In this document: in pieces, positions 1 through 64,000 of the stretch
Position numbering within the stretch: the stretch's first letter is position 1
How the letters are laid out: each line of letters begins with the position of its first letter
Assembly (NCBI GenBank): GCA_900065925.1
Contig: LN890280.1
Location: forward strand, 1,604,451 to 1,668,450
Length of the DNA stretch: 64,000 nt
Origin: Nitrosotalea devaniterrae
GTDB taxonomy: Archaea; Thermoproteota; Nitrososphaeria; Nitrososphaerales; Nitrosopumilaceae
Reading direction: 5' to 3'
Made by a program: the position numbers and the translations under genes
The notes under the pieces: model-generated
The model's input: the letters and a program-made list of their open reading frames with translations, nothing else
Databases searched by the model: none
Told to the model about the DNA's origin: nothing

Positions 1-862
1 GAATGATGTTGATAAAATAAACTGGTCCAAGATTGCAAAGATAATCCCGCATGCAAAAAAGACTGGAAGCGACAGGGCTCCAACCATAGATGAGATCAGG
101 ATTATACTTGAGCTTGCAGATATCAGGACAAAGTGTATTGTTCTCTTATGTTGCAGTTCTGGAATAAGGGTGGGGGCATTTGATGGGCTTGTCTGGGGCA
201 ACATAACTCCGATAACTCAGAAAGGAAGCATAGTTGCAGCCAAGCTTGTGGCATATCATGGCCACAGGGAACAGTACTATACTTTTGTCACACCAGAATG
301 TTATAACACATTGATCCGATACAGAAAGCTTCGTGAGTCAGTAGGAGAGAAGATAACATCGTTCTCACCTCTCATACGAGATACGTGGGACAATAACAAG
401 TACCGCAAGCAGAGAATGGAGGATCCAGCAATCGCAAAACCTCTAAGCTCAAAGAGTATAGCAAACCAAATGGGCGAGTTTCTCAAGAAAATGAAGATTA
501 GGGAGTCAAGGATTGGAGTAAATTACGAGTTCAAGCAGATCCATGGTTTTCGCAAATATTTCAAGACAAATGCAGAACGTGCTCTGAAAACAATTGATGT
601 TGAGAAACTAATGGGACATGCTGAAAACTATTACAAACCATCTGAGCATTACCTTCTTGAAGAGTATTTAAAGACAGTACAGTACCTGACCATCTCGGAG
701 GCAAGTGATCTCAAAAACAAGCTCGAACAGCAGATTGTAACATCAGACAAAAAAGTAGGTGAGATTGAGCGTGACAATATCAACCTACAAGACAGGCTTG
801 AGAGGATTGAAAAGAATTACAGCGACCTAAAGCAAATGATAGAGCGCAAGATATCTGCTTGA
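1..862 (+). CDS. Tyrosine recombinase (integrase), 5' end cut by window edge
   Basis: The frame is open from base 2 to the stop at 860-862, so the N-terminus lies outside the window. The catalytic layout of the lambda-integrase/XerA family is visible: an arginine in 'SGIRVGAFDGL' near base 160, then 'HGFRKYF' (the H-x-x-R box), 'LMGHAENYY' (second histidine) and a downstream tyrosine in 'SEHYLLEEYL'. After the catalytic domain come about 50 residues rich in charged heptads (from 'ASDLKNKLEQQ' to the end), a likely coiled coil. The complete recombinase at 55,856 has the same architecture. It sits at the edge of an accessory island, so it may have mobilised that DNA. A GTG at 170 is an internal codon, not the start. 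Confidence 0.88.
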   Translation, partial: NDVDKINWSKIAKIIPHAKKTGSDRAPTIDEIRIILELADIRTKCIVLLCCSSGIRVGAFDGLVWGNITPITQKGSIVAAKLVAYHGHREQYYTFVTPECYNTLIRYRKLRESVGEKITSFSPLIRDTWDNNKYRKQRMEDPAIAKPLSSKSIANQMGEFLKKMKIRESRIGVNYEFKQIHGFRKYFKTNAERALKTIDVEKLMGHAENYYKPSEHYLLEEYLKTVQYLTISEASDLKNKLEQQIVTSDKKVGEIERDNINLQDRLERIEKNYSDLKQMIERKISA

Positions 863-1012
863 TTTAATATCACAAGATGTTTTGTATTTTAATATCTGAT
901 GTTACAACGATATCGGTGCATCAATAACTTATGTAATTGTCGCAGTCTTGCCCTGGCATACAGTATAAAATATTTCATCATATTACAACCAAGTTTCATA
1001 CGTGGAAATATC

Positions 1013-1687
1013 TCATACAAGAATTCTATAACTAAATGGCATGTTGACCATTTTTCGAACACGGTTATCTGGAGATAATGCAAAAAGAAAGAGGCAGTCA
1101 AATACAGTTTTTTCATCAATGGTATTATCTTTGCATATGTTCAGGATTGTAGTGATATAGTCAAAGTTTCCATGTTCTATTTTTTGTTTCAATATGGTAC
1201 CAAAAAAAGCAGGCATTTTGCCACCTGTTGCAAGTATGACGGCTCTACGAAATAAATCGGATGCATCTGGGTGATGCACATCAAGATCAGAGAATTTTAC
1301 ACAGTGGTTTAACATTTCATCACATACCAGTTTGAGCAGCCATGTCAAATCTTTTCTATCCTGTCTTTTCTCATAGGATTCAATAAAAAATGGAATCCAT
1401 TTTTCCCTGTCCTTGCCAAAATTTTTCTTCTCGATTAGATTCATTGCAGCCAAGTCAAGCCAGTAATATTCCAGTGGTTTCCAATCTGCTAATTCAGTGA
1501 GAAAATATGCAAGACCAAGCTTGCTTGTCTTGTACATTCCCAGATCAGTCTTTATGACTAGTTTCTTGGATAACATTCGTTTCATCATGGTTCCAGTTGC
1601 GCCTTCCTTCCAGCCCAGCATCTCTGAGATTTTCCATTGCGGACATCCTCCTATGCAAAGTTGCAGAATCTGGGCATACCTATTCAT
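1013..1687 (-). CDS. Winged-helix regulator-like protein of unknown function
   Basis: 224 residues. The first 70 residues ('AQILQLCIGGCPQWKISEMLGWKEGATGTMMKRMLSKKLVIKTDLGMYKTSKLGLAYF') read as a winged helix-turn-helix: a recognition-helix region followed by a basic wing and a typical 'TxxGxxYF'-like end. The remaining 150 residues are helical with many aromatics and no family I recognise. The start is the ATG at 1685-1687, only 13 bases from a 13-bp palindrome and about 27 bases from an AT-rich TATA-like block, fitting a leaderless, autoregulated transcript. It is divergent from the membrane-protein pair at 1745-3134. The DNA-binding role is inferred from fold pattern only. Confidence 0.6.
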   Translation of the reverse strand: MNRYAQILQLCIGGCPQWKISEMLGWKEGATGTMMKRMLSKKLVIKTDLGMYKTSKLGLAYFLTELADWKPLEYYWLDLAAMNLIEKKNFGKDREKWIPFFIESYEKRQDRKDLTWLLKLVCDEMLNHCVKFSDLDVHHPDASDLFRRAVILATGGKMPAFFGTILKQKIEHGNFDYITTILNICKDNTIDEKTVFDCLFLFALSPDNRVRKMVNMPFSYRILV

Positions 1688-1700
1688 GGTCAGATACCAA

Positions 1701-1742
1701 TATACATTGTATATATTTAAATATTAGAATACACATTGTATA
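1701..1742. promoter_or_regulatory. Divergent promoter with twin 13-bp operators
   Basis: TATACATTGTATA at 1701-1713 is a perfect palindrome around a central T. TACACATTGTATA at 1730-1742 matches it at 12 of 13 bases. Between them, 1711-1724 is an AT block (ATATATTTAAATAT) that can serve as a TATA box in both directions: it lies about 27 bases from the ATG at 1687 (minus) and about 27 bases from the GTG at 1745 (plus). Each operator copy falls between the TATA block and one start codon, the usual place for an archaeal repressor to block RNA polymerase recruitment. Confidence 0.6.
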
Positions 1743-1744
1743 TT

Positions 1745-1954
1745 GTGACAGTAGTACAACATAGCCAGTTCGATATGCTTGTAGATACATCAAATGATAC
1801 CCTGACGTCAACTGATGAAGATAGCCTGCAGGAAATAAAAGCAAAGATGGTACAGATTGACAAGGATATATCAGAGTTCAAAGTGATGCTTGTCAGCTAC
1901 CAGTCCAAAGTCCGCAGAATACTCTTTGACTCTTTAAAAGAAAATGATACTTGA
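1745..1954 (+). CDS. Small acidic hypothetical protein
   Basis: About 69 residues from the GTG at 1745, or 59 from the ATG at 1775. I prefer GTG 1745 because it lies about 27 bases after the AT block of the divergent promoter, as expected for a leaderless archaeal gene; a TTG at 1736 would lie inside the operator. The protein is acidic and helical ('DEDSLQEIKAKMVQIDKDISEFKVMLVSYQSKVRRILF'), compatible with a short coiled coil. Its end overlaps the start of the next gene by 11 bases, so the two are probably co-translated. I recognise no family. Confidence 0.55.
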   Translation: MTVVQHSQFDMLVDTSNDTLTSTDEDSLQEIKAKMVQIDKDISEFKVMLVSYQSKVRRILFDSLKENDT

Positions 1955-3134
1955 TCTTGTACTGATATCATCAATTGTATCCATTCCAATCCTGGCAGGA
2001 GCCCTCAAAGACAAATCCTCAAGCAGCACTGTCAGATCTCTTACAAAGATAATTGCTCCAGTAGTTGGCATCTTTCCATTATGCTATATCTTTTACACTC
2101 TGCTGCAAGCAGCAGGGATACGAATCAGTTTTGATCTTGGACAGTCTCAGAATTATGGCACCATACCATTGATTCTCTTTGCAGGCTGTTCCTATTTGAT
2201 ATCTTTGAAGCTGGTAGAGTTCGGGGAAAAAATTGGAGAAGAAGAACGTTGTGGTATACGTGATGATACACGCAACGTGACAGAGCAAGTTGAGGAAATA
2301 TTGATACCAAAACTACAGGAGCATGCATCACAAGTGGAGGCAAGGACTGGAATAGTTCTTGATAAAAAACTTGAAGAATTTGTATTACACTTTGATCATA
2401 CCATAACACAAATTACAAATGGATTTGACACTCTCAAGGATGCCTACTGTGAATGTACAAATTCCAATGATAACATGGCATCCACAAACAAAGAGCTACG
2501 ACAAACACTAGATGATATCAAGACTGAGCTTGAGAGTTTACGTGGATTCACAGGCGAGATAGTAGATCTTTGCAATAAACTGGACGAGAAAAATATCATC
2601 TTGCAGTCAAGAATTGAGACATTAGAACCAGAAAAACAAGAACCGGAGACAGATACTCAAGATGAGACTGGTGCAAAACTAACATCACAGGATGGCATGG
2701 CAAACCGTACCATAGGATTAGAGGCACAACACGAAATGGCAAGATATCTTGGAGAGATAGGATTTGATATCAAAGAAAGTCACGGTGCAGGCGAGGCTGA
2801 CTATATCATACGAAAAAAAGACGCGATTGTAGCTATCGGGTCAAACAAGGCATACATGCTATACAACGAGCCAAAGAGGATGCAGAGGAGGATCTCATCC
2901 AAGGATGTCGAGCCTGAGATTATTCTTGCAAAAAAACTGCAGGTGCCACTTGTTATACTTGTGACAAACAGAAAAAATGGTAGAAGGTGGGCAGGCCTTG
3001 TATCAGAGAATGATCTTTCACAGTGGAGTGGCATATCAACTCCTGTTATACTAGCAAAGGATGACGAGTCATCAGAGAAGGTTCTGCAGGAAGACTTTGC
3101 AAATGTTCTTGGAACTATCGGTGCGGTGATTTGA
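1944..3134 (+). CDS. Membrane-anchored coiled-coil protein with endonuclease-fold-like C-terminus
   Basis: 396 residues in three parts. Residues 1-90 hold about three hydrophobic segments ('MILDLVLISSIVSIPILAG', 'IIAPVVGIFPLCYIFYTLL', 'IPLILFAGCSYLISLKLVE'), likely membrane spans. Residues 100-230 are a long charged coiled coil. Residues 255-396 ('IGLEAQHEMARYLGEIGFDI', then 'GAGEADYIIRKKDAIVAIGSNKAY') follow the helix-strand-strand order of the PD-(D/E)XK fold, with D in 'EADY' and K in 'GSNK', but the usual acidic residue two before the lysine is a serine, so activity is doubtful. It overlaps the preceding small gene. Function unknown; the nuclease-fold reading is an inference from pattern. 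Confidence 0.6.
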   Translation: MILDLVLISSIVSIPILAGALKDKSSSSTVRSLTKIIAPVVGIFPLCYIFYTLLQAAGIRISFDLGQSQNYGTIPLILFAGCSYLISLKLVEFGEKIGEEERCGIRDDTRNVTEQVEEILIPKLQEHASQVEARTGIVLDKKLEEFVLHFDHTITQITNGFDTLKDAYCECTNSNDNMASTNKELRQTLDDIKTELESLRGFTGEIVDLCNKLDEKNIILQSRIETLEPEKQEPETDTQDETGAKLTSQDGMANRTIGLEAQHEMARYLGEIGFDIKESHGAGEADYIIRKKDAIVAIGSNKAYMLYNEPKRMQRRISSKDVEPEIILAKKLQVPLVILVTNRKNGRRWAGLVSENDLSQWSGISTPVILAKDDESSEKVLQEDFANVLGTIGAVI

Positions 3135-3192
3135 TGGTATTTGCAATGTACAAAACTGCACAAGACGTATACTGCATTTCTGTTTTTAAGAG

Positions 3193-3471
3193 ATGACTGA
3201 GAATATATTTTTGCGCAAAGTAGGAAGAATAAAAAAGTCGCTATACGTCAATATTCCTTCAAAGATTGCCAAGACGCTTGATATTACAAAAGGTTCCAGT
3301 CTTTATGTTATAGTTCAGGATGATAAGGTGATACTGTCAAAGAACCCTGAAGATGTTACACCAGATACTGATCAATCAAGGCCAAGCTTGGAATCTGGAA
3401 CCAGAACAGACAATGAAATAAAAAAAGACAAGCGTCTTGAGCTACTGCTAAAAGATGGTTATGAATGGTAA
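3193..3471 (+). CDS. AbrB/SpoVT-type DNA-binding protein
   Basis: 92 residues. The first 50 ('RKVGRIKKSLYVNIPSKIAKTLDITKGSSLYVIVQDDKVILSK') show the swapped-hairpin AbrB/MazE pattern: basic start, 'V.IP..I...L.I..G' core and a closing strand. The acidic-basic tail ends in 'LLKDGYEW'. Proteins of this kind act as transcription factors or as antitoxins. No toxin gene follows; the next 600 bases are non-coding, so it is either a stand-alone regulator or an orphan antitoxin. Confidence 0.75.
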   Translation: MTENIFLRKVGRIKKSLYVNIPSKIAKTLDITKGSSLYVIVQDDKVILSKNPEDVTPDTDQSRPSLESGTRTDNEIKKDKRLELLLKDGYEW

Positions 3472-3582
3472 GTACAGTTGTATTTGTTCCATTGTACATA
3501 CCAATCATGTTGCAAGTCATGTGCATCTCTTCCCAGTTTGATCTTCTCCATATTACTATGAGAGGTGCAAAATTAAAAAGCA

Positions 3583-3672
3583 AAAAAGACTCTAGTCTTT
3601 TTCTTGAAATGCTCTAGTTTTTCTGGAAATACTATAGTCTTTTCTTGAAGATACTACAGTCTTTCATGGTAT
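3583..3672. repeat. Hairpin plus about four imperfect 20-22 bp tandem units
   Basis: AAAAAGACT (3583-3591) and AGTCTTTTT (3594-3602) form a perfect 9-bp stem with a 2-base loop. From 3591 the pattern 'TcTAGTCTTTTtCTTGAAaT' recurs at roughly 3591, 3613, 3633 and 3655, with one to five differences each. A transcript from the AbrB gene would carry a U-rich hairpin here, so it may be a terminator; the tandem units could also be a protein-binding array. Confidence 0.4.
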
Positions 3673-3726
3673 CAACAAAAGACGCAGGTATGAATTTATT
3701 GGTATCAAAGAACTAGTGCATAAAGA

Positions 3727-3760
3727 TGCACAAAACTACACAGACTGCACAAAACTACAC
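3727..3760. repeat. Two 15-bp direct repeats, period 19
   Basis: TGCACAAAACTACAC occurs at 3727-3741 and again, unchanged, at 3746-3760, separated by AGAC. A related string, ACAAAACTGCACAAGAC, occurs upstream of the AbrB gene near 3150. Two identical copies in phase on the helix suggest a binding site for a regulator or an iteron. Confidence 0.4.
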
Positions 3761-4082
3761 CTTATTATTATATGATAATTTTTCATTCTACTGATTCTGC
3801 AATCTTGATATCTACCTCAGGTTCCTGTTGTAGACACGTACTCATTTCTTTTCCTTTTTTCATTATTCTTTTCTAAAACCCATAGTTTTAGATTATCATT
3901 TTTTGAAGTTTTAACATTTGAATTTATTATGATCTTGTTTCATCTTTCTCAAAATAATTTAGTTAGTTACTGTGATGGTTTTGTTCACTCTTTCGAATTA
4001 TTGGCAATCTTTCTTGTGCTTCCACTTCCAATCTTTATCTCAGGACAATATGCCATTTCATCATGATCAAAAGGAATAGCAA

Positions 4083-5660
4083 TTACATATAGTAAAGATA
4101 TTCATGTCTTGGATTCACTGACTCTGGTAAACTTGCCATGACTTCTCCTACTTTCTTAGAGAACAACAATGTTATTGGTTTTGCAAGACTAAAATCTGCA
4201 CTGTTCCAATTCATTTTACTTAGTGCAAGTATCTCAGTAAGAACCACGTCAGGTGATGAGTCTCCATAATGTTCCAAAATATCTAATGGTAATGGAACAT
4301 GTGCTCCAGGATAAGTTCTGAGATACGGTGTAAACCCTCTAGTGTATAACAGATAATTCGTTTTACCAAGCTGTATTACAGTACCACGTAAAGGAGGAAA
4401 TTGACCGTATCTGAAGAAGCGTATATCGCGTTCACCAATAGCAACTAGATCATGCATCTTGATTTCTTTTAATGCGCTCTCGAATCCTCTTTTTTCATCC
4501 TCCCAGTATTTCGATGATTTATGTACAACTACACGAAGTGGAGGCTGTCCAATTCTGTTTGTGTATAGTTCAATTGCTTTTTTCAATAACTCTTCAGCAC
4601 CTTTTTCATTTAGATGAGGAGAACGATCCTGATGTTTGTCCCATTCAAATCGGTCTCCTCTTATCACCAAACCTTCTCCAGTGTAAGTAAACACTTGAGC
4701 CATGCTGGTTCTCATCCTGTTTTCATCATCGGTTAGATCTTTGAAGAAAGTAATGCCTACGTAACACGTACCTATTTTCATTCTAGTCATAGTCCATGGA
4801 AAACCACTACCTTTGTAGTGTAATGCGACCGAAAAATTCCATGCAATGGTTGCTAGGTCTTGACGATTTTGTTTTCCATCTATTTTCTTAGGCTGTGTTG
4901 TAGAAGGCCATACAATTTGTGTAGGCATACCAAAAGCCATGCCGCCGGCCTTTAAAGCCCTCCAAAAATTTGTAACTTCAATATCTTTTTCTATTATCTT
5001 CAATGCCTCAGCTTCGAAATTATCCAAAAAGACTTGTTTTTTGCCTGTTGCATCTGGTGTAAGATGATGTTTTAGAGTTTCGGCCAAATCTCCCCTCTTT
5101 GGAGGTCTCTTGACTTTTACAATACCGGTTGATGTTCTTTTAACTACGCATGAATCTACAACATCTTGTGGCAATGCGCATACCACAACATTTGGTTTTG
5201 GCACTCTTTCGCTAATATTTTCAATTTTATCAAGAAACAATTTGACTGCACTCTCTACACGTTTTTCAAATATTGGTTGTTCAACTGCTCTTTTTACATC
5301 AAAAGTTGTAATCGTTTCATTGAACTCATCAGATAAAGTTAGAAAGCAATCAAATGCATCCTTAAAACCTGGGAAAGGAGGATGATGAAATGGATTATCA
5401 TTTGAGCTAGGAACTTTTTTCATTAAACTTTGTAGGAATATTTTTGTTTGTCCTAATGTTTCACCAGTACCTATTATTCCAACAGAGATTGATGTAGGGG
5501 TAGGCACTCCGGAATCTGTTCTTAAAGGACCATACAATGTTAGACCAACCTTTGGATCTATGTGAGTCTTACCGTCTCCAAAAACTAACAGAGGTTCTGG
5601 GATGTACCAACTCTGAAATTTTTTTCTACTTTGAAGGCTGACATGTTTAGATTCTGTCAT
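4083..5660 (-). CDS. Short prokaryotic Argonaute (MID-PIWI), catalytically inactive
   Basis: 525 residues, the length of short Argonautes that keep only MID and PIWI. The MID part includes 'VVVCALPQDVVDSC' (158-171), the PIWI part 'QDLATIAWNFSVALHYKGSGFPWTM' split as an A-W-N helix and a K-G-S-G-F-P-W turn (268-291), 'CYVGITFF' (299-306) and 'RVVVHKSSKYW' (376-386). In active PIWI domains the first catalytic Asp follows the strand that here reads V-G-I-T, so the RNase H-like tetrad is missing, as expected for short Argonautes. The gene overlaps the upstream TIR-APAZ gene by ATGA. In characterised SPARTA systems the Argonaute, guided by small RNA to invading DNA, switches on the partner's NADase. 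Assignment is from motifs and gene order, not a search. Confidence 0.88.
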   Translation of the reverse strand: MTESKHVSLQSRKKFQSWYIPEPLLVFGDGKTHIDPKVGLTLYGPLRTDSGVPTPTSISVGIIGTGETLGQTKIFLQSLMKKVPSSNDNPFHHPPFPGFKDAFDCFLTLSDEFNETITTFDVKRAVEQPIFEKRVESAVKLFLDKIENISERVPKPNVVVCALPQDVVDSCVVKRTSTGIVKVKRPPKRGDLAETLKHHLTPDATGKKQVFLDNFEAEALKIIEKDIEVTNFWRALKAGGMAFGMPTQIVWPSTTQPKKIDGKQNRQDLATIAWNFSVALHYKGSGFPWTMTRMKIGTCYVGITFFKDLTDDENRMRTSMAQVFTYTGEGLVIRGDRFEWDKHQDRSPHLNEKGAEELLKKAIELYTNRIGQPPLRVVVHKSSKYWEDEKRGFESALKEIKMHDLVAIGERDIRFFRYGQFPPLRGTVIQLGKTNYLLYTRGFTPYLRTYPGAHVPLPLDILEHYGDSSPDVVLTEILALSKMNWNSADFSLAKPITLLFSKKVGEVMASLPESVNPRHEYLYYM

Positions 5661-7042
5661 TCTTCCACTTCCTCATTTTCTATTTCATCAATATTGAAAT
5701 CCGCTTTTGTATCATCCTCTGCTACTTCAAACACTTTTTCAATGGAGAGTTGATCCCCTTCTATTCCAACTGATATGTCAGAAACCGCTGGAGTGATATC
5801 TACTTCAAGTGAAAGGTCATGTGCTAGTTTCATTGAGATTTTTTCTTGTCCTTTTGAAAGTATGAAACACCAGAAACGAATATGATAAAAAACAGAAGAA
5901 TTGTATTCGTTATGAGTCCATTTTGATGAAAGTGAACCTATTTCTCTGGGAGAAATAGCATGTTCCCCATCGGAAGTAAAAGTCCAACCAGGTACAATTT
6001 GAAGAACTATTTCGTTATCCACTAGCAAAAACTTGGCTTGAAGTGATTGATGTGCCCAGAATATAGATCCATCTTTGCCTTTTTGATATTTTTTAACTAT
6101 TGTTCTAGTTGACTTTCTTGTTCCGGTGTTCCATGAAACCTCTCTATTACCTCCTCCGTATGGAAGAAAAAAGAACCTCTCGTGCTTTTTATCATAACGC
6201 ATTCCTAGATCATAGCAATGATTCCTAAGAGTACGATTCAACATTTCTATCAAGCCATTTTTTTTATCAAGATTATTTATCCAAGGAGTTATTTCATTTT
6301 TTTCTATAGATTCAGCAGTCAACAATTCTCTAAAAATACAGTATTTGTCATTTAGATCACAAAATGAATAGATCCTACTTTCCTTTATCATAAAAGTTGG
6401 ATGCGCACCTTTTACCTTTCTATTCAAATGATCAAAGACTTCACGATAAGTAAGTGATGCTACCGGTCCACTCCAAATATGTCTTGGAATTTTCAAGACT
6501 GGAAGTAAGTTACTTGCAAGTTGTTCTTCTACTTCATCAGCATACTCGATAGGAAAAAGCATTTCTGTCGGAAGAGAGTTGAGAGTAGATGGTCGCATTT
6601 GTCCACGAGGAAGTTTTTGATTTCTTAAGAGTGCGAGGAGTTTTGTATATGACTTGTTATACTCAATATTGTTTCTGCAATACAACACAGTTCGTATTTT
6701 TAGAGAAGACGGGATCTCGCAATTTCCCAACCATATGGGAATAACAAAGCCGCGTCTGCCGCTTGGATCATTATAAACAGCCATGGTCCACTCCATGTTT
6801 GGCCACTCAGCATTGATAGAATTTTCAGATAATGTGACACCTACAAAGCGAGATTTTTTCATGGCATATTCTATCTTTAATACATTATTTTCGCCTGGAA
6901 TGATGTCCCAGTCATCATAAAAGACTTTGAGTTTTCTATTGTTGTAATCTTCATTCTCAATTGATTCAGCTAATTTTTGAACCCAAGGCTTGTCAAGACT
7001 ATTATGGCAAAGAAAAATATCATATTCAAAATCTGAAGACAT
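5657..7042 (-). CDS. TIR-APAZ effector protein of a SPARTA-type Argonaute system
   Basis: 461 residues. The N-terminal TIR domain (1-135) shows 'YDIFLCHNSLDKPWVQKLAESI' (box 1), 'VFYDDWDIIPGENN' (the BB-loop region) and 'AEWPNMEWTMAV', where E84 is placed like the catalytic glutamate of NAD-cleaving TIR domains. 'GFVIPIWLGNCEIP' closes the domain. The remainder (about 165-450) is long, beta-rich and without the TIR pattern, in the position of the APAZ domain that packs on the Argonaute. The stop overlaps the Argonaute start by four bases, so the two are translated together. Known SPARTA complexes deplete NAD when they detect plasmid or phage DNA, killing or arresting the host cell. Confidence 0.85.
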   Translation of the reverse strand: MSSDFEYDIFLCHNSLDKPWVQKLAESIENEDYNNRKLKVFYDDWDIIPGENNVLKIEYAMKKSRFVGVTLSENSINAEWPNMEWTMAVYNDPSGRRGFVIPIWLGNCEIPSSLKIRTVLYCRNNIEYNKSYTKLLALLRNQKLPRGQMRPSTLNSLPTEMLFPIEYADEVEEQLASNLLPVLKIPRHIWSGPVASLTYREVFDHLNRKVKGAHPTFMIKESRIYSFCDLNDKYCIFRELLTAESIEKNEITPWINNLDKKNGLIEMLNRTLRNHCYDLGMRYDKKHERFFFLPYGGGNREVSWNTGTRKSTRTIVKKYQKGKDGSIFWAHQSLQAKFLLVDNEIVLQIVPGWTFTSDGEHAISPREIGSLSSKWTHNEYNSSVFYHIRFWCFILSKGQEKISMKLAHDLSLEVDITPAVSDISVGIEGDQLSIEKVFEVAEDDTKADFNIDEIENEEVEE

Positions 7043-7138
7043 GCAAGAACTTTGATTTACATGTTAAAACATCTTTAGAGAATAAGATCTACACCTTTTG
7101 TCAAAAGTTTGTTTTTATGAGATCAGAAAATCATGAAT

Positions 7139-7179
7139 GAATATTTGAAAAATATTCGTAATAGAGATCAATTATTGAT
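7139..7179. promoter_or_regulatory. Two palindromes between the Argonaute system and the ATPase gene
   Basis: GAATATTT (7139-7146) and AAATATTC (7150-7157) are perfect 8-bp arms around GAA. ATCAAT-T-ATTGAT (7167-7179) is a perfect 13-bp palindrome. Both lie in the 240-base divergent gap between the TIR-APAZ gene (minus) and the ATPase gene (plus), where promoters and operators for either are expected. AT-rich DNA gives such palindromes by chance at some rate, so the call is tentative. Confidence 0.35.
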
Positions 7180-7252
7180 TGAATAAATCATCCCAATATC
7201 ATTACAACTTAGGTATACGAATGAATCATGCTTGAAAATATGATTTAGTCTA

Positions 7253-7294
7253 GTAAACAAATGTAAACACTTTTTTGTTGACAATTGTTTACTT
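7253..7294. repeat. Left 42-bp inverted repeat arm flanking the ATPase gene
   Basis: This arm matches the reverse complement of 8461-8502 at 41 of 42 bases (difference at 7270, C against T). The arm is itself an imperfect palindrome: GTAAACAAATGTAAAC at 7253-7268 faces GTTGACAATTGTTTAC at 7277-7292, 14 of 16 bases complementary, across a T-rich centre. It ends 8 bases before the GTG start of the ATPase gene. Confidence 0.9.
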
Positions 7295-7302
7295 TCAAAA
7301 TA

Positions 7303-8466
7303 GTGTCAAATCCATTCATGCCCGGAAATGGGATAGAACCTCGCTATCTGGCAGGAAGGGAAGAATTTATAGAATTTTTTGAGAGATCTTTGAAATCCTA
7401 TGAAGGAGGTCTTCCAAGAAATACTATTTTATCGGGCTTGAGAGGTTCTGGAAAGACTGTCCTTTTACGGCGTTTCAAGGTGTTAGCTGAATCAAGAAAT
7501 TGGATAGCAATTGAAAGAGAATTTAATGATAGGTTTTCTGATGAAAATTCATTTGCAGAAGCAATTATCAAAGATATAATCGAAGGCGCAACAGAAGTAT
7601 CACTTGCTAAGAAGGCCAAACAAGTTGGAAAAAAAATACTTGATATAATAAAACCTGAGGAGCTTGGTGCTTATGGTGTTACTTACAAACCATTCTACAA
7701 AGAAAAGAAACATCTCTTAGAGGATTACTTGAAAGAAATGTTAGTAAAGAATTGGAATGCTTTCAAGAAATCTGATAAAAATGGAGTTGTATTTCTTTAT
7801 GATGAATTTCATACGATAAAAGATTCCAAACAACAAAAATCTTATCCACTTGCTAGCTTACTTGGAGCTATATCTTATGCACAAAGAAATGGCTGCAAAT
7901 ATTACCTATGTTTGGGAGGTCTGCCAATAATCACATCCAATCTGAAAGATGCAAAAACCTACACTGAGAGAATGTTTGAACTAAGACAAGTGAAAAATCT
8001 TGAAGATGTCGAAGCCAAAAAAGCAATAATAAATACACTCAAAAGTTCAGCCTATCAATTTGACGACAAACTAATTGATGAAATCATAGAAGAAACTGGA
8101 GGATATCCATACTTTATTCAATTCTATGGTTACTTTATAATAGAAGAGACTGGAAAAAAACTTGTCACTCTTAAAGACTTTCTAGGGATTAGATCAAAGA
8201 TAATCAAAGAACTTGATGCAGGTTTCTTTGAAGATAGAGTAAAATTGGCTTCTTCAAAGGAACGACAAATACTTGCTGCCATGGCCAAAGCAGGCATGGG
8301 GGAGATAGAAATCAAACAGATTAGAAAAATATCAAAGATTGGTCATGGTGTTCTCATGGAATTGTTAAAGAGGTTGATAGAGAAGGGCTTGGTCTACAGG
8401 GCTGAGAGAGGAAAATATGGTTTTACTCTGCCGCTTTTTAGAGAGTTTCTACTTCGACTAAAGTAA
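7303..8466 (+). CDS. AAA-family ATPase with C-terminal winged helix
   Basis: 387 residues from the GTG at 7303, giving 'MSNPFMPGNGIEPRYLAGRE', the usual opening of this ATPase family; an upstream in-frame TTG at 7285 lies inside the inverted repeat. Walker A is 'GLRGSGKT' (45-52); Walker B is 'VVFLYDEFH' near residue 165; a sensor-like 'LCLGGLPII' follows. The last 75 residues ('SSKERQILAAMAKAG...GHGVLMELLKRLIEKGLVYRAERGKYGFTLPLFREFL') are a winged helix. This is the layout of Orc1/Cdc6-like and related AAA proteins. The stop TAA (8464-8466) is part of the right inverted-repeat arm. It faces away from the SPARTA genes. Possible roles are plasmid-type initiator, regulator or defence ATPase; none is proven. 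Confidence 0.82.
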   Translation: MSNPFMPGNGIEPRYLAGREEFIEFFERSLKSYEGGLPRNTILSGLRGSGKTVLLRRFKVLAESRNWIAIEREFNDRFSDENSFAEAIIKDIIEGATEVSLAKKAKQVGKKILDIIKPEELGAYGVTYKPFYKEKKHLLEDYLKEMLVKNWNAFKKSDKNGVVFLYDEFHTIKDSKQQKSYPLASLLGAISYAQRNGCKYYLCLGGLPIITSNLKDAKTYTERMFELRQVKNLEDVEAKKAIINTLKSSAYQFDDKLIDEIIEETGGYPYFIQFYGYFIIEETGKKLVTLKDFLGIRSKIIKELDAGFFEDRVKLASSKERQILAAMAKAGMGEIEIKQIRKISKIGHGVLMELLKRLIEKGLVYRAERGKYGFTLPLFREFLLRLK

Positions 8467-8502
8467 ACAATTGTCAACAAAAAAATGTTTACATTTGTTT
8501 AC
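8461..8502. repeat. Right 42-bp inverted repeat arm flanking the ATPase gene
   Basis: Reverse complement of the left arm (7253-7294) at 41 of 42 bases. It contains GTAAACAATTGTCAAC at 8463-8478 facing GTTTACATTTGTTTAC at 8487-8502 and supplies the stop codon of the ATPase gene. I see no target-site duplication outside the two arms, so a simple transposon is not shown. Together with the left arm there are four copies of a 16-bp site around one gene. Confidence 0.9.
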
Positions 8503-8554
8503 CATGAATCTTTGAACAAATTACTGATTTATTATATCACATATCAATGAGAGT

Positions 8555-8665
8555 ATGACATCTCCACAAGGCGATGAATGTTTCACATTGACTACAAGTT
8601 GCTGCAACTGCTGCAGCAGTAACAGATGTTCTTGTGTGTTCTCATGGATCGCAAAGAATGTTTAG
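8555..8665 (+). CDS. Possible Cys-rich 36-residue peptide
   Basis: An ATG at 8555 opens a 36-residue frame ending at TAG 8663-8665. It has seven cysteines (positions 9, 16, 17, 19, 20, 25, 27) arranged C-x6-CC-x-CC-x4-C-x-C, a metal-binding look. An AT-rich TATA-like stretch (about 8528-8537, 'TTTATTATAT') lies about 22 bases ahead, right for a leaderless transcript. It follows the ATPase gene. Against it: the frame is short and the minus strand just downstream carries another small gene, so chance cannot be excluded. Confidence 0.33.
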   Translation: MTSPQGDECFTLTTSCCNCCSSNRCSCVFSWIAKNV

Positions 8666-8684
8666 ATTCAAGTAAAATACTGGT

Positions 8685-8840
8685 TCAGGTTTTTGATTGT
8701 TTGTACATTTCAAGAAGCAGATCAAGGAATTTGCTGTTTTGCATTCTAGGGTTAGCCGTCTTTGCATTGTGTTTAGCCTTAAGAAATTTCTGCAGGGTTT
8801 CAACTTTTACGGTAATGGTCCCATATCCTTTGCGTGGCAA
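8685..8840 (-). CDS. Small ribbon-helix-helix-like protein (paralogue 1)
   Basis: 51 residues from a TTG start: 'MPRKGYGTITVKVETLQKFL', then 'KAKHNAKTANPRMQNSKFLD' and 'LLLEMYKQSKT'. The pattern is one short strand ('GTITV') and two helices, the ribbon-helix-helix (MetJ/Arc) layout. It aligns without gaps in its first half to the small proteins at 11,958 and 12,638: M-P-R-x-G-Y at the start, E-T at the first helix, S-x-F-L-(D/E)-L-L-L in the second. The motif AATAATTTATCAA lies 22-34 bases upstream, where a TATA box belongs. It is probably a DNA-binding dimer; target unknown. Confidence 0.6.
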   Translation of the reverse strand: MPRKGYGTITVKVETLQKFLKAKHNAKTANPRMQNSKFLDLLLEMYKQSKT

Positions 8841-9076
8841 TAATTCAAGTTGTATTTGGTAGTTGATAAATTATTTGTAGAATCTTTTTGGAAGACTGGT
8901 AAAGTAGCAACAACTAGAAATCTATTTGGTCTTTTCTCGTACAAATCAAGCAGCATCTCAATAAACTCACTTGTATACATACTGCGATCTTTCATCTTTG
9001 CCTTGTGTACTGCCTTAAGAATTCTATCATAGGTTTCAGTTCTTAATGTAAGTGTACTGTATTCTCCTCTTGGCGA
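8807..9076 (-). pseudogene. Decayed copy of the small ribbon-helix-helix gene
   Basis: The minus-strand frame reads 'SPRGEYSTLTLRTETYDRIL', 'KAVHKAKMKDRSMYTSEFIE', 'MLLDLYEKRPNRFL...', very close to the intact gene at 11,958-12,122. The start is gone: where the relative has TTG-CCA this copy has TCG-CCA (9071-9076) preceded by a TAG stop at 9080-9082, and no ATG, GTG or TTG precedes the conserved region. The usual stop after the second helix is also lost, so the frame runs on into paralogue 1. An internal ATG at 8995 would give only the second half. Its promoter motif (near 9095-9110, ACAATTTATCGA on the minus strand) is still recognisable. Confidence 0.65.
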
Positions 9077-9258
9077 TGTCTATATTTTTTATGGTATTGT
9101 CGATAAATTGTTGGTAGCAATTTATTAGGAATTCTCATCATAATTTTTCTGTATGTTATAGAATAATCATACGGATCTCTTAAGTATGACTTATCCGGTA
9201 CCTGATCAATCAGAGATGACTACAAAATGGATCAAATGTCCCACCCTGGTACTATACC

Positions 9259-9822
9259 ATGGAACAATCTAAAGGCAAGTCAAGGCGAAAATCATATTCA
9301 ATCCCAGAAGATCTAATCGAATATTTTGAGAGAGAATCACGCACACGTGATACGACCTCAAGTACCTTGGTATCTCAATCCATGAGAAAAACTGCAATAT
9401 TTGACATGCCTTTATTACAGATAGGCACCGTAACATTTCCGGTTCCTTGCTTTCAGGCCATGATGGAAAGAATGAAACCTGAGGACTTGGAAGAGGTTGC
9501 ACGAGAACAGGCTACAAGAAATTTTGGTGTTCTGCTTTCACTATTGGGCGGCAGGCTTGATTTCTTTTCAATATTGGATAAATACTATGAAACGTTTGGA
9601 AAGTATTCTGGTTGGTATGCCTTCAAGCATGACATTTCTACCAAAAATCACAGGTTACTGTTTCAACACACTAAAGGAATCAAATGGTCAAGGTATCTGG
9701 CAGAGTATAATCGTGTTATCTTGGACAGGTTATGTGACAGGGTAGACTGTCATGTAGACAATAATGTTGTGATTTTTGATCTAATCCCAAAGACGCCTGC
9801 AGTAGTATATAACAAATTTTAA
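9259..9822 (+). CDS. Ribbon-helix-helix N-terminal domain protein
   Basis: 187 residues. Residues 10-45 ('RRKSYSIPEDLIEYFERESRTRDTTSSTLVSQSM') are a basic strand plus two helices, a ribbon-helix-helix DNA-binding unit. The remaining 140 residues form a domain I do not recognise, with 'PEDLEEVAREQATRNFGVLLSLLGG' helices and a C-terminal mixed region ending 'VVIFDLIPKTPAVVYNKF'; it may sense a ligand or dimerise. It is on the opposite strand from the small RHH genes around it. Start ATG 9259 follows 'CTATACC' and fits. A nested hairpin with a T-run follows the gene. Confidence 0.65.
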   Translation: MEQSKGKSRRKSYSIPEDLIEYFERESRTRDTTSSTLVSQSMRKTAIFDMPLLQIGTVTFPVPCFQAMMERMKPEDLEEVAREQATRNFGVLLSLLGGRLDFFSILDKYYETFGKYSGWYAFKHDISTKNHRLLFQHTKGIKWSRYLAEYNRVILDRLCDRVDCHVDNNVVIFDLIPKTPAVVYNKF

Positions 9823-9880
9823 TCCTTTGTTTTTTATAACTGAATTTGAAAACTAAATTTTGTTGTGGTATGATTTAAGT

Positions 9881-9943
9881 TTTGAGGTGAACAATTCGGA
9901 ATTTTTCCGAAATCTTCCCCTCAAACCTTTTTAATTATTTTTG
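9881..9943 (+). terminator. Nested hairpin followed by T-run
   Basis: Outer arms TTTGAGG (9881-9887) and CCTCAAA (9919-9925) enclose inner arms TTCGGAA (9895-9901) and TTCCGAA (9905-9911); both stems are perfect. CCTTTTTAATTATTTTTG follows at 9926-9943. It lies about 60 bases after the stop at 9822 and is the only structure before the next gene, so it is most likely a terminator or 3' processing hairpin. Confidence 0.5.
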
Positions 9944-9980
9944 TACTGTACCGGATATGCTTTACCATAACCACGATATG

Positions 9981-10024
9981 CCGTATAAAACATACGGTAT
10001 GAACAGTAGATCGTGCGGTATGAA
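9981..10024. promoter_or_regulatory. Operator-like repeats before the secreted-protein gene
   Basis: CCGTAT (9981-9986) and ATACGG (9992-9997) are inverted around AAAAC, extendable to 8 of 9 paired bases. CGGTATGAA then recurs at 9995-10003 and 10016-10024, a 21-base period (two helical turns). A TATA-like 'CTTTATACA' lies near 10034-10042, ahead of the ATG at 10,076. This is a plausible activator or repressor site for the secreted-protein gene. Confidence 0.4.
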
Positions 10025-10075
10025 GACTAGTCCACTTTATACACACAAAAAGCAAAAGGAGAAATGACATAAAAT

Positions 10076-10996
10076 ATGGAAAACAAAATTAAAACAACAA
10101 CAATCACAGTTGGATTGTTTGCTATCTTTATGTTGATTTCGTCAACGACCTTATTGCCAGCAATGGGTGCCTCTGCTAACGCGAGTAATAATGCTGAAAA
10201 AGAAGCAATAAAACATGCTTCACATAAGAAATTCCCTCACCCTCCAGATGGCTTTGGTTGTGGCAAATGGACAAATGAGACAGGATGGATTCAAAGTCCG
10301 TGTGTATCGCCTGACCTTCCACATCCCACAGAAGGTAACCTCTATGATCTATATGGTCAATCCACTAATGTAAACAATCTATCTGAAGGAACAGTAGAGG
10401 TTAGTTTTGCTACATTTACAAGTGAAACAGATGACACATGGGGTTCTGGAGCCTTCAGTATTCAAGCAAACACAAATCAATATCAGGTAAGTGGTGTCAC
10501 CTATGAAACACAATTTGATGAAGAGAATCCTAGTAGTGGTACAGGATATGATTGTGTATGGCAAATCAACGTATCTGGACAAGATTATAGTGATAAGTAT
10601 TGTAGTGCTACATCTCCACAACAACAAACCCTGTCAAGTTCCTACGATTCCTATGTAGATGGATATATTGATGGTTCTGGCAATTTGGTATCAGAATTTT
10701 GTAGCTATCAACAAAGTACATGTTGGTCAGCGTCACATACTGATGACCATAATCTCAGCACACACTGGAGTAAAACCAATGGTAACATATTGGGATATGG
10801 TAATAGTTCTAATGCCGATTTTACCTCCCCTACTGACGAATATACCTATGTGACAGTGTTCTCGTCTAGCACATACACTCCATCAACATTATCATTCCAC
10901 AGTACTGATGAAACCAACAATCTTAGCTACATAAGTGAGAGCCAAACAGGTTGTTCAAGCAATAACTGTCAATTGTTTACAGAATCAACCAATTAA
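10076..10996 (+). CDS. Secreted protein of unknown function
   Basis: 306 residues. Residues 1-32 are a signal peptide: lysines, a hydrophobic stretch ('VGLFAIFMLISSTTLLPA') and an A-x-G-A-like cleavage site. The mature part is rich in Ser, Thr, Asn, Tyr and Trp and beta-strand-like, with paired cysteines (for example 'GFGCGKW', 'SPCVSP', 'YDCVW', 'DKYCSA', 'EFCSY', 'STCWS', 'GCSSNNC'), consistent with disulphide-stabilised extracellular folding. I recognise no domain. It sits in the cluster of secreted proteins that includes the G1 peptidase. A T-rich run after the stop matches that after the peptidase gene. Confidence 0.7.
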   Translation: MENKIKTTTITVGLFAIFMLISSTTLLPAMGASANASNNAEKEAIKHASHKKFPHPPDGFGCGKWTNETGWIQSPCVSPDLPHPTEGNLYDLYGQSTNVNNLSEGTVEVSFATFTSETDDTWGSGAFSIQANTNQYQVSGVTYETQFDEENPSSGTGYDCVWQINVSGQDYSDKYCSATSPQQQTLSSSYDSYVDGYIDGSGNLVSEFCSYQQSTCWSASHTDDHNLSTHWSKTNGNILGYGNSSNADFTSPTDEYTYVTVFSSSTYTPSTLSFHSTDETNNLSYISESQTGCSSNNCQLFTESTN

Positions 10997-11079
10997 CTCC
11001 ACTCATTTTTATTTTTTTATTTGCATATCTAAAAGATGAATCTAGAATTTTCTTCCATAAAATAGAAATAACATGTAAA

Positions 11080-11787
11080 ATGAAAAACTATATGTCACAT
11101 AATAAAAAAATGGTCAAAGGAATTATTATTGGATTATGTATGTTAGTTTTGATTATTATTGGAGTTTTTGTTAACTCATACCTGTTAGTTGATAATAAAG
11201 GTAATACAGTTGCCCCCCAAAATGATATTTTATCTGTAAATAGCTGTGATGGATTTCATCCAGTACCAAATAATCTGAATGATAATATGGCTATTCCAGT
11301 TCTCATTATGTCGCCTGATTCAATGGGATGCGCACGTCTTAATTTCACAGTTATTTATGACTACAACGATACAACTTATGGTGTACGTTGGCCACGAATT
11401 GCAGAATTGAATCCACTTTTCTATATCGGTGGGTATCATCCGTTAACAAATAATGATTCTTTAAATGTGACTGAAAACAATGCTGCCAGTTTATTTCAGA
11501 CCCAAGTTATACCTAATACTATAGATCTAGCAAATATGAAAATAGGTTCAAATTTTACAGTCATCTATATCATAAAACCCCTCAAAAACGCTACTGGTTT
11601 TTATGACTATTCATTGTTAAAACCTAATTGTGAACGCTATCCACTTGCTGTAGTGTATGATATAAACACCGTAAATGCATCAGATTTTTCAGCATCAATT
11701 AAGGGACCAACGCCTCCTTGTGTGTCTCCACCCTACAAACTTTCTACAGTAGAGGTTTCTGGTATTGGGTATAAAGAATTGAAATAA
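11080..11787 (+). CDS. Membrane-anchored extracellular protein, unknown function
   Basis: 235 residues. A single hydrophobic segment at about 13-34 ('GIIIGLCMLVLIIIGVFVNSYLLV') after a Lys-rich start predicts an uncleaved anchor or signal. The outer part has N-glycosylation-like N-x-(S/T) sites ('NFTVIYDYNDTTYG', 'NVTENN', 'NFTVIYIIKPLKNATG') and about five cysteines. No family recognised. The start ATG at 11,080 is one of two in frame (also 11,092). Confidence 0.65.
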   Translation: MKNYMSHNKKMVKGIIIGLCMLVLIIIGVFVNSYLLVDNKGNTVAPQNDILSVNSCDGFHPVPNNLNDNMAIPVLIMSPDSMGCARLNFTVIYDYNDTTYGVRWPRIAELNPLFYIGGYHPLTNNDSLNVTENNAASLFQTQVIPNTIDLANMKIGSNFTVIYIIKPLKNATGFYDYSLLKPNCERYPLAVVYDINTVNASDFSASIKGPTPPCVSPPYKLSTVEVSGIGYKELK

Positions 11788-11808
11788 ACAAATTCTGTAA
11801 TTCTATAA

Positions 11809-11922
11809 TTATTTCAAAATACTTCCACAGTTTGAACAAAATGAAGCATCCTTGACATTCTTTGTTCCACAACGTAGACAGACAGAGACATTACGTACGA
11901 TTGATAAATTATTTGTAGACAT
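11809..11922 (-). CDS. Zinc-ribbon microprotein
   Basis: 37 residues from ATG 11,920-11,922 to TAA 11,809-11,811. The core 'CLRCGTKNVKDASFCSNCGS' has two C-x2-C knuckles 10 residues apart, the classic zinc-ribbon ('CxxCG...xxFCxxCG') that often starts larger archaeal proteins; here it is the whole protein. It overlaps nothing and follows the small RHH gene at 11,958 by 35 bases on the same strand, so they may share a transcript. Its opening codons coincide with the string TCTACAAATAATTTATCAA, also found near 8,865, showing that this segment was duplicated. Confidence 0.5.
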   Translation of the reverse strand: MSTNNLSIVRNVSVCLRCGTKNVKDASFCSNCGSILK

Positions 11923-11957
11923 TGTAGAAACATAAGATAGTAGTAACCGCTTGTAAT

Positions 11958-12122
11958 CTACCTAGATTTCTTTTCATACATATCAAGTAGCATATCCAAA
12001 AAGTCACTTGTATACATCCTTCGATCTTTCATCTTTGCCTTGTGTACTGCCTTGAGAATCCTATCATAGGTTTCAGTTCTTAGTGTAAGTGTATTGTATT
12101 CTCCTCTTGGCAACAATTTCAT
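11958..12122 (-). CDS. Small ribbon-helix-helix-like protein (paralogue 2)
   Basis: 54 residues: 'MKLLPRGEYNTLTLRTETYD', 'RILKAVHKAKMKDRRMYTSD', 'FLDMLLDMYEKKSR'. A strand ('YNTLTL') and two helices give the ribbon-helix-helix layout. It is the intact relative of the decayed copy at 8,807-9,076 (about 80% identical over the shared part) and aligns to the genes at 8,685 and 12,638. ATG 12,122 is the first start; a TTG four codons in would give the same 'MPR' opening as the other paralogues. A zinc-ribbon microprotein gene follows on the same strand. Confidence 0.65.
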   Translation of the reverse strand: MKLLPRGEYNTLTLRTETYDRILKAVHKAKMKDRRMYTSDFLDMLLDMYEKKSR

Positions 12123-12174
12123 ATACAAATCATTAGAATTTTATTCTATCTGTATCACGACTTGATACCTAAAT

Positions 12175-12519
12175 TCAAAGCGCTATGATTCCTTGTACCG
12201 TTCCAAGAGAATAAGCAAATCCAGCGTGACTACACTCATCATTTTTGTGTAGTGAGCATTCCACTTTACCTTTTTTGTAGTATACCTTGACAGATTTTTT
12301 CAGCTTGTAATCCATTATTATGACATGGTCGTCATGATATGCAAGCGATTGGAATCTGATTCCATGCTCTAGTGCTGTATCCCGTAAATCAAGCAGCAAC
12401 TCAACACATTCTGATATTCCTATCGAGTAATCAATGTTCTTGTACTCTTTTGCAATCTTGATGAGCTTGTTTGCAACGTCTTCATGTATGGTTAATGTCT
12501 TAAAGCCCTGCTGTGGCAT
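12175..12519 (-). CDS. Ribbon-helix-helix-like protein with C-terminal extension
   Basis: 114 residues from ATG 12,519 ('MPQQGFKTLTIHEDVANKLI'). Residues 1-50 have the same strand-helix-helix order as the 50-residue paralogues, ending in 'SISECVELLLDLRD'-like second helix; residues 60-114 add a beta-rich domain with two Cys and two His ('VECSLHKNDECSHAGFAY'). A longer frame from a GTG at 12,558 exists, but the shared motif AAATGATTTATCAA then falls inside the gene; with the 12,519 start it lies 21 bases upstream, exactly as in the paralogues, so I chose that start. It is probably a regulator with a sensor domain. Confidence 0.6.
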   Translation of the reverse strand: MPQQGFKTLTIHEDVANKLIKIAKEYKNIDYSIGISECVELLLDLRDTALEHGIRFQSLAYHDDHVIIMDYKLKKSVKVYYKKGKVECSLHKNDECSHAGFAYSLGTVQGIIAL

Positions 12520-12637
12520 AATCTTTTTTTGTTCCGGTACTTGATAAATCATTTGCACTCATAAAAAACCATTACAACCTTAGATCATATCAAATAACTG
12601 TATTGGATGCGAGAAAAGAAAAACAAGTATATGCAAT

Positions 12638-12799
12638 CTATTTTGTTGATCTTGGTTTTTTGCGTACTTCTAAAAGCAATTCCAAAAACCTACTGTTGCT
12701 CATGTCTGGGAAAATCTTTCGTGCCTCTTCTGCAGCACTGACAAACTTGAGATAAGTCTCTTCCTTGATTGACATGACGCGATATCCACTTCTTGGCAT
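12638..12799 (-). CDS. Small ribbon-helix-helix-like protein (paralogue 3)
   Basis: 53 residues: 'MPRSGYRVMSIKEETYLKFV', 'SAAEEARKIFPDMSNSRFLE', 'LLLEVRKKPRSTK'. Same M-P-R-x-G-Y opening, E-T at helix 1 and S-x-F-L-E-L-L-L in helix 2 as the other small genes. The promoter motif (ATGATTTATCAA on the minus strand) lies about 25 bases before the ATG, and an inverted repeat TGTACT-N10-AGTACA (12,802-12,823) lies between motif and start. It is divergent from the G1 peptidase gene, so it is a candidate regulator of both. Confidence 0.62.
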   Translation of the reverse strand: MPRSGYRVMSIKEETYLKFVSAAEEARKIFPDMSNSRFLELLLEVRKKPRSTK

Positions 12800-12801
12800 G
12801 C

Positions 12802-12823
12802 TGTACTGATTATATATAGTACA
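12802..12823. promoter_or_regulatory. Inverted repeat before the small RHH gene
   Basis: TGTACT (12,802-12,807) and AGTACA (12,818-12,823) are perfect arms around a 10-base AT-rich spacer, right in front of the RHH gene start at 12,799. The same half-sites occur in the palindrome at 12,908-12,925 ahead of the peptidase gene. Confidence 0.45.
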
Positions 12824-12907
12824 ATTGATAAATCATAGGTAGAAAAATAAGGAAAAAATAAGACTCGCTCCTCATTTATCTGCAAATGAAAATCAAAATA
12901 ATCCATT

Positions 12908-12925
12908 TATAGTACATGTACTATA
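12908..12925. promoter_or_regulatory. 18-bp perfect palindrome at the G1 peptidase promoter
   Basis: TATAGTACATGTACTATA is palindromic over all 18 bases. It overlaps the likely TATA element (CATTTATA, about 12,904-12,911) and ends 14 bases before the preferred ATG at 12,940. Binding here should block or recruit transcription factors. It shares AGTACA/TGTACT half-sites with 12,802-12,823. Confidence 0.55.
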
Positions 12926-12939
12926 TCCCGTACAATAAC

Positions 12940-14100
12940 ATGAAAATACAAAACAACAAAGTAAAAACGACATCTGTTATTGTAACGGCACTACTGATTG
13001 TCTTAACTGTGGCAATAGTATTACCTAATGTAAATGCAGTAAATGATTCGTTGAGTTCAGAATGCTCACAAAAAATATCTGATGCAATGTTTACAAAAGG
13101 CAAACTTGTAGACAATAATACTGCAATCAGTCTTGCTAACCGAGATCAAAAAACTACTTCTACACTAAACACATACCATTCAAATAAAGTTGTGGTGTAT
13201 GAAGGATGGAATATTGACAAGGCAAATTGTGATGTTAGCCTGTCTGAAGTAAATGTAGGCTATATTCTTGCAGACTCAAACGGAAAGATTGCAAAGACAA
13301 TGATAGTTACATTAGATCCTACTATGACAAAGGTTGTCAAAGTGGATTTACAAGAACCCAAAATTTATGGCACCAACCAAAATTGGTCGGGTTATGAATT
13401 AGCTGGAGGTTCTCCACCGAACACTCTTACACAAGCCCAAGTTACTTATTCCATTCCGGCTGTGAGTCAACCCACAACACACAACAACTACCATTGCATT
13501 CCGCATACTTCACCACAGACAAACGGCTGTGATGTAGCTCCATGGGTAGGTTTGGAAGGAGCATTAGGAGGAGGCACTCAAAGTAATCCACAGCTAGCAC
13601 AAGATGGCACTGATGGAGTAATCACCTGTACAGGCATAGGTTCGTGCACTACAAGTTATTTCCTATGGTATGAAGTATTACCAGATTCTGCATTTACATG
13701 CAACAATGCAAACATTAGGAGTGGTGATTTTATCACTGCTACAGTCACTAATGCAGGAAGTAGCAACTATAATTTGTCAATACAAGACAGTACCGCAAGC
13801 TATGGATGTAGCACAACCAACTATCATGATAGTCATATGTCCACACCCATCTATGCAGATTTCATAGATGAAAGAGCTAACACTTCATCAGGACCGCGTG
13901 AAATAGCTAAATATGGTTCGAACACAATGACTGGCTCGATTACATATGGAGGAAGTACATTCCAAATCACATCTGGCATGGTACAAAGTACAGATACTAT
14001 GCAAAATACTAACATAAACGGTACTTGGACAAACATTAGTCTTGGAAGCATAAGCAGTAGCGCATTTACTCATACTTGGTCTACAAGTGACGGTACTTAG
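12940..14100 (+). CDS. Secreted G1-family (eqolisin-type) glutamic peptidase
   Basis: 386 residues from ATG 12,940 ('MKIQNNKVKTTSVIVTALLI'); an earlier ATG at 12,916 lies in the operator palindrome. Residues 8-35 are a signal peptide. Residues 40-135 form a propeptide-like region. The catalytic domain starts at 'NWSGYELAGG' and shows the family series: 'VTYSIPAV', 'PWVGLEGALGGG', 'LAQDG' with the catalytic Gln (Q221), 'YFLWYEVLP', 'SGDFITATV', and 'ADFIDERA' with the catalytic Glu (E311), 90 residues later, close to the spacing in scytalidoglutamic peptidase. Members of G1 work at acid pH outside the cell. A gene for a free propeptide-like protein follows 38 bases downstream. The family call is from motifs by eye. 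Confidence 0.8.
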   Translation: MKIQNNKVKTTSVIVTALLIVLTVAIVLPNVNAVNDSLSSECSQKISDAMFTKGKLVDNNTAISLANRDQKTTSTLNTYHSNKVVVYEGWNIDKANCDVSLSEVNVGYILADSNGKIAKTMIVTLDPTMTKVVKVDLQEPKIYGTNQNWSGYELAGGSPPNTLTQAQVTYSIPAVSQPTTHNNYHCIPHTSPQTNGCDVAPWVGLEGALGGGTQSNPQLAQDGTDGVITCTGIGSCTTSYFLWYEVLPDSAFTCNNANIRSGDFITATVTNAGSSNYNLSIQDSTASYGCSTTNYHDSHMSTPIYADFIDERANTSSGPREIAKYGSNTMTGSITYGGSTFQITSGMVQSTDTMQNTNINGTWTNISLGSISSSAFTHTWSTSDGT

Positions 14101-14138
14101 ACCTCACTCTTTTTATTTTTTGAAATGGTAAAAACATC

Positions 14139-14774
14139 ATGAAATATGTATTACTACTCATATTGCTTGTGTTGAATATGCCTCTGGTTCTAGCCCAGAC
14201 TGATCAAAACATGTCAAGCAACTGCTCCTCTGAGATTAATAGTACTGAGAAATATATTGAATCATCAATAAATCAATCTAAGGCAATATTGTTAGTTACA
14301 AATTCTAATGCCTATAAATCACATGCAACTAATTATTATCCTACTTTTAATTACCTCTATTACAAATGGAATACAAATGGTTGCAATGTAACACTAAGTA
14401 GTGTGAATCTTCTTTTCGATTTCATGATAAAATCAAATTCTGCTTCATGTGGTGCAAAACATGTTGTTTTTGTAGAAAGCTCCGATCTCAATTCAATTTT
14501 GGATGTGATAGATGCAGGAACAACATCACCAGCATATTGTCCTCTCATACCATCTAATTCAGATAACCATAATACCACATCTAACTCCCATGATAAAACA
14601 AATATTATTTTGTCTCCACTGAAACAATTTAAATCAAATATTTTGCCAAAAGATGTCCAATGTAAACAAGGATTTATGTTAGTATTGAAAAATGAGGACA
14701 ATTCACCTGCATGTGTAAAACCAGATACGTCAAAAATACTTGTTGAACGTGGTTGGGCTAAACTAGTACAATAA
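14139..14774 (+). CDS. Secreted protein with a free-standing copy of the peptidase propeptide domain
   Basis: 211 residues. Residues 1-19 are a signal peptide. Residues 25-110 align to the propeptide-like region of the preceding G1 peptidase: 'SSNCSSEI' with 'SSECSQKI', 30 residues from 'AI' to 'WN' with no gap and Y/W kept, then 'CNVTLSSVN' with 'CDVSLSEVN'. Residues 160-211 ('SPLKQFKSNILPKDVQCKQG', 'ACVKPDTSKILVERGW') are a C-terminal module I associate with thaumarchaeal secreted proteins. No catalytic domain is present. Adjacent position suggests co-expression and a role as inhibitor or folding helper of the peptidase; that role is inference. Confidence 0.68.
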   Translation: MKYVLLLILLVLNMPLVLAQTDQNMSSNCSSEINSTEKYIESSINQSKAILLVTNSNAYKSHATNYYPTFNYLYYKWNTNGCNVTLSSVNLLFDFMIKSNSASCGAKHVVFVESSDLNSILDVIDAGTTSPAYCPLIPSNSDNHNTTSNSHDKTNIILSPLKQFKSNILPKDVQCKQGFMLVLKNEDNSPACVKPDTSKILVERGWAKLVQ

Positions 14775-14826
14775 TCAAGTATGAATCTCCACTCTGCATG
14801 CAGAGTAAAAATCCCACCTCCCGCAC

Positions 14827-15015
14827 CTATTGAACTATACAAAGCTGCATTTCTTTATGATTACGAAAATGAATACTGCAAAAATTATTTGAGCATTCAT
14901 AGCAATGCCAGTCACCTATAGTAGAACACACTTTACAAATTTTTACAGGATTGTTATGATCATAACTATTTCCTCTATTATGTGATCTGTGAGAACTTTT
15001 TTGTTTATCCATCAT
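14827..15015 (-). CDS. Small zinc-finger protein
   Basis: 62 residues. After a basic, His/Ser/Asn-rich start, residues 27-59 hold 'CKVCSTIGDWHCYECSNNFC' then 'SIHFRNHKEMQLC': C-x2-C, C-x2-C, C-x2-H-x3-H spacing, like treble-clef/B-box zinc fingers. Two ATGs in tandem (15,013-15,015 and 15,010-15,012) follow GAGGAAGA, a possible ribosome-binding site. Function unknown; it is at the border between the accessory island and the core genes. Confidence 0.55.
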   Translation of the reverse strand: MMDKQKSSHRSHNRGNSYDHNNPVKICKVCSTIGDWHCYECSNNFCSIHFRNHKEMQLCIVQ

Positions 15016-15171
15016 TCTTCCTCATTTAAGTTAAAATTTGAAAAACTTCTATCTCCCATTCAACAACACATTACAGAATTACAATATCTAGTTGGACTAG
15101 CATTCTTACAATACGTCATATTCCAAAAGGCTATTTAAGTATTAATAAGTGCAGTATGTCTAACAATTAGT

Positions 15172-16026
15172 ATGGATAAGACAATTGTAGAACTGGTTGT
15201 AGTTGGAAACGACCATGAAGGTGTAGTGGCAGGTTTTACAAATTTCATTTTTCAAAATAATGGAAACATAGAGAAAATTAACCAGAATGTCGTAAAGGGA
15301 CTTTTTGGAATGTATTTGGAAGCATCTTTTGCAAAGAAACTTGATGTGAATAAATTCAATAAAGAAGCAGAGAAATTAGCAAAAAATCTCAAGATGGAAG
15401 TCAATATTCACTATGAAGTATCAAAAAGAAAGAAGGTAGCAGTACTTGTAACAAAAGAACCACATTGTCTTGAAGCAATACTAGATGCAAGAAAAAAAGG
15501 TAAGATCAAAGGAGAGATTGTAGTGTTAATAGGCACAGAAAATACATTATCATCTTTGGCAAAAAAAGCAAATATTCCATTTGTTTTGGTAGATGAAAAA
15601 GATCAATTAAAAGCAGAAGAAAAAATAATTTCAGTCATAAAAAAATTCAATGTTGATCTAATAGTACTTGCAAGATACATGCGCATACTTTCTCCCAACT
15701 TTGTTTGGAGATATCCCAATAGAGTTATCAATATACATCCATCACTCCTACCTGCATTTCCTGGCGCTTTTGCTTATGTTCAAGCATATGAACGAGGTGC
15801 AAAAATTGTTGGTTGTACTGCACATTATGTAACTGAGGATCTAGATCAAGGTCCCATAATTTTCCAAGATGCTTTTGCCATAGATGAAAATGAGACTCTA
15901 GAATCTTTGAAAAAGAAAGGACAGAGGTTAGAGGCCAGTACACTATTAGAAGCTGTAAAAATGCATCTTGATGGAAGACTAGAGGTGTATTGGGGAAAGG
16001 TACATGTCAAACCCAAGAGATCTTAG
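15172..16026 (+). CDS. purU: Formyltetrahydrofolate deformylase (PurU)
   Basis: 284 residues, the usual length. An N-terminal ACT domain (1-85, 'VVGNDHEGVVAGFTNFIFQNNGNIEKINQNV') senses ligand; the formyltransferase-fold catalytic domain follows, with 'VLARYMRILSPNFVWRYPNRVINIHPSLLPAFPG' in pieces that include the catalytic N-x-H of 'NIHPSLLP', and 'GCTAHYVTEDLDQGPIIFQ' with the catalytic Asp. It hydrolyses 10-formyl-tetrahydro-folate (or the archaeal pterin analogue) to formate and the free cofactor. A TATA-like 'TATTTAAGTATT' lies at 15,132-15,143. The next gene starts directly after its stop codon. Confidence 0.88.
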   Translation: MDKTIVELVVVGNDHEGVVAGFTNFIFQNNGNIEKINQNVVKGLFGMYLEASFAKKLDVNKFNKEAEKLAKNLKMEVNIHYEVSKRKKVAVLVTKEPHCLEAILDARKKGKIKGEIVVLIGTENTLSSLAKKANIPFVLVDEKDQLKAEEKIISVIKKFNVDLIVLARYMRILSPNFVWRYPNRVINIHPSLLPAFPGAFAYVQAYERGAKIVGCTAHYVTEDLDQGPIIFQDAFAIDENETLESLKKKGQRLEASTLLEAVKMHLDGRLEVYWGKVHVKPKRS

Positions 16027-16737
16027 ATGATAGTAAGAGATCTTGTAAATACAGATATTCTCAAACTAACAAAGAGAAGATCAGTAGCATTAATTCCAGT
16101 GGGTTCAATTGAACAACACGGTCCTCATCTTCCCGTATCCACTGATTCGGACATAGTCTCATACATAGCAAAACAGGTTTCAGACAAGAATGGATTTTTA
16201 TTATTACCTACACTTCAATATGGGATTTCTTTTGAACATCATCCATTTTTTAATTTAAGTATATCAAATGCTACTTTAGAAAAAATTCTGATTGAGTTGT
16301 GCATTTCACTATCAAAAAATCATATTGATAGAGTTATCATCCTTAATGGACATCATGGAAATCTAGATGCACTAAAAGAACTACCAGCCAAGGTTTCCAA
16401 GAAGGGCATCAAACAACATATCTTTGTCTATTCGTATTGGCATTTCATGAAGAGGGAATTTGATCATGCAGGATTTGTTGAAACATCAATCATGTTAGCA
16501 ATATCAGACAAGGTTCAGATGAACAAGGCTGAAAAAGGACTGATATCGGACAGTTTGTCTAAGAGTGAATTGACTCGATTAAGCAAGAAGGCAAATAAGT
16601 CGTTTATTTCAGTAACAAAGAACGGTGTCTGGGGAGATCCAACTAGAGCTACACAGAAGAACGGCAAGGTAATTTTGAATGAAATAATCTCAAATTTGGT
16701 AAAAGAGAGTCAAACTTGCCTTACTGGAATAGGTTGA
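16027..16737 (+). CDS. Creatininase-family hydrolase, possibly ArfB-type formamide hydrolase
   Basis: 236 residues. Metal-binding motifs of the creatininase fold are present: 'GSIEQHGPHLPVSTDSD' (Glu, His, Asp ligands) and 'IILNGHHGNLDAL' (second His). In archaea this family includes ArfB, which removes formate from the product of GTP cyclohydrolase III-type enzymes in riboflavin and F420 synthesis; that is a likely but unproven role here. ATG follows the purU stop with no gap, so the two share a transcript; linkage with another formate-releasing enzyme is suggestive. Confidence 0.75.
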   Translation: MIVRDLVNTDILKLTKRRSVALIPVGSIEQHGPHLPVSTDSDIVSYIAKQVSDKNGFLLLPTLQYGISFEHHPFFNLSISNATLEKILIELCISLSKNHIDRVIILNGHHGNLDALKELPAKVSKKGIKQHIFVYSYWHFMKREFDHAGFVETSIMLAISDKVQMNKAEKGLISDSLSKSELTRLSKKANKSFISVTKNGVWGDPTRATQKNGKVILNEIISNLVKESQTCLTGIG

Positions 16738-16797
16738 AAGTTTCACCAATGAAATTTTAATATATACCCTCCATAGAGTGGGTAATAAGTGAAATAA

Positions 16798-17028
16798 ATG
16801 TCAGTAGATATGGCAGTAAAAGTACTTGATGAAAGCCTAAACAAGGTTGTACTTATCAAGCTGAAAGGCGGCAAAGTGATAAGGGGTAACCTTCATGGTT
16901 TTGACCAACACATGAACCTGCTACTTGAATCTTCAGAAGAAATTCCTTCGGAAGGAGAGACAAAAAGCCTTGGAACCATAGTTGTCAGAGGAGACAACGT
17001 AGTTATCATATCTCCTCCACCAAAGTGA
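16798..17028 (+). CDS. Sm-like (LSm/SmAP) RNA-binding protein
   Basis: 76 residues with Sm1 ('[29 protein letters not shown]', Gly and Asn kept) and Sm2 ('[16 protein letters not shown]') motifs. It should form a heptameric ring that binds U-rich RNA. A TATA element 'TTTAATATATA' lies about 35 bases before the ATG. It is followed seven bases later by the L37e gene, a pairing widespread in archaea. Confidence 0.93.
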
Positions 17029-17035
17029 GTGTATT

Positions 17036-17203
17036 ATGACTAAAGGTACCACCTCAATGGGAGGCTATACAAGAAAACACGTACACATTAGATGTAGAAG
17101 ATGTGGAAAGAATGCTTATCACATAAGACACAAACGATGTGCTAGCTGTGGTTTTCCTGAGGCAAAAATAAGAAAGTACACCTGGATCAAATGGTATACC
17201 TAA
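17036..17203 (+). CDS. rpl37e: 50S ribosomal protein L37e
   Basis: 55 residues from ATG 17,036 to TAA 17,203: '[20 protein letters not shown]', '[20 protein letters not shown]', '[15 protein letters not shown]'. The two C-x2-C pairs (C-R-R-C and C-A-S-C) make the zinc ribbon of L37e, and the size and basic charge fit. It is too short for routine calling but clear. The next gene starts at the base after its stop. Confidence 0.93.
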
Positions 17204-18142
17204 ATGGAAGAAATAGCGCTAGTTTTTAGCTCTCTTGCAGGCGCATGCACCGCGGTTGCATTAGACAAAGTTCCAAAAATAAAACGCAATAAACAAACTC
17301 CAACCATTAATTCTGCAATCGCAAATCAATTACATTCACTAAGAATGGAAAAGGAAGTATTATCAAAAACTATTACAAGACTCCATCAACAAGAGTCAGA
17401 CGTTACAAGAATCCAAAAAGACAAGCTCTTGCTTCGTTATCAACATCAACTTGGAACAGTCATCACTAAGATTGAAAAACTTGAGGTTGCAAGCAAGTAT
17501 CCAGATCTAGGTCCAGTTGGAGATAGTTTGATTTCACTAATGGATAATAGGTTATCACAGTTAGATCAAAGATTACATGAGATTTCTTCAAAGATTACAG
17601 TAAACACAATCACTCAATCCAAACAATCAGAAAGACCGGTTGAAACAATATTAGAAAATCCACAGGTCAAGAAGATAGAACCAAAGATAGAGAGTCAAAG
17701 AGAAAAGATCCAAGAGGAGAAAATAGTCAAACCAGAACAAACAGAATGGCTACCTCAGATAGAGATTCCAACATATGAAAAACATAGAACGGTGGAGCTA
17801 AGTACCCTAACAGAGATCACAAACAAGATCCCGCAGTTCCCGGCTGAATTCATCAGACCCACTCACATTGAACCACAAATTCAACCAAAAATCATAGAAC
17901 CACCAATTGTTGAAGAACCAATACTAGTACCTCAAGATTTCACGCAAAACATAACAAAAGAAATCGTACCAGAATTACCAAAACCAGAACTTGTACAAGA
18001 ACCAGAAAGAAAGATTCAGCTTCCTACAGCAATCAAGATACCTGAAGAAGAAAAATTAGAAGATGATGACAAGGATTTGGATAAAATAAAAAGCGAAATA
18101 ATGAAGGCATTATCAAAACTAGAACAAGTAGAGGTAGAATAA
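17204..18142 (+). CDS. Conserved-looking coiled-coil and Pro/Glu-rich protein
   Basis: 312 residues. A short hydrophobic N-terminus ('ALVFSSLAGACTAVAL') is followed by a coiled coil at about 45-150 with regular heptads, then a long stretch of repeated Pro-Glu-Ile/Lys segments ('EPQIQPKIIEPPIVEEPILV'), and an acidic helical tail ('DDDKDLDKIKSEIMKALSKLEQ'). I know of no function. It lies in a tight run between L37e and rpiA, with the rpiA start directly after its stop, so it is probably expressed with translation-related genes. Confidence 0.65.
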   Translation: MEEIALVFSSLAGACTAVALDKVPKIKRNKQTPTINSAIANQLHSLRMEKEVLSKTITRLHQQESDVTRIQKDKLLLRYQHQLGTVITKIEKLEVASKYPDLGPVGDSLISLMDNRLSQLDQRLHEISSKITVNTITQSKQSERPVETILENPQVKKIEPKIESQREKIQEEKIVKPEQTEWLPQIEIPTYEKHRTVELSTLTEITNKIPQFPAEFIRPTHIEPQIQPKIIEPPIVEEPILVPQDFTQNITKEIVPELPKPELVQEPERKIQLPTAIKIPEEEKLEDDDKDLDKIKSEIMKALSKLEQVEVE

Positions 18143-18817
18143 TTGACAGTAGATGATGCCATTGAGGCATTATCACCACAGGCATTAAAGATGGTCAAAA
18201 ACAATTTCATCATAGGCCTTGGGAGTGGGAGAGCTGCAACATCCATAGTCAAGTTATTATCATCACATATCAAAAAGAACAAATTTTCTGTTAGAGCAAT
18301 ACCAACATCCTTGCAGATCAAAATGGAAGCTGAGAAAGGAGGAATTCCAATAATAGAGGCAGACCAGATCAATCATGTTGATCTAGTCTTTGACGGGGCA
18401 GATCAAATAGATACAAAAGGAAATATGATAAAAGGTGGAGGGGGAGCTCTCTTACGAGAAAAAATTCTGATAAGCATTGCAAATAAAGTTGTAATAATTG
18501 CCGATGAGTCAAAATTTGTCAAGAAACTTGATCGAAGTGTTCCTGTAGAAGTTCATCCATTTGCAAGAAATACAGCTGATATACAAATAAGAAAACACGG
18601 TGGGAAACCACACATTAGACTGCTAGAACGTGGTTATCCATTTGTAACTGAGAATGGAAATATCATATTGGATTGTGAATTTGGTCAGATACAAAATCCT
18701 AAAGAACTTGCAGCAAAGATAATAGAGATTCCAGGTGTAATAGAAGTAGGGATATTTCCAAAACCAGATATTATTTACAAGGCAAAAAAAAGCGGCAAAT
18801 ATGAAATCATACGATAA
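18143..18817 (+). CDS. rpiA: Ribose-5-phosphate isomerase A
   Basis: 224 residues, TTG start right after the previous stop. Diagnostic motifs: 'GLGSGRA' (phosphate-binding, 25-31), 'DLVFDGADQID' and 'MIKGGGGALLREKI' (active-site Asp and Lys), and 'VEVHPFA' (Glu). It interconverts ribose-5-phosphate and ribulose-5-phosphate, supplying ribose for nucleotides and histidine. Confidence 0.93.
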   Translation: MTVDDAIEALSPQALKMVKNNFIIGLGSGRAATSIVKLLSSHIKKNKFSVRAIPTSLQIKMEAEKGGIPIIEADQINHVDLVFDGADQIDTKGNMIKGGGGALLREKILISIANKVVIIADESKFVKKLDRSVPVEVHPFARNTADIQIRKHGGKPHIRLLERGYPFVTENGNIILDCEFGQIQNPKELAAKIIEIPGVIEVGIFPKPDIIYKAKKSGKYEIIR

Positions 18818-18837
18818 CACCAGGATGTGAATACACT

Positions 18838-19746
18838 ATGAAATGTGATCGTTGCAAAAACATGGTTGTTTATTCTAGAAAATATTCTGGAGAGAATCTT
18901 TGTTCCATGTGCTTTTCGAGTTCAATTGTAAACAAGACTACAAGAACGATTTCAAAGTATAACATGATAAAATCAGGCGATGTAGTAGGAGTTGCAGTAT
19001 CAGGGGGGAAAGATTCGTTGTCTTTATTACAAGTATTAAAAAAAATTTCTTTGGAGCATAACTTTACACTAAAAGCTATCACAGTTGATGAGGGAATTCC
19101 AGGATATAGAGATGAGGCACTTAAAATTGTGGAAGATTTTTGTAAAAAAATAGATGTAGAACACAAAGTGTATCCATATAGTTCTCTTTTCGGTACAACT
19201 TTAGAACAAACATTAGAAATTAGAGGTAATGAAAAAGTTTCATCTTGTTCAATATGTGGGATATTAAGAAGAAGAGCAATTGATTTTGGTGCAATCGATC
19301 TCAAAGTTGATGTAATAGCAACAGGTCATAACCTGGATGACATGTTACAGACTTTTATCATAAACCTCATTTCAGGAGATACAAAAAAAATTGGTTGGAT
19401 GGATCCTGATACTTCTGAAAATAAAACTCGAAAGATAAAGCCATTTTGTGAGATTTATGAAAATGAGATTGTTTTCTATGCATTTACAAATGAGATTCCA
19501 TTTCAATCAGAAGAATGTCCTCACATGAATGAGGGAATCCGAACTGAAATTCGTAATTTTCTAAATTCGTTAGAAAAAACACATAGTGGTATTAAAAATA
19601 ATATGTACAAGTCGATTCTAAAGATCTCCACCATACTCAAGGATTCTAACAATTCAGAATGGAGAACTTGTTCAAAATGTGGAACTGAGTGCACTGGAGA
19701 GATATGTTCTGTATGCAATACATTGACTAGTTTTCGATTAAACTAA
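18838..19746 (+). CDS. tRNA 2-thiolation protein, Ncs6/TtuA (TtcA-like) family
   Basis: 302 residues. N-terminal zinc knuckle 'CDRCKNM...NLCSMC' (3-25), PP-loop ATP-pyrophosphatase motif 'SGGKDS' (55-60), 'CSICGILRRR' (cysteines 137 and 140 that with a third Cys hold an Fe-S cluster or act in catalysis), and a C-terminal zinc ribbon 'CSKCGTECTGEICSVC'. This is the layout of archaeal NcsA/TtuA enzymes that adenylate a tRNA uridine and insert sulphur, with a ubiquitin-like sulphur carrier. The ubiquitin-like/E1 fusion at 33,622 could feed such a pathway. Confidence 0.87.
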   Translation: MKCDRCKNMVVYSRKYSGENLCSMCFSSSIVNKTTRTISKYNMIKSGDVVGVAVSGGKDSLSLLQVLKKISLEHNFTLKAITVDEGIPGYRDEALKIVEDFCKKIDVEHKVYPYSSLFGTTLEQTLEIRGNEKVSSCSICGILRRRAIDFGAIDLKVDVIATGHNLDDMLQTFIINLISGDTKKIGWMDPDTSENKTRKIKPFCEIYENEIVFYAFTNEIPFQSEECPHMNEGIRTEIRNFLNSLEKTHSGIKNNMYKSILKISTILKDSNNSEWRTCSKCGTECTGEICSVCNTLTSFRLN

Positions 19747-19785
19747 CCCTAATGCACATAAAGAACTTGTAATTACAATAAATTT

Positions 19786-20102
19786 GGTAGTAGGTAGGGT
19801 TGGGGCGCTAGCCGTGCCCTGTCTCTGAAACCGGCTATATGCAGAGACCAGTAACTGCTGGATAAATCTCTAGATAGACGGTACTCGCTTGACTTGCGGA
19901 TATGAAATCACGCCGAAGCGGGTGGATACAGGACTGAAGTTGTCCGAAGGGATAACTCTCAAGTTCTAACTGCCGAAAGGGATGAGGTCCGGGAGGGAGC
20001 AATCCTAAGGTAGAGCATCCACGCTGCTTCGTCTACGTGGCGGATCTTGCTTGACTTGAGATGAGACCGCTTGTCTAGACTGGAACTAGCGGATCTACTA
20101 CC
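19786..20102 (+). ncRNA. Signal recognition particle (7S) RNA
   Basis: GGTAGTAG at 19,786-19,793 pairs with CTACTACC at 20,095-20,102, closing the molecule at about 317 bases, normal for archaeal 7S RNA. The helix 8 signature 'GGTCCGGGAGGGAGCA' followed by 'ATCCTAAGGTAGAGCATCC' is present near 19,988-20,025, and GC-rich complementary segments fill the rest. The stretch has no coding frame and much higher GC than its surroundings. RNase P RNA was considered, but its conserved regions are absent. Confidence 0.87.
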
Positions 20103-20131
20103 TTAATATTCTTAAATCAGACCAGGATAGC

Positions 20132-20461
20132 ATGGAAGGATTAATCTCAGGAAAGAAGAGAACCTATGATGAATTCAGATCAAGCATACCATCTAGCGTA
20201 GTAACATTATTTGATGAACTTCGTAGTTATTGCTTTACACTTGGAAAAAATGTGATTGAAGATGTCCGTATGCATAGAGTAGTATTTGCAAAGTCAATTA
20301 CATTTAGAAGTTTTGCAGACATTGAGCCTCAACGAGACTTTGTCATAATAAAGATCAAAAGAGATAGAAAAGAACCAGAAAAAGAAATACAAATAAAATC
20401 AAATGACAATCTTGATGAGATCAAAAAACTTCTTTTGGATGCATATACTAGCATACATTAA
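20132..20461 (+). CDS. Conserved-looking hypothetical protein (DUF5655-like pattern)
   Basis: 109 residues. 'FDELRSYCFTLGKNVIEDVRMHRVVFAKSITFRSFADIEPQRDFVIIKIK' resembles DUF5655, a small alpha-beta domain often found near nucleases and in archaeal proteins of unknown role. No catalytic signature. It converges with acyP, overlapping it by four bases. The family reading is tentative. Confidence 0.6.
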   Translation: MEGLISGKKRTYDEFRSSIPSSVVTLFDELRSYCFTLGKNVIEDVRMHRVVFAKSITFRSFADIEPQRDFVIIKIKRDRKEPEKEIQIKSNDNLDEIKKLLLDAYTSIH

Positions 20462-20736
20462 TAGCGAATCTCAAAATCAGAAAATTCTCCAACATAAGGT
20501 TCCTCAGTAATCTTTAATTCTTTTACAACCGCACCAGCAGAACCAAAACGAGCCCATTCGATTACTGCATCTACGTTTGAATCATTTCCTTCCAGAATAG
20601 ATTCTACACCATCATCTGGAAGATTTCGAACCCATCCCAAAACATTATTTTTTTCAGCTGTCTCCATCATCCCCTGACGAAAGTAAACACCTTGTACTCT
20701 ACCCTTTATCAAAAGATGAGCTCTCTTTGAATTCAT
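20458..20736 (-). CDS. acyP: Acylphosphatase
   Basis: 92 residues, the standard size. 'HLLIKGRVQGVYFRQGMMETAEKNNVLGWVRNLPDDGVESILEG' carries the catalytic Arg in 'GVYFRQ' and Asn in 'GWVRNLPDG'-type loop. It hydrolyses carboxyl-phosphate bonds such as those of acyl phosphates. Confidence 0.93.
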   Translation of the reverse strand: MNSKRAHLLIKGRVQGVYFRQGMMETAEKNNVLGWVRNLPDDGVESILEGNDSNVDAVIEWARFGSAGAVVKELKITEEPYVGEFSDFEIRY

Positions 20737-20775
20737 GGTTATGTTTATTTTTTGAAACTAATTAGTCTTGAGAGA

Positions 20776-21507
20776 TTATTCTCGCTCTTTCATTCTGGAT
20801 CGGCCAGTCTTTCTAGCTGCGATACTTCCAACTTTACGTCCAGGTGGAGCATTACGTGATACGGTAGAGCTTCTTCCAACATGCTGATGTCTTCCACCAC
20901 CATGAGGGTGAACATATACAGCTTGAGCAACACCTCTGACTATTGGATACTTGTGTCCCTTTGATCGCTTTCTTCTCCATGCTGGTCCAGCTCGCATAAA
21001 TGGTCTATCACCAACACCGCCTCCAGCAAGAACTCCTATCATGGCACGGTTTTGTGGATTAAGGGTGGTAAATTTGCCAGATGGCAATTTTATTGTTACA
21101 CCTTCAGAACTATGTGAAAATACTGTTGCATATGTTCCAGCAGATTTTACTATTGCTCCTCCATCACCAAAGTGCTTTTCGACATTACATACTATAGTAC
21201 CATCAGGAATATTTTGAACACTGATTACGTTACCTGGAGAAATATTAGATTTTAGACCAAATTGAAATTTAGAACCAATTTTAGTACCTAGAACAGATGG
21301 CACAAAAGACAATAAACCAGTTTCAAATCTAACTTTAGCAAGTGGAGCATCTCTTCCAGTCTCATGAACAATATCTACCACTTTAGCCTCATGTTGTTCT
21401 GCCAATGGGAATCTAGGGTATTTAGCTGGAAGTAACTTTCCAGTAGAAGCAGCACGGAACTGCATTCCTCCTCTACCTCGTCTTCTTACTAGTGGTCGCT
21501 TACCCAA
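20776..21507 (-). CDS. rpl2: 50S ribosomal protein L2
   Basis: 243 residues. Family features are clear: 'RRRGRGGMQFRAAS' start, 'GVGDRPFMRAGPAWRR', 'VRGVAQAVYVHPHGGGRHQHVGRSSTVSRNAPPG' with the conserved histidine of the peptidyl-transferase region. It binds 23S rRNA and helps subunit joining. It stands apart from a ribosomal operon and is divergent from cdc48. Confidence 0.95.
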   Translation of the reverse strand: MGKRPLVRRRGRGGMQFRAASTGKLLPAKYPRFPLAEQHEAKVVDIVHETGRDAPLAKVRFETGLLSFVPSVLGTKIGSKFQFGLKSNISPGNVISVQNIPDGTIVCNVEKHFGDGGAIVKSAGTYATVFSHSSEGVTIKLPSGKFTTLNPQNRAMIGVLAGGGVGDRPFMRAGPAWRRKRSKGHKYPIVRGVAQAVYVHPHGGGRHQHVGRSSTVSRNAPPGRKVGSIAARKTGRSRMKERE

Positions 21508-21608
21508 GGTAGCGATTTTGGTTTATCTTGTAAATTTTAATCTTCTGATCCTCAAATCTGGATCAAAGACGACAAAGGTATAAAAATTAGTTTGAGGGTG
21601 CTAAAACT

Positions 21609-23810
21609 GTGAGCCAGAACACACTCTCCCTTAAGGTACTTGAGGCTTATACTCGCGATGTGGGAAGAGGAGTGGCACGTATTGATTATGATTCCATGGA
21701 CTCACTTGGTGCGTCTACAGGAGATGTTATTGAAATCAAAGGAAAAAGAAGAACAGTAGCCAAGTGTTTACCACTTTATCCGTCTGATGAAGGAAAAGGG
21801 ATTATCAGAGTAGATGGTTTAGTTCGAAATAACGCAGGTATTGCAATTGGTGATACTGTTGCTGTCAGAAAGATCAAAGCAGTAGCTGCTGAAAAAGTGG
21901 TTGTTGCCCCATTAGAAGCAATACCTCCAATTGATGAGAGATACCTTGCAGATGCCTTAGAAAGTGTTCCATTGATAAAAGGAGACAATGTAATGGTGCC
22001 ATATTTTGGTGGAAGACTAACTTTTCAAGTCATAGGAGTCACACCTGCAGCTGATGCAGTACTTGTGACACAAAAGACAGTGTTTCACATTGCAGAAAAG
22101 GGAGAGACTCTTCGTGGTGTACCACAGGTAACTTATGAAGACATTGGAGGGTTAACTGATGAGATTAAGAAAGTTCGTGAAATGATAGAACTTCCTCTAA
22201 GACACCCAGAAATTTTTGAAAAACTTGGAATTGAAGCTCCAAAAGGAGTATTATTGTACGGACCACCGGGAACTGGAAAAACATTGTTAGCAAAAGCTGT
22301 TGCAAACGAGAGTAACGCACATTTCATTAGCATATCAGGACCCGAAATAATGAGCAAATTTTACGGTGAAAGTGAAGCTAGACTAAGAGAAATTTTCAAG
22401 GAGGCAAAAGAGAAATCTCCATCCATCATATTTATTGACGAAATTGACTCGATAGCTCCAAAAAGAGAAGAGGTTACAGGAGAGGTAGAAAGAAGAGTAG
22501 TTTCCCAATTACTTTCTCTAATGGACGGTCTTGAAGCCAGAGGAAAAGTAATTGTAATAGCTGCAACCAATAGACCAAACGCAATTGATCCAGCACTTAG
22601 AAGACCTGGTAGATTTGATAGAGAAATCGAGATCAAAGTACCTGACAAGAAGGGCAGAAAAGATATTTTACTAATACATACAAGAAACATGCCACTTAGT
22701 GACGATGTCAATGCAGACAAAATTGCCTCAATCAGCCATGGCTATGTTGGAGCAGATTTAGAATACCTATGTAAAGAAGCTGCAATGAAATGTCTTAGAA
22801 GACTACTTCCAGAATTGAATCTAGAAGATGAAAAGCTTCCACCAGAGACACTTGACAAGTTAGTAGTAAATGGAGATGATTTCCAGAATGCAATTAGAGA
22901 AGTAACACCATCAGGAATGCGTGAAGTATTCATTGAAAATCCAGATGTAAGCTGGGATGAAGTTGGAGGACTTGAAAGTGTCAAGCGTGAGCTACAAGAA
23001 GCTGTAGAATGGCCAATGAAATATCCTACTCTATACTCAAAGTTAGGACACAGAATGCCAAGAGGAATATTGTTACACGGTCCAAGTGGAACTGGAAAAA
23101 CTCTAATGGCAAAAGCCGTTGCAACTGAAAGTGAAGCGAATTTTATTTCTGTAAGAGGACCAGAATTGCTATCAAAATGGGTAGGTGAATCAGAGCGCGG
23201 AATAAGAGAAATATTCAGACGAGCAAGACAAGCATCACCGTGTGTAATATTTTTTGATGAGATTGATTCTATTGCTCCAATACGTGGAGTGGGGGGAGAG
23301 ACTGCAGTGACAGAGAGAGTAGTAAGTCAGCTTTTAACTGAATTAGATGGAATAGAAAGTTTGCATGGAGTTGTGGTACTAGCTGCAACAAACAGAGCTG
23401 ATATGATAGATACAGCTTTGCTAAGACCTGGCAGATTTGACAAGATAATACTTGTTCCATTACCAGACAAAGAAGGAAGAAAGAAGATTTTGGAGATAAA
23501 TACAAAGGAGATTCCGGTGATAAGAGAATCCATGGTAAATAGCATAAAGAATCCAGATTATGTAGACATTGACAAGATTGCAGAGGCAACTGATGGAATG
23601 AGTGGTGCAGACGTAGCATCAATAGCAAATACTGCAGTATCACTTGTAATACACGAATTTCTTGACAAGTATCCTGATCAAAAAGAAGCTGAAAAACAGG
23701 CTACAGAGGCAAAGGTCACTATGAGGCATTTTGAAGAGGCGGTAAGAAAAGTAAAGACACAGAAGGAATTAAAGATAGGCGAAAAAGTCGCAGTTCCATA
23801 CTATAGGTAA
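21609..23810 (+). CDS. Cdc48/VCP-type AAA ATPase
   Basis: 733 residues, the normal size. Start GTG 21,609. The N-domain (1-185) has the double-psi barrel opening '[21 protein letters not shown]'. D1 has Walker A 'GPPGTGKT' and Walker B '[15 protein letters not shown]'; D2 has 'GPSGTGKT' and '[15 protein letters not shown]'; arginine fingers follow in 'RRPGRFDRE' and 'LRPGRFDK'. It unfolds substrates and, in archaea, feeds the proteasome. The C-terminus ends in '...VPYYR', an HbYX-like tail region for proteasome docking. Confidence 0.95.
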
Positions 23811-23842
23811 TTTTAATAAAATAACTTTTCTACTCCTAGTAA

Positions 23843-25129
23843 ATGTCACAATTTGGATACAAGGGCAAAGGACTAGAATTTCTTACAAGTAACAAGATAG
23901 AGATAGGAAATCAAGTAAAAATTCATGCGGATTTAATTTACTCTGGAGTGATAATGCCAAGATATGAACACAGTGATGATCACCATATTGTTTTAAAGCT
24001 AAAAAGTGGATACAACATAGGATTAGAACTTGATAAGATAAAAAAGATAGAACTGGAGACCACATCTGCAATAAAAAAAGAAGTTATTCGCCGCAGTTCC
24101 CAACCAAATCCAAAACTTCCAAAAATTCTCCTACTATCAACAGGCGGAACAATTGCAAGCAGGATAGACTATAGAACTGGAGCAGTCACACCTGCTCTTA
24201 CTGCTGCAGAGCTTAATGCAAGTGTTCCAGAGCTTTCGATTATTGCCAACATAGATACTGAAGTACTTTTTTCAGAATATTCTGAAAATTTACTTCCAGA
24301 ACACTGGATAAAGATTGCAGAGAAACTGGATTCATATTCTACATCAGAGTATGATGGAATCATAGTAGCTCATGGTACAGATACTATGCAATATACTGCA
24401 TCTGCATTAGCATTTTCCCTAGCAGGATTTCCAAAACCAGTTGCGTTAGTGGGTTCCCAGAGATCATCAGATAGGCCATCATCAGATGCAGCATTGAATT
24501 TGATTGCAGCAACAAGATTTTTGATAGAAATACATTCTCCAGGAATTTTTGTAGTAATGCACAATAATTCAAGTGATGACGAAATTGCTTGCAACTGGGC
24601 AACACGTGTAAGAAAAAACCACACCAGCAGACGAGATGCATTCAAGACAATAGGCGGCCCTCCAGCATACATTGTAAAGGCAAACAGCATTGAAAAAGAC
24701 AAGATGTTCGATATTCCTAAAAGAGAATATGTACCAAAGATCAAATTTGATAGTCGTGTCCTGTTGATAAAATATTATCCTGGGCTTGACTCCAAGGTTA
24801 TAGATTATGCCACAGACTCGGGATACAGAGGAATAATCATAGAGGGAACTGGGCTAGGACATGTAGGTAAAACGATGTATGCCGCAATTGAAAAAGCAAA
24901 GAAAAATGGAGTATTCATAGGAATGACATCTCAGTGTATTGATGGAATGGTTAGAATGACAGTATATGATAGTGGAAGAGATCTCTTGAATCTTGGAGTC
25001 ATACCACTTGGAAACATGATACCTGAGACAGCTCTTGTGAAAACAATGTGGGCATTAGCCAATTCTAAAAATTCTGACGAAATGACAAAACTAATGAAAG
25101 AAAGCATAGCTCTTGAATTTTCGGACTAA
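23843..25129 (+). CDS. gatD: Glutamyl-tRNA(Gln) amidotransferase subunit D
   Basis: 428 residues. An N-terminal Sm-like/beta domain precedes an asparaginase-type domain with 'LLSTGGTIASRIDYRTGAV' (first catalytic Thr), 'IVAHGTDTM' (second Thr and Asp), and a catalytic Lys in 'VRKNHTSRRDAF'. GatD hydrolyses glutamine and channels ammonia to GatE, which converts Glu-tRNA(Gln) to Gln-tRNA(Gln). gatE follows 32 bases later. Confidence 0.95.
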   Translation: MSQFGYKGKGLEFLTSNKIEIGNQVKIHADLIYSGVIMPRYEHSDDHHIVLKLKSGYNIGLELDKIKKIELETTSAIKKEVIRRSSQPNPKLPKILLLSTGGTIASRIDYRTGAVTPALTAAELNASVPELSIIANIDTEVLFSEYSENLLPEHWIKIAEKLDSYSTSEYDGIIVAHGTDTMQYTASALAFSLAGFPKPVALVGSQRSSDRPSSDAALNLIAATRFLIEIHSPGIFVVMHNNSSDDEIACNWATRVRKNHTSRRDAFKTIGGPPAYIVKANSIEKDKMFDIPKREYVPKIKFDSRVLLIKYYPGLDSKVIDYATDSGYRGIIIEGTGLGHVGKTMYAAIEKAKKNGVFIGMTSQCIDGMVRMTVYDSGRDLLNLGVIPLGNMIPETALVKTMWALANSKNSDEMTKLMKESIALEFSD

Positions 25130-25161
25130 GCTTTAAAACAAGTATAGGAATAAAATTACAA

Positions 25162-27069
25162 GTGTCAGAAATACAAATTGATAAGATAGGCCTTCTTGTA
25201 GGATTAGAAATTCATCAGCAGTTAGCAACTGGAGCCAAATTGTTTTGTAGATGTAGACCTATTGAATCAGATGAATATTCAATTAAATTTTCACGCAAAT
25301 TAAGAATAACAAGTAGTGAATTAGGAGAGTTTGATCCTAGTGCTATTTTTGAGAAAAGCAAAGAAAAAACGATTTTGTATTCCAGAAATCCAGAGAGTAG
25401 TTGTTTAGTAGAACAAGATGATGAACCACCACATGATCTTGATCATAACGCAAAAGAAACTGTTTTGATAATGGCATCTGCGTTAAAATCAAATATTTTC
25501 AATGAAATCTATGTTATGAGAAAACTCGTAATTGATGGCTCCAATACCTCAGGCTTTCAGAGAACCATGTTAGTATCTACAGGAGGCAACATAGAAGTGA
25601 ATGGTAAGAAAGTAGGGGTTCAAAGCATTTGTCTTGAAGAAGATGCCGCAAAACTACTCCAAGATTCAAAAGATACAAGAGAATACAGCTTAGATAGACT
25701 AGGAATACCACTAGTCGAAATAGCACTGGACCCAGTTTCTGGTACGCCTCAAGAGATCAAGGATATTGCATTGACTTTGGGACGTATGTTGCGTGCAACA
25801 AAAAGAGTAGGAAGAGGCATTGGATCAATTAGACAAGATGTGAATGTATCAATAGAAGGAGGCGGGGCGGTGATAGAAGTTAAGGGAGTACAGAAATTGG
25901 ATCAATTAGAGAAGGTCATAGAATATGAAGCAAAAAGACAACACGGACTCAAAATCATTTCCGAGAAACTAAGAACTTTGAAAACAGAAAAAATAATCGT
26001 CAATGAAGATGTAAAAAATGTAATAGATATTTTCAAAAATTGTAAATCAAAAATTATTCAAAAATCCCTTGCAGAAGGTTCCTCAATAAAGGCAATGAAG
26101 ATCAAGGGATTTGCAGGAATGTTCGGATGGGAGCCATACCCAGGAATAAGACTAGGAAAACAATTAGGCGAATTGGTGAGATTCTTTGGGTTAGGCGGAC
26201 TGTTTCATTCAGACGAACTACCAAATTATGGTATTGAAGAACTAGAAATTCAACAAATAATAAAAATACTCGATGTAGGATCTAATGATGCCTTTATCAT
26301 AGTAGCAGGAAATGAAAAAAAACTTGACATAGTTATAGAATCCATAATAAAACGAATTGAGGATGCAAAAAATGGTATACCTGCAGAAACAAGAGCTGCT
26401 ACAATTACAGGTGAGACAGTATTTCTGCGACCAAGACCTGGTTCATCCAGGATGTATCCAGAAACAGACATACCACCAGTTATTGTAAGTAATACAGAGA
26501 TAGAACAAGCAAAAAGCAAGATTCCTAAATCATGGGAAGAAAATCTTTTAGCATTACAAAAACAATATGAATTAAATCAACAGCTTTCAGCTCAGGTATT
26601 TGATTCAGAATATCTTGATCTATTTGAGACAATATGTAAAGATAAGAAAATCCCTCCCAATTTTGTAGCTTCTACTCTTTGTGGTACAATCACAAATTTG
26701 GAGAGACAGGGAATGGATTCAGGATTGTTAAAGACATCAGATATTTTAGAAGCTTTTAGTTTAGTGATTGATGGAAAAATAGCAAAAGAATCACTTGAAA
26801 TGATATTTGGTAGTATTATGAGTGGAAAATCAAAAACTATTTCAGAAGCAATCAGATCAAATGCACTGAATACCATAGAAGATACAGAGTTACATAAGAT
26901 ATTAGATGAGTTGGTAGAATCTAGTCGTAAAATCATTGAGGAACAGGGACTAAGATCAATGGGACCTCTCATGGGATTAGCCATGAAGACACTACGTGGG
27001 AAAGTAGATGGTCAGAAATTAAACCAATTATTGGAAAATAAGATCAAGATCAAAATAGACAAAAAATAA
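25162..27069 (+). CDS. gatE: Glutamyl-tRNA(Gln) amidotransferase subunit E
   Basis: 635 residues from GTG 25,162. 'VGLEIHQQLATGAKLFCRC' opens the GatB/GatE cradle domain; 'SGFQRTMLVSTGG' and 'CLEEDAAKLLQ' follow; an insertion of about 130 residues related to the AspRS GAD domain ('GIRLGKQLGELVRFFGLGGLFHSDELPNYGI') marks GatE rather than GatB; the YqeY-like tail ends the protein. It phosphorylates the glutamate on tRNA(Gln) and amidates it with ammonia from GatD. Confidence 0.95.
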   Translation: MSEIQIDKIGLLVGLEIHQQLATGAKLFCRCRPIESDEYSIKFSRKLRITSSELGEFDPSAIFEKSKEKTILYSRNPESSCLVEQDDEPPHDLDHNAKETVLIMASALKSNIFNEIYVMRKLVIDGSNTSGFQRTMLVSTGGNIEVNGKKVGVQSICLEEDAAKLLQDSKDTREYSLDRLGIPLVEIALDPVSGTPQEIKDIALTLGRMLRATKRVGRGIGSIRQDVNVSIEGGGAVIEVKGVQKLDQLEKVIEYEAKRQHGLKIISEKLRTLKTEKIIVNEDVKNVIDIFKNCKSKIIQKSLAEGSSIKAMKIKGFAGMFGWEPYPGIRLGKQLGELVRFFGLGGLFHSDELPNYGIEELEIQQIIKILDVGSNDAFIIVAGNEKKLDIVIESIIKRIEDAKNGIPAETRAATITGETVFLRPRPGSSRMYPETDIPPVIVSNTEIEQAKSKIPKSWEENLLALQKQYELNQQLSAQVFDSEYLDLFETICKDKKIPPNFVASTLCGTITNLERQGMDSGLLKTSDILEAFSLVIDGKIAKESLEMIFGSIMSGKSKTISEAIRSNALNTIEDTELHKILDELVESSRKIIEEQGLRSMGPLMGLAMKTLRGKVDGQKLNQLLENKIKIKIDKK

Positions 27070-27077
27070 ACAAAAGG

Positions 27078-27162
27078 TGCGGGAGGTGGGATTTGAACCC
27101 ACGAACTCCTAAGAGATAAGGTTCTGAGCCTTACGCCGTTGACCAGGCTAGGCGACCCCCGC
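27078..27162 (-). tRNA. tRNA-Leu (anticodon CAG)
   Basis: 85 bases. Acceptor arms GCGGGGG and CTCCCGC pair with one G-U, position 73 is A. The anticodon stem TAAGG/CCTTA encloses CTCAGAA, giving anticodon CAG. A long variable arm (TCTCTTAGGAG region) marks a class II tRNA such as Leu, and the T arm is GTGGG-TTCAAAT-CCCAC. No intron. It lies at the 3' end of gatE on the opposite strand. Confidence 0.93.
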
Positions 27163-27228
27163 AACAACGTGAGAATTAGAATCGTACAATAAGTGTCTTC
27201 TTCATAGACACAAAATCTCATTTGGAAA

Positions 27229-27783
27229 TTATTTATTTGTGTTAATCATTTTATCAATTACAGGTACAGCATTGTGTAGTTCATGAATCCTTGTTACTCT
27301 GCTATCTTCAAATGACTCATTCCAAGGCTGAGAGTAAAGTATCACAGACTTTCCCTCTTCAAGCATGCTTTTTGCATTAAGAGGAGAGTCATCAATAAAG
27401 ACATCATAATCTAGTTGTGATTTTTCTATCCCTTCTAATACACCAATATAATTTTTGAAATTTATTTTATGTAGTTTGAGCCAGTTTTTTACATCATTGT
27501 GAGTAGATTCTTCCCTAGCGGTAACAATATCAACGGTGCCAAGACTTGACAATTTGGCAGTAGCAGATGCAATATTGTTTTCAGTTAAAGGAATATCTTC
27601 CCATGTTTTCCAGCAAATTGAAAGCTCATTGTAAAAATCAAATTTGTCGATTCCATGATTTTTCCAAAAATCCCATTCAGATATTTGAGATTTTAGTATC
27701 GTTGGTCTTATTTTGTTGTTATACAATAACCAAGATGCAATGACATCAGCTAGAACTCCATCCACATCAAGCGCTATTTTCAA
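27229..27783 (-). CDS. HAD-fold 5'(3')-deoxyribonucleotidase-like phosphatase
   Basis: 184 residues. 'IALDVDGVLADVIASW' is HAD motif I (D-x-D-G-V), 'VDIVTARE' motif II, and 'YDVFIDDSPLNAKSML' motif III/IV. This is the pattern of the NT5C group of small 5' nucleotidases. The substrate cannot be read from sequence. It follows dnaJ by five bases on the same strand, probably as the last gene of that transcript. Confidence 0.75.
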   Translation of the reverse strand: MKIALDVDGVLADVIASWLLYNNKIRPTILKSQISEWDFWKNHGIDKFDFYNELSICWKTWEDIPLTENNIASATAKLSSLGTVDIVTAREESTHNDVKNWLKLHKINFKNYIGVLEGIEKSQLDYDVFIDDSPLNAKSMLEEGKSVILYSQPWNESFEDSRVTRIHELHNAVPVIDKMINTNK

Positions 27784-27788
27784 TGTTA

Positions 27789-28898
27789 TTAACTCCCGTT
27801 AAAACTATCTTTTAGTTCTTCAAGTAATTTACGTTGATGTTTGTCTACCTTTGTTGGTATATTAATAACAAGTCGAACATATTGATCTCCTTTACCTCTT
27901 CCACTCTGACGAGGAAGTCCTTTTCCTTTTAGTTTAATTATTGTATTTGGTTGACTTCCAGATTCTACTTCAAGCTTTTCTTGTCCCTCTAGTGTTTCAA
28001 CTAGGATATTTTTTCCCAATGTTGCATCAATCATTGAGATGTTCGTATCATAGAAAATATCAGCACCGTCTCTTTTGAATTTATCATGCGGTTTTACTCT
28101 AATTCTAACGATTAGATCACCATTTGCACCATTTTGAATGGACTCTCCCTCGCCTGGAATTCTATATTCCCCATCTTCTACTCCAGGCGGAATGTCAAAT
28201 GAAAATTTCTTTGTCGCTTTTTGTTTTCCAACTCCTTTGCAATTTGAACATGGTCTTTCTATGATTTTACCTTGACCTCTACAAGTATTACATGGTTGTA
28301 CAGTTACAAATGTAGAAAATCCACTACTACGTGATGTTCTAACTTGGCCGTGTCCATTACACACAGAACATGTTCTCACAGATGTACCAGGAGTACAACC
28401 TGATCCGTTACAAGCATCACAATTTATCAGTCTAGGTAAATCAATTTCTTCTTTTTTTCCCTTGAAGGCTTCTTCCAATGTCAATGTAGTTTCATACATA
28501 AGATCAGAGCCCCTTGCTCTCCCTGATCCTCCAAAATCAAATCCTCCAAATCGGAATCCTCCTCCACCTCTACCAAAGATAGATTCAAAAATAGAATCAA
28601 AACCGCCGCCGCCAAAAATATCTTCAAAGTTGGCTCGTGAGCCCTGGAATATATCATCAGTACTATATTTTCCATCTACGCCAGCGTGTCCATATGTGTC
28701 GTAGATTTTACGTTTTTCAGAATCAGATAATACCGCGTAGGCTTCTGAAATCTCTTTAAAGTGTTCAGCTGCATCGGGAGACTTGTTTTTATCAGGATGG
28801 AATTTCAGAGCAAGTTTTCTATATTGTGATTTTATTTCATCTGCAGCAGATGCCTTTGAGACTCCCAGAACCTCATAATAATCACGTTTAGCACTCAT
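27789..28898 (-). CDS. dnaJ: Chaperone protein DnaJ (Hsp40)
   Basis: 369 residues. J domain (1-70) with 'KFHPDKNK' HPD; Gly/Phe-rich stretch (80-130); four C-x2-C-x-G-x-G zinc repeats ('CDACNGSGC', 'CSVCNGHG', 'CNTCRGQG', 'CSNCKGVG'); C-terminal substrate domains. It stimulates DnaK ATPase and delivers substrates. It follows dnaK by 34 bases. Confidence 0.96.
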   Translation of the reverse strand: MSAKRDYYEVLGVSKASAADEIKSQYRKLALKFHPDKNKSPDAAEHFKEISEAYAVLSDSEKRKIYDTYGHAGVDGKYSTDDIFQGSRANFEDIFGGGGFDSIFESIFGRGGGGFRFGGFDFGGSGRARGSDLMYETTLTLEEAFKGKKEEIDLPRLINCDACNGSGCTPGTSVRTCSVCNGHGQVRTSRSSGFSTFVTVQPCNTCRGQGKIIERPCSNCKGVGKQKATKKFSFDIPPGVEDGEYRIPGEGESIQNGANGDLIVRIRVKPHDKFKRDGADIFYDTNISMIDATLGKNILVETLEGQEKLEVESGSQPNTIIKLKGKGLPRQSGRGKGDQYVRLVINIPTKVDKHQRKLLEELKDSFNGS

Positions 28899-28932
28899 AA
28901 TAATTCAATTAGATTATTCCCTTGTATAAAGA

Positions 28933-30780
28933 TCAGTTTGGTGAGTTGCTTGCATCTTGTCCGGTTGCACTAGGTCCATTTTGTGTGGTTGTCTCTGGTC
29001 CACTTTGTCCGGTTGCTCCAGGTGGAGGTGTAGCGTTTTTGTAAAGTTCTGTGCTAATATCGTTTATCAGTTTTGTTAACAGATCAAGTTTTGGTTTTAT
29101 CTCTTCAATTCCTTTATCAAGAACATCTTTCAGCTCTTTCATAGCGTTACTTACTTGAACACCTTGTTCTTGTGATATCTTGTCTTTTTGTTGACTGATC
29201 AAAGTTTCTGCTGCATAGATAGATTGTTGCGCTTCATTTTTGATCAAAACTTCTTCCTTTTTCTTTTTATCTTGTTCAGCAAAAAGTTCAGCATCTTTTG
29301 TCATCTTTTCAATGTCTTCTTTAGCAAGTTTTGTACTTGCAGAAATTGTTATTTTTGCTTCTTTTTGTGTTGCTAGATCTTTTGCTGCCACATTTAGTAT
29401 ACCGTTTGCATCAATATCGAATTTGACTTCAATTTGTGGAATACCCCTTGGTGCAGGAAGAATTCCAGAGAGATTAAAGCTTCCAAGTGACACATTATCT
29501 GCAGCCATTGGTCTTTCTCCTTGTACTACATGTATGGTTACAGCAGTTTGATTATCTGCAGCAGTAGTGAAAACTTTACTCTTAGAAGTAGGAATTGTGG
29601 TATTTCTGTCAATTATGGGTTCTCGTAATCCACCAAGCACCTCTAAACCAAGAGTAAGAGGAGTTACATCCAAAAGTACAATATCGCTTGTAACTTCACC
29701 ACCAATGATTCCTGCTTGAACAGCCGCTCCCAATGCAACTGCTTCCATTGGATCTATTCCTGCTTCAGGTTCTTTTCCCATCAAATTGGCTACAAATTTC
29801 TTGACTAGAGGAATTCTAGTAGGACCACCAACTAGAATGATTTTACTAACATCTGCAGGAGTAAGCTTTGCATCTTCCATGGATTTTGTAACAGAAGGTC
29901 TGCATCTTTCCACTATAGGATTTATGAGTTCCTCAAATTTTGCTCGAGTTATTTTTAATTCGAGGTTTTTCGGTCCAGAAGATTGGTCATAAGATATGAA
30001 TGGTAGGTTGACATCAGTTTCAAATATTGAAGACAGTTCAATTTTTGCTTTTTCAGCAGCTTCTCTTACTCGTACCATAGCTGCACTATCTTTAGAGATA
30101 TCAACACCAGATGTTTTTCTAAAACTATCAACAACATAATCAATCAAAACCTTATCCATATCTGTACCACCAAGCTGTGTATCGCCAGAAGTACTCATAA
30201 CTTCAAAAACACCACCACCCATTTCCATTATAGTTACATCTAGTGTTCCTCCACCCAAGTCAAACACCATAATTTTCATATCTTGCTTTAATTTGTCTAA
30301 ACCAAAGGCAAGTGCAGCGGCAGTAGGTTCATTTATTATTCGTACAACATCAAGACCGGCAATCTGTCCAGCGTCTTTGGTTGCTTGTCTTTGATTATCA
30401 TTAAAATACGCAGGTACTGTGATTACTGCTTTCTCGACCTTCTCTCCAGTAAATGCCTCAGCGTCTCGCTTTATTTTTTGTAAGATAAATGCAGAGATTT
30501 GTTGAGGCTTGTACTCTTTATCATAAATTTTAAAAAAATGATCTGTTCCCATCTTTCTCTTTGCCGCTACCACTGTACCTTCAGGATTAGTTACTGCTTG
30601 TCTCCTGGCCGGTTCACCAACTATGAGTTGACCATCTTTTGTGAGTCCAACAACAGAAGGAAACGCTTTTCCTCCGACGGTAGTTCCTTCAGATGCAGGA
30701 ATAAGAGTAGGTTTTCCGCCCAGCATAACTGCAGCAGCAGAATTACTTGTTCCCAAATCAATACCAATAATTTTAGCCAT
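28933..30780 (-). CDS. dnaK: Chaperone protein DnaK (Hsp70)
   Basis: 615 residues. '[15 protein letters not shown]' phosphate loop, '[14 protein letters not shown]', '[19 protein letters not shown]', '[10 protein letters not shown]' nucleotide-binding motifs; substrate domain with '[14 protein letters not shown]'; a Gly/Pro/Gln/Thr-rich C-tail. Its start overlaps the end of grpE by eight bases. The Hsp70 set in mesophilic archaea was gained from bacteria, as is widely held. Confidence 0.96.
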
Positions 30781-31351
30781 TTGTATTCATCTCTTTAATA
30801 TCTCTCTTAGATATTTCCACTAAGGTTGGTCTAATAACTCTGTCCTTCAAAATATATCCTTTACGAAGTTCTGCAGTAATTGTGTTATCATCTAATGTTA
30901 AATCTTCTTTTACAGATATTGCTTCATGTAATTTAGGGTCAAAGATCTCGCCAACAGATTCAATAGGTTTTACTCCGAATTCTATTAGAAATGTATCCAT
31001 ATTTTTTAAAATAGCATCCAAACCGTCTGTATTCGTATCTTGTTTTGACAAAGCATCTTTTGCACGTATAAAATCATCATATATTCCAAGGAATTTTAGA
31101 ATAATTCCATCTGTGATTGAATTTACACGATTCTGAATATCAATTTCTGATCGTTTCTTGAGATTTTCAAAATCTGCAAGTAAGTATTGAATTTTTTTTT
31201 CACAAGATGAGACTTTATCTTTTTCTTGTTCTAGTTGAACTTTTATTGTCTCAACAAGTTGTTGCTCAGATTTTATTTCATCATCATTTTTATCATGATA
31301 TTCTTGATCTTCTTTTAAATCATTTTGAGATACGTCATGCATGTCAGACAA
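30773..31351 (-). CDS. grpE: Nucleotide exchange factor GrpE
   Basis: 192 residues. A long charged coiled coil (15-80, '[20 protein letters not shown]') is followed by '[15 protein letters not shown]' and the beta-wing '[25 protein letters not shown]...[10 protein letters not shown]'. It releases ADP from DnaK. It heads the grpE-dnaK-dnaJ cluster, with an unrelated-looking gene 30 bases upstream on the same strand. Confidence 0.93.
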
Positions 31352-31381
31352 TTCTATATTATTTTTAAAACATTACCCTTA

Positions 31382-32515
31382 TTATAATATCTCACAAAGA
31401 GGATTTGTTTTAATTACAATAACATCAGAGTCTTTTCCATTTTTGGTTATCTTATCATAATCAAATTTTGAACATGCTACTATGATGGTTGTTTTGTCGC
31501 TATGGAAAATATCTAATTCTGGTCCTTGATGTATCTCAACATCACCTATGTAATCACGTAGTTTTGTTACAAGAGAGTTTAACATATCCACTTTATCGCC
31601 TCTCATTTCATAGGAATCCTGAGTCCATACTAAAACTACTTTTGTTCTGCTTGCCTTTAGTTCATTTTTCTTCAATGTGGAACGAATTTCGTCAATTAGT
31701 CTCTTAACATAACCTTCAATTCCCTTTATGCTGCCATTTACCAGATACATCATAGTACCTGCCCCTTCCACAGATGTACCAAGTGATCTCAAATCATAGA
31801 GTCCATTTGTCATATCATCAAGAAATAGATCATTATATTCAGTCAAAACTAGATCATTTCTTGTCTGTGAATCTTGTGCAAACTTGGAAACTTCTAGAAC
31901 ACTAGATAAACTTGCAAATTGAGTTAGAATCTTAATGGCATGCAAAATTTCAGCTGAAGATATAGATACAAACTTTTTTCCCTTTTTGTCAGATTCAAGC
32001 AATTTGGAAAGTTTGTCATCATCTTTTCCATTAAATGAACCAATAATTTCTGGAGTATTATTTTTTGAAAGAGGATAATAAAAATATGATATGCTTTTAC
32101 CCATCTCAAGACCAGAAACATGTTCAAGTAGAGAAATAGTTTCATTATTTCCTCCTATGCCAGTTGGAAGATTGTAAATTACTGATCCACCTTTCTTTAT
32201 TGACGACGTTGCATCTTTGAATTTTGAATGGATTTCCATTTTAGCTTCCTGACCTGTTTTTCTTATGCGTGGAGCAAAAAAAAGATACTCAGCATGAGAT
32301 ATTGCAACATCTATTGGTTCAACACCCAAAAGTGGTTCATCTTCTTTTAACGATATCACGTTAGGATAGGTCTTGGCAATTTCTGCTTTTAGAGAAATTG
32401 CCATATGTGCCGATTCATCAACAATGAAGACATCAGCTCCTTTTACTGCCATTTGGCAAGCAATCGAATATCCTTCAGTACTTAAGCCATATACAACAAT
32501 TTTCGTTGCAACCAA
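31382..32515 (-). CDS. Rossmann-type protein of unknown function
   Basis: 377 residues, TTG start. 'KIVVYGLSTEGYSIACQMAVKGADVFIVDE' is a nucleotide-binding Rossmann opening similar to that of UDP-glucose and 6-phosphogluconate-type dehydrogenases; the middle ('LLEHVSGLEMGKSISYFYYPLS') and the C-terminus ('TIIVACSKFDYDKI') do not let me choose a family. It precedes grpE by 30 bases, so could be part of the chaperone transcript. The TTG start overlaps no likely coding part of the divergent DUF354 gene if that gene starts at 32,581. Confidence 0.65.
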   Translation of the reverse strand: MVATKIVVYGLSTEGYSIACQMAVKGADVFIVDESAHMAISLKAEIAKTYPNVISLKEDEPLLGVEPIDVAISHAEYLFFAPRIRKTGQEAKMEIHSKFKDATSSIKKGGSVIYNLPTGIGGNNETISLLEHVSGLEMGKSISYFYYPLSKNNTPEIIGSFNGKDDDKLSKLLESDKKGKKFVSISSAEILHAIKILTQFASLSSVLEVSKFAQDSQTRNDLVLTEYNDLFLDDMTNGLYDLRSLGTSVEGAGTMMYLVNGSIKGIEGYVKRLIDEIRSTLKKNELKASRTKVVLVWTQDSYEMRGDKVDMLNSLVTKLRDYIGDVEIHQGPELDIFHSDKTTIIVACSKFDYDKITKNGKDSDVIVIKTNPLCEIL

Positions 32516-32580
32516 ACCATCCGGACTATGAGTACGGGCTAAGAAAAACTTTTTCCACCCTCAAATTATATCAAAAATGT

Positions 32581-33603
32581 TTGAAAATCTGGTTTGACAT
32601 TTTGACGCCTAAACAACTGCTTTTCTTTGCTCCAATGGTAAGCAAATTGAGTAAAAATCACAAAATACTATGTACTTCAAGAAATTATCGTGAAGTTGTT
32701 GAATTATCCAAGATAAAAAACATAAATCTCAAATTAATTGGAAAACATGGAGGTTCTACCAAAGATGGGAAACTTCATTCAAGCATACAAAGGATGAATC
32801 ATCTTTTGAATGAGGTAGTAAAATTTGCTCCAGATATGACCGTTAGTTTCTGCTCTCCTGAAGCTGCACGAATTTCCTATGGAATAGGCATTAAGCATAT
32901 TGCATTCTCAGACTCTCCTCATGCAGAAGCAGTAATGAGACTTTCAGTCCCATTAGTACAAAAACTTCTCATTCCTTGGGTCATACCCAAGAATGAGTTT
33001 GTCAAATATGGAATTTCAAAAAATGATATCACTCATTACAAAGCTATTGATGCTTCTGTAATAGTAAAAGAAAAATCGAGAATTGAAAAAATAAATGTAG
33101 ATAGAAGCAAGAAGACGATTGTAATTAGACCAGAAGAAACAAAAGCGGCATATATTTTAGGAAAGACTGAAAGTGATAACATAATTTATGAAATAAGTAA
33201 AGGGGACAAACCTTACAATGTAATAGTATTAGCAAGATATGCCTCACAAAAAAATAGACTCAAAGAAAAATTTGGTAAAAAGGTTATTGTTATGGATAAA
33301 GTTGTAGATGGAAAATCACTTCTTAAGATTACAGATCTTTTTGTTGGTTCAGGAGGAACCATGACTGCAGAATCTGCATTAATGGGAGTTCCAACCATAT
33401 CATATGATGCAGCACCAAACTATATTGAGAAATATCTTGTACGTATAGGACTTGTAAAAAGAGAAACAAATCCAAAGAAAATTTCTGTTTTGATCAAAAA
33501 AATGTTAAATGAGAACAAAACAAATGGGAAGAAAGTCAGAATGGTTCTAAATTCAATGGAAGATCCTTACCTGAAATTAACTGAAATTATAAAGAAAATA
33601 TAG
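32581..33603 (+). CDS. DUF354-family glycosyltransferase-like protein
   Basis: 340 residues from TTG 32,581, giving 'MKIWFDILTPKQLLFFAPMV', the standard DUF354 opening; a frame open from 32,506 adds 25 residues that do not fit. 'TSRNYREVVEL', 'FCSPEAARISYGIGIKHIAFSDSPHAEAV' and 'VGSGGTMTAESALMGVPTISYD' resemble the nucleotide-sugar-binding part of GT-B glycosyltransferases. The family is archaeal and its substrate is unknown; envelope or protein glycosylation is possible. Confidence 0.78.
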   Translation: MKIWFDILTPKQLLFFAPMVSKLSKNHKILCTSRNYREVVELSKIKNINLKLIGKHGGSTKDGKLHSSIQRMNHLLNEVVKFAPDMTVSFCSPEAARISYGIGIKHIAFSDSPHAEAVMRLSVPLVQKLLIPWVIPKNEFVKYGISKNDITHYKAIDASVIVKEKSRIEKINVDRSKKTIVIRPEETKAAYILGKTESDNIIYEISKGDKPYNVIVLARYASQKNRLKEKFGKKVIVMDKVVDGKSLLKITDLFVGSGGTMTAESALMGVPTISYDAAPNYIEKYLVRIGLVKRETNPKKISVLIKKMLNENKTNGKKVRMVLNSMEDPYLKLTEIIKKI

Positions 33604-33621
33604 ATTTCAGAAAAAATTTGT

Positions 33622-34938
33622 TTATGCATTAACTAATTTTTTATATAACGCAATAGCAGAATTTTCATCTTTTTCTCCTACAATTACAGCTGAACCACGT
33701 TTTAGAAAACTAACATATACATCATTAGAAGAAATTGATAATCCAAGCTCACCTTGATTTTGCACTTTGAAACCTTTCTCAGATGCCATGTTAGTTATCT
33801 TTGGAACGTCAATCTCAACCATTGTTGTAGGAGTAATAGAAAATGTACGCTTTCCTCTATTGCGTCCACATAGTTCTTCTATAATGAGTTCTTGAATTGG
33901 CAATTCTTCATGTTTGCCTGAACCACATTCTGGACATTCATCTACCTTGCTGAAAGATGCCGTATTGAAATCTAGATTATCAAGATCAATGTAGAGTAAC
34001 TTATTTGCCAGTGTTGGAGTTCTTCCGATTAGGACCTTTACTGCCTCTGCAACCTCAATTCCACCAACAATAGAGAGTATGGATGGATGAACTCCTTCTG
34101 TACTACACGTAGGCATTGAATTTTCATCCAGTGATGGAAATATGCAATGATAACATGCGGTTTGATGTGGAAGTATTGTAAACACTTGTCCTGAAACTCC
34201 CACTGCTGCCCCTGTCACAAATGGAATATTTTTTTTGATACAAGCCTTGTTAAGAGAATATCTAGCATTAACACTATCAAGTGCATCAATTACAACATCA
34301 CATCCTTCTACTACATCTAATGCGGTATAGTCATTTACAGAAACAGGTAATGCCTCAATTATTACGTCAGAGTTCATTTTTTTTAGTTTTCTTGCAGCGA
34401 CTTCAACTTTGACTTGGCCAACATCAGATTCATCAAACATTGTTTGTCTATGTAGATTTGACAATTCTATTACATCCCTATCAACAATTCGTATCGTGCC
34501 TATTCCCATAGCAACTAATCGTGTCACTATAGGATTACCCAGTCCACCTACTCCAACAACACATGCTTTTGACTTTTTTAGCTTGAGTTGACCTTCATAG
34601 CCAATTTCTTCCAACATTACTTGTCTTGAATATTTTTCAAGATCTCTACTTGAAAGCTCAGAGCCACCCGCTACTGCTGGCAACACGTAAATCTCATCCC
34701 CATCTTTTAGGGCAGTTTCCATACCTCCAGAAAATCTCATATTTTTTCCATTTATGTATATGTTGATAAGTGATCTAGGAGAACCATCAGGATTAAGAAC
34801 TCGTCTTTTAAATTCATCACCTAACTGTTCTGCAATTTTAGCAAACGCTTCAGAAAGGGTAGATGCTATCAAATCTAGTTTTTTCTCTCCCCCACCTTTG
34901 TTCAATACAGAAGGAATTGTGAATTTGATATTTGCCAT
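33622..34938 (-). CDS. Ubiquitin-like (MoaD/SAMP) domain fused to E1-like activating enzyme
   Basis: 438 residues. Residues 1-92 are a beta-grasp sulphur-carrier domain (MoaD/ThiS type) ending in 'LPAVAGG' (Gly 91-92). The E1/MoeB/ThiF adenylation domain follows: 'YSRQVMLEEIGYEGQLKLKK', 'VVGVGGLGNP' ATP loop (127-136), 'DVVIDALDS', zinc ligands in 'CYHC' and 'CPECG', and the candidate catalytic Cys in 'MPTCSTEGVHPS'. A further 90 residues end the protein. E1 enzymes adenylate the carrier's terminal Gly; here the di-Gly is internal, so either it is cleaved or the domain serves another purpose. The start abuts the thrC stop. Confidence 0.88.
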   Translation of the reverse strand: MANIKFTIPSVLNKGGGEKKLDLIASTLSEAFAKIAEQLGDEFKRRVLNPDGSPRSLINIYINGKNMRFSGGMETALKDGDEIYVLPAVAGGSELSSRDLEKYSRQVMLEEIGYEGQLKLKKSKACVVGVGGLGNPIVTRLVAMGIGTIRIVDRDVIELSNLHRQTMFDESDVGQVKVEVAARKLKKMNSDVIIEALPVSVNDYTALDVVEGCDVVIDALDSVNARYSLNKACIKKNIPFVTGAAVGVSGQVFTILPHQTACYHCIFPSLDENSMPTCSTEGVHPSILSIVGGIEVAEAVKVLIGRTPTLANKLLYIDLDNLDFNTASFSKVDECPECGSGKHEELPIQELIIEELCGRNRGKRTFSITPTTMVEIDVPKITNMASEKGFKVQNQGELGLSISSNDVYVSFLKRGSAVIVGEKDENSAIALYKKLVNA

Positions 34939-36156
34939 TTATTTCACCAATGCCAAGATTTTACTAACATCAGCCTGCATTACTTGAGGCTTTTTTAGTA
35001 CTTCCATCATAACTTCTGTTGTCTTCAATCCATTACCAGTAACATAACATACAGTAAGATCATTTTTGTCAATTTTTCCTTCGTCTACCATTTTTTTCAA
35101 TACGGCTATAGAGACACCACCTGCTGGCTCTGTGAATATACCCTCAGTTTTTGCTAACAACAATATAGCATCCAAAATTTCTTTGTTGTTTGATTCTTCA
35201 GCAAAACCATTGTATTGTTTTAGGCGTCGTAATACATACTGACCATCACCAGGATCACCTATCGCTAAACTTTTAGCTATTGTATCCGGTATTTCCACAG
35301 GAGTCACTTCTGAAAGATTTTTCTTGAAAGCATCAACAATTGGCGCACATCCATGAGGTTGAGCTGCAATCATGTGCATATTAGAGACTTGATTGATCAG
35401 TGAGACATGTTCCAACTCTTCAAATCCTTTACAAATAGCATTTAACATAGCTCCACTTCCAACTGGTACAATAAGTTGGTCTGGTACTTTCCATTCAAGT
35501 TGTTCTGCCACTTCATAAGCTAGTGTTTTAGATCCTTCAACATAGTAAGAACGCATGTTTATGTTTACTATTCCTATTCCTTTGCTGTCACCTATCTGTG
35601 CAGCAATTCGATTTGCGTCATCATATGTTCCATCAACGGAGATAAAATTAGCACCATAAGAGAGAGCTTGCGTTATCTTTGCATGTTCAATGTCACTTGG
35701 CGCAAATATGTAACAAGGAAAGTCACCTTTTGCAGCATGAGCGGCAGTGGCTGATGCAAGATTTCCTGTTGATGCACATCCTACAGCAGATAAACCAAAT
35801 TCTTTTGCTTTTGACACAGCTACACCTGCAGGTCTATCTTTAAATGAAAATGTTGGATTTACAGAATCATTTTTTACATATAGATTATTCAGACCTAGCG
35901 CTTTACCTAATTTTTCTGCTTTAATCAGAGGAGTCATTCCAGCGCCTATACTAACTATATTAGATTTTGATTCAATTGGTAAAAGTTCATGATATCTCCA
36001 ATAGGTGTGCTCTCTATTTGAGAAAGTATTCTTGTTTACAGATGGAAAATCATAACATACGTCAAGAGGACCAAAGCATTCTTCACAAATATACTTGAAT
36101 GTGGGAGCATATTCTTTCTTACACTCTCTACATTGTAGAAATTTTATTTTTCCCAA
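34939..36156 (-). CDS. thrC: Threonine synthase
   Basis: 405 residues. An N-terminal zinc ribbon ('CRECKKEY...YICEECFGPLDV') precedes the PLP fold-type II domain: 'NPTFSFKDRPAGVAV' with the PLP lysine, 'GCASTGNLASATAAHAA', 'LIVPVGSGAMLNA' phosphate loop and 'YVTGNGLKT'. It turns O-phosphohomoserine into threonine. Its stop codon is directly followed by the ATG of the ubiquitin-like/E1 fusion, so the two share an operon; in other organisms related PLP enzymes use a ThiS-like carrier as sulphur donor, which raises a side activity in sulphur amino-acid synthesis (inference). Confidence 0.87.
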   Translation of the reverse strand: MGKIKFLQCRECKKEYAPTFKYICEECFGPLDVCYDFPSVNKNTFSNREHTYWRYHELLPIESKSNIVSIGAGMTPLIKAEKLGKALGLNNLYVKNDSVNPTFSFKDRPAGVAVSKAKEFGLSAVGCASTGNLASATAAHAAKGDFPCYIFAPSDIEHAKITQALSYGANFISVDGTYDDANRIAAQIGDSKGIGIVNINMRSYYVEGSKTLAYEVAEQLEWKVPDQLIVPVGSGAMLNAICKGFEELEHVSLINQVSNMHMIAAQPHGCAPIVDAFKKNLSEVTPVEIPDTIAKSLAIGDPGDGQYVLRRLKQYNGFAEESNNKEILDAILLLAKTEGIFTEPAGGVSIAVLKKMVDEGKIDKNDLTVCYVTGNGLKTTEVMMEVLKKPQVMQADVSKILALVK

Positions 36157-36204
36157 GACAATTCTGACTTTACAAAATAGTACATAAAAAATCCTAATAT
36201 TAAT

Positions 36205-36244
36205 TTAAGTGACACTTAATTTATAAATCAAGAAGATTAAGTGA
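36205..36244. promoter_or_regulatory. Palindrome and extra half-site upstream of thrC
   Basis: TTAAGTG-A-CACTTAA (36,205-36,219) is a perfect 15-bp palindrome; TTAAGTGA recurs at 36,237-36,244. It lies 49 bases upstream of the thrC start and between thrC (minus) and the membrane-protein gene at 36,391 (plus), so either or both may be controlled. Confidence 0.45.
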
Positions 36245-36390
36245 AAATTAATACAAATTCAGTGGTAATTTTAAAAAAGATCCATCAACAAAAGAGGTCA
36301 CAACTTGGAAATTTCGTAAATTAAGAGATTTTATGAATTTTTTACAATTAGAAGAAATATTAATGATAGCATCAAAATGAAACTCGAAAA

Positions 36391-36894
36391 TTGAAAATAA
36401 AAGAAAGATCAAAGAAGAAGAAACATACTGGAAAAATAATTGCATTAATCATCATAGCAGGCATAGTTGCAGTTGGAGTTTATTCGTATTATCATCAAAA
36501 AGAATTAGAAGCACAACAATGGAAATGGGTTGTTTCAGGCCCATTTTCAATTAATAAAAATCAGTACAAACTAGGAGAGAATATTTTCATGATAGTAAGT
36601 GGTTTACAGCCAACAGAAGTCGGAGAAATTGATGTCGTAGATCCAAAGGGAGATACGTATAGTAAAATACCATTTAATGGGACCATGAAATCTAATTTTA
36701 AACAATTTTTTAAACCACAAACTGAAAGAACACTTGCATTATGCAATGCCACACAACTCGTAGGTAATTGGAACATAGTATTCAAAGGAGTCCCTTACAA
36801 ATCAATACCATTTGAGATAGTAAATGAGTATATTCCAGGAGAAGAAAATGGTGAAGGTTTAGCACCTGTGCCTAAAGGATTAGATCCGTGCTAG
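36391..36894 (+). CDS. Single-span membrane protein, unknown function
   Basis: 167 residues from TTG 36,391. A basic start ('KERSKKKKHTGK') and one hydrophobic span ('IIALIIIAGIVAVGVYSYY') are followed by an extracellular beta-rich domain of about 120 residues ('GPFSINKNQYKLGENIFMIVSGLQPTEVGEIDVVDPKGDTY', Ig-like pattern) and a Pro/Gly-rich end. No family beyond that is evident. It converges with the histidine operon. Confidence 0.68.
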   Translation: MKIKERSKKKKHTGKIIALIIIAGIVAVGVYSYYHQKELEAQQWKWVVSGPFSINKNQYKLGENIFMIVSGLQPTEVGEIDVVDPKGDTYSKIPFNGTMKSNFKQFFKPQTERTLALCNATQLVGNWNIVFKGVPYKSIPFEIVNEYIPGEENGEGLAPVPKGLDPC

Positions 36895-36896
36895 AA

Positions 36897-37226
36897 TTAT
36901 TTTTCTAGTATATTGTGAAAACACATTCTTTCCCCAGTATGACACGCAGGTCCACTGGGTTCTACTAGATACACAACTGCATCCGAATCGCAATCTACCA
37001 AGATTTCCTTTACCTTTTGTACATTACCTGATTCTTCTCCTTTCATCCACAGTTTATTTCGTGATCTGCTCCAAAACCATGAGTTGCCAGTTTTTTGTGT
37101 AAGTTCAAGAGATTCTTTATTTGCATATGCAAGAGTCAGAACTTCTTTAGAGTTGATATCCTGAACAATTACAGGTACAAGACCATCACTTTTTGCAAAA
37201 TCAATATCTTCTATCTTTTTATTCAT
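36897..37226 (-). CDS. hisI: Phosphoribosyl-AMP cyclohydrolase
   Basis: 109 residues. '[27 protein letters not shown]', '[16 protein letters not shown]', '[26 protein letters not shown]' give the metal-binding Asp and Cys residues of PRA-CH. Third step of histidine synthesis. Single-domain: the HisE (PRA-PH) part is absent here and elsewhere in the window. Last gene of the his operon. Confidence 0.93.
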
Positions 37227-37261
37227 TATGGTATCCTTTACTTAAGAGCCCTATTTTTCTG

Positions 37262-38065
37262 TTATAGTCTAACGGGGACTCCGTTTTCTTTAAGGTATTC
37301 TTTTACTCTGTCCACAGAGTGAGTCTTATAATGAAATATTGATGCAGCCAGTGCAGCATCCACATTAGTTTGTAAAAATACATCAAGCATATGTTTTGGC
37401 TTACCACACCCACCTGATGCTACAACAGGTATATTCACAGCGTTTACTATTTCTTTTATGAGTTGAATATCATATCCTTCCTTTGTCCCGTCCATGTCTA
37501 TACTTGTTAACAGGATCTCACCTGCACCACGTCTTTCAACTTCTTTTGCCCATTCTATAGCATCAAGATTTGTGGGAGTTTTTCCACCATAAATGTAAAC
37601 TTCAAACCAAAACTTTTTTGAATCAGATGTAAAGATATGTCTGTCTTCTTTTAGTTCATAATTACGTCTCACATCCATGGCTATTACCACACATTGTTTA
37701 CCAAAGATTCCCATCAATTTTGTTATTATCTCAGGATTTTTTACGGCACCTGTATTAATAGCAACTTTATCAGCACCACTAAGAAGAATATCTCTTGCAT
37801 CTTGTAAGGTTTTAACACCTCCACCCACAGTAAATGGAATGTCAATCACTTGTGCAACTTTTTGTACAAGACTTTTGATTGTCTCTCTTTGTTGTTCAGA
37901 AGCTGTAATATCAAGAAAAACTAGCTCATCTGCTCCCTCTTGGCTATATTTTTCTGCAAGTAAAACAGGATCTCCTGCATCTTTTATTGATTTAAAATGC
38001 ATTCCCTTTACCACTCTTCCATTATCTACATCAAGACAAGGGATCACTCTTTTGGTTAAAGTCAT
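37262..38065 (-). CDS. hisF: Imidazole glycerol phosphate synthase subunit HisF
   Basis: 267 residues. '[19 protein letters not shown]' with catalytic Asp, '[31 protein letters not shown]', '[10 protein letters not shown]' (second Asp) and '[11 protein letters not shown]'. A TIM barrel that makes the imidazole ring with ammonia from HisH. Overlaps hisA by four bases. Confidence 0.96.
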
Positions 38066-38769
38066 GCTAGTGTCTTAACCTCCTCTATCGATATTTTTCC
38101 ATCATATAATGCCTTACCAAGAATCACACCGACTGCACCACATTTTTTTACATTTACAATATCTTGTAGATTAGATATTCCTCCACTTGCAATTACACTT
38201 GTATTTTTTATATTACATGATTTTTGTAAGGAATCAAGATCTGGGCCGTGTAATGTTCCATCTCTTTCTACAGTAGTTATAAGAAACTGAGAATATCCAA
38301 GTCTTACAAAATTTTCGATTCCCTCGATAAGTTCTATGCCCGTACTTTCTTTCCATCCGCTTATCACAATTTTACCATTCATTTGATCTGCAGATATCAC
38401 AATTCTTTCTTCTCCGAATTTTTGTGATACTTCCTCCAAGACTTTTTTATTTTTAAAGGCAATAGTTCCAAGAACTACTTTGGAAGAAAATTGTAATGTA
38501 TCTTCTATTATTTCCTTTGTGCGTAGTCCACCAGCAGCTTCAATAGGTATAGAAACTGATTCAGCAATTTTTTTAATTATTTGAAGATTTGAACCCATTC
38601 CAAGTGTAGCATCCAAGTCTACCACATGAAGCATGTCAGCACCTGCTTTTTCCCATTTTTTTGCCATTCCAATAGGATCAGAACTGTATACGGTCTTGTT
38701 TTTCGGGTCTCCTTTTACTAGTCGTACTACTTTATTGTCCATGATATCAATAGCAGGAATTACTTTCAC
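38062..38769 (-). CDS. hisA: ProFAR isomerase
   Basis: 235 residues. 'VIPAIDIMDNKVVRLVKGD' with catalytic Asp, 'VVDLDATLG', 'IEAAGGLRT', 'TTVERDGTLHGPD' with the second Asp, 'ASGGISNL'. Performs the Amadori isomerisation of ProFAR. Overlaps hisH by four bases. Confidence 0.95.
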   Translation of the reverse strand: MKVIPAIDIMDNKVVRLVKGDPKNKTVYSSDPIGMAKKWEKAGADMLHVVDLDATLGMGSNLQIIKKIAESVSIPIEAAGGLRTKEIIEDTLQFSSKVVLGTIAFKNKKVLEEVSQKFGEERIVISADQMNGKIVISGWKESTGIELIEGIENFVRLGYSQFLITTVERDGTLHGPDLDSLQKSCNIKNTSVIASGGISNLQDIVNVKKCGAVGVILGKALYDGKISIEEVKTLA

Positions 38770-39371
38770 TTTTTACACACTCGTAAAAAGTTTTTAATCA
38801 TGATGGAGCCAACTTTGCCAGACTTTTCAGGATGAAATTGTGTTCCAAATAACGTTTGATTCTCAATCACAGCAGGTACACTGATTCCATAATCAGAATC
38901 TGCCTTGATAATACCATCATTTTTTGGCTTTACTCGGTAGGAATGAACAAAATAAACCCATGAACCTTCCTTTACTCCCTCTAATAATACACTTGATTGT
39001 TTTATCTGAAGATCATTCCAACCCATATGTGGTATCTTGAATTTATTGGGTAGAAGAATTACTTCACCATCTAAAATTCCTAATCCTCCCAACTTTCCTT
39101 CTTCGCTTCGCTCAAAGAACATCTCCATTCCCAAACATATGCCCAATACAGGAACTTGATTCTTCACCAAATCATGGAACGCAATTTTTGAAGTATCAAG
39201 ACTCTTTATAGCTGGATCAAAGTTTCCCACTCCAGGCAAAAGTAACCCAGAATAGTTTTTTATTTTTTTTAGATCAGTTATGATATCTACTTCTGCCTCA
39301 TTTTTTTCCAATGATGATTTGAGACTAAATATGTTCCCTGCCCCGTAATCAAATATTGCTACTTTGACCAT
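38766..39371 (-). CDS. hisH: Imidazole glycerol phosphate synthase subunit HisH
   Basis: 201 residues. Class I glutaminase: 'LLLPGVGNFDPA', 'GICLGMEMFFERSEEG' with the nucleophile Cys, 'VYFVHSYRV', and 'FGTQFHPEKSG' with catalytic His and Glu. It supplies ammonia to HisF. TAATG junction with hisB. Confidence 0.95.
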   Translation of the reverse strand: MVKVAIFDYGAGNIFSLKSSLEKNEAEVDIITDLKKIKNYSGLLLPGVGNFDPAIKSLDTSKIAFHDLVKNQVPVLGICLGMEMFFERSEEGKLGGLGILDGEVILLPNKFKIPHMGWNDLQIKQSSVLLEGVKEGSWVYFVHSYRVKPKNDGIIKADSDYGISVPAVIENQTLFGTQFHPEKSGKVGSIMIKNFLRVCKK

Positions 39372-39958
39372 TACATAGCACCCTTTGTACTTGGGATTCC
39401 TTTCTGCTTACCATCATAACCTGCCGCGGTTCTCCAAGCTACTGCAAATGCTTTTATCGCTGCCTCAATCTTGTGGTGATCATTTTCTCCATATTTTACA
39501 GACACGTGCATACAGATGTTCAGATTCTGAGCCAGTGATCGGAAAAAGTGTTCAAGATCCTCTTTTGAAATTTCTTCTATTTGATTTCTTATGATAGACA
39601 AGTCGATTCTCTGGTATTGTCTTTTGATAAGATCTAGTGATGCTTCTGCAAGAGATTCATCCATTGGTACTGAAGCATGACCAAATCTTACAATTCCAAC
39701 TCGATTACCCAGAGATTGATCCATTGCATTTCCAAGTGCTATAGCTGCATCTTCTATTAGGTGATGATCTATTCCGTCCATTGATTTTGCATTCAATTTC
39801 AGGTCTAACATGGCATGTTTAGACAAGGATGTAATGAGGTGATCAAGAAATGGCAAACCTGTTTTAACAGAAATTTTTCCAGTTCCATCCAGATTTACCT
39901 CAACTATCACCTCGGTTTCCTTAGTTTTCCTATTGATGTGTGCTTTTCTAGATTTCAT
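39371..39958 (-). CDS. hisB: Imidazoleglycerol-phosphate dehydratase
   Basis: 195 residues from ATG 39,958 ('[20 protein letters not shown]'), chosen because family members begin there and a GGGGA string precedes it; a TTG at 39,994 would add 12 unlike residues. Metal-binding motifs '[13 protein letters not shown]', '[14 protein letters not shown]' (here '[11 protein letters not shown]'), 'FFRSLAQN' and '[11 protein letters not shown]' are present. Dehydrates IGP to imidazole acetol phosphate. Confidence 0.93.
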
Positions 39959-39983
39959 TAAAATCCCCGAGTAGAGAAGGGGC

Positions 39984-40970
39984 TTATGCCTCAACTAGAT
40001 TTAATGTCTTCGGAATTAGATCTATTGATTTGACTATAATATCCGCATTGTTGTTCTCAAATAGAGATTTTTTTGCTTCAGGATCCTTGCTAGTGCCATA
40101 TACACCACAAAATATTGTCGATATACCAGATTCATCTGCCTTGCGTGCCATGATATAGTCTTCCATAGAGTCGCCCACATATAGTGAGTTATTTCCATTC
40201 ATACCCTTTATCGTAGATATAAGAGAGTGAGGGTTTGGTTTTGCCATTTCGCGCGGTTCGTCTTCGAGAAATTTGGAATTACTCAGATCAAATTCATTGA
40301 ATAGATCTTTTAGAGAATATTTTGCAGACAGATTACCTCTACCTGTCACAATAGCAATTTTCTTGTCAAATTTATCATGCAGTTTTCTTACAAGATCTCG
40401 ATTTAAGAGCACAATATCATTTTCGATCAATCCAAGACCATCAAAAAACTGTGGTTTTTTCTTATAGAGTTGCAGATATAATTCAGAACCATAAAATATT
40501 TCATCAAATATTGAAGAGAGTAGATTTTGAAATTTTTTACCTGGGTATGCTAGTTTTTCTCGAATATCAGAGATATCAACCTTGAGGGCATTCAAATATT
40601 TTTCAACTGATTTTATTCCAGTTTGATCTGCATTTTCAATTACTTTGATGATAAACTTGGAGAAAGGTTCGTTTCTTTTCTTTGCAGCAACAACCGCAAG
40701 TATTAATGCATATGTCACGTCAATTTCATCATTAAAACCTCCACTAGCCTTGAAACCTTCTATTAATTTTGTTGTCACTAGGTCAGATTCATTGACTTGG
40801 GCCATTTCTTTTATAATAAAATCTACAGTTTTTTTTATGGTCAGATCATAAGAATTGGACACATCTATTAGAACTCCATCACAATCAAACACTATAGAAT
40901 CTAGTTTTTTTATCTTCTCAATTTTTGTTGGATCTATTATGATCCCCTCTTCTATTTCCTTTAAAGTCAA
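39984..40970 (-). CDS. HAD-superfamily phosphatase, candidate histidinol-phosphatase
   Basis: 328 residues. HAD motifs: '[16 protein letters not shown]' (I), 'AIVTGRGN' (II), 'KPNPHSLI' Lys (III) and '[13 protein letters not shown]' (IV); a large helical cap of about 140 residues lies between I and II. It sits in the middle of the his operon between hisC and hisB with four-base overlap on the hisC side, and no PHP- or HisB-type histidinol phosphatase is present, so dephosphorylation of histidinol phosphate is the obvious guess. Confidence 0.8.
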
Positions 40971-42037
40971 TTCAATAAATCCCGTATAGCAGTAAGAAAT
41001 CTAGAATTCATCTCTTGTGAGCCTATTGTAACCCGCAGACAGCCCTCATGTGAGCCAATTTTACCAAGGTTCTTTATCGATATACCTTGTTCAATGAGTG
41101 CTTTGTAAATTCGTTGACCAGAACCACCAGTAGCAAAGAGAACAAAATTCGCTTTAGAGTCAAATACCTCAAATATCTTCATTTGTTGAAGATTTGTAAT
41201 AATTCGTGAACGTTCCGTCTTGACAAGATTTGCAACATCTGTGAAATGTTTTGATTGCTGTAAGGCTATTACACCAGCTTCTATTGCCAAGGTATTCAAT
41301 GGATAAGGATATTGAATTATTCTTGTGAAGATATCAATTATTTTTTCGTTTGCTATGAAATATCCTATACGGAGCCCAGCCAATCCAAATGATTTTGATA
41401 GGGTTCTGAGTACAATCAGATTATTCACCTTCTTCGTCATTTCTACAATCGAATAATCAGAGAATTCCACATACGCTTCATCTATGATTACAAGACCCTT
41501 GAATTCTCGAATCAGCCTTTCAAGATCTTTTTTCTGAAATTGGAATCCAGTTGGGTTATTTGGCGTATCAAGATAAAGAATATTGGCTTTCTTGGAATTT
41601 GACAAAAATTTTTCCAGATTAAGTGTCATATTCTTATCAAATGGAATTTTTATTGTAGGAATAGAATACAATTTACATCGTTCTTCAAAGAACCCAAAGG
41701 TTGGATCCGATGTCAGAATTTTAGTATCTTTAGAAGTAAAATTACTCAAAAAAAGATCAATTATTTGATCAGAACCGTTTCCAACACCTATCATTTCTTT
41801 TGGCATTCCAATGTATTTTGATATATTTTGAACTAATTTTTCTGTCCCACCTAATGGATATTCTCGTACATCCATGTTTTCTTTTGCTGTGTTTATCACT
41901 TTTTCAATAAATTCTTGAGATATGGCATAATTTTCATTTGAGTCAAGTTTTATTACATTAGAGTATTTTTCAGGTTTCTTGTAACCTGAAAGTTTAGAAT
42001 ATTTTTCTAATTCTTTTTCAAACCAGTCTTTTTTCAT
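40967..42037 (-). CDS. hisC: Histidinol-phosphate aminotransferase
   Basis: 356 residues. PLP fold-type I: 'LDSNENYAISQEF', 'GVGNGSDQIIDLFL', 'LDTPNNPTGFQF', 'IIDEAYVEFSDY', 'RTLSKSFGLAGLRIGY' with the PLP lysine. Transfers the amino group from glutamate to imidazole acetol phosphate. Confidence 0.95.
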   Translation of the reverse strand: MKKDWFEKELEKYSKLSGYKKPEKYSNVIKLDSNENYAISQEFIEKVINTAKENMDVREYPLGGTEKLVQNISKYIGMPKEMIGVGNGSDQIIDLFLSNFTSKDTKILTSDPTFGFFEERCKLYSIPTIKIPFDKNMTLNLEKFLSNSKKANILYLDTPNNPTGFQFQKKDLERLIREFKGLVIIDEAYVEFSDYSIVEMTKKVNNLIVLRTLSKSFGLAGLRIGYFIANEKIIDIFTRIIQYPYPLNTLAIEAGVIALQQSKHFTDVANLVKTERSRIITNLQQMKIFEVFDSKANFVLFATGGSGQRIYKALIEQGISIKNLGKIGSHEGCLRVTIGSQEMNSRFLTAIRDLLN

Positions 42038-43308
42038 GATAATCTTCCCCTTACTGCTTCATAGTGATTTGGTAAACCCTCTGCTTCTGTTAGTGCTTGC
42101 ATGTATTTTGAGATTTTTTTCAAGGCAAGTTCAGATGATTCTATTTGAGTTTGTATTTTCATGTAATCTAACACTCCTAATGAGCCACGAGTTCTTCCAA
42201 ATCTATTAGTTGGAAGTATGTGATTTGATCCTAACAGGTAATCACTTGCTGATGAGGGAGTATTCTTCCCTATTAACACCAACCCAGCTGATTTTATTTT
42301 GTTTGCCAGTTGTTGTGGTTTTTTTGTGATTATTTCAAGGTGTTCAGGTGCAAGTCTGTTTGTAAAGTCTATCATTTGTTGTTCAGTATTACAAATAGCA
42401 ATGAATCCATTTTTTCGCAAGCTTTCTTCAACAATAACAGATCTCTTTATTATTTTGATTTTTTTCTGTAATGACTCAAGTACCATGTTTTTTAATTTTG
42501 AGGAGTTTGTAATTAGACAACACATAGTATCAGGACTATGTTCTGCCTGAGAAATCAGATCAAGAGCAACAAGTTCCGCATCAGCAGTAGAGTCTGCAAC
42601 TATGGCAAGCTCGGTAGGACCTGCAACCATATCAATTGAAACTATTTCACTTAGTAACAATTTTGCAAGGGTTACAAATGCACCTCCAGGTCCAACTATC
42701 TTGTCTACTGCTGGAATTGATTCAGTACCATATGCCAAGGCTGCAATGGCTTGGGCACCACCTATTCTATAGAACTCATCTACGCCACAAATGTCTGCAG
42801 CTACAAGTGTCAGTGGATCTATCTTGCCTTTTTCGTTAGGAGGAGACACTGCTATTATTTTCTTCACACCAGCGACCTTTGCTGGAATAACAGACATGAC
42901 AACAGTGCTAGGATATCTTGCCTTTCCCCCAGGAATATAACAGCCTACAATATCAATTGGTAAAAACGCTTTTTTTATTACAACGCCATCCAGTGTTATT
43001 GATACATTTTGTAGTTTTTTTCGTACAGCATTTTCAGATTTTTCTAATCTTGTTTTTGCAAGTTTAATTCCAGCGATTTGTTCTTTTCCAACCTTTGAAT
43101 ATGCTGACTTGATTTCTTGTGGAGTGATTTTTAATGAATGAATTTTTACCCCACTGAATTTTGTTTCATATTTCCTAAGAGCAGCATCTTTTTGTTTTTG
43201 CACATCAGATATGATGGATAACACTTTTTGTCTTACATCATTGCTTGTTTTTGGTCGCACAGATTCTATAATAGAATCCATGTCTTGAGCATCTATGATT
43301 CGCATCAA
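42034..43308 (-). CDS. hisD: Histidinol dehydrogenase
   Basis: 424 residues. 'PGGKARYPSTVVMSVIPAKVAGV', 'GAQAIAALAYGTESIPAVDKIVGPGG', 'VDMVAGPTELAIVAD' and 'QAEHSPDT' (here 'ISQAEHSPDTM'), 'NRLAPEHLEI' (catalytic Glu-His) are present. A zinc enzyme that oxidises histidinol to histidine in two NAD steps. Confidence 0.96.
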   Translation of the reverse strand: MMRIIDAQDMDSIIESVRPKTSNDVRQKVLSIISDVQKQKDAALRKYETKFSGVKIHSLKITPQEIKSAYSKVGKEQIAGIKLAKTRLEKSENAVRKKLQNVSITLDGVVIKKAFLPIDIVGCYIPGGKARYPSTVVMSVIPAKVAGVKKIIAVSPPNEKGKIDPLTLVAADICGVDEFYRIGGAQAIAALAYGTESIPAVDKIVGPGGAFVTLAKLLLSEIVSIDMVAGPTELAIVADSTADAELVALDLISQAEHSPDTMCCLITNSSKLKNMVLESLQKKIKIIKRSVIVEESLRKNGFIAICNTEQQMIDFTNRLAPEHLEIITKKPQQLANKIKSAGLVLIGKNTPSSASDYLLGSNHILPTNRFGRTRGSLGVLDYMKIQTQIESSELALKKISKYMQALTEAEGLPNHYEAVRGRLS

Positions 43309-44282
43309 CTTTCCTCATCACGTTTTATCTCCTCAAGTGCAAGTATTTGTTTTGGTTCATGCACTACTAAACCTTGAGCAATCTTTCGTAATTTTGGAAT
43401 CATTTTGTGGAATTCGGATTTTGGAATCACGGTATTGATGCCGTACCATCCTTTTTCGCTCAACGGACTCACTGTTGGACGTTTGAGAGAAGGTAAGTCA
43501 TGCAATAATTTGTCAAGATGTTCTTCTTTTACATTTAGGAATAAGTGAAGGTATTTTTTCCCTTCAACTGCACCTCTCAACATAGTTACTATGTCATAAA
43601 TTTTTTCTCGTTTTGATTTATCTTTAAGTGATGCTTTATTTGCAATCAGTACTGCAGAAGATTCCATCACAGTTTCAATTATCTTTAATTGGTTTTGTGT
43701 AAGTGTAGTACCAGTCTCTGTGACATCTATAATAGCATCTACATCCTCTGGAGGTTTTGCTTCGGTTGCACCAAAGGAAAGAAAGATCTGGATGTTTTTG
43801 TTAGAACCTTGACTTAACCAAGGAGTTACAATAATTGGTTGCTTTGAACCATAAAGTTTCTTATAGTTTTTACACTGCATGAGGAATTTAGCTGTTGTGT
43901 TTAGATACTCTGAAGAAATTCTTAGTATTTTTTTCTTCTTTGCATAAGACAGTATCATATCATCTAATGATTTGAAATTATAAGAATCAGGTATTGCAAT
44001 TACAAGTTTTATCTTACCATATTCTAAGTCAAGAAGTATCTCAACATCAGAATTTGTTTCCTTGACCCAATCCCTTCCGGTTATACCTACATCATATAGA
44101 CCAGCAAATACCAAATTTGGGATTTCTTGGGGTCGTAGCATTTTAACCGAAATCTGTGGATCATCTAACATGACACGATAGGTTCTTTCTCTCCTAACTA
44201 CTCGTGTCCATGATCTTTCAAGTATCTTAAAAGTCGCTTCTTCTATGCTTCCTTTTGGAACAGCAAATTTTACTAAAGCCAA
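43305..44282 (-). CDS. hisG: ATP phosphoribosyltransferase, long form
   Basis: 325 residues. 'FAVPKGSIEEATFKILE', 'DVGITGRDWV', 'IDVTETGTTLTQN' (PRPP loop) and a C-terminal regulatory ACT-like domain (240-310, 'RGAVEGKKYLHLFLNVKEEHLDKLLHDLPSLKRPTVSPL') identify the long form that is inhibited by histidine and does not need HisZ. First enzyme of the pathway and first gene of the operon; a TATA box lies 29 bases upstream. Confidence 0.94.
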   Translation of the reverse strand: MALVKFAVPKGSIEEATFKILERSWTRVVRRERTYRVMLDDPQISVKMLRPQEIPNLVFAGLYDVGITGRDWVKETNSDVEILLDLEYGKIKLVIAIPDSYNFKSLDDMILSYAKKKKILRISSEYLNTTAKFLMQCKNYKKLYGSKQPIIVTPWLSQGSNKNIQIFLSFGATEAKPPEDVDAIIDVTETGTTLTQNQLKIIETVMESSAVLIANKASLKDKSKREKIYDIVTMLRGAVEGKKYLHLFLNVKEEHLDKLLHDLPSLKRPTVSPLSEKGWYGINTVIPKSEFHKMIPKLRKIAQGLVVHEPKQILALEEIKRDEES

Positions 44283-44306
44283 TGTAGTCCTAGAAAACTT
44301 CTTTGG

Positions 44307-44317
44307 ATATATATTTA
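44307..44317 (-). promoter_or_regulatory. TATA box of the his operon
   Basis: On the minus strand TAAATATATAT lies about 29 bases before the hisG ATG (44,282) in the 40-base gap after hmgA, right for a leaderless or near-leaderless start of the nine-gene his transcript. Confidence 0.55.
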
Positions 44318-44322
44318 GTCGC

Positions 44323-45588
44323 CTAGAGATTCTCTAGAATTTCCTTTGCCCTAGTTACCGAGATGTTTCCCTCCCCAATCATTTGATTTATCACATGAGC
44401 CATCTTTTCTTGCGGAACACCAGCACTTGCGGCTATGTTTTGCGCATGAAGTTTCATATGTCCTTTTTGTATTCCTTCTGAAGCCAATGCTCTTATGGCA
44501 CTAAGGTTTTGTGCGAGACCTGCAGCACCAATTATACAAGCTAATTCACGTGCAGACGTAACACCTAGAATTTTTACACATGTTTTTATCATAGGATGAA
44601 CATTTACGATTCCACCAACAATTCCTACTGACATTGGTACTTCGATTTCTCCAACTAGATTTCCATCTTTGTTCTTTTTCCATTTTGTAAGTGAAGTATA
44701 ACTGCCACATCGTGATGCATATGCGTGTGCTGCTGCTTCTATTGCTCTGGTATCTTGTCCAGTAGAATTTGCAACTGCAATAATTCCATTCATTATTCCT
44801 TTATTGTGAGTGACAGCTCTGTAAGGATCATTTGCAGCAAACTGATAGGCCAAAATTATGTTATTTACTATATCCTCTCCACCTAATTCCTCTTTGCCAA
44901 ATACAGCTTTGCCCTTTACCAATCGTTTTGTTGAATAATTAGATAATATTTTCAAAATTACTCTTCCGCCGGTTATTTTTTCAATCAATGGTGCAATTGC
45001 TTCACACATGGTGTTAGTTACATTAGCACCCATTGCATCACCTACATCTATCAAGATCTCAACAATAAGCATCGAACCTGATTCTGTTACGATTTCTTTA
45101 CATGAAACTTCCTTTGCTCCTTTTCCCATTTTTGAAAGAGTTTTACTTTTGGAGTTTGCTATAACAAGAATTTCTTTTGATTTTTCCATTACATTAGAAA
45201 TAGCAGATTTTATATCGACATTTACAACTTGAACTTGACCAACACTATACGATTCATCAGCTTCCATAGTAAATCCACCATGCTTTCTTGCAATCTTGGC
45301 TGCCTTTGATGCAGCAGCAATCACTGAGGGTTCTTCTATAACCATCGGAATTAGATAGTCCTTGTCATTTATTTTGAAATTTGTTGCTATTCCAAGTGGA
45401 TATGACATAATACCAATTGCGTTTTCAACCATATTGTTTGCTTGTTCAAAGTTGATACCTCCTGCACCTTTTAGAATTTGAATATCATCTCTTGATAGAT
45501 TTGAGAATGACTCTAATGCCTTTAGTTTTTCTTCCCTAGTCTTTTCATGAAATTTTGGAATTGACGAATCACTCAATCTACTTAACAA
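44323..45588 (-). CDS. hmgA: 3-hydroxy-3-methylglutaryl-CoA reductase
   Basis: 421 residues. 'MVENAIGIMSYPLGIATNFKIN' start domain, 'DVGDAMGANVTNTMCEAI' NAD(P)H loop, 'NKGIMNGIIAVANSTGQDTRAIEAAAHAYA' catalytic Lys/Asp region, and 'LARELACIIGAAGLAQNLSAIRALASEGIQKGHMKLH' with the catalytic His. It commits carbon to isoprenoid lipids. Overlaps the preceding gene by 11 bases. Confidence 0.94.
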   Translation of the reverse strand: MLSRLSDSSIPKFHEKTREEKLKALESFSNLSRDDIQILKGAGGINFEQANNMVENAIGIMSYPLGIATNFKINDKDYLIPMVIEEPSVIAAASKAAKIARKHGGFTMEADESYSVGQVQVVNVDIKSAISNVMEKSKEILVIANSKSKTLSKMGKGAKEVSCKEIVTESGSMLIVEILIDVGDAMGANVTNTMCEAIAPLIEKITGGRVILKILSNYSTKRLVKGKAVFGKEELGGEDIVNNIILAYQFAANDPYRAVTHNKGIMNGIIAVANSTGQDTRAIEAAAHAYASRCGSYTSLTKWKKNKDGNLVGEIEVPMSVGIVGGIVNVHPMIKTCVKILGVTSARELACIIGAAGLAQNLSAIRALASEGIQKGHMKLHAQNIAASAGVPQEKMAHVINQMIGEGNISVTRAKEILENL

Positions 45589-46672
45589 CCCTCAATAGTT
45601 TATCATCATTTTTGTCTGGAAATCCTTGCCCATCTGTGTTTCCCGTAAGTATGTACAGGTAGTTATCAGGTCCTACCCCAACCTCGCGAATTCTGCCCAA
45701 TCCATCCAATATGATCTTCTGTGATGTAACATTACCATTAGAAATAGGAAGTTGGTATAAGATATTACCACGTAGAGTAGCAAGTATGAGGCTATTTTTG
45801 AAATCAAGATTTCCTGATCCATAATAAGCAATTCCTGCAGGTTCTATGCTGATATTATAGCAATTAAGAGCAGACTGGTATTCCTTTGAACCGGAGCATT
45901 CTTGATTTGGCCAGCCATAGTTTTTGTCTTCCTTGATGATGTTTATTTCATCATTTTTTGTAGGTCCTTCTTCAGTCTCATAGAGATTTCCTTGATCATC
46001 CCATGCTAGACCTTGAGGATTTCTATGGCCAAGAGAGTATACAGGTGAATTTGGATCTGGATTATCACTTGGAATAGAACCATCATCATTTAATCGTAAT
46101 ATTTTTCCAGCAAGTGAGACTAGATCCTGAGCAGCGTTCTCATCTGTTGCATCACCTGTACCTATGTAGAGTTTTTTATCTGGGCCAAATTTGATTACAC
46201 CACCATCATCAAATTCTGCACCTGGAATTTTATCCAATATTACCTTTGCATCTACGATCTTATCACTAGATTCTGTAATTCGTAGTACTTTATTCCATAG
46301 TTTGTCTCCATCTTTGTATGTATAGTAAATGTAAATGAAATGATTCTTTACAAAATCCGGATGCGTTGTTATTCCAAGAAGGCCAGCATCTGAAATGTCA
46401 GCAACTCGAAAATTGGCAACAGACTCATTGACAAGAATACCATTATCTATCACTCGTAACCTTCCAACTTTTTCAGTAAAAAATATTTTTCCATCACCAA
46501 ATGTTAAAGCCCAAGGTTTTTGCAAATGTGTTGCAACGATTTGTACTGCATCAGTTCCTGCAGAACTTGTATTTGGTTTTGGAATTACAATAGAACCTGA
46601 TGGCGATGTGATAATCAGAATTGATGCTGCAATTGCGGCGATTATGGCCAATATTCTAGTTTTTTTATCCAC
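45578..46672 (-). CDS. Membrane-anchored PQQ-type glucose/sorbosone dehydrogenase-like protein
   Basis: 364 residues. An N-terminal hydrophobic span ('ILAIIAAIAASILIITSPSG') exports or anchors it. The beta-propeller motifs of the soluble glucose dehydrogenase family follow: 'VATHLQKPWALTFGDGKIFFTEKVGRLRVI', 'GLLGITTHPDF', 'IKFGPDKKLYIGTGDA', 'GHRNPQGLAWD', 'YETEEGPTKNDEINII'. It probably oxidises sugars or aldehydes outside the cell if PQQ is available; related archaeal proteins have various substrates. It lies upstream of hmgA in one transcript, with no clear metabolic link. Confidence 0.85.
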   Translation of the reverse strand: MDKKTRILAIIAAIAASILIITSPSGSIVIPKPNTSSAGTDAVQIVATHLQKPWALTFGDGKIFFTEKVGRLRVIDNGILVNESVANFRVADISDAGLLGITTHPDFVKNHFIYIYYTYKDGDKLWNKVLRITESSDKIVDAKVILDKIPGAEFDDGGVIKFGPDKKLYIGTGDATDENAAQDLVSLAGKILRLNDDGSIPSDNPDPNSPVYSLGHRNPQGLAWDDQGNLYETEEGPTKNDEINIIKEDKNYGWPNQECSGSKEYQSALNCYNISIEPAGIAYYGSGNLDFKNSLILATLRGNILYQLPISNGNVTSQKIILDGLGRIREVGVGPDNYLYILTGNTDGQGFPDKNDDKLLRVVK

Positions 46673-46755
46673 AGGACTGAGACTTTAGAAATCCTATTAA
46701 TTATTTCTAAATTCGTTTAAAGAGTATATATCACCCTTGAGGCTTTTCTTCACTT

Positions 46756-46860
46756 AGCGGGGTGGGGAAGTCAGACTAAGGGGCTAAGTCATCCCGGCGG
46801 GCTCATAATCAACACTGATGAGATACCCGCAAGTCAGTAGTTCAAATCTACTCCCCGCTA
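46756..46860 (+). tRNA. Initiator tRNA-Met (CAT) with anticodon-loop intron and oversized D-loop
   Basis: 105 bases. AGCGGGG pairs with CCCCGCT (A1-U72, an initiator mark), A73. The anticodon stem GCGGG/CCCGC has three G-C pairs next to the loop, another initiator mark. Loop CTCATA carries CAT; a 17-base insertion (ATCAACACTGATGAGAT, about 46,807-46,823) splits it at the canonical 37/38 site. T arm AGTAG-TTCAAAT-CTACT is normal. The D stem GGGA/TCCC encloses 23 bases instead of about 9, so a second insertion is likely, but no single excision gives a standard loop with GG. TATA box AGTATATA lies at about 46,723-46,730. Confidence 0.8.
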
Positions 46861-46874
46861 TCTTCAAGACAATT

Positions 46875-48200
46875 TTAATTCGTTTTAGAAAACCATCGTT
46901 TTGAATTATTAAATTCTATTTTACTGTTAATTTTACCAGTTCTTTGCATTGGACGCGTCAAATGTCGATGTGCAGAGGCTATAGGTAGATAGAATTGTTT
47001 TTGAATTTGCCGTGGAATTTCTTGCTTAACTTTAGTCAAGTCAGTATTTCCACATTTTGTACATTGGTAACCCTGATTTTTGCCCTTTGATTTCATGTGT
47101 TTGTTACATTTTACACAAATTGGATTTACCATGATTACATGTTTTTGAAGCTCAAGCACCTCAAGAAATTCTACATTTAGAACTTGTTTGTGTTTTTTTG
47201 ATGATTTTCTTATCCCACCTCCAATTTTTACCAGATCTCCCTCCATCAGTTTTTCTGCAACAGTATTGAGTTTAGTTGGCTTGTACACTGCACATTTCAC
47301 TGTGATTCCATTTACAGATATGGAAAAAAATACATGTCCACCTAAAATTGTCTGAGGTTTTCCAGATATTTTACCAGTGATATAACCAGAAGAAAATGGT
47401 TTTAGATCGGTAACATCAAGTTCATTTTGCAGGTGATCACCTGTACCTTGATTTGATCGAAATACCATATAGCCATAGAATTTCTCTTTAGATTTTACAA
47501 GAGAGGCACCTTTTATTACAGCATCTGGATCTTCTCCACGTACACCAAAGAATACTGGATCAGGACCATGCGGTGCAATCAGAATTCTTTTCTTTGAATC
47601 ATCAAAACTGTTAAATGTTTTTGGAAATGTGAGTTGTTGCATTTTTTCTACACTATCTTTGAAAATTTCTCGTTTTTTTCCTAGATTTGCTTTATCCCGG
47701 TATGAAATTAATTCAAAAGTATGATCCCTAAAGTCATACCCTATTGCACCTATTGCACCTATCAAACCCTGACCATTGCCAAGATAGTAGGTTTCAAGCC
47801 CGCTATCATGAACAAATTTTTTTGCCTCATTTCTACTCACTAGACGGTGTAATGCCATCTTTCCAAATTTAGCAAAGTTTTCTGGAATATCTTTTTGTTC
47901 ATAAAAAACTAATCCAGGATTTGCACCATCTTTTACAGCAGAATATTTTTTTATATATTTCACAATATTTTTTTTGATCAACTGAGGTTTTTCAGTCTTA
48001 ATTTTTAATGCGACTGCACCATTCCCCCTAGTTTTCCAGGGTACATTGGGATTAAATCTGATCAGATATGGATAATCAAGAAACTTTACTTTCTCTTTTT
48101 TTAGGTATTCTACTATTTTATAAGCAAGAAAAGTAGTACACATCCCTTTTCTAGAATCGGTATCATCAAAGCCAATATGAAGAATAGATACTTCTTTCAT
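46875..48200 (-). CDS. tiaS: tRNA(Ile2) 2-agmatinylcytidine synthetase TiaS
   Basis: 441 residues. 'LHIGFDDTDSRKGMCTTFLAYKIVEYL' (DDTDS kinase motif), 'RFNPNVPWKTRGNGAVALKI', an OB-fold near 270-350 and a C-terminal zinc ribbon ('CVKCNKHMKSKGKNQGYQCTKCG'). TiaS attaches agmatine to C34 of tRNA-Ile(CAU) so that it reads AUA, an essential archaeal modification. It overlaps the Lrp-like gene by four bases. Confidence 0.93.
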   Translation of the reverse strand: MKEVSILHIGFDDTDSRKGMCTTFLAYKIVEYLKKEKVKFLDYPYLIRFNPNVPWKTRGNGAVALKIKTEKPQLIKKNIVKYIKKYSAVKDGANPGLVFYEQKDIPENFAKFGKMALHRLVSRNEAKKFVHDSGLETYYLGNGQGLIGAIGAIGYDFRDHTFELISYRDKANLGKKREIFKDSVEKMQQLTFPKTFNSFDDSKKRILIAPHGPDPVFFGVRGEDPDAVIKGASLVKSKEKFYGYMVFRSNQGTGDHLQNELDVTDLKPFSSGYITGKISGKPQTILGGHVFFSISVNGITVKCAVYKPTKLNTVAEKLMEGDLVKIGGGIRKSSKKHKQVLNVEFLEVLELQKHVIMVNPICVKCNKHMKSKGKNQGYQCTKCGNTDLTKVKQEIPRQIQKQFYLPIASAHRHLTRPMQRTGKINSKIEFNNSKRWFSKTN

Positions 48201-48427
48201 TCGATTACAGTCATAGTAAGGGTAGAACGTACATTTTTGAGTTGCCTTATGTTGTTTGAAATGGTTCTCTTTAGTGTCTCATTATCTGGTGCTTCTACCT
48301 TTACTACCAGATCATAGGCGCCATACAAGACATAGACGTATTTTATACTTGCCATGTTTTTTAACTGGTTTAGAAGTTCATTTTCTGCTCCCAGTTCAGC
48401 ATTTATCAGAACAAAGGCAATAGGCAT
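48197..48427 (-). CDS. Stand-alone Lrp/AsnC ligand-binding (RAM) domain protein
   Basis: 76 residues, only the RAM domain: 'MPIAFVLINAELGAENELLNQLKNMASIKYVYVLYGAYDLVVKVEAPDNETLKRTISNNIRQLKNVRSTLTMTVIE' contains the 'V......G.YDL...V' core of AsnC-type effector domains (shown here in one family run; the key residues are G-A-Y-D). It lacks a DNA-binding part, so it may modulate other Lrp proteins or sense amino acids. It heads the transcript with tiaS. Confidence 0.82.
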   Translation of the reverse strand: MPIAFVLINAELGAENELLNQLKNMASIKYVYVLYGAYDLVVKVEAPDNETLKRTISNNIRQLKNVRSTLTMTVIE

Positions 48428-48509
48428 TCATTTGGTCTTAAAAATGTACAATATTAAATATTGTGGCAGTTCGTTTGATTTAAATTAAAAAAACAATTGC
48501 GGATAACGA

Positions 48510-49505
48510 TTGATAGTAATAGATGAAAAAAAGATTTTTGAGGAGATCGAAAAAAGAAAACCAGTTTCAGTGGCGTTAAATGGTCCTGATGGAATAATAC
48601 CAAAGATTCAGGAAACAGCCTCAAATGTAATGAAAAAATTTGGAATTCCAGCATATGTATTAGCAGATAGCTGTTTTGGAACTTGCGATCTTAACTCAAA
48701 TGGTGCCAAAGTACTTGGAGCAGAAATTCTATTCCACATAGGTCATACCATTAATTCAATGAGTTTTGGAGATAACATAATTCTCATAGATGCTTTTGAT
48801 GATATATCATTTGAAAATATTGCAAAAAAATGTGCGACAGAGATTAAGGAAAAGACAGTTTCACTTGTTACAGACAGCCAGCATCTACATGAAATTGACA
48901 AGGTAAAGAAAATACTTGAAGAGAGTGGAATTACAGTAAAAATTGGAAAGGGGAAAGGTCAGCTAAATGATGGACAGGTATTTGGATGTGAATTCTACCC
49001 AGTTACGGAAACTAAGAATATTGTAGAGGCCAACGTATTCTTGGGACAGAGCAATTTTCATGCTGCCGGGATTGCATTATCCACTAATATCCCAACATAT
49101 GTACTTGATCCATATTTTAATGAGGTTAGAGATGTTACAGAATTTGCAAAAAAATTACAGAAAAAAGCAATATTGACAATTTACAAGGCAGCAGAAGCAG
49201 AAACATTTGGTATAATCATCGGATTAAAGGAAGGTCAATTTTCAAAAGTTACTGCACTCAAGTTCAAAAAGGAGTTAGAAAGCATTGGAAAGAAGGTTCA
49301 ACTATTTGCCATAACAGAAATTTCAGACGATAGATTACGCAATCTCAAAGGAATAGATGCATTCATCCAGGTTGCATGCCCAAGAATATCAACTGATAAT
49401 CATTTTCACAAGCCAGTTTTGTCTACTCCACAAGCAAATGCATTATTAAAAATATTAAAAAAAGAAGGTATCGAAGGATTCTTGCAAATCCCTCACTGGC
49501 TATAA
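48510..49505 (+). CDS. dph2: Diphthamide biosynthesis protein Dph2
   Basis: 331 residues, TTG start at 48,510. Three cysteines for the 4Fe-4S cluster are in place: 'YVLADSCFGTCDLN', 'GQVFGCEFYPV', and 'FIQVACPRISTDN'. Archaeal Dph2 uses a non-classical SAM cleavage to transfer a 3-amino-3-carboxypropyl group to a His of elongation factor 2, the first step of diphthamide synthesis. Confidence 0.93.
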   Translation: MIVIDEKKIFEEIEKRKPVSVALNGPDGIIPKIQETASNVMKKFGIPAYVLADSCFGTCDLNSNGAKVLGAEILFHIGHTINSMSFGDNIILIDAFDDISFENIAKKCATEIKEKTVSLVTDSQHLHEIDKVKKILEESGITVKIGKGKGQLNDGQVFGCEFYPVTETKNIVEANVFLGQSNFHAAGIALSTNIPTYVLDPYFNEVRDVTEFAKKLQKKAILTIYKAAEAETFGIIIGLKEGQFSKVTALKFKKELESIGKKVQLFAITEISDDRLRNLKGIDAFIQVACPRISTDNHFHKPVLSTPQANALLKILKKEGIEGFLQIPHWL

Positions 49506-49578
49506 ACAATTACAATCCAGCTAAAAGATGATTATAATTTTTGAATCTGTTTGGTTTTGGAATCAAAACAACAGCGAA

Positions 49579-50568
49579 TCATTTCCATCTATTCTTGATA
49601 CTTTGCACCAATTTGACAATACTCCAAGATGTAAACAATGCAGAGACTGCTGTAAATGATAGCACTAGAATTGATGTAGATATCATTAAACCAGATGTGT
49701 TTGAAAATGCAAGCGAGCTAATCACTGCAACAACTGATACTGCTACAATTCCTAGGGTAATCTTGAGATTTGGCACAATTCCCTTTCTTACAGATTTTAT
49801 AGCCAATCCTACAGGCCACATGTAAGTGGCACCAATCAAAGTAGACACCAAAACACCTGCACCAATTACTGAAAACTCGGATTTTACCACTTCGGAGATC
49901 TGTGATACTTGTAATATTCCCAAGAGAGGATAGAGGCCTGCCTGGATTGTATCACGCAGATATGGATTTTGTCTTTCAGAATCAGCAACATATGGACTAA
50001 AGGAATAGTAGATGTCATTGAAGGCAGTCATAAAACTGGATCCTGCCAGCGTAGTTTGTATATGATTATCACGTATTCCCCTCAGGAATTGTACTTGTGG
50101 TGCAGTCTCTGAACCAAATGCAGCAGTTGCGATAAGACACTTGCCACCAAACGGGGCGCTGGTTTTTTGTGCAGCTGTCTGTGTTACAGTTTGTGTAGGA
50201 GTTCCAGGTGTTGTATTTTGAACAATTTGTTTTGTTTGTGTTACGGTAGTACCATTAACTTCAGCATTTGTTACAATATTGTAATTTCCAACCTTTGCAG
50301 TAGAAGGTAGTTTGAATTTTAGTTGAAAGTTTCCATTGTTATCCGTTTGGACTGTTCTTATTACAATGGTATTTCCACTAGGATCCTTGATTTGAACTGC
50401 AACAAGTTGACTAGGAGAATCCTTTGCAGTCCCGTTAATTACTACAATATCTCCTGGCTTGTAGGTACTCTTGTTTACATCAAAGATAATCTCGTTTGCA
50501 GCCATTGCCTCAGACATGCCGCATAAGAGTATTCCAAATACAACTAGTAGAACGATTTTGTATTTCAT
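49579..50568 (-). CDS. Secreted/membrane protein with Ig-like domain and CFI-box
   Basis: 329 residues. Signal peptide 1-23; a macroglobulin/Ig-like domain 26-115 ('VNKSTYKPGDIVVINGTAKD', 'DPSGNTIVIRTVQTDNNGNFQLKFKLP'); a Thr/Gln-rich linker; the CFI-box-type motif 'KCLIATAAFGSETAPQVQFLRGIRDN' (about 148-173); and three hydrophobic spans at the C-terminus. Such proteins are frequent in thaumarchaea and thought to sit on the cell surface. It follows the larger surface protein by one base, so both come from one transcript. Confidence 0.78.
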   Translation of the reverse strand: MKYKIVLLVVFGILLCGMSEAMAANEIIFDVNKSTYKPGDIVVINGTAKDSPSQLVAVQIKDPSGNTIVIRTVQTDNNGNFQLKFKLPSTAKVGNYNIVTNAEVNGTTVTQTKQIVQNTTPGTPTQTVTQTAAQKTSAPFGGKCLIATAAFGSETAPQVQFLRGIRDNHIQTTLAGSSFMTAFNDIYYSFSPYVADSERQNPYLRDTIQAGLYPLLGILQVSQISEVVKSEFSVIGAGVLVSTLIGATYMWPVGLAIKSVRKGIVPNLKITLGIVAVSVVAVISSLAFSNTSGLMISTSILVLSFTAVSALFTSWSIVKLVQSIKNRWK

Positions 50569-50569
50569 T

Positions 50570-53500
50570 TTACTGGATTCCCACTGTAGATGAGGATTCA
50601 GGAGTCAACGGTTTACCACCACTACTTGGCCAGTCAGTAAAAGTATCAACGTAAATGTTAGCAGTTCCAACTGTTGCATCATTTTGAATTGCAAATGATA
50701 GAATGATCTCTGACTGTCCAGTTGCAAGAGTAGTCTTGAGTGAACCTATACCCAGAGTTGTAAGTTGGGAATCAAAAAGATTTACCGTGACAAGTGACGG
50801 AGTGTTTGATTGAGTATATAGTAAGACTTTGACATATCCACTAGAGCCTCGACTAAATGATGAAACTGGATTTCCTTGTTGATCTGTTGCCTGGACCGAT
50901 ACAATTGAAACTGATGGTGCTTTTTGCTGCACAGAAAATTGTGAGGATGAGTTAAAGTTGTGGCTGTTCACTGATGCTGTCACTACCGCTTGATAGGTTC
51001 CTTCCTTTGCATAGGATGGAATCTTAAATTGTGATATGGCTGAACCTGTGTTATCTGTTGTTACAGTTCTTGAAATTATTGTATTTCCAGTAGGATCAGC
51101 AAAACTTATTGCAATGTTCTGTCCTGCATTTGCACCAGAGAACAATATTGTTGCAATGACTGTGTCACCAGTAAAGTAAGAAGATTTGTCGGTTGATACT
51201 TTGATACTTGTAGGAATAGGGATTACTGGAACAGGTTGTATAGTTTGGTTTTGTGCATTGAACACAGGAATAGGGATTCCGTTTACAGATACTGGAAGAT
51301 ATTTTGAATTGAACAGATATTCTATGCCAGATGCAAAAGTGGCATCGCTTACACTACCATCAGTCCACTGTGCAGCATTATTTTTTATCCATTGTGGTAT
51401 GGTGGATAAAGAACTGGAATTATACCCTGAAGCATTATGAGGTACTACTAGCATTCCTTGATTTACCAAATATTGAACACTCTGTAAGAAATCAAAATCA
51501 GATATAGTATTTTGTGACCATTCTTTTGCTACTATTTTTAGAATTGGAGGTAGTATTATTGAACCAGGGGTAGGTGTGACAGTTGGTTGTCCACCTTGTC
51601 CTACAATCACTTGACCTGTCATCCATGGATGAACAGAGCAGAAGTAATCATATGTGCCTGTATCTGCAAAAGTAAATTGGAATGTCGTTCCTGGTTTTAG
51701 ACTATCATCTTCAAACACTTTACCACATGCATCATCAGTAGCTTTACCACTACATACTACGTGCATTGCTGTATCAGTGTTCTTCCAAGTTACTGTTGTT
51801 CCTGGTGCAACAGTCAATGGATTTGGAGCAAAGCAATTGTTTGCTGTAACACAGGCTGCGTTTGCGCTGCCGCCTGCACCTGCTGCAATATCAATCTCGG
51901 CTTGTGTTTGAGGTGTTGGTACAGGAGTAATAGTTCCAGAATTAAAATGGAAAGTTAGTTTAGAAGCAGAACTTGGCTGGTCATATTGTATTTTTAATGT
52001 GTAAGTTCCAGTATTTTGCCACAAAGGTCCATGTGTAGGAATAGTAATGGAATATGCACCATTTGGAGATGGTATAGCTTGATCTATCCTAACTAATACG
52101 TTGTACATATTGTAAGTTTGAACAGTTACGGGTTGCTGTGGATTTATGGAACTGATTGGATTAACTGTGCCAGAAACAACCACTGAATCTCCAGCATTAT
52201 AGGAAGATTTGTCAGTTGCTGCAGTTATAGCTGATGAAGACTGTGTAGGAATTAGTGGTAGAGAAGATGACGTACTTATGAAATAAGGTTCTGTTTGACT
52301 ATTACCATATTGGAGTAATTCCAAATTATAATTAATTGGAGGGATTCCAGTTGTCACATCTACATAGACAATTGCTTTTACAGGAAATGGAAGATTTGGA
52401 TCAACCCAAACCTTGTTGTCTACGCCATAGTGCCATCCTATCACCCAAGCATTGAATGTACCAGATCCCACCGTGATTTCTTCTTGATCTAGAGGACCAA
52501 CAGACTGTCCACCCACTGAACCAGTTCTGCCCCATGCTGGGACATTGAAAGTCTTTGGACTATCCTTTGTTGCAAAAGAGTCTAGCCAAGAGACCGTACT
52601 TCTATAAACTGCAGTATAATCAGAAATGTTAGAATCAAATGATGCGGGGTCTGGAGTTATTTTTCCTATTGTCATTACTCCTTTTTGTACATTTGAACCG
52701 TCAACTACTGCAAATACAACGTTCCATTCGCTTCCATCGCTTGTCTCATTTTTAACCCAGAAATTCATCTGTAGTGGTGCACAGTTATGCCAGTCAGTCC
52801 AGCATACGTTGTAGCTAAAATAATCACCTTGTTTGAGTCCTTTTCCAGGATACCATGAATTGTTAGATGCAGGTGAAGGAATAGTTACTGATGATTGTCC
52901 ACTAAAATAGAATGTGAGTTGTGCAGTCACATTTGGAGGACCATATTGTGCTTTTAGAGTATACATCCCACTTGTAGTCCATGCAGTGCCTGTGATGCTA
53001 ATAGAATTAATGTATTTTCCATCATTTGATACACCAACTTGTGTTACTGAAACCAGGTTGTTGTTAGGATCAAAAATTTGAATAGTTAGTGGAGTTCCAG
53101 GAACTACAGATTGTATCACACCTGATACTACTATCGTATCACCAAATGCATATGATGATTTGTCAGTGCTTGTAGTAATTAATGGTCCAGTTATTTGTTG
53201 AGCATTTACTGTTACAGCAAACGTTGCAGTTTTACTATTTCCTGCTGCATCTGATGCAGTACATGTAACTGTAGTAGTTCCTACTGGAAATGTGGAACCA
53301 GATGTTGGTGTACATACTGGAGTTATTGGACCATCAACAGCATCTACTGCAGTTACACTATAAGTTACAACAGTGCCAGAAGAACTTGTAGATTGTACCA
53401 CAATAGGTGATGGTACTGTAATGATAATTGGTGTCACTGTTGGATCTACTACATTTATGAATCCTGTCAAGTTTCTATGCAAGTCATCAAATATCGCAAA

Positions 53501-53770
53501 GTCTCCTATTTTGTTAAAAGTAAATGATACAGAACTACCATTGCTTACTTGACCTGATCCAAAACCGTCACCGTCTACCTGAAAGTTTGTGCCATATGGC
53601 TGGGTAGGATTTGTGACTGTTATAGTATCACCCTTAAAAATAGTCATGTTTCTGTAAAATGTTGGGAATTGTTCTTGGTGATTAGTTGCAAACGCTGAAG
53701 GTACAACTAGAACTATTAATGATGTAAAAGAGATAATTGCTAATATTCTAGAGTGATTCAGATTTGACAT
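50570..53770 (-). CDS. Large secreted multidomain protein with plastocyanin-like copper domain
   Basis: 1066 residues. Signal peptide 1-28; a cupredoxin-like region (30-110); an HYR repeat (112-190, 'VTYSVTAVDAVDGPITPVC'); several macroglobulin/Ig-like repeats starting 'TDKSSY..GD' at about 200, 515 and 870; a type-1 copper domain near 640-735 with 'AMHVVCSGK' (His) and 'YDYFCSVHPWMTG' (Cys, His, Met ligands); and two helical repeats ('EWSQNTISDFDFLQSVQYLVNQGMLVVP', 'QWTDGSVSDATFASGIEYLF') common in thaumarchaeal surface proteins. Copper electron carriers are abundant in ammonia oxidisers. Its role may be electron transfer or adhesion at the surface. Confidence 0.82.
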   Translation of the reverse strand: MSNLNHSRILAIISFTSLIVLVVPSAFATNHQEQFPTFYRNMTIFKGDTITVTNPTQPYGTNFQVDGDGFGSGQVSNGSSVSFTFNKIGDFAIFDDLHRNLTGFINVVDPTVTPIIITVPSPIVVQSTSSSGTVVTYSVTAVDAVDGPITPVCTPTSGSTFPVGTTTVTCTASDAAGNSKTATFAVTVNAQQITGPLITTSTDKSSYAFGDTIVVSGVIQSVVPGTPLTIQIFDPNNNLVSVTQVGVSNDGKYINSISITGTAWTTSGMYTLKAQYGPPNVTAQLTFYFSGQSSVTIPSPASNNSWYPGKGLKQGDYFSYNVCWTDWHNCAPLQMNFWVKNETSDGSEWNVVFAVVDGSNVQKGVMTIGKITPDPASFDSNISDYTAVYRSTVSWLDSFATKDSPKTFNVPAWGRTGSVGGQSVGPLDQEEITVGSGTFNAWVIGWHYGVDNKVWVDPNLPFPVKAIVYVDVTTGIPPINYNLELLQYGNSQTEPYFISTSSSLPLIPTQSSSAITAATDKSSYNAGDSVVVSGTVNPISSINPQQPVTVQTYNMYNVLVRIDQAIPSPNGAYSITIPTHGPLWQNTGTYTLKIQYDQPSSASKLTFHFNSGTITPVPTPQTQAEIDIAAGAGGSANAACVTANNCFAPNPLTVAPGTTVTWKNTDTAMHVVCSGKATDDACGKVFEDDSLKPGTTFQFTFADTGTYDYFCSVHPWMTGQVIVGQGGQPTVTPTPGSIILPPILKIVAKEWSQNTISDFDFLQSVQYLVNQGMLVVPHNASGYNSSSLSTIPQWIKNNAAQWTDGSVSDATFASGIEYLFNSKYLPVSVNGIPIPVFNAQNQTIQPVPVIPIPTSIKVSTDKSSYFTGDTVIATILFSGANAGQNIAISFADPTGNTIISRTVTTDNTGSAISQFKIPSYAKEGTYQAVVTASVNSHNFNSSSQFSVQQKAPSVSIVSVQATDQQGNPVSSFSRGSSGYVKVLLYTQSNTPSLVTVNLFDSQLTTLGIGSLKTTLATGQSEIILSFAIQNDATVGTANIYVDTFTDWPSSGGKPLTPESSSTVGIQ

Positions 53771-53927
53771 TATCGTTCTACTATGAATATTTTTACTGTA
53801 ATTTGGTGTTTTTGATCCAAAATAGTTTTAGGAATGAAAATTGCTTTACTTACCAAGAATTCTTTACTTTCTTGGGTCTAATTAATGAATCTTGCTTTAC
53901 ATTCATTACAATTAAGGCAAAGTAATA

Positions 53928-54098
53928 ATGACAAAGGATTCAAAGAAAGAAATACTTGGAATGACAACCATAAGCTACAAGTTCCAAATCACTATACCAA
54001 AGAAGGTAAGAGAGAAACATCGTCTTCAGGAAGGTGACTCGATCATGTTCATAGAAGAAAATGACAAAATCTATCTTACAAAAAGTACAGATGTTTGA
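53928..54098 (+). CDS. Small AbrB/SpoVT-type DNA-binding protein
   Basis: 56 residues from ATG 53,928 to TGA 54,098: 'MTKDSKKEILGMTTISYKFQ', 'ITIPKKVREKHRLQEGDSIM', 'FIEENDKIYLTKSTDV'. The 'QITIPKKVREKHRLQEGDSI' core is the AbrB swapped-hairpin motif. It is too short for routine calling. It lies divergent from the large secreted protein and at the edge of a small islet; a regulator or antitoxin. Confidence 0.75.
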   Translation: MTKDSKKEILGMTTISYKFQITIPKKVREKHRLQEGDSIMFIEENDKIYLTKSTDV

Positions 54099-54210
54099 TT
54101 CCTCGCATGATTTTTTCTGAATAATTTTCTTTTTCATCTACTTGTGGACATCATACTTACAATTCATGAAAAATTAGGATATTTCCTTAATTTACCATGG
54201 AATAAAGATG

Positions 54211-54283
54211 TCAATTCATTTTTCCACTTTGTCTGCAGATCGGTCTAAGACATAGAAGGGGGACGTAATTAAAAAATGTGTGG
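54211..54283. repeat. Diverged direct repeat, copy A
   Basis: Matches 54,599-54,672 at roughly three quarters of positions over the first 48 bases, with shared strings TCATTTTT, ACTTTG and CTAAGACAT, then GGGGG/GCGGG and a run of A. The copies are 388 bases apart in the same orientation. Confidence 0.5.
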
Positions 54284-54598
54284 TGGTACATGTATTAGAT
54301 TTATTTTCTAATTATAAATTTGGCATGAAAGTAAACAATTTGAAAATTAGTAAATTGATACTCCACTACCTTACAAATTAGGCATAAAATAAGACATTTA
54401 TTTTTATTTTCTCCTCTTTGTATGGGTTTTGGTCTATCCTTTCATGTGTGGACATGTAATACAGGCTAAGTTTCATGTTAGCACAAGCTTTGGCTTTCAC
54501 CAGATACAATCTTCTTTTTCAAATCAGTGATTAGCTTATCAATATCATCTACTATTAGCGCATTTGTAATATCATAATGAAATACAGAAATGAAGGCA

Positions 54599-54672
54599 TT
54601 AACTCATTTTTTTACTTTGCATGTGGATTGACCTAAGACATGAAAGCGGGTGATGTGACTAAAAAGGGGCGG
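54599..54672. repeat. Diverged direct repeat, copy B
   Basis: Partner of copy A at 54,211-54,283. It ends 45 bases before the stop of the gene at 54,718. The pair could be relics of duplicated ends of an insertion or conserved 3' RNA structures. Confidence 0.5.
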
Positions 54673-54717
54673 GTGAATACGTCTTGTAATTTTCCCTGTC
54701 TTTTGGATTTGATTTGC

Positions 54718-55626
54718 TCATTGTGATATGATCTCTTCTAAGATTTGTGATATGGGTTTGTTAGGGGTTCTGACTTGTTCAAGCCTTGGAATTCTTTCAC
54801 CGTTTGGCATCTTCTTTAGATAAAAACGAATAAGGCCAGTTGAAACACTTTCAAACTCACGCCAAAAGGGTTGGGCATTTACTGAATCTGAACCATCTTT
54901 ATTGAAATCATAACGTGTTACAATCCAAGCTTTAACCTCAGGGATCATGGTTTCATATTTTGTGAGTTGAGACAGATAGAATTGAACTTGAGCAAGATGT
55001 GATATTAGTGAATAAACACCTGAAACATCATAGATAATGGGTTTGAAAGTACAACCTATGATAATCTGTGTAGTCTTTGGATAGATGAGAATCTTAGTGT
55101 TGACATTATTATCTAGTGAGGCATATCTTATGTTCTCAATAGCATGATTAGATGAATTAACTGAGAACCCTATAGAAACAAGTTTCGAATGCAAGTCAGA
55201 CTCAAACTTTAGATGAATATCATGAATCATGGGAGGTTGATCTCTAAGCGATTCTAACAGATGATCAAATTCTGGACTAACCCCCGTTACCTTATCCGTT
55301 ATCCTGTGAGAATCTCCTGTAAGTTCTATTCCTTTTATTTTGTACAGTTTAGGCCTGCCATTTTTTACAACATCTATTTTATCTCTTAATTTACGAATGT
55401 ATTGCCTAAAGTTTCCTGATGTTAGGTTTGGAAAGTCAGTTAAAGAGAATGGTCTCATTTCTTTTTCACATATAGATAAAGCCCTGTTATGAAATTGTTC
55501 GATACCACCTAGTGATCCGTTACGACGATCCGTTATTGATTCGTTATTTTGTTTATTATGAATTATTTTGTTACCTTTCGTTACGATTCCATATGGATTG
55601 GGAGTTTTGCAATTAGTACAAGTCAT
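54718..55626 (-). CDS. Unknown protein with N-terminal zinc knuckle
   Basis: 302 residues. 'MTCTNCKTPNPYG' gives one C-x2-C knuckle. Residues 60-110 ('LTDFPNLTSGNFRQYIRKLRDKIDVVKNGRPKLYKIKGI') resemble a helix-turn-helix with a wing. The C-terminal half is beta-rich ('TKILIYPKTTQIIIGCTFKPIIYDVSGVYSLISHLAQVQFYLSQL'). No family recognised. Its ATGA start overlaps the stop of the AbrB-like gene at 55,623, so they are one operon, next to a recombinase gene. A DNA-binding role in a mobile islet is a guess. Confidence 0.62.
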   Translation of the reverse strand: MTCTNCKTPNPYGIVTKGNKIIHNKQNNESITDRRNGSLGGIEQFHNRALSICEKEMRPFSLTDFPNLTSGNFRQYIRKLRDKIDVVKNGRPKLYKIKGIELTGDSHRITDKVTGVSPEFDHLLESLRDQPPMIHDIHLKFESDLHSKLVSIGFSVNSSNHAIENIRYASLDNNVNTKILIYPKTTQIIIGCTFKPIIYDVSGVYSLISHLAQVQFYLSQLTKYETMIPEVKAWIVTRYDFNKDGSDSVNAQPFWREFESVSTGLIRFYLKKMPNGERIPRLEQVRTPNKPISQILEEIISQ

Positions 55627-55802
55627 TCTTTCAACTCTAATTTACTTATCAGTAAACCTTGGGAGGTTTTCCTAATTATCACGTGAGAAGGCTTGTCAAG
55701 ACCATATTCCTTTGCAAATTCCTTAGGAATAACAAGTGTGCAGCTACAGGCGCCACTCAGCCAGGTTCGAACAATTTCTTTATCAGTTGTATTTTCGGAC
55801 AT
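55623..55802 (-). CDS. AbrB-like protein, first gene of a two-gene operon
   Basis: 59 residues from ATG 55,802 to TGA 55,623-55,625: 'MSENTTDKEIVRTWLSGACS', 'CTLVIPKEFAKEYGLDKPSH', 'VIIRKTSQGLLISKLELKE'. 'LVIPKEFAKEYGLDKPSHVIIRK' is the AbrB/MazE strand-helix pattern. It is too short for routine calling. Four-base overlap with the next gene indicates translational coupling, as in antitoxin-first operons, though the partner shows no known toxin motif. Confidence 0.68.
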   Translation of the reverse strand: MSENTTDKEIVRTWLSGACSCTLVIPKEFAKEYGLDKPSHVIIRKTSQGLLISKLELKE

Positions 55803-55855
55803 TCTTACTGCCTGAGATCAGGTCATAAAAAAGAGTTAGCATAATTCTTAAAATA

Positions 55856-56965
55856 CTAGTTTTTTCTTGAAAGTTCTTCTACTCTACGGCTAAGTACAAT
55901 AACTTGGTCCGAGAGATTTGCTATCGCATCATCTTTCATCACATCGTTTTGCTTCAATAATCGAATGTCTTTCTCTCTTTTCTCAAGTTCTAATTTTTCT
56001 GCTTCTAGTTTCTCATTTCTAGAGCGTAGCCTTTCAGAATCATCTATTGTTAGATCGGTCATGGCCTTTTGAAATTCTGCAAAGCATTCATCCCTAGTTG
56101 GGACGAGATAGACACCGTCAAGGCCTTTCTTGTGACCCATGAGCTTCTCAGCAATGTTTGGGTTTACACTTGAATTTAGCTTAAGAATTGTGTTGAATCT
56201 CTTTCGAAATCCATGAGCCGTCTGTACATCATATCGTTTACCAGACTTTGTTCGTAGAATGCTAGAATTTTGGATGCATTTTATCAAGAGCATCTGTGCC
56301 ATTTTCTTTGAAATTGGGCGTGCAACTAAACTTGCTAGCTTGTATCCAGATCTAAAGACAGGAGAGTGCTGGCCTATTCTTTCACCATCCTTACGTCGTT
56401 CATCCAGGTATTCATCCAGTGCTTTGCTTGCTTCAGGAATCAAAAAACCCCAATACTCTTCGTTAGAGCCTTCGTAGAACTGTACTGCCTTGCATTTTCC
56501 AGACAGCTCAACCAAGTTTCCAAGTTTAATTTCTGCAACGGTGCCAATACGGGCCCCTGTAGATGCAAGAAACAATAGGATGGCTCTAGTTCTCTTTTTT
56601 GTTGTGCTCTTCAGCATGTCTTGAATATCTTTCGTGGTCCAAGCTTTGTTGCCAGTCTTTTTCACAGGAGTAGGATACATCTTGTGTAGTTTTTTGAAAT
56701 TTGGATTCCTGTCGTTTACTGTAAAGAACAACTCAAGCGGAGCCATTGCAACAGGTATCGTATTAGGTGAAAGATGCTTTTTGAGATAAAATAGGTAATC
56801 TTCCAGCATAACCTGAAGCTTGTCATCAGGTATAGCAAGCAGACTGTCATGGTCCTGAATAGCAAAATGCTTCATGAATTTGCCAAAATTCTGCATGTAC
56901 AGCTTCATTGTGTTTGGTGATTGGATCGATTCCTCAAACACTAGTAGACTGCGTTGTTTTTGCAT
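55856..56965 (-). CDS. Tyrosine recombinase (integrase)
   Basis: 369 residues from ATG 56,965 ('MQKQRSLLVFEESIQSPNTM'); an ATG at 56,998 adds 11 residues and is also possible. N-terminal SAM-like core-binding domain (20-100), then the catalytic domain: Arg in 'LASTGARIGTVAEIKL', 'TAHGFRKRFN' (H-x-x-R), 'KLMGHKKGLDGVYLVPTRDE' (His and Tyr). The tail of about 65 residues is a coiled coil, as in the truncated recombinase at the window start. It could mobilise the 53.9-57.0 kb islet; no attachment site was identified. Confidence 0.9.
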   Translation of the reverse strand: MQKQRSLLVFEESIQSPNTMKLYMQNFGKFMKHFAIQDHDSLLAIPDDKLQVMLEDYLFYLKKHLSPNTIPVAMAPLELFFTVNDRNPNFKKLHKMYPTPVKKTGNKAWTTKDIQDMLKSTTKKRTRAILLFLASTGARIGTVAEIKLGNLVELSGKCKAVQFYEGSNEEYWGFLIPEASKALDEYLDERRKDGERIGQHSPVFRSGYKLASLVARPISKKMAQMLLIKCIQNSSILRTKSGKRYDVQTAHGFRKRFNTILKLNSSVNPNIAEKLMGHKKGLDGVYLVPTRDECFAEFQKAMTDLTIDDSERLRSRNEKLEAEKLELEKREKDIRLLKQNDVMKDDAIANLSDQVIVLSRRVEELSRKN

Positions 56966-57049
56966 TTCCGATAGTATGCAAGTAGTCCATATAGACATAG
57001 TTTAGATGGTCAATAAACAATTATAATCATCAAATTGCAAATCAAGGCA

Positions 57050-57604
57050 TTGTCTCAAAAACCAACCCTTCCAGGGGATAAAATTGCAATAATTGAAGAA
57101 TTTGAAATGGGTGACAATACATTTGATGACGGACAGTCAATAAGATCATTAGTTGTAGGTACTCCAGAATTTGATAAGACTAATCGCATAGCAAAAATCA
57201 ATGAAATGCGAAGACCAGCAGTTGCCAAATCAGGCGATGTTATTACAGGAAATATTTCAGCGTTAATGAATAACATGTTTGCGATAAATATCTTATACAT
57301 AAATGGTAAACCTACACATTCTGGTCTAGAATGCATTTGCCAAGCGAGGGGAGCAAAAAAGAGGATCCTTGTGAGAGTTGGCGACATAGTAACTGCAAAA
57401 ATACTTAATCTTCTAAATGGTGTTGTACATGCCACAATTAGTGAACCTGAACTTGGAGTTTTGTTCACACAGTGCAACAAGTGTGGAGCCAAGGTCATAG
57501 CAATGGGTAGCAACATAAAATGCATCGATTGTGGATACATAGAAGAGAGAAAATTATCAACTAGATTTGGAAACAGCGATTTTATAAAATTCAATTCCAA
57601 CTAA
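57050..57604 (+). CDS. csl4: Exosome complex RNA-binding protein Csl4
   Basis: 184 residues from TTG 57,050 ('MSQKPTLPGDKIAIIEEFEM'), which lies 26 bases after the TATA-like AATTATAAT; TTG 57,035 would add five residues. N-terminal domain, central S1 domain ('GDVITGNISALMNNMFAINILYI', 'RVGDIVTAKILNLLNG'), and a zinc ribbon ('CNKCGAKVIAMGSNIKCIDCG'). It caps the archaeal RNA exosome and links DnaG to it. Confidence 0.92.
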   Translation: MSQKPTLPGDKIAIIEEFEMGDNTFDDGQSIRSLVVGTPEFDKTNRIAKINEMRRPAVAKSGDVITGNISALMNNMFAINILYINGKPTHSGLECICQARGAKKRILVRVGDIVTAKILNLLNGVVHATISEPELGVLFTQCNKCGAKVIAMGSNIKCIDCGYIEERKLSTRFGNSDFIKFNSN

Positions 57605-57608
57605 GAAT

Positions 57609-58424
57609 ATGTTAAAAGTAGCATTCCAAGGAGAGTCTGGAGCATATAGTCAAGCGGCGGCAGTCAGTTTTTTCAAAGAATCAATTGAGACAATTCCATA
57701 TACTACATTCTATGATGCGTTAGATTCTACAGAGAATGGAAGATCAGACTATACCATACTTCCTGTAGAAAACTCATTAGAAGGAAGTGTACCTGAAAGT
57801 TATGATTTACTACTTACCACCAAGCTCAATGTTGTAGGCGAAACATACCACAGAATATCACATTGTTTAATTGGTTCACAAAATCTAGAAAAAATTGATA
57901 CGGTTTATTCACATCCGCAAGCACTTGGGCAATGTAGAAAATTCATACAAGAAAATCATTTGAAACCCATACCGACTTATGACACTGCAGGTAGTGTAAA
58001 GATCATTCTAGAACTAAACAAGGACAACATTTCTTGTATTGCTAGTAGAAAAGCTGCTGAGATTTACAATGTACCAATAATAAAAGAAGGAATAGAAGAT
58101 AACCCAAATAATTATACAAGATTTCTGGTCTTGGCAAACAAGAAAAAAGAAAAAACATCTAAAGATAAAACATCAATAATTTTTACGATAAAACATATTC
58201 CAGGCGCATTGTATAATATTCTTGAAAAATTCAATGCCAATAGCATCAATCTGACAAAAATTGAATCACGTCCTACAAAAAGCACTCCTTGGGAGTATAA
58301 TTTCTACGTAGATTTTGAGGGTCATCAAGATGACATCAATATTCAAGATACTCTTGAGAAAATAAAGACAAACACTACATTTCTTAAGATATTAGGTTCT
58401 TATCCACGTGCTGAGTTAGTCTAG
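57609..58424 (+). CDS. pheA: Prephenate dehydratase
   Basis: 271 residues. 'VAFQGESGAYSQAA' opening, 'LPVENSLEGSVPESYDLL', 'VYSHPQALGQCRKFI', 'PTYDTAGSVKII' and 'NYTRFLVLA' (the T-R-F catalytic motif), then an ACT domain ('IIFTIKHIPGALYNILEKFNANSINLTKIESRPTK') for phenylalanine feedback. It makes phenylpyruvate. It starts five bases after csl4. Confidence 0.95.
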   Translation: MLKVAFQGESGAYSQAAAVSFFKESIETIPYTTFYDALDSTENGRSDYTILPVENSLEGSVPESYDLLLTTKLNVVGETYHRISHCLIGSQNLEKIDTVYSHPQALGQCRKFIQENHLKPIPTYDTAGSVKIILELNKDNISCIASRKAAEIYNVPIIKEGIEDNPNNYTRFLVLANKKKEKTSKDKTSIIFTIKHIPGALYNILEKFNANSINLTKIESRPTKSTPWEYNFYVDFEGHQDDINIQDTLEKIKTNTTFLKILGSYPRAELV

Positions 58425-58885
58425 AATCCTTTTGGTTTTCGAATAGAAAATACTGCACTGATTCCAATTATCAAAACTCCTGAAGAGATAACTATGAGAT
58501 GCGATGTAAATATTATTGGATTAGTTACTGCCTCTAGTTTTCCAGTTACATGAAGTATTGAACCTCCAGTATTTGTTATGTTTATGAAATGTTGTCCATT
58601 ATCAAGACTATACCAGTCAAAACTTACTCCCTTTTGAAAATCTTTATCAACTTGCAGACCTGAACTTGGTGTCTTCATTTTTATATGAAATGAACTACCT
58701 GTGACATTAAGAAACTCATGATAGTGTTTTTCTGCATCAAACTGAAAGACATCATTTTTTCCTATATCCACTACATCGTTTACATCATGTGCGTTGCTTA
58801 CTATTGTCTGCAATAAGAAAAATGTACCTAAGATAACAGCAACTAAGCCTATTCCTATTCCAGCTGCAGATTTTTTTGTAAGCAT
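58421..58885 (-). CDS. Membrane protein with two terminal spans, unknown function
   Basis: 154 residues. Hydrophobic spans at 8-28 ('AAGIGIGLVAVILGTFFLLQ') and 127-147 ('SHLIVISSGVLIIGISAVFS') flank an extracellular beta domain ('DVFQFDAEKHYHEFLNVTGSSFHIKMKTPSSG', 'HFINITNTGGSILHVTGKLE') reminiscent of GOLD/jelly-roll domains. No family certain. It converges with pheA. Confidence 0.66.
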   Translation of the reverse strand: MLTKKSAAGIGIGLVAVILGTFFLLQTIVSNAHDVNDVVDIGKNDVFQFDAEKHYHEFLNVTGSSFHIKMKTPSSGLQVDKDFQKGVSFDWYSLDNGQHFINITNTGGSILHVTGKLEAVTNPIIFTSHLIVISSGVLIIGISAVFSIRKPKGF

Positions 58886-58920
58886 TGTGAAAAATTAATC
58901 GTGATTATATTTAAAGTAAA

Positions 58921-60360
58921 TTACATCAATTCTACATCATGTGGCTGGCTTTCTGCGTATCCTGCAGTTGACATTTTTATGAATTCTGCATTTTGTTGCA
59001 TCTGTGGAATATTATTTGCGCCACAATAGCTTAAACCAGAACGAATTCCTCCTGTTAGTTGTTTTATGATATCAGTTACACTTCCCTTGTATGGAACCAT
59101 TGCTTCAACACCTTCTGCAACATAATCATTGAGATCTTCTACCAAGGAAGCATTACTGGTTTCTTTATTTTTTCTTCCAAGTGCTGCATAAAATGATGCC
59201 ATTCCGCGGTAAATTTTGTATCGTTTACCATTTTTCATCATAAACGAACCTGGACTTTCATCAGTTCCACCTAGTAAACTTCCAACCATTACAGTTGATG
59301 CTCCTGCAGCAAGTGCCTTTGTAGCATCACCAGATGTTCTTACACCACCATCAGATATTATTGGAATATCATATTTTTTACCAACTTGTGCACAGTCGAC
59401 TACAGCAGTAAGTTGTGGCACTCCAGAGCCAGTAATTACTCTAGTAATGCATATCGAACCAGAACCTACTCCTACCTTTACTGCATCTACACCAGCTTTG
59501 ATAAGATCCTCAGTACCTTGAGCGGTGGCAACATTTCCTGCAATTAGCTCACAGTTTGGAAAGGCTTTTTTTATCAATTTGACTGTGTTTATTGCATTTT
59601 CGCTATGACCATGCGCAATATCTACAACAATAACATCAGCACCTGCGTCAAGTAATGCTTCTGTTCTTTCCATAAAATCTCCCTTTACACCCACTGCTGC
59701 ACCAACCAATGGCCTTCCTTTTTTGTCCTTTGAAGCTTGTGGATAGTTACCGGCATTAATGATATCCTTGCTAGTTATCAATCCCTTAACATGTCCTCTT
59801 TCATCTAATAGAGGTAGCTTCTCAATACAATTTTTTCGAAGTATATCTTTAGCTTCAACTATATCTACTCCAAATTTTGCAGTGATTACATCATTTGTCA
59901 TAACCTCTGTGACCTTTTTACTTTCATCTTTGGATTCTAACATTACAATGTCTCGTCTTGTCAGTATTCCAACAAGCTGACCTTGATTATCTGTTACAAG
60001 TAATCCTGAAGCTCCTTTTTCTCGCATAGATTCCATAGCTTCATGCACTGTTTGTTCCGGATTGATAGTATAGGGATTTTCGATTATTATGCTGCCTGAA
60101 CGTTTTGTTTTTAGTACTTCGTTTACCTGTTCTGAAATAGTGAGAAATCTATGTATGATTCCAATTCCTCCCTCTCTTGCTATTGCTACTGCCATTGCAG
60201 ATTCAGTGACAGTATCCATGTTTGCACTTATGACCGGTATGTTAAGTGAAATATTTTTAGAAAGTTTTGTTTGTAAATTTGTTTGAGATCTAGTAACTAT
60301 ACCTGATCGTTTGGGAACAAGGAGTACATCATCAAATGTTAGTCCTTCCCTTATTTCCAA
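58921..60360 (-). CDS. guaB: IMP dehydrogenase
   Basis: 479 residues. 'LTFDDVLLVPKRS', two CBS domains (95-210), 'GAAVGVKGDFMERTEALLDAGADVIVVDIAHGHS', 'KVGVGSGSICITRVITGSGVPQL' with the catalytic Cys loop, and 'YRGMASFYAALGRK'. It oxidises IMP to XMP, the substrate of guaA at 62,641. Confidence 0.95.
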   Translation of the reverse strand: MEIREGLTFDDVLLVPKRSGIVTRSQTNLQTKLSKNISLNIPVISANMDTVTESAMAVAIAREGGIGIIHRFLTISEQVNEVLKTKRSGSIIIENPYTINPEQTVHEAMESMREKGASGLLVTDNQGQLVGILTRRDIVMLESKDESKKVTEVMTNDVITAKFGVDIVEAKDILRKNCIEKLPLLDERGHVKGLITSKDIINAGNYPQASKDKKGRPLVGAAVGVKGDFMERTEALLDAGADVIVVDIAHGHSENAINTVKLIKKAFPNCELIAGNVATAQGTEDLIKAGVDAVKVGVGSGSICITRVITGSGVPQLTAVVDCAQVGKKYDIPIISDGGVRTSGDATKALAAGASTVMVGSLLGGTDESPGSFMMKNGKRYKIYRGMASFYAALGRKNKETSNASLVEDLNDYVAEGVEAMVPYKGSVTDIIKQLTGGIRSGLSYCGANNIPQMQQNAEFIKMSTAGYAESQPHDVELM

Positions 60361-60411
60361 TGAAACCTTCTTGATTAGAATGAAAATCTGTTATAAGCCT
60401 TTCTTGAGATT

Positions 60412-61284
60412 TTACAAGTTTTTTATGATCTCAACAATATCACATGTAGCCTTTACATTATGAGTTCGTATTATATCAGCACCATTTAGAGCAGCAAAAG
60501 TTTCTGCTGCAATAGAACCATAAAGTCTCTTTTCAGGATCAACCTCATCTAATAGTTCTCCTATGAATGACTTTCGTGAGACAGAAATAAGGATTGGATA
60601 TTTTCCTTTTATTTGGTTTAAATTTTTCAATACTATCACATCTCTTTTTAGCCAATCAGAATTTATTTTTGTAAACAATATGCCTCGTGCTTTTTTTCTA
60701 AAGAAACCAATGGCCGGATCTACTGTGATCTTGTTTTTTGAGATTCCAGACTTTAATGCAAGTGTGATACTTTGATCAATTAGTTTTTTTGCCTGCACCA
60801 CTTGATTTCCACTAATTATTTTATCACTGAATGCACATACAATAACAGACGGATTGTGCTTCTCAAGTACGGTCATCATGTTTTGGTCATATTTTAGGCC
60901 TGAAACATCATTTACTATTTCTGCACCTAGTTGAAGAGCGACTTCTGCCACCTTAGCCCTACACGTATCAATAGAGACAGGTAATTTTGAGACTTTTTGA
61001 ATTGCGTTTATGGCGTTTGAGATTCTTTTGATCTCTTGATCCTCTGACACTAAAGTCTTGAGATATGGTGCAGTGGACATTCCTCCAACATCAATAAAAT
61101 TAGCACCATCTTCTTCCATCAACTTGGCAGTTTCACCTATGACTTTTTTATCAGTAATCACTGATTTTTTATAAAATGATTCTGGACTTGTGTTAATTAT
61201 TCCCATCACACGTATTGGATTAGAACCACCAACTCTTACTCTTGCGAGTCTATGCATATGGTTTATGATTAACCTAGGATACAT
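60412..61284 (-). CDS. folP: Dihydropteroate synthase-like protein
   Basis: 290 residues (281 if it starts at ATG 61,257, which leaves more room for the divergent mptE promoter). 'RVMGIINTSPESFYKKSVI' pterin-binding strand, 'GANFIDVGGMSTAPY', 'PVSIDTCRAKVAEVALQLGAEIVNDVSGLKYD', 'VDPAIGFFRK' and 'ISVSRKSFIGELL' are DHPS signatures. It joins a pterin diphosphate to a p-aminobenzoate-type unit in folate or methanopterin-like cofactor synthesis; the exact acceptor in this organism is not read from sequence. Confidence 0.85.
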   Translation of the reverse strand: MYPRLIINHMHRLARVRVGGSNPIRVMGIINTSPESFYKKSVITDKKVIGETAKLMEEDGANFIDVGGMSTAPYLKTLVSEDQEIKRISNAINAIQKVSKLPVSIDTCRAKVAEVALQLGAEIVNDVSGLKYDQNMMTVLEKHNPSVIVCAFSDKIISGNQVVQAKKLIDQSITLALKSGISKNKITVDPAIGFFRKKARGILFTKINSDWLKRDVIVLKNLNQIKGKYPILISVSRKSFIGELLDEVDPEKRLYGSIAAETFAALNGADIIRTHNVKATCDIVEIIKNL

Positions 61285-61294
61285 TTAGACTTAC

Positions 61295-62032
61295 ATGGCG
61301 TTAGATGGATGGCATCAAAAATATCTAGAAATTTTAAAAGAATTCAATTATAATAGATCAAGAGAGATAAGATCAGCCAAGATCCTCAATTCATTTCTAA
61401 AGAGTGGATTCCGATTAGATTCAATAAAAAAAAAAATTAAAAATAAAATTGTCTTTGTTATTGGAGCAGGACCATCTTTGGATTACTCTTTACTACATCT
61501 TAAAAAATTCAAAGGTTTTACAAAAATTGTTGCAGATGGTGCAACACAGGCATTACTTGAAAATAACATAACACCCGATATCATAGTGACAGATCTTGAT
61601 GGCAATATGGAATATCTCAAAAGATCGTCTGAATTAAAATCAATAATGGTTGTTCATGCTCATGGAGATAATATCAGTAGATTGCCATTTGCAATTTCAT
61701 TTAGACATTGTATAGGCACCACAGAAGACAAACCATTTGGAAAAATTAAAAACTTTGGAGGATTCACAGATGGTGATAGATGCGTATTTCTTGCCAATTA
61801 TTTCAAGGCATCAAAAATCATTCTAATTGGAATGGATTTTGGAACTAACATAGGAAAATATTCCAAAGGCAAAGTACATAACAAATCTATAAAGATAAAA
61901 AAGTTGAGAAAAGGAAAATCGCTCTTAGAATGGCTTGCTTCAAAGAGTGACGTAGATCTTTACACAACGTCTCATCCAATATCAGGATTCAAAAATATAA
62001 AATTAACAGATCTTCAAAGGCTGGTCAGATAG
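61295..62032 (+). CDS. mptE: 6-hydroxymethylpterin diphosphokinase MptE-like
   Basis: 245 residues. 'FVIGAGPSLDYSLLHLKKF', 'KIVADGATQALLENNITPDIIVTDLDGNMEYL' and 'LIGMDFGTNIGKYSKGKV' match the archaeal MptE (DUF115) family, which makes 6-hydroxymethyl-dihydropterin diphosphate, the substrate of the DHPS encoded just upstream on the other strand. Start codons of the two genes are only 10 bases apart. Confidence 0.88.
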   Translation: MALDGWHQKYLEILKEFNYNRSREIRSAKILNSFLKSGFRLDSIKKKIKNKIVFVIGAGPSLDYSLLHLKKFKGFTKIVADGATQALLENNITPDIIVTDLDGNMEYLKRSSELKSIMVVHAHGDNISRLPFAISFRHCIGTTEDKPFGKIKNFGGFTDGDRCVFLANYFKASKIILIGMDFGTNIGKYSKGKVHNKSIKIKKLRKGKSLLEWLASKSDVDLYTTSHPISGFKNIKLTDLQRLVR

Positions 62033-62078
62033 TAGCACTTGTTTTAATATTTATTATCCATTTAACAATAGAAAAAAC

Positions 62079-62636
62079 ATGGATTATTCAGAAGAAAATT
62101 TACGTGATATTTTAGAATTAAGAGAATGGATCTCTGGAGAGATTGAGAAAAAAGAGATAGAGATCGATAAATTTCGACATAACCTTCGTATTCTTGATTC
62201 ACTTGTAAAACAATCTAGTTTTAGTAAGGCATCATCTCTTGTATCTAGCAAACAGGATACACAGCAAAATCAACAATCCTCTTCTTCTATAATTCCCATT
62301 AAAACACCAGACAATAAAATTTTAGCAAACGCACATGTGACATCCGATGAGCTAGTAATCATTCCATCAGAAGACACCGTGTTAGACATTGAAACACATC
62401 CATTCAAATCATTTTTCCTAGGAAGAATAATTGGAGGAATGGAAAATCAAGATAAACTAGATATTCAAAATGGCAAGATTCCACAAAATACTGCAATATC
62501 ATGTTTAATAAATAAAGATGGCAGTAGAATCAGAGAAATTCTCATCAAGAATTATCGTCAAAAAGAAAGAGTAAACGAGATAATAAATACAGTAACATGG
62601 TCATTTTCCAGAATGATTGAAAACTCTCAAAAGTGA
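62079..62636 (+). CDS. Unknown archaeal-type protein with N-terminal coiled coil
   Basis: 185 residues. Residues 1-50 form a charged coiled coil ('LRDILELREWISGEIEKKEIEIDKFRHNLRILDSLV'), followed by a Ser/Gln-rich linker (52-75) and a compact C-terminal domain ('ITH...FKSFFLGRIIGGMENQDKLDIQNGKI'). I recognise no family. It precedes guaA by four bases on the same strand, so it is probably co-transcribed. Confidence 0.68.
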   Translation: MDYSEENLRDILELREWISGEIEKKEIEIDKFRHNLRILDSLVKQSSFSKASSLVSSKQDTQQNQQSSSSIIPIKTPDNKILANAHVTSDELVIIPSEDTVLDIETHPFKSFFLGRIIGGMENQDKLDIQNGKIPQNTAISCLINKDGSRIREILIKNYRQKERVNEIINTVTWSFSRMIENSQK

Positions 62637-62640
62637 TATC

Positions 62641-64000
62641 ATGGATAAAATAATTGTACTAGATTTTGGTTCGCAGTATAGTCATCTCATTTGTAGAAGA
62701 ATTAGAGAATTTTCAGTCTATTCAGAACTTGTTCCATACAACATATCACTTGAAGAACTAAAAAAAATGAATCCAAAAGGAATAGTATTCAGTGGTGGAC
62801 CTGCAAGTGTATACAATAAGGATTCACCACAGCCATCAAATGGAATATTTGAGATGGGACTTCCAGTACTTGGCATATGTTATGGTCATCAATTAATTGT
62901 CAATAAATTTGGAGGTAAGGTTAAACGCTCTCATAAGGAATACGGATCTTCTTTACTTAGCATAGATAACAGCTCGGATCTGCTTGCAGGTATGGGTCAA
63001 TCAACAAGAGCTTGGATGAGTCATGGAGATGCGGCAGAAAGATTACCTGAGGGGTTTAATGTTATAGGACATACTGAAAATTCGTTTGCAGCAGCAATTG
63101 CAAATAAACAGAATATGATATACGGTATTCAATTCCATCCAGAAGTAATTCATACTGAAAATGGAACACAAGTTCTCAAGAATTTTGTTCTAGACATATG
63201 CAAAGCAAAACAAGATTGGACCTTGGAAAATTTCGTAGAGACAACTGTATCAGAAATTTCAAAGATTGAAGGTGATGTATTATGTGGTATAAGTGGAGGT
63301 ATTGACTCCACAGTAGCCGCATTATTGATTCAAAAGGCAATAGGAAATAGACTCAAATGTGTTTTTGTCGATAATGGTCTTTTACGACTGGATGAAGAGG
63401 TGGAAGTAGAAAAAATGTTTGAAAATAATTTTGGAATGAATTTTACAGCAATAAATGCCAAGGAAAGATTTCTTAGTAGACTCAAAGGAATAGTAGATCC
63501 TGAGCAGAAACGAATGATTGTAGGAGAAGAATTTGTTAAGGTGTTTACTGAATTTGCTGAGAAGAACGGCCCCTTCAAGTGGTTAGCACAAGGCACACTT
63601 TATCCAGATGTCATAGAAAGTGGAGTTTCAAAAGGCCCTGCAGCAGTAATTAAGACTCATCACAATGTTGGAGGATTACCATCATGGTTAAATCTGAAAG
63701 TCTTAGAGCCTCTCAGGTTTCTTTACAAGGATGAAGTAAGAAAGGTTGGTAAAATTTTAGGTGTGCCAGATAAACTTCTTAATCGTCATCCATTTCCAGG
63801 ACCTGGCCTTGCAGTAAGAATAATGGGTGAATTGACTCCAGAAAAATTGCAGATCTCAAAACATGCAAGTAAGATTGTAGAAAATGAGCTTATTTCATCA
63901 GGATGGTATGACAAGGTTTGGCAAGCTTATGCGGCAGTTGGAGATGATAGAGCTGTAGGAGTAGTAGGCGATGAGAGAAAATATGGGCATGTTGTTCTAG
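62641..64000 (+). CDS. guaA: GMP synthase (glutamine-hydrolysing), 3' end cut by window
   Basis: The frame opens at ATG 62,641 and is still open at the window end (about 453 of some 510 residues). Glutaminase domain: 'IIVLDFGSQYSHLICRRIRE', 'FSGGPASVY', 'LGICYGHQLI' with the nucleophile Cys, 'GIQFHPEVIHTENG'. ATP-pyrophosphatase domain: 'LCGISGGIDSTVAA' P-loop, 'FVDNGLLR', then the dimerisation part ('NRHPFPGPGLAVRIMGE'). It aminates XMP to GMP, completing the step after guaB. Glutaminase and synthase are fused, unlike in many archaea where they are separate. Confidence 0.93.
   Translation, partial: MDKIIVLDFGSQYSHLICRRIREFSVYSELVPYNISLEELKKMNPKGIVFSGGPASVYNKDSPQPSNGIFEMGLPVLGICYGHQLIVNKFGGKVKRSHKEYGSSLLSIDNSSDLLAGMGQSTRAWMSHGDAAERLPEGFNVIGHTENSFAAAIANKQNMIYGIQFHPEVIHTENGTQVLKNFVLDICKAKQDWTLENFVETTVSEISKIEGDVLCGISGGIDSTVAALLIQKAIGNRLKCVFVDNGLLRLDEEVEVEKMFENNFGMNFTAINAKERFLSRLKGIVDPEQKRMIVGEEFVKVFTEFAEKNGPFKWLAQGTLYPDVIESGVSKGPAAVIKTHHNVGGLPSWLNLKVLEPLRFLYKDEVRKVGKILGVPDKLLNRHPFPGPGLAVRIMGELTPEKLQISKHASKIVENELISSGWYDKVWQAYAAVGDDRAVGVVGDERKYGHVVL

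Follow-up and report, generated by a model that had tools for sequence, protein, structure and literature searches.

One of the genes in the window, the 64,000 nt-long stretch of Nitrosotalea devaniterrae DNA analysed here, encodes an ATPase with a C-terminal winged helix and is located between two inverted 42-bp arms, whose four 16-bp sites occur in full nowhere else in the genome. We observed these arms, their restriction to the ATPase's own gene, their concerted change with the protein, facing sites upstream of the gene throughout the family and a divergence between genomes that is bounded by the arms. Judging from sequence comparison, we consider this locus to be best explained, with a probability of roughly 55%, by a self-binding, autoregulated STAND-like ATPase that has its own paired operators and is exchanged together with them as a matched cassette.

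Two mirrored arms enclose a single ATPase gene

The left arm (positions 7253–7294, forward strand) consists of two facing 16-bp sites (7253–7268 and 7277–7292) separated by an 8-bp T-rich spacer, and the right arm (8461–8502, reverse strand) is an inverted copy of it that contains the stop codon of the ATPase gene. The arms match at 41 of 42 positions, with the single mismatch in the 8-bp spacer; taken as 7253–7295 against 8460–8502, the inverted repeat is complementary at 42 of 43 positions. An inverted match of 41/42 in 64 kb has an expectation of ~1e-12, estimated from base composition, and this repeat is not a product of chance. The pattern GTAAACAAWTGTMAAC is matched exactly by the four 16-bp sites at 7253–7268, 7277–7292 (reverse strand), 8463–8478 and 8487–8502 (reverse strand). 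Each site is composed of two GTMAAC half-sites 10 bp apart, and an arm thus reads as two rightward half-sites, the 8-bp A/T spacer and two leftward half-sites.

The ATPase gene (7303–8466, forward strand, 387 aa) is the sole gene between the arms. It starts with a GTG at 7303, 8 bases past the left arm, an assignment backed by a close relative, in which the corresponding codon is ATG, and its TAA stop codon (8464–8466) sits within the right arm. The coordinates hence bear out what a first-pass annotation had read from the letters concerning the repeats, the four sites around one gene and the positions of start and stop. A conserved stretch directly outside the left arm (7214–7252, forward strand, beginning with AGGTATACGAATGAATCATGCTTGAAAAT), which also lies beside a truncated copy of a related gene in the genome G006, is a possible promoter, and the left arm is a likely operator overlapping the transcription start region. 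By inspection, no target-site duplication was seen beside the arms, either here or in the close relative. A gene between inverted repeats is also the layout of Thaumarchaeota insertion sequences and casposons (PMC6563490); unlike those, the locus has neither a transposase nor Cas1 and no target duplication, and we dropped a transposon reading of the window for want of a transposase and a duplication.

The protein combines a STAND-like ATPase with a winged helix

Pfam matches (AAA_16, E 8e-9; MarR-type HTH, E 6e-5) and an AlphaFold model (pLDDT 82, six-sequence alignment) confirm that the ATPase, which has a STAND/archaeal-ATPase fold, ends in a winged helix. The protein carries a Walker A motif (GLRGSGKT), a Walker B motif (VVFLYDEF) and, after the ATPase core, a GxP-type motif (GGYPYFIQFY), which fits the STAND group and whose G267 and P269 are invariant in alignment A3. 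The large sensor or superstructure repeat domain typical of STAND proteins is absent from the window protein, which consists of ATPase and winged helix. A PDB sequence search with this single protein gave no match; in the fold ranking of the AlphaFold model, PABY2304 (PDB 2qen, TMq 0.63) and SSO1545 (2fna, 0.61) were the best whole-protein matches, followed by Orc1/Cdc6 (0.51) and then by ORC, RuvB and NLR/STAND structures. The identity to SSO1545 and PABY2304 is only 17–20%, and we found nothing on DNA sites around those genes.

The Orc1/Cdc6-like plan that had been suggested for the protein holds at the level of fold, as an AAA+ domain is followed by a C-terminal winged helix as in Orc1/Cdc6 initiators, and private repeats adjoin the gene, which is a further trait of these initiators. 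However, SSO1545 and PABY2304 fit better, and by score the protein falls outside Orc1/Cdc6: it reached 15.6 bits with the Orc1/Cdc6 model TIGR02928, whose cut-off is 181.3. The gathering score of Pfam ATPase_2 (PF01637) was missed as well (20.8 bits against 33.2) and is cleared by a distant relative, L016 (51.6 bits).

ATPases of the SSO1545 type can act as transcription regulators, as does IniR, which binds DNA and activates transcription (PMC5760070). The window protein shares with IniR/MalT-type STAND regulators (PMC5760070) the combination of a STAND/SSO1545-like ATPase with a DNA-binding domain, but those possess a ligand-sensor domain and regulate other operons, whereas here we found neither a sensor domain nor a second target gene. 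Its winged helix resembles AbiEi (E 4e-5), and AbiEi-type antitoxins (PMC7319586) are likewise winged-helix proteins that autoregulate through several inverted repeats; they lack an ATPase domain, and the window ATPase lacks a toxin partner. For the ATPase itself, we identified neither a further function nor a partner.

Protein and sites have changed in concert

In the whole 1.805-Mb genome (G000), full matches to GTAAACAAWTGTMAAC are restricted to the four arm sites. A lone site with one mismatch was found elsewhere, at 1134812 within unrelated sequence, and a reversed control pattern gave zero matches. The same holds for the close relative, Thaumarchaeota archaeon isolate Centralia_MAG_119 (G023), whose ATPase is 70% identical and has the same arm layout: its genome contains exactly four sites, all at its own ATPase gene. 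Position 10 of the site is T in all four sites of G000 and G in all four sites of G023. The arms are accordingly more alike within a locus (41/42 in G000, 39/42 in G023) than between the loci (33–35/42).

The synonymous divergence (dS) between the two genomes is 1.84 for the ATPase, compared with 0.32 for the adjacent Argonaute and TIR genes and 0.24 for the integrase of the same element. According to likelihood breakpoints, the divergent patch runs from 7250 (7240–7269) to 8476 (8463–8494), with both edges inside the arms, and the right flank common to both genomes (8503–8672, 84% identical as against 70% in the gene) lies outside the cassette. The arms have tracked the protein through a dS of ~1.8. 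If the protein and its sites have to match, selection for matching would keep the arms alike within a locus, let them change together and make them the bounds of an exchanged segment. Gene conversion is then unnecessary for the identity of the arms, and the recent origin or ongoing conversion that had been invoked for the near-perfect repeats is not needed.

Near-perfect inverted repeats 1.2 kb apart could in principle recombine and flip the gene between them, and an invertible segment had been among the first proposals. Yet the gene has the same orientation relative to its neighbours in G000 and G023, the two intact copies, inversion would leave it reading away from its promoter, and bacterial relatives hold the upstream sites with no partner, all of which renders this explanation very improbable.

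We favour the autoregulated ATPase also because a private pair of sites before the gene is the common denominator of the family, for which an operator bound by the winged helix that the gene itself encodes is the simplest explanation. This domain would recognise a locus-private site, present in each arm as two facing pairs of half-sites spaced by 10 bp. Binding to the left arm, an operator just upstream of the start, would set the protein's own level, and the right arm would repeat the whole operator, mirrored, at the stop codon. Both arms are probably bridged by an ATP-dependent oligomer, with a loop over the gene, or else the right arm may titrate the protein; such binding, autorepression and bridging are inferences, as is anything else that the ATPase may do. 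As the protein has to fit its sites, a transferred gene would work only together with its arms, and the unit would be exchanged as one cassette between genomes, here inside an element integrated at a tRNA-Leu gene. The self-binding regulator or initiator of the first-pass annotation holds up well in outline, given the private sites, their concerted change with the protein lineage and the operator position.

The ATPase gene resides in an integrated element with a defence system

The ATPase is carried by a ~15.1-kb element integrated at a tRNA-Leu(tag) gene, which extends from attL, about 0.3 kb before the start of the window, to an attR-like repeat of 17 bp (14809–14825, forward strand) that duplicates the 3′ end of the tRNA-Leu gene. 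A tyrosine integrase follows the tRNA-Leu gene. In G023, the same element has a length of ~12 kb and 19-bp ends. A second patch, 1944–3600, is also old (dS ~1.2 between G000 and G023), which makes the element a mosaic. A ~210-bp sequence at 8860–9080 and 11901–12121 recurs within the element and across many genomes of the genus.

Adjoining the ATPase gene and divergent from it is a short Argonaute and TIR-APAZ gene pair (4083–7042, reverse strand) that is nearly identical in G023. Its matches in PADLOC (E 2e-148) and to TIR-type Aga models identify it at the sequence level as a SPARTA-type defence system in a thaumarchaeal tRNA-Leu-integrated element. Three loci with relatives of the ATPase (L018, L019 and L021) have no Argonaute or TIR neighbours, and therefore the pair is probably not a required partner of the ATPase.

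Upstream sites are common to the family, the right arm is not

We inspected ~30 relatives, including bacterial plasmid genes at ~28–30% identity. Facing sites are over-represented ahead of the start codon: 13 of 31 relatives exceeded their shuffles (p ≤ 0.05; Fisher p 5e-9). These sites usually lie 10–20 bp before the gene, many with a spacer of ~8 bp (we judged spacers and half-site distances in the relatives by eye), and their sequence differs from locus to locus; in some relatives, they are weak or absent. A Chloroflexi relative, for instance, has TTCGGAATGATAA, 8 bp and TTATCATACCGAA directly before the start. A Micrarchaeota relative (61% identity) possesses, by inspection, a left arm, its spacer 8 bp long, as well as an exact GTAAACAAATGTAAAC at the stop codon; this left arm went unscored in the scan of 31 relatives, which demands strictly symmetric arms. 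Among 109 plasmid records with matches, we read a small sample of 10 relatives, several of which have facing sites before the start, and on plasmids pMK-1 and pPO70-3 the ATPase gene is the sole place with the operator, save for a single 11-mer with one mismatch.

Less common is the right arm, which repeats the left one in inverted form at the stop codon. It is archaeal, occurs in two separate clades and is absent from all bacterial and some archaeal relatives inspected, so that its role is not explained by simple autorepression. Armless homologues, which the first-pass annotation had held against its own proposal, hence exist with regard to the right arm only, the upstream sites being family-wide. 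A search of viral contigs with a single sequence gave no match; downstream inverted repeats in several viral-contig relatives are by appearance ordinary G+C-rich hairpins, and we did not count them as arms. In a distant subfamily (L009, L067, L073–L076), a small zinc-ribbon gene lies upstream of the ATPase gene, and triple direct repeats of TGACA, TAACA or TCACA, 9–10 bp apart, precede both genes, with the second base differing between loci in concert. Palindromes of the CCTATATAGG or TGCATATATGCA type are located at the gene edges of the ATPase_2 relatives L010, L069 and L068.

In three relatives from the sister clade, tandem arrays lie beside the gene in place of arms: 73 bp × 21.8 beside a gammaproteobacterial gene (L019, 7234–8823), 9-bp units in L063 (1097–1465) and 46 bp × 3.7 beside an archaeal gene (L065, 2703–2873). 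The array units of L019 and L065 have CCCACGCCTGARAGT in common.

Such iteron-like arrays and the many relatives on plasmids would suit a replicator–initiator pair, with the ATPase as the initiator of its element, the left arm as origin and the right arm titrating the protein. We noticed no candidate replication protein other than the ATPase in the 15-kb element, and archaeal initiators have private, co-located repeats and spread with extrachromosomal elements (PMC4010727). The closest precedent is oriC2-cdc6E of Haloarcula hispanica (PMC3936714), in which an AAA+ gene is privately paired with its own sites, ORBs on the upstream side and an ORB-rich, titrating region immediately after the gene, and which is thought to have been acquired by integration, just as the window gene resides in an integrated element. 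With initiator sites on both sides of its gene, it also makes the earlier statement that no standard element matches the layout too strong. It is this downstream titration, together with the private initiator–origin pairs that travel in archaea, that leads us to keep replication under consideration. However, oriC2-cdc6E has an AT-rich origin and 11 scattered ORBs instead of one complete mirror operator per side, the window protein falls short of the Orc1/Cdc6 model and folds more like SSO1545 and PABY2304, no unwinding element was identified, and relatives also occur in ordinary chromosomal contexts and in a Vibrio superintegron-type array, so we regard an initiator as possible but unlikely. 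In that last case, the relative of Vibrio sp. HDW18 (L093, 3836–5358) lies between near-identical ~31-bp repeats, like Vibrio superintegron cassettes, in line with the self-contained single-gene unit of the favoured reading. Among openly licensed papers, we found no description of the arm layout for this ATPase family.

A second subfamily carries unrelated arms and has probably moved

A group of ATPases of ~25% identity from the same taxonomic family has arms of wholly different sequence, made of tandem palindromes, with the left arm closely preceding the start codon and its partner on or close to the stop codon. Both edges are armed in G007, G658, G004, G006 and G137 (45 nt, near perfect), and other members have the left arm only. 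In a tree of 50 relatives, with long branches and uncertain deep joins, the both-arm state requires at least three changes and falls into two well-supported separate clades; on these sequences, one gain followed by two losses may also account for it.

A 1,378-bp unit of arms plus ATPase gene is 94% identical between G004 and G006 in unrelated contexts with sharp junctions. Outside this second subfamily, broken-off copies that retain the left arm were found at another locus of G006 (first 49 residues, 98% identical, with ~36 bp of left flank) and in G203, from another family (150 residues, 73% identical). Apart from the window itself, its left flank occurs only in G023 and G006. These copies, the unit in two contexts and the arm-bounded patch between G000 and G023 speak for the minimal mobile cassette that had also been proposed, in which the arms would be recombination or transposition ends joined by the ATPase, with a nuclease or recombinase acting in trans. 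Against it stand the missing transposase and target duplication at the window arms, and arm-bounded divergence is equally expected from selection for a matched protein–site pair. Moreover, the G004/G006 unit has its junctions not at the arms but 16 bp and ~70 bp beyond them, the right one at a repeated GC-rich core, CGGGCCCGGGG(G), that is followed genus-wide (L117, L118, L131–L159) by one of two ~100–115-bp elements and preceded by unrelated DNA. The core and its elements look like a gene-cassette or attC-like array, and since the right junction is made of such a core and recurring element, the mover may be a separate system. Searches for empty sites yielded no clean one, and the joined flanks of the G004/G006 unit matched repeated elements instead. 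We think mobilisation in trans rather unlikely, and would put a shade lower still a minimal mobile unit of a new kind, in which a solitary STAND-like ATPase uses its own sites as both gene ends, bridges them and spreads without coding a nuclease, with private ends in each lineage.

Under the favoured reading of a self-binding ATPase with its own operators, a widespread family of no assigned function, annotated as 'ATP-binding protein' and present in archaea, bacteria and on plasmids, apparently carries the DNA that it recognises at the very edges of its gene. As protein and target change together, the specificity of protein–DNA recognition would become readable from genomes. In the ATPase–arm pairs, nature may also offer a test of two ideas: that private pairs of regulator and operator are selfish cassettes open to exchange, or that they act as hidden replicators on mobile elements of archaea.
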